Shown: one piece after another, positions 1 to 8,760 of the stretch | Position numbering within the stretch: the stretch's first letter is position 1 | How the letters are laid out: every line of letters starts with the position of its first letter | Assembly: GCA_938036315.1 (NCBI GenBank) | Contig: CALHPK010000028.1 | Coordinates: 1-8,760, forward strand | DNA: 8,760 bases | Source of the DNA: an uncultured bacterium | GTDB lineage: Bacteria; Calescibacteriota; Calescibacteriia; Calescibacteriales; Calescibacteriaceae | Reading direction: 5' to 3' | Position numbers and translations under genes: made by a program | The notes under the pieces: model-generated | Seen by the model: only the letters and a program-made list of their open reading frames with translations | Database searches by the model: none | Told to the model about the DNA's origin: nothing

Positions 1-92
1 ATTTCCCTTGAGCTATTGCATGCTTCTATAAAGGCTCTGTTGTCATCAATTCTTAGGTCTCTTTTGAACCAATAGATAACTTTTCCGTACAT
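1..92 (-). CDS. phr: DNA photolyase / cryptochrome family, N-terminal fragment (runs off window)
   Basis: The reverse strand from the ATG at 92-90 reads 30 codons, open to the window edge: MYGKVIYWFKRDLRIDDN (residues 1-18), then RAFIEACNSSRE. This is the start of the photolyase alpha/beta (antenna-binding) domain, whose signature is hydrophobic-WFRRDLRLxDNxAL. Known family members repair UV-induced cyclobutane pyrimidine dimers in DNA using light, with FAD as catalytic cofactor; related cryptochromes are light sensors. An in-frame TAA lies eight codons upstream, so this ATG is the only reasonable start. The nearest Shine-Dalgarno-like AAGAGGA is about 15 nt upstream, which is rather far. The gene follows the glycosyltransferase on the same strand after about 200 bp of noncoding DNA. 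The FAD domain lies outside the window, so photolyase and cryptochrome cannot be separated here. Confidence 0.85.
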   Translation of the reverse strand, partial: MYGKVIYWFKRDLRIDDNRAFIEACNSSRE

Positions 93-289
93 ACTACTGG
101 ATTTTTATCCTCTTACAAAAATTTTTTCTTTTAATCCCAAAAGTAGTCTTGCTATCACAAGGGGCACTGGCAGTTCCACAACTTGCGATTTTTTCGCTTT
201 CAAGTACGTTGTTGGGATAATTCGTGACTACTTTTGCGGTAAGGCAGTTTATTTGCGCCTGTATGTGATAACAAAGTATGAATATTTTT
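93..289 (-). other. Noncoding region upstream of the photolyase, with structured-RNA potential
   Basis: About 200 bp between the glycosyltransferase stop and the photolyase ATG hold no convincing gene. The stretch is richer in GC and in inverted repeats than the AT-rich DNA around it. Complementary pairs, in + coordinates, are 138-148 with 226-236 (11 bp), 134-140 with 212-218 (7 bp), 153-159 with 264-270 (7 bp), and a compact hairpin 181-205 (ACTTG/CAAGT and GCGA/TCGC stems). The first three pairs cross one another, so they could form a pseudoknot or alternative folds. It may be a 5' leader of the photolyase mRNA, a small RNA, or the relic end of a mobile element. I recognise no known riboswitch class in it. 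Confidence 0.4.
138..236. repeat. 11-bp perfect inverted repeat enclosing a hairpin
   Basis: CAAAAGTAGTC at 138-148 is exactly complementary to GACTACTTTTG at 226-236. The 77 bp between them include an imperfect hairpin at 181-205 with a T-rich loop (A-rich on the minus strand). The long interior rules out a simple intrinsic terminator. On the minus strand the inner half is followed by an A/T-rich run before the photolyase start. Confidence 0.6.
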
Positions 290-1501
290 CTATTTTTTAA
301 TCTTTGAGATAAAGTCATATAATTCAATATATCTGCGTATCATTGTTTCTTCGGAGTATTTTTCATAAAGCTCTTTTGCTCGCATTGAAAGAATTTTTCT
401 GAGTTTAGGAGAGCTTAAAACTTCTACGACTGCCTGAGCGAGAGCCTGTGGGTTCTTAGGTGGAATAAGTTTTACATATCCCCCTGCAAAGAAAGGGATT
501 CCACCTACAGATGAGGCAATAATAGGGATTCCAAATTTTCCTGCTTCTAAAATTGTTATTCCCCAGGCTTCATTTAAGGATGGGACAACAAAAACATCAA
601 GAGTTTTGTAAATTTCTTCCGGATTTTCAATCCACCCGGTGAATATAAAGCTATCAGAAGATACGGATTCTTCTCCTATTTTTTGCAGATATGCTCTTTG
701 TGAACCATCTCCTGCCACTACAAAAAAAACATTTTTAACTTTGTCTTTTATAAATGGGAAAGCCTTGACGAAGTACTCTATACCTTTTACTGGCTCCAAT
801 CTAGCTATAGTTCCTACGATAAAATTCCCTTTGTTTTTCTTTGCCAAAATTGTTGCGATTACTTTATATTCATTTTCTTTATTTCTACCTTGATGTTCAT
901 TTTCTTTATTTCTACCTTGTTCGCCTTCAATCGACTGATCATAGGTTTTTTCTGTTAATAAAGCTTTGTAGTTTATTGGTGCTTTAGGTATTTCAAAGAA
1001 GTGAGATTTGCAGCCTATTGATTCGAATGCTTCTTTTTCCTCTTGTGTCCTGACAACGATTACATCTGTGATAAAGGATGCGAGATACTCTAAAAGTGAA
1101 ATGAGTAGGACTTTGGGTTTTGAGAAATATCCATAAAATACGTGGCCATGGGGTGAATATATAATATGTGGTACTTTGCATAATTTCCCTGCAATTCTCC
1201 CTAAAAGACCTGCCTTTGAGGTATGAAGGTGGAGTATATCGGGTTTTTGTTTATTTATGACTACTATAAGTTCAAGGAGCGATAGTATATCTCGCAAAAG
1301 TGATATCTCGCGTACTAAGTTCTTTATTCTAATGAGTCTTACATCTTGAGGTATGGGTATTTCATCTTTAGTGTATCCAGTTGCTATGACTTGATCGTAT
1401 ATTTTGTTTATTTGCTGATTTTTCGAAATATATAAAAGTTCGTAAGGCACTCCTCCTCTTTCCAGTCGAGTTATCACTCTGAGAATTTTTTTCTTCCTCA
1501 T
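290..1501 (-). CDS. Glycosyltransferase family 4 (GT-B fold)
   Basis: Predicted to transfer a sugar from a nucleotide-sugar donor to a glycan or lipid-linked acceptor at the cytoplasmic face of the membrane, probably in surface polysaccharide synthesis; donor and acceptor are not identifiable. The N-terminal Rossmann domain (about 1-180) starts KILRVITRLERGG and carries PDILHLHTSKAGLLGR (87-102) and SPHGHVFYGYFS (116-127), a motif set of one GT4 subgroup. The C-terminal domain begins near FIVGTIARLEPVKG (227-240) and contains the EX7E motif of retaining GT4 enzymes (E311-E319, EAWGITILE). The IPNGID-type motif usual near residue 170-180 is replaced by IPKAPINY. The linker at 195-212 holds a tandem repeat of QGRNKENE. 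Length (403 aa) is normal or slightly long. The ATG fits the family N-terminus, but no clear ribosome binding site precedes it. It diverges from thi4. Confidence 0.88.
   Translation of the reverse strand: MRKKKILRVITRLERGGVPYELLYISKNQQINKIYDQVIATGYTKDEIPIPQDVRLIRIKNLVREISLLRDILSLLELIVVINKQKPDILHLHTSKAGLLGRIAGKLCKVPHIIYSPHGHVFYGYFSKPKVLLISLLEYLASFITDVIVVRTQEEKEAFESIGCKSHFFEIPKAPINYKALLTEKTYDQSIEGEQGRNKENEHQGRNKENEYKVIATILAKKNKGNFIVGTIARLEPVKGIEYFVKAFPFIKDKVKNVFFVVAGDGSQRAYLQKIGEESVSSDSFIFTGWIENPEEIYKTLDVFVVPSLNEAWGITILEAGKFGIPIIASSVGGIPFFAGGYVKLIPPKNPQALAQAVVEVLSSPKLRKILSMRAKELYEKYSEETMIRRYIELYDFISKIKK
869..919 (-). repeat. In-frame tandem duplication (27-bp period) in the glycosyltransferase
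   Basis: Two identical 24-bp copies (869-892 and 896-919) lie 27 bp apart. They encode QGRNKENE-H followed by QGRNKENE-Y at residues 195-212. They sit in the hydrophilic linker between the two Rossmann domains, where added length is easily tolerated. Identical copies imply a recent duplication. Confidence 0.9.
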
Positions 1502-1617
1502 TTTAGCTGTAGAAAAAAGTTTTAGCTAATAGGCACTACTCTAATATAAACATTACAGATTTTCATTAATTTGTGGACATTTTGAATAAAATAAGATGAA
1601 TAAGGAGGGTTATATGT
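1502..1617. promoter_or_regulatory. Divergent promoter region between glycosyltransferase and thi4
   Basis: This 116-bp AT-rich gap separates two divergent starts and must hold a promoter for each. A TATATT hexamer on the minus strand (1543-1548 in + coordinates) could be a -10 box for the glycosyltransferase. On the plus strand, TTGTGG (1571-1576) and TAAGAT (1592-1597) are weak candidates for thi4. A direct repeat TTTTAGCT occurs at 1501-1508 and 1520-1527, 19 bp apart. No conserved TPP riboswitch core is visible, although the downstream gene makes the thiamine thiazole. The exact boxes are uncertain. Confidence 0.4.
1602..1609 (+). promoter_or_regulatory. Strong ribosome binding site for thi4
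   Basis: AAGGAGGG lies 8 nt before the ATG at 1618. Another ATG at 1614 is overlapped but runs into a TAG after two codons, so this site fixes the start at 1618. Confidence 0.85.
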
Positions 1618-2463
1618 ATGAATAGCAGTAAAAAGGGAGAAAAGGTTTTTTCTGAAATAGGTGAGGGAGAGATAACGCGTGCGATAGTATCTGGTTTTAT
1701 GAAGTTCTTTAATGAGTTTGCATTTTCTGATGTTATAATTTTGGGAGCGGGTCCTGCTGGACTTGTTGCAGGGCGAGAGCTTGCCAAAGCAGGAATTAAG
1801 GTTCTCGTGATAGAAAGAAACAACTACCTTGGCGGAGGTTTCTGGATAGGGGGTTATCTTATGAATACAATAACGGTAAGAGCTCCGGGACACGAAATTC
1901 TTAGGGAAATAGGCGTAAGATTAGAAGAAGTTAAACCGGGGCTTTTCGTCTCACACGGACCTGAGTCTGCCTCTAAGCTTATTGCAGCTGCCTGCGATGC
2001 TGGGGTCAGATTTTTGCAGATGACATCTTTTGATGACCTTGTCATAAGGGATGGTAGAGTCCGTGGAGTTGTTGTGAATTGGACACCAGTTTCTGCACTT
2101 CCCAGAGAAATAACTTGTGTTGATCCAATTGCGCTTGAGTGTTCTTTTTTAGTTGATGCAACCGGACACGATGCCTTTGCCGTCAAAAGCCTTGAGGCGC
2201 GCGGACTTGTGAAAACTAAAGGAATGGGAGCTATGTGGGTTGAGATGTCAGAAGATCTTTTGGTTGAACACACTGGAGAGGTTTTTCCCGGACTTTATGT
2301 CGCTGGAATGGCAGTTTCTGAAACCTACGGATTACCAAGAATGGGACCAACATTCGGCGGAGTTTTAATGTCTGGAAAAAGAGTTGCAGAACTTATAATA
2401 GATGAGATCAGAAAGTCCAAAGATAGAAGAAAGGAAGAGGGTAGAGCTGAGGCAGGAAGATAA
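1618..2463 (+). CDS. thi4: THI4-type thiamine thiazole synthase
   Basis: Makes the ADP-linked thiazole precursor of thiamine from NAD and glycine plus a sulfur source, in an iron-dependent reaction in the cytoplasm. The dinucleotide-binding motif GAGPAG is at 43-48, followed by VIERNNYLGGGFWIGG (64-79), VDATGHD (179-185) and a C-terminal GLPRMGPTFGGVLMSGKR (238-255), all diagnostic of the family. Length (281 aa) is normal for prokaryotic forms, with a charged C-terminal tail. The position that decides the sulfur source reads ITCVDP, so Cys167 aligns with the Cys that yeast THI4 sacrifices (in CMDP). Methanogen enzymes carry His there and use sulfide. Asp169 and His184 are candidate iron ligands. 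Older annotations call the archaeal proteins ribulose-1,5-bisphosphate synthetase. It is the first gene of a pair with the DUF6775-like gene, and by eye its GC content is higher than that gene's. Confidence 0.93.
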   Translation: MNSSKKGEKVFSEIGEGEITRAIVSGFMKFFNEFAFSDVIILGAGPAGLVAGRELAKAGIKVLVIERNNYLGGGFWIGGYLMNTITVRAPGHEILREIGVRLEEVKPGLFVSHGPESASKLIAAACDAGVRFLQMTSFDDLVIRDGRVRGVVVNWTPVSALPREITCVDPIALECSFLVDATGHDAFAVKSLEARGLVKTKGMGAMWVEMSEDLLVEHTGEVFPGLYVAGMAVSETYGLPRMGPTFGGVLMSGKRVAELIIDEIRKSKDRRKEEGRAEAGR

Positions 2464-3316
2464 AAATCAAGGATACGAAATAAAAGAAAAAATCGGGGGT
2501 CAGAGTAAAAAAACAGGAACTATAAAGATTTTTCATGAAGATTTAGAAGAATATGAAGTTGAATCATTTGTTAGCAAAGTAGATCAGCTTGCCCACAATT
2601 TAGGAATAAATATTCAAGTTGATTATATAGGGAATATATGGGACAATCTCAGAAAATCTGAGCATAGTTTGTTTAAGTATGATAGGATATTTGAAAAGCT
2701 TGTAAAAATTAGGGTTATCAGGTGGGACAAATTCCTCCTTCACGAGTATGTTTCTCCAGCTGAAAAATCATTTGAAAGAAGGAGGGCGCAAGGTATAATA
2801 AAAAGTTATGGAATAGTTTATGATGGATTCGGTATCATCGGAGTGTTCAGGGAGTATCTTGCTTCCCAGTTTTTCCCTCTCACTTATGATGAGGTGCCAG
2901 TTATAATAACAAACAGGCAAATTGCTACCTTGGGAGATGATGGTAGATATCATCTCAGAATTGCTGTTTTGGGACACCCAGCAGTTATATCTAAACAAGG
3001 GTTGTTTTCAGCTCCTGCTAAACCTAAGGAGTATCACATTGCTAAGCTAGTAAAAGAAGATGAAGCTTTGCTTATAGGGATGGAGATTGAGGAAAAAATA
3101 AGAAAGCATCTACCTGAATTGTTATCTCCTTATATACTTTCTGCATTTTTGTGGATAAATTATGGGATATCTTTTTGTATGGATCGTTCGTGCTTATTTT
3201 CTGATTCTCACACTATCGATGAATTATTCGACTCTAAACTTCAGGTTCAGTTGAAACTCTGCAGGTATCATAAAAGTAAGATAGACGAAATCAGATTAGG
3301 TTTGGATAAAGATTAG
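2402..3316 (+). CDS. DUF6775-like conserved protein (putative metallopeptidase family), function unknown
   Basis: No biochemical function can be assigned. From memory the sequence matches a mainly archaeal family named DUF6775 (described as putative metallopeptidase): YDGF (140-143), ITNR (169-172), RYHLRIAVLGHPAVIS (182-197), GLFSAPAKPKEYH (200-212), then FCMDRSCLFSDSH (258-270) and a terminal CRYH (287-290). The last two blocks hold Cys, Asp and His residues that could bind metal. No HExxH motif, signal peptide or membrane segment is seen. The conserved part starts near residue 40 (TIKIFHEDLEEYEV); the first 36 residues are charged and lie partly in the 62-nt overlap with thi4. The ATG at 2402 is the only ATG before the conserved region but has a poor ribosome binding site; a non-ATG start such as CTG at 2447 is possible. 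Overlap implies co-transcription with thi4. Confidence 0.65.
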   Translation: MRSESPKIEERKRVELRQEDKNQGYEIKEKIGGQSKKTGTIKIFHEDLEEYEVESFVSKVDQLAHNLGINIQVDYIGNIWDNLRKSEHSLFKYDRIFEKLVKIRVIRWDKFLLHEYVSPAEKSFERRRAQGIIKSYGIVYDGFGIIGVFREYLASQFFPLTYDEVPVIITNRQIATLGDDGRYHLRIAVLGHPAVISKQGLFSAPAKPKEYHIAKLVKEDEALLIGMEIEEKIRKHLPELLSPYILSAFLWINYGISFCMDRSCLFSDSHTIDELFDSKLQVQLKLCRYHKSKIDEIRLGLDKD

Positions 3317-3352
3317 ATAAAATTGAGATAAGATTTTTTGGAACTTGTAGAT

Positions 3353-4353
3353 TTAGATAAGATGAAGTTTCAATTTACCTTTTTTCAGGAGGCTTATTTG
3401 CTTTTTAAGGAGTGAAACTTTTTTTACTGCTTCATCCAGTCTACTTTGTATTTCTTTTCTATTTTCCTTTATGAATTTTGCGAAATTTTCGAATGTTTTT
3501 GCCAAGAGATTGTAATTGTCGGAGCATATAAGAAGTATATCGCAGCCAGCTAAGAAAGCTTTGATTGCCAGTTCGGGGATATCTCCATAATTTTTCAGAG
3601 CGTCCATACACAGATCATCGGAGATTATAAAACCATGGAAGAATTCTTTTAGCTTTTGAAGGCATACCGGAGATAATGTGCAAGGAAGGTTGTTATCGAT
3701 GCCCTTTATGATTATGTGTGATGTCATTATGCCATATACTGAATTAGAAATTCTTGCAAATGGTAGGATATGTTTTTGGATCTCTTCTTGGTCAGGTTCC
3801 GATATGGGCAGTGTGATGTGTGAATCTTCGGATACAAGACCGTGCCCCGGGAAGTGTTTAGCTACTGGAAGGATTCCACCTGAGAGCATTCCATTTGCAA
3901 AAGCTTCTGCAATTTTGCATGTTATTTGTGGATCTTGGGAGTAAGCTCTATCTCCTATTACTGTATTGTTGTATCCATATAAGTCTACAACTGGAGCAAA
4001 GTTTATATCTATACCAAGATATGACAAAAATGATCCGAGTTTTTTCCCAAGTTCAATTATTTCATCGTCAGATATTTCTCCTCTCTCATATAGTTCTCCG
4101 ATTTTTCTGGCGGGCGGTAACTCAAAGGGGGGCTCAATTCTCTTCACTCTTCCTCCTTCCTCATCTATCGAGATCAGAATGTTTTTTACTATCCCTTTTA
4201 TTGAGAATATGAATTCTCTTGTCTCTTCATAGCTCGGTGGAATATTTTTCGAAAAGAGTATTATACCAAGTGGTTTGTAGGTTTTAAGGAAATCCTGTAG
4301 TTCTTTATCTATTCTGTTCCCTTTTATACCTACTATGAAAAGACCTGCTAGCA

Positions 4354-4354
<1 letters not shown>
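3353..4354 (-). CDS. nagZ: Beta-N-acetylhexosaminidase, glycoside hydrolase family 3 (NagZ type)
   Basis: Removes N-acetylglucosamine from 1,6-anhydro-muropeptides during cell-wall recycling in the cytoplasm. The GH3 signature KHFPGHG is at 166-172, followed by EDSH, whose Asp177-His179 dyad serves as general acid/base in NagZ enzymes. The nucleophile motif SDDL is at 245-248 (Asp246 most likely). IDEEGGRVKR (63-72) and the GIDINFAPVVDL block (114-125) also match the family. At 333 aa it is a single-domain enzyme of usual NagZ length, without a signal peptide, which argues for the cytoplasmic recycling form rather than a secreted glucosidase. Its ATG overlaps the ligA stop by one base (TAATG at 4356-4352), so translation is probably coupled. 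It ends in a basic Lys/Leu-rich tail and converges on the DUF6775-like gene 36 bp away. Confidence 0.93.
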
Positions 4355-6633
<2,279 letters not shown>

Positions 6634-7827
6634 CTACTTTACTTGCATTTGTGTAAGAAAATCTCTATCAAATTCTAAAAAAATGATTCCATCTGAAGTA
6701 TGCATAATAAAAATATCGTCATAAAGAAGCGGTATATTAAAGAAACTCGGAGAACTTACTGGGAGCGAAAAGGAATAAGCTTCCCCATTTCTAATCAAAA
6801 GTAGCTTATCATTATACTTTGCAAAAATACCATAACTTGTTGAAATAGGAAAGGAAAAATCTAATCCATCAATGAGATTATCAAAAAGAAAATCCCCATC
6901 TAAGCTGAAACCTGCTATATAACCGCTACTGCTTAAAACCAAAATTATATCATTAAATTGTATCGGTGTAACCAATATATCATTTATATCTATATATTCT
7001 GCGAATTTCAATTTATTCTCTGAAAAAAGAAGTAGCATAGTTTTTGAAGAAGGTTTTAATACATCTGATACAAAGGATATTGCTGAAACAAAAAATTTTT
7101 CGTTAAAAATATATGGGTATACTTGTGAGGTAATAAGAATAGAAATTTCCTCACCAAAAAAACACAATTGTAATTCTGCAGCAAATATTCCATCGCCTAT
7201 CTTAGTAGGTCTATCCTTTAAAATAAAAATACCTTTTTCGGTAGTGATTACAAAATTTCTACTGAATGCCATATGAACTATATTTTCTGGGAGCTGATAA
7301 ATATTTTTCATCATACCATCGTATCCGAAAATATAAACTTTATCTTCTACTCCAACGGCAACTTCTTCTGAGGATGATGCTATTGAGATAGGCTCACTAT
7401 CTAAATCGATTTTAGAAAGCTCCGAGCCATTGCATGAGAATACAAAAATAGTCTTTCCAAAATATGTAAAAACTTTATCTTTTAAAGTTGCACAATAATA
7501 ATTAGTTCTATTCTTAAAGCCCATATCTTTCACCATAATGTTGTTCCCATATAAATCGAAAACGTATAAAGTTCCACCTATATTCGTGAAAATATTTGAA
7601 TTACATAGACAGAAATTAGAACCCATTATAAAACTTTCTAAATTTCCTAAGGTCACAATTTTTCTCAGTTTTATTTTATTACTCTCAACTATTTTCAGGT
7701 TCCTAACTATATTAAAATTACTATTACTTTTTTTAAGTTCACACTTTGATTCTATGTACTTGTAACAGGAAAAAAGGATAAAAAGGGGAAGAAATTTTAC
7801 AATTTTTAGCATGGTGGTTTGAACCAT
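6634..7827 (-). CDS. Predicted beta-propeller lipoprotein, function unknown
   Basis: I do not recognise a specific family. The N-terminus has Lys residues, a hydrophobic stretch and a lipobox-like LFSC (Cys21), indicating an exported lipoprotein anchored through that Cys; Phe at -2 is not ideal. The rest is beta-rich, with about seven or eight modules 35-45 residues apart, each with a strand followed by a D/NG turn: GGTLYVFDLYGN (84-95), GKTIFVFSCNGS (124-135), EDKVYIFGYDGM (161-172), EKGIFILKD (197-205), SGYIAGFSLDGD (301-312), NDKLLLIRNGEA (339-350), DGIIFLEFD (379-387). This fits a PQQ-like or WD-like propeller. The ATG at 7827 follows GGAGG by only 3 nt; an in-frame ATG at 7812 keeps the signal peptide and overlaps the RHS stop as ATGCTAA. 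Either way it overlaps the upstream RHS gene, so it could be the cognate immunity protein (inference). Confidence 0.7.
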   Translation of the reverse strand: MVQTTMLKIVKFLPLFILFSCYKYIESKCELKKSNSNFNIVRNLKIVESNKIKLRKIVTLGNLESFIMGSNFCLCNSNIFTNIGGTLYVFDLYGNNIMVKDMGFKNRTNYYCATLKDKVFTYFGKTIFVFSCNGSELSKIDLDSEPISIASSSEEVAVGVEDKVYIFGYDGMMKNIYQLPENIVHMAFSRNFVITTEKGIFILKDRPTKIGDGIFAAELQLCFFGEEISILITSQVYPYIFNEKFFVSAISFVSDVLKPSSKTMLLLFSENKLKFAEYIDINDILVTPIQFNDIILVLSSSGYIAGFSLDGDFLFDNLIDGLDFSFPISTSYGIFAKYNDKLLLIRNGEAYSFSLPVSSPSFFNIPLLYDDIFIMHTSDGIIFLEFDRDFLTQMQVK

Positions 7828-8414
7828 TCGCCTCCAAATATATTTTTAAGGGGGCAATTTACAGCTAAGCAAAATAACCACCTTTCATCCCCACTTAATC
7901 TTTGTATTTCAGATACAATATCTCCATCAGATACAATATCTCCAATTTTTTTGCCTTTTAATCTGTTTGATAAATTTTCAGCCGCTCGTTTTATTGCTGA
8001 ACAACTTTTGCTATCTCCACATCTTGAACTTGTTCCATAAACTGTCTCAACCCAACATTCTACTCTGCAGTACCAATATGCAAGCCACCAGGGACAAATA
8101 CAACACCTGAATTTCAATCCTAATATATCAGTTCCGAATAATTTGCCTTTTGTAGTAAAGAAAGGCCTACAACTACAATCTCCAATTATTGCAAATACTG
8201 TCGGAGGAATAACAGCATATGCTGCAACAGTACCAATTATTACCCATACCCACCATGCAAGCTTGCCTGTTGGATCTGAAAAAACTATGGGGTTATTCTT
8301 TGCATATTCATATAAATCACAGAAACCCTTATCGCAGATTTGCCTACATGAAGGATCAATTTCAATAAACCTCCCAATTCTCGCATCATATACTCTCGCC
8401 CTATAATTGAACAT
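7806..8414 (-). CDS. RHS repeat-associated core end with Cys-rich C-terminal tip
   Basis: Residues 1-50 are the end of the RHS core: YRARVYDARIGRFIEIDP (4-21) and LYEYAKNNPIVFSDPTG (34-50). RHS proteins form a beta-cage shell that presents a variable C-terminal domain, often a toxin. The tip after DPTG (about 152 aa) is not a family I recognise. It starts with a hydrophobic segment WWVWVIIGTVAAYAVIPPTV (54-73), carries 12 Cys (including CCIC at 104-107) plus several Trp, and ends PPC. Three further Cys (23, 27, 32) sit in the core loop, which is unusual. The ATG at 8414 is internal to the core: the same frame stays open to 8555 and encodes more core (EYKYSPFGEVL, then TFIGREYLERLG), so the listed start is formal, not biological. 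It belongs with the fragment at 8401-8760 and overlaps the lipoprotein gene. Confidence 0.8.
   Translation of the reverse strand: MFNYRARVYDARIGRFIEIDPSCRQICDKGFCDLYEYAKNNPIVFSDPTGKLAWWVWVIIGTVAAYAVIPPTVFAIIGDCSCRPFFTTKGKLFGTDILGLKFRCCICPWWLAYWYCRVECWVETVYGTSSRCGDSKSCSAIKRAAENLSNRLKGKKIGDIVSDGDIVSEIQRLSGDERWLFCLAVNCPLKNIFGGEWFKPPC
7909..7944 (-). repeat. 18-bp in-frame tandem duplication in the RHS tip
   Basis: TCAGATACAATATCTCCA occurs twice, perfectly, at 7909-7926 and 7927-7944. It gives the protein run IGDIVSDGDIVS around residues 158-168 of the tip. Two identical adjacent copies imply a recent slippage event that kept the frame. Confidence 0.9.
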
Positions 8415-8760
8415 CCCTAATCTTTCTAAATATTCCCTTCCTATAAATGTATAGAAGTTGCGTTTTGCTCTTGAACCCTGGGCTACTAAAACCTCCCCAA
8501 AAGGTGAATATTTGTACTCTGCCGCTTTTTCCAGAACATGCTTTCCACAAATGGTCTATGTGATAATAAAGTGTTTGCTTGGGTTCTCCATTATCAGCTT
8601 TATCCTTAAAAACTTCCACCCACGTTGTCTTGTTAACTCTATCTGACTGATAATACATATCTTTTTGAGGAACTTTGAGTTTTATATGAAAAGGTTTTTG
8701 AGTAAAAACAGATTTTTGAAGTTCATTGTTAAATTTTGTTTGTAGGGTTAGCTGTGGGGC
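8401..8760 (-). pseudogene. RHS/YD-repeat protein, upstream fragment broken by a frameshift (runs off window)
   Basis: This frame is open from the right edge (APQLTLQTKFNNELQ...), through WVEVFKDKAD, to TLYYHIDHL, the RHS-core signature usually written YYxHxDHLGS. It then turns into unrelated sequence and stops at 8401. The expected continuation, EYKYSPFGEVL, is in the next frame and joins the 7806-8414 reading. Removing one A from the A5 run at 8526-8530 (minus strand) would give SGKAAEYKYSPFGEVL and one frame of 317 codons from 8760 to the stop at 7806. The DHL-to-SPFG spacing would then be about 18 residues against roughly 24 in typical cores, so a small deletion may also have occurred. 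It may be a true pseudogene, a phase-variable site, or a homopolymer sequencing error. The 5' end lies outside the window. Confidence 0.75.

What the first reader, a model, noticed from the sequence alone, without database searches (positions are those of the whole stretch)
6634..8260. Possible new RHS toxin tip with an overlapping lipoprotein immunity partner
RHS loci typically place a variable tip after the DPxG motif and an immunity gene directly downstream. Here an unrecognised Cys-rich, Trp-rich tip with a hydrophobic segment (even number of Cys, so disulfides are possible outside the cytoplasm) is followed, with a coding overlap, by a predicted beta-propeller lipoprotein. A membrane-active or envelope-acting tip neutralised by an envelope-anchored lipoprotein would be a coherent system. 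The pairing is inference: the lipoprotein could be unrelated to immunity.
Basis: inference. Interest (0 to 1): 0.7.

Follow-up and report, generated by a model that had tools for sequence, protein, structure and literature searches.

The report
RHS toxin tail with propeller lipoprotein partner
At the end of a short contig from a poorly known diderm bacterium lies the tail of an RHS-type bacterial weapon gene with an unclassified cysteine- and tryptophan-rich tip, overlapping a gene for a membrane-anchored beta-propeller lipoprotein in the position where the protective partner normally sits; the pairing is plausible but untested, and the RHS gene is interrupted as sequenced.

Summary
An RHS core end (TIGR03696, 67 bits) is followed by DPTG and a 152-aa tip (12 Cys, 9 Trp, no His, hydrophobic start). 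The next gene overlaps the tip by 7 or 22 nt and encodes a lipobox lipoprotein. A single-sequence AlphaFold model of it is a partial beta-propeller (best solved match BamB). Tip and lipoprotein have no relatives in Pfam, NCBIfam, PADLOC, PDB sequences, plasmids, viral contigs or 386 whole genomes (the tip also none in two species-genome scans), so the pair's co-occurrence cannot be tested.

Around 49 RHS tips in unrelated genomes, 40 adjacent downstream genes encode exported or membrane proteins, against 52 of 153 further-downstream genes (p about 4e-9). Ten of 49 carry a lipobox, against 7 of 153. Three are Pfam-recognised beta-propellers, one a BamB-type lipoprotein after a Cys-rich tip. Propeller enrichment itself is not shown.

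Best reading: the 3' end (or an orphan cassette) of an RHS polymorphic toxin with an envelope-acting tip and a lipoprotein immunity partner. Function is inferred.

The parts
8520..8760 (-). RHS core part upstream of the frame interruption, other frame, ends in the YYHIDHL motif; runs off the contig end
   Evidence: Translation. Motif Y(Y/F)xxDxLG precedes xPFGE in RHS relatives with 17 residues between (19 of 29 matches). The piece alone matches nothing convincing in PDB.
8265..8519 (-). RHS repeat-associated core end, EYKYSPFGE to DPTG
   Evidence: TIGR03696 67 bits, E 2.8e-18; the open frame 8555-7806 scores 64 bits; PDB sequence matches include TccC3, YenC2 and other RHS/YD shells.
7806..8264 (-). 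C-terminal tip: 152 aa, 12 Cys, 9 Trp, no His, hydrophobic first 30 residues
   Evidence: No family or relative found. AlphaFold single-sequence model unreliable, pLDDT 48.
6634..7827 (-). Exported lipoprotein with beta-propeller fold, putative immunity partner; probable start 7812, lipobox Cys codon at 7767-7765
   Evidence: ORF; lipobox read from sequence; propeller model and fold matches; 29% GC against 35-40% in the flanks; no sequence relatives.
4354..6399 (-). ligA, chromosomal anchor gene next to the module
   Evidence: NCBIfam LigA; 70-75% identical to the four other members of the phylum, about 60% or less elsewhere; ligA and the GH3 gene lie side by side in two of them.

Best explanation
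This is the 3' end, or an orphan cassette, of an RHS/YD-repeat polymorphic toxin locus. The C-terminal tip would be released from the RHS shell and act outside the cytoplasm, on the membrane or another envelope target. The overlapping gene would make a Sec-exported, lipid-anchored beta-propeller that binds the tip and protects the producer and its siblings. Shown: RHS core end, DPTG, orphan tip, overlapping gene, lipobox, propeller-like fold, absence of the module from the four phylum relatives, enrichment of exported partners behind RHS tips in general, and interruption of the RHS frame. Inferred: toxicity, envelope target, disulfides, neutralisation. As sequenced the toxin gene is broken or misassembled upstream of the tip.
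For: RHS core hit above cut-off. Overlapping gene order. Orphan tip and orphan partner, as expected for polymorphic cassettes. Adjacent downstream genes at 49 other RHS tips are exported in 40 cases against 52/153 control genes, and lipobox-bearing in 10/49 against 7/153. They are also mostly without Pfam match: 33 families in 48 proteins against 251 in 125 controls, one of the 33 being the known immunity family SUKH. All 11 Cys-rich tips have an exported neighbour (p = 0.098 against Cys-poor tips, a trend only). One Cys-rich tip is a phospholipase A2; another precedes a BamB-type propeller lipoprotein. The organism has Omp85/BamA, hence an outer membrane. Published precedents: propeller-like envelope immunity proteins Tsi1 (PMC3391265) and X-Tfi XAC2610 (PMC10933484), and lipoprotein immunity Imm65 (PMC3482391).
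Against: No relatives of either protein, so the pair cannot be shown to travel together. The RHS frame is interrupted and the N-terminal delivery part is absent. The lipoprotein differs in GC (29% against about 37%). Propeller lipoproteins have many other roles. Propeller enrichment next to RHS tips is not shown: 3/48 by Pfam, and at least 2/125 PD40 matches in controls. The tip model is unusable. Zhang et al. 2012 report no beta-propeller among the immunity proteins they surveyed (PMC3482391).
Confidence: 0.6

Rival explanations
1. The module is a decayed or stored RHS fragment: the tip is no longer made as part of an RHS protein, and the lipoprotein is a leftover or acts alone.
For: Frame change near 8520-8550 with a shortened linker; no RHS repeat elsewhere in the assembly; only one of five genomes of the phylum has an RHS core. 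Known RHS loci carry orphan tip cassettes (general knowledge), and tandem short RHS ORFs occur in the sampled genomes (e.g. G109:C159).
Against: The tip frame itself is open for 249 codons with no stop and the lipoprotein is intact. The interruption lies within 250 bp of a contig end, where assembly errors are common.
Confidence: 0.2
2. The lipoprotein is not an immunity protein but an accessory, for example a BamB-like assembly, display or anchoring factor for the RHS protein or for other envelope proteins.
For: Best Foldseek matches are BamB structures; propellers are common envelope scaffolds; the genome has Omp85/BamA.
Against: Propeller matches do not discriminate function: designed and WD40 propellers score as high. 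No sequence match to PQQ/BamB families. It overlaps the RHS gene rather than any BAM gene and is absent from the related genomes.
Confidence: 0.14
3. Chance neighbours: a host lipoprotein gene that happens to follow an inserted RHS fragment.
For: Different GC content.
Against: The coding overlap suggests translational coupling. The lipoprotein is absent from all four relatives, and their regions around ligA carry other genes.
Confidence: 0.06

Closest known systems
RHS/YD-repeat polymorphic toxins with C-terminal tips (TccC/YenC2-type shells, T6SS Rhs, teneurin-like proteins)
   Same: Core end with DPxG, variable tip, adjacent downstream gene; sequence matches to TccC3, YenC2 and Rhs structures.
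   Different: N-terminal delivery part not available, reading frame interrupted, tip belongs to no described tip family.
Imm65 lipoprotein immunity (with Tox-JAB-1), Zhang et al. 2012, PMC3482391
   Same: Immunity position behind a polymorphic toxin tip, N-terminal lipobox.
   Different: No match to any Pfam family, and the tip is not a recognised JAB domain. The paper calls Imm65 the only lipoprotein in its collection.
Tsi1 and X-Tfi(XAC2610)/PliI: periplasmic inhibitors with full or partial propeller-like folds (PMC3391265, PMC10933484)
   Same: Envelope-located, beta-propeller-like, neutralise secreted envelope-acting effectors.
   Different: Tsi1 is a fragment of a propeller (three sheets) and these inhibit peptidoglycan hydrolases of T6SS/T4SS or lysozyme. 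Here a roughly 375-residue mature protein, RHS-associated, no sequence relation detected.
BamB (outer-membrane assembly lipoprotein, eight-bladed propeller)
   Same: Lipid-anchored propeller; best Foldseek match.
   Different: No PQQ_2/BamB family match; next to RHS, not BAM genes; fold alone does not show membership.

Membership tests
RHS polymorphic toxin | RHS repeat-associated core ending in DPxG | tested here: met
   TIGR03696 above cut-off; DPTG at 8276-8265.
RHS polymorphic toxin | Variable C-terminal tip unrelated to the core | tested here: met
   152-aa tip without relatives.
RHS polymorphic toxin | One continuous reading frame from core into tip | tested here: inconclusive
   As sequenced not met: frame change near 8520-8550, linker 37 nt instead of 54. 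It lies within 250 bp of a contig end, so a true interruption and an assembly error cannot be told apart.
RHS polymorphic toxin | N-terminal delivery domain and full repeat shell | not testable with these tools
   Contig ends inside the core; the rest is not in the assembly.
RHS polymorphic toxin | Tip is toxic | not testable with these tools
   No known catalytic family; needs an expression assay.
Cognate immunity protein of a polymorphic toxin | Gene directly downstream, same strand, overlapping or closely spaced | tested here: met
   Overlap of 7 or 22 nt.
Cognate immunity protein of a polymorphic toxin | Co-occurs with the same tip in other genomes | tested here: inconclusive
   No relative of either protein found.
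Cognate immunity protein of a polymorphic toxin | Binds and neutralises the tip | not testable with these tools
   No complex prediction available here; biochemistry needed.
Bacterial lipoprotein | Signal peptide with lipobox and Cys | tested here: met
   MLKIVKFLPLFILFSC fits the PS51257-type rule with the start at 7812 (read from sequence; no signal-peptide predictor was run).
Beta-propeller protein | Ring of four-stranded blades | tested here: met
   Model partly confident (block means of pLDDT 65-87 over about residues 50-160), VIA Z up to 15, Foldseek E 1e-9; closed ring and number of blades not established.
BamB | PQQ_2/BamB sequence family match | tested here: inconclusive
   No PQQ_2 match for this protein; fold resemblance only.

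The most novel reading that the evidence does not exclude
Exported, often lipid-anchored full-size beta-propellers are a recurrent, unrecognised type of immunity protein for envelope-acting (often Cys-rich) RHS tips in diderm bacteria. This locus would be one case and the BamB-type lipoprotein behind a Cys-rich tip in L141 another.
Probability: 0.3. Interest if true: 0.6.

Novelty: new member of a known kind. Interest (0 to 1): 0.42.

Why it matters
If the pair works as inferred, it adds an unclassified envelope-acting tip and a propeller-type lipoprotein immunity protein to a system whose 2012 survey found no propellers and one lipoprotein among immunity proteins (PMC3482391). The side result, that genes directly behind RHS tips in this broad sample mostly encode exported proteins, suggests many RHS tips of little-studied bacteria act in the envelope, not the cytoplasm. 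That is testable at scale.

Tried and rejected
Weak tip matches in 386 genomes: the recurrent one to residues 96-151 was read in L023, where the open frame looks like glutamate synthase, and is taken as chance. Plasmid RHS matches that seemed to extend into the tip (H1-H3, H6): the alignments beyond the core are chance. Phospholipase A2 or a known nuclease tip: no His in the tip and no family match. My recollection of a common Cys-rich RHS tip with a Cys-Ala helix pattern was not confirmed; no tip in the sampled set aligned with ours. Contamination of the bin: rejected, since ligA on the same contig is 70-75% identical to the phylum relatives. Cys content of the tip predicting an exported neighbour: only a trend (11/11 against 29/38, p = 0.098). 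Propeller enrichment by Pfam: not shown. Several 400-440 aa exported neighbours (L110, L113, L121, L127, L135, L139) look propeller-like to the eye but have no significant family match, and three tested (L113, L127, L139) no PDB sequence match, so they are not counted. The tip model was not searched against fold libraries because its pLDDT of 48 would give meaningless matches.

Full report
What is in the window. The window is a complete 8760-bp contig (C28) of a 1.87-Mb, 85%-complete assembly. Its phylum has only five genomes in the held collection. Besides the finding it carries a GT4 glycosyltransferase, a Thi4-family gene, a DUF6775 gene, a GH3/NagZ-type gene and ligA. LigA is 70-75% identical to the four related genomes and about 60% or less to others searched, so the contig belongs to this lineage. 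The ligA and GH3 genes lie side by side in two relatives, and none of the four relatives has an RHS core or this lipoprotein. The module is therefore specific to this genome among those held.

The RHS part. On the minus strand the frame 8555-7806 is open for 249 codons and carries the RHS repeat-associated core end (TIGR03696, 67 bits), with PDB sequence matches to TccC3, YenC2 and Rhs shells. It ends in DPTG at 8276-8265. Upstream the coding frame changes: YYHIDHL, which in relatives is followed after G plus 17 residues by xPFGE (19 of 29 motif matches), is here separated from YSPFGE by 37 nt instead of 54 and lies in another frame. The gene then runs off the contig, and no RHS repeat is found elsewhere in the assembly. 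Real interruption and assembly error at a contig edge cannot be told apart here.

The tip. It has 152 residues, 12 Cys, 9 Trp and no His, and begins with a strongly hydrophobic stretch. Among 59 tips from other genomes it is the most Trp-rich, in the top tenth for Cys and in the top three for hydrophobicity. No relative was found in Pfam, NCBIfam, PADLOC, PDB sequences, viral contigs, two scans of 84,980 species genomes, plasmids or 386 whole genomes. The contig scans reach only close relatives. The single-sequence model is unreliable (pLDDT 48), although it suggests a helix, a beta sheet, then helices.

The lipoprotein. The next gene overlaps the tip gene by 22 nt from its first ATG, or by 7 nt (ATGCTAA) from an internal ATG that fits a lipobox signal peptide better. 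The mature part modelled alone is all-beta, with blocks of residues 50-160 at mean pLDDT 65-87. It matches propellers at VIA Z up to 15, and Foldseek ranks BamB first. The organism has Omp85/BamA, so an outer-membrane lipoprotein is possible. GC is 29% against about 37% for the RHS part.

A class-level test of the pairing. Instead I fetched the DNA downstream of 60 RHS core ends from genomes of many families and compared genes directly behind the tip (same strand, gap -60 to +250) with genes further downstream. By a hydropathy rule 40 of 49 adjacent genes encode exported or membrane proteins, against 52 of 153 others (odds ratio 8.6, p about 4e-9); 10 of 49 against 7 of 153 carry a lipobox (p = 0.0015). 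Adjacent genes match few Pfam families (33 in 48 proteins, against 251 in 125 controls), one of them the known immunity family SUKH. This is the behaviour expected of polymorphic immunity genes, many of them acting in the envelope. Limits: simple export rule, mechanical ORF starts, no phylogenetic correction, sample ranked by similarity to this core.

Propellers and Cys-rich tips. Three adjacent genes are propellers by Pfam: L141, a BamB-type lipoprotein 27 nt behind a tip with 7 Cys; L112, SBBP; and L145, YCF48/BNR, with a weak match to the T6SS immunity family Tli3. Others look similar but have no significant match, and propeller enrichment is not shown. All 11 Cys-rich tips have exported neighbours, but the contrast with other tips is only a trend (p = 0.098). 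One Cys-rich tip is a phospholipase A2, a precedent within the sample for a disulfide-type, membrane-acting tip.

Comparison with the literature. The 2012 survey of polymorphic toxins states that beta-propellers had not been found among immunity proteins and that Imm65 was the only lipoprotein (PMC3482391). Envelope inhibitors with propeller-like folds are known: Tsi1, a fragmented propeller (PMC3391265), and X-Tfi(XAC2610) and PliI (PMC10933484). Teneurin-like RHS proteins have downstream immunity genes that bind the tip (PMC13018210). The mechanism proposed here is therefore of a known kind with an unusual pair of parts.

Verdict. The specific toxin-immunity function is unproven and the toxin gene is interrupted as sequenced.

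Noticed in passing
L097 (G133:C9), RHS tip near its 5' end: RHS tip that is a phospholipase A2 (PF00068, above cut-off), followed 21 nt later by a 120-aa membrane protein.
   Followed up: partly
L141:258-1481, minus strand: BamB-type (PQQ_2) lipoprotein 27 nt behind an 85-94 aa RHS tip with 7 Cys; the closest analogue of the window's arrangement.
   Followed up: partly
G109:C159, about 8284-14859: Tandem short RHS open frames (about 340-450 aa), each with its own core end; looks like an array of orphan tip cassettes.
   Followed up: no
L086-L145: Genes directly behind RHS tips mostly encode exported or membrane proteins (40/49 against 52/153 controls).
   Followed up: yes
L095 and one other adjacent gene: Ankyrin-repeat proteins directly behind RHS tips in two loci (Pfam Ank); the one in L095 has a signal peptide-like start.
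   Followed up: no
window 2402-3316: Gene matching both DUF6775 (probable metallopeptidase) and DUF7001, overlapping the end of the Thi4-family gene.
   Followed up: no
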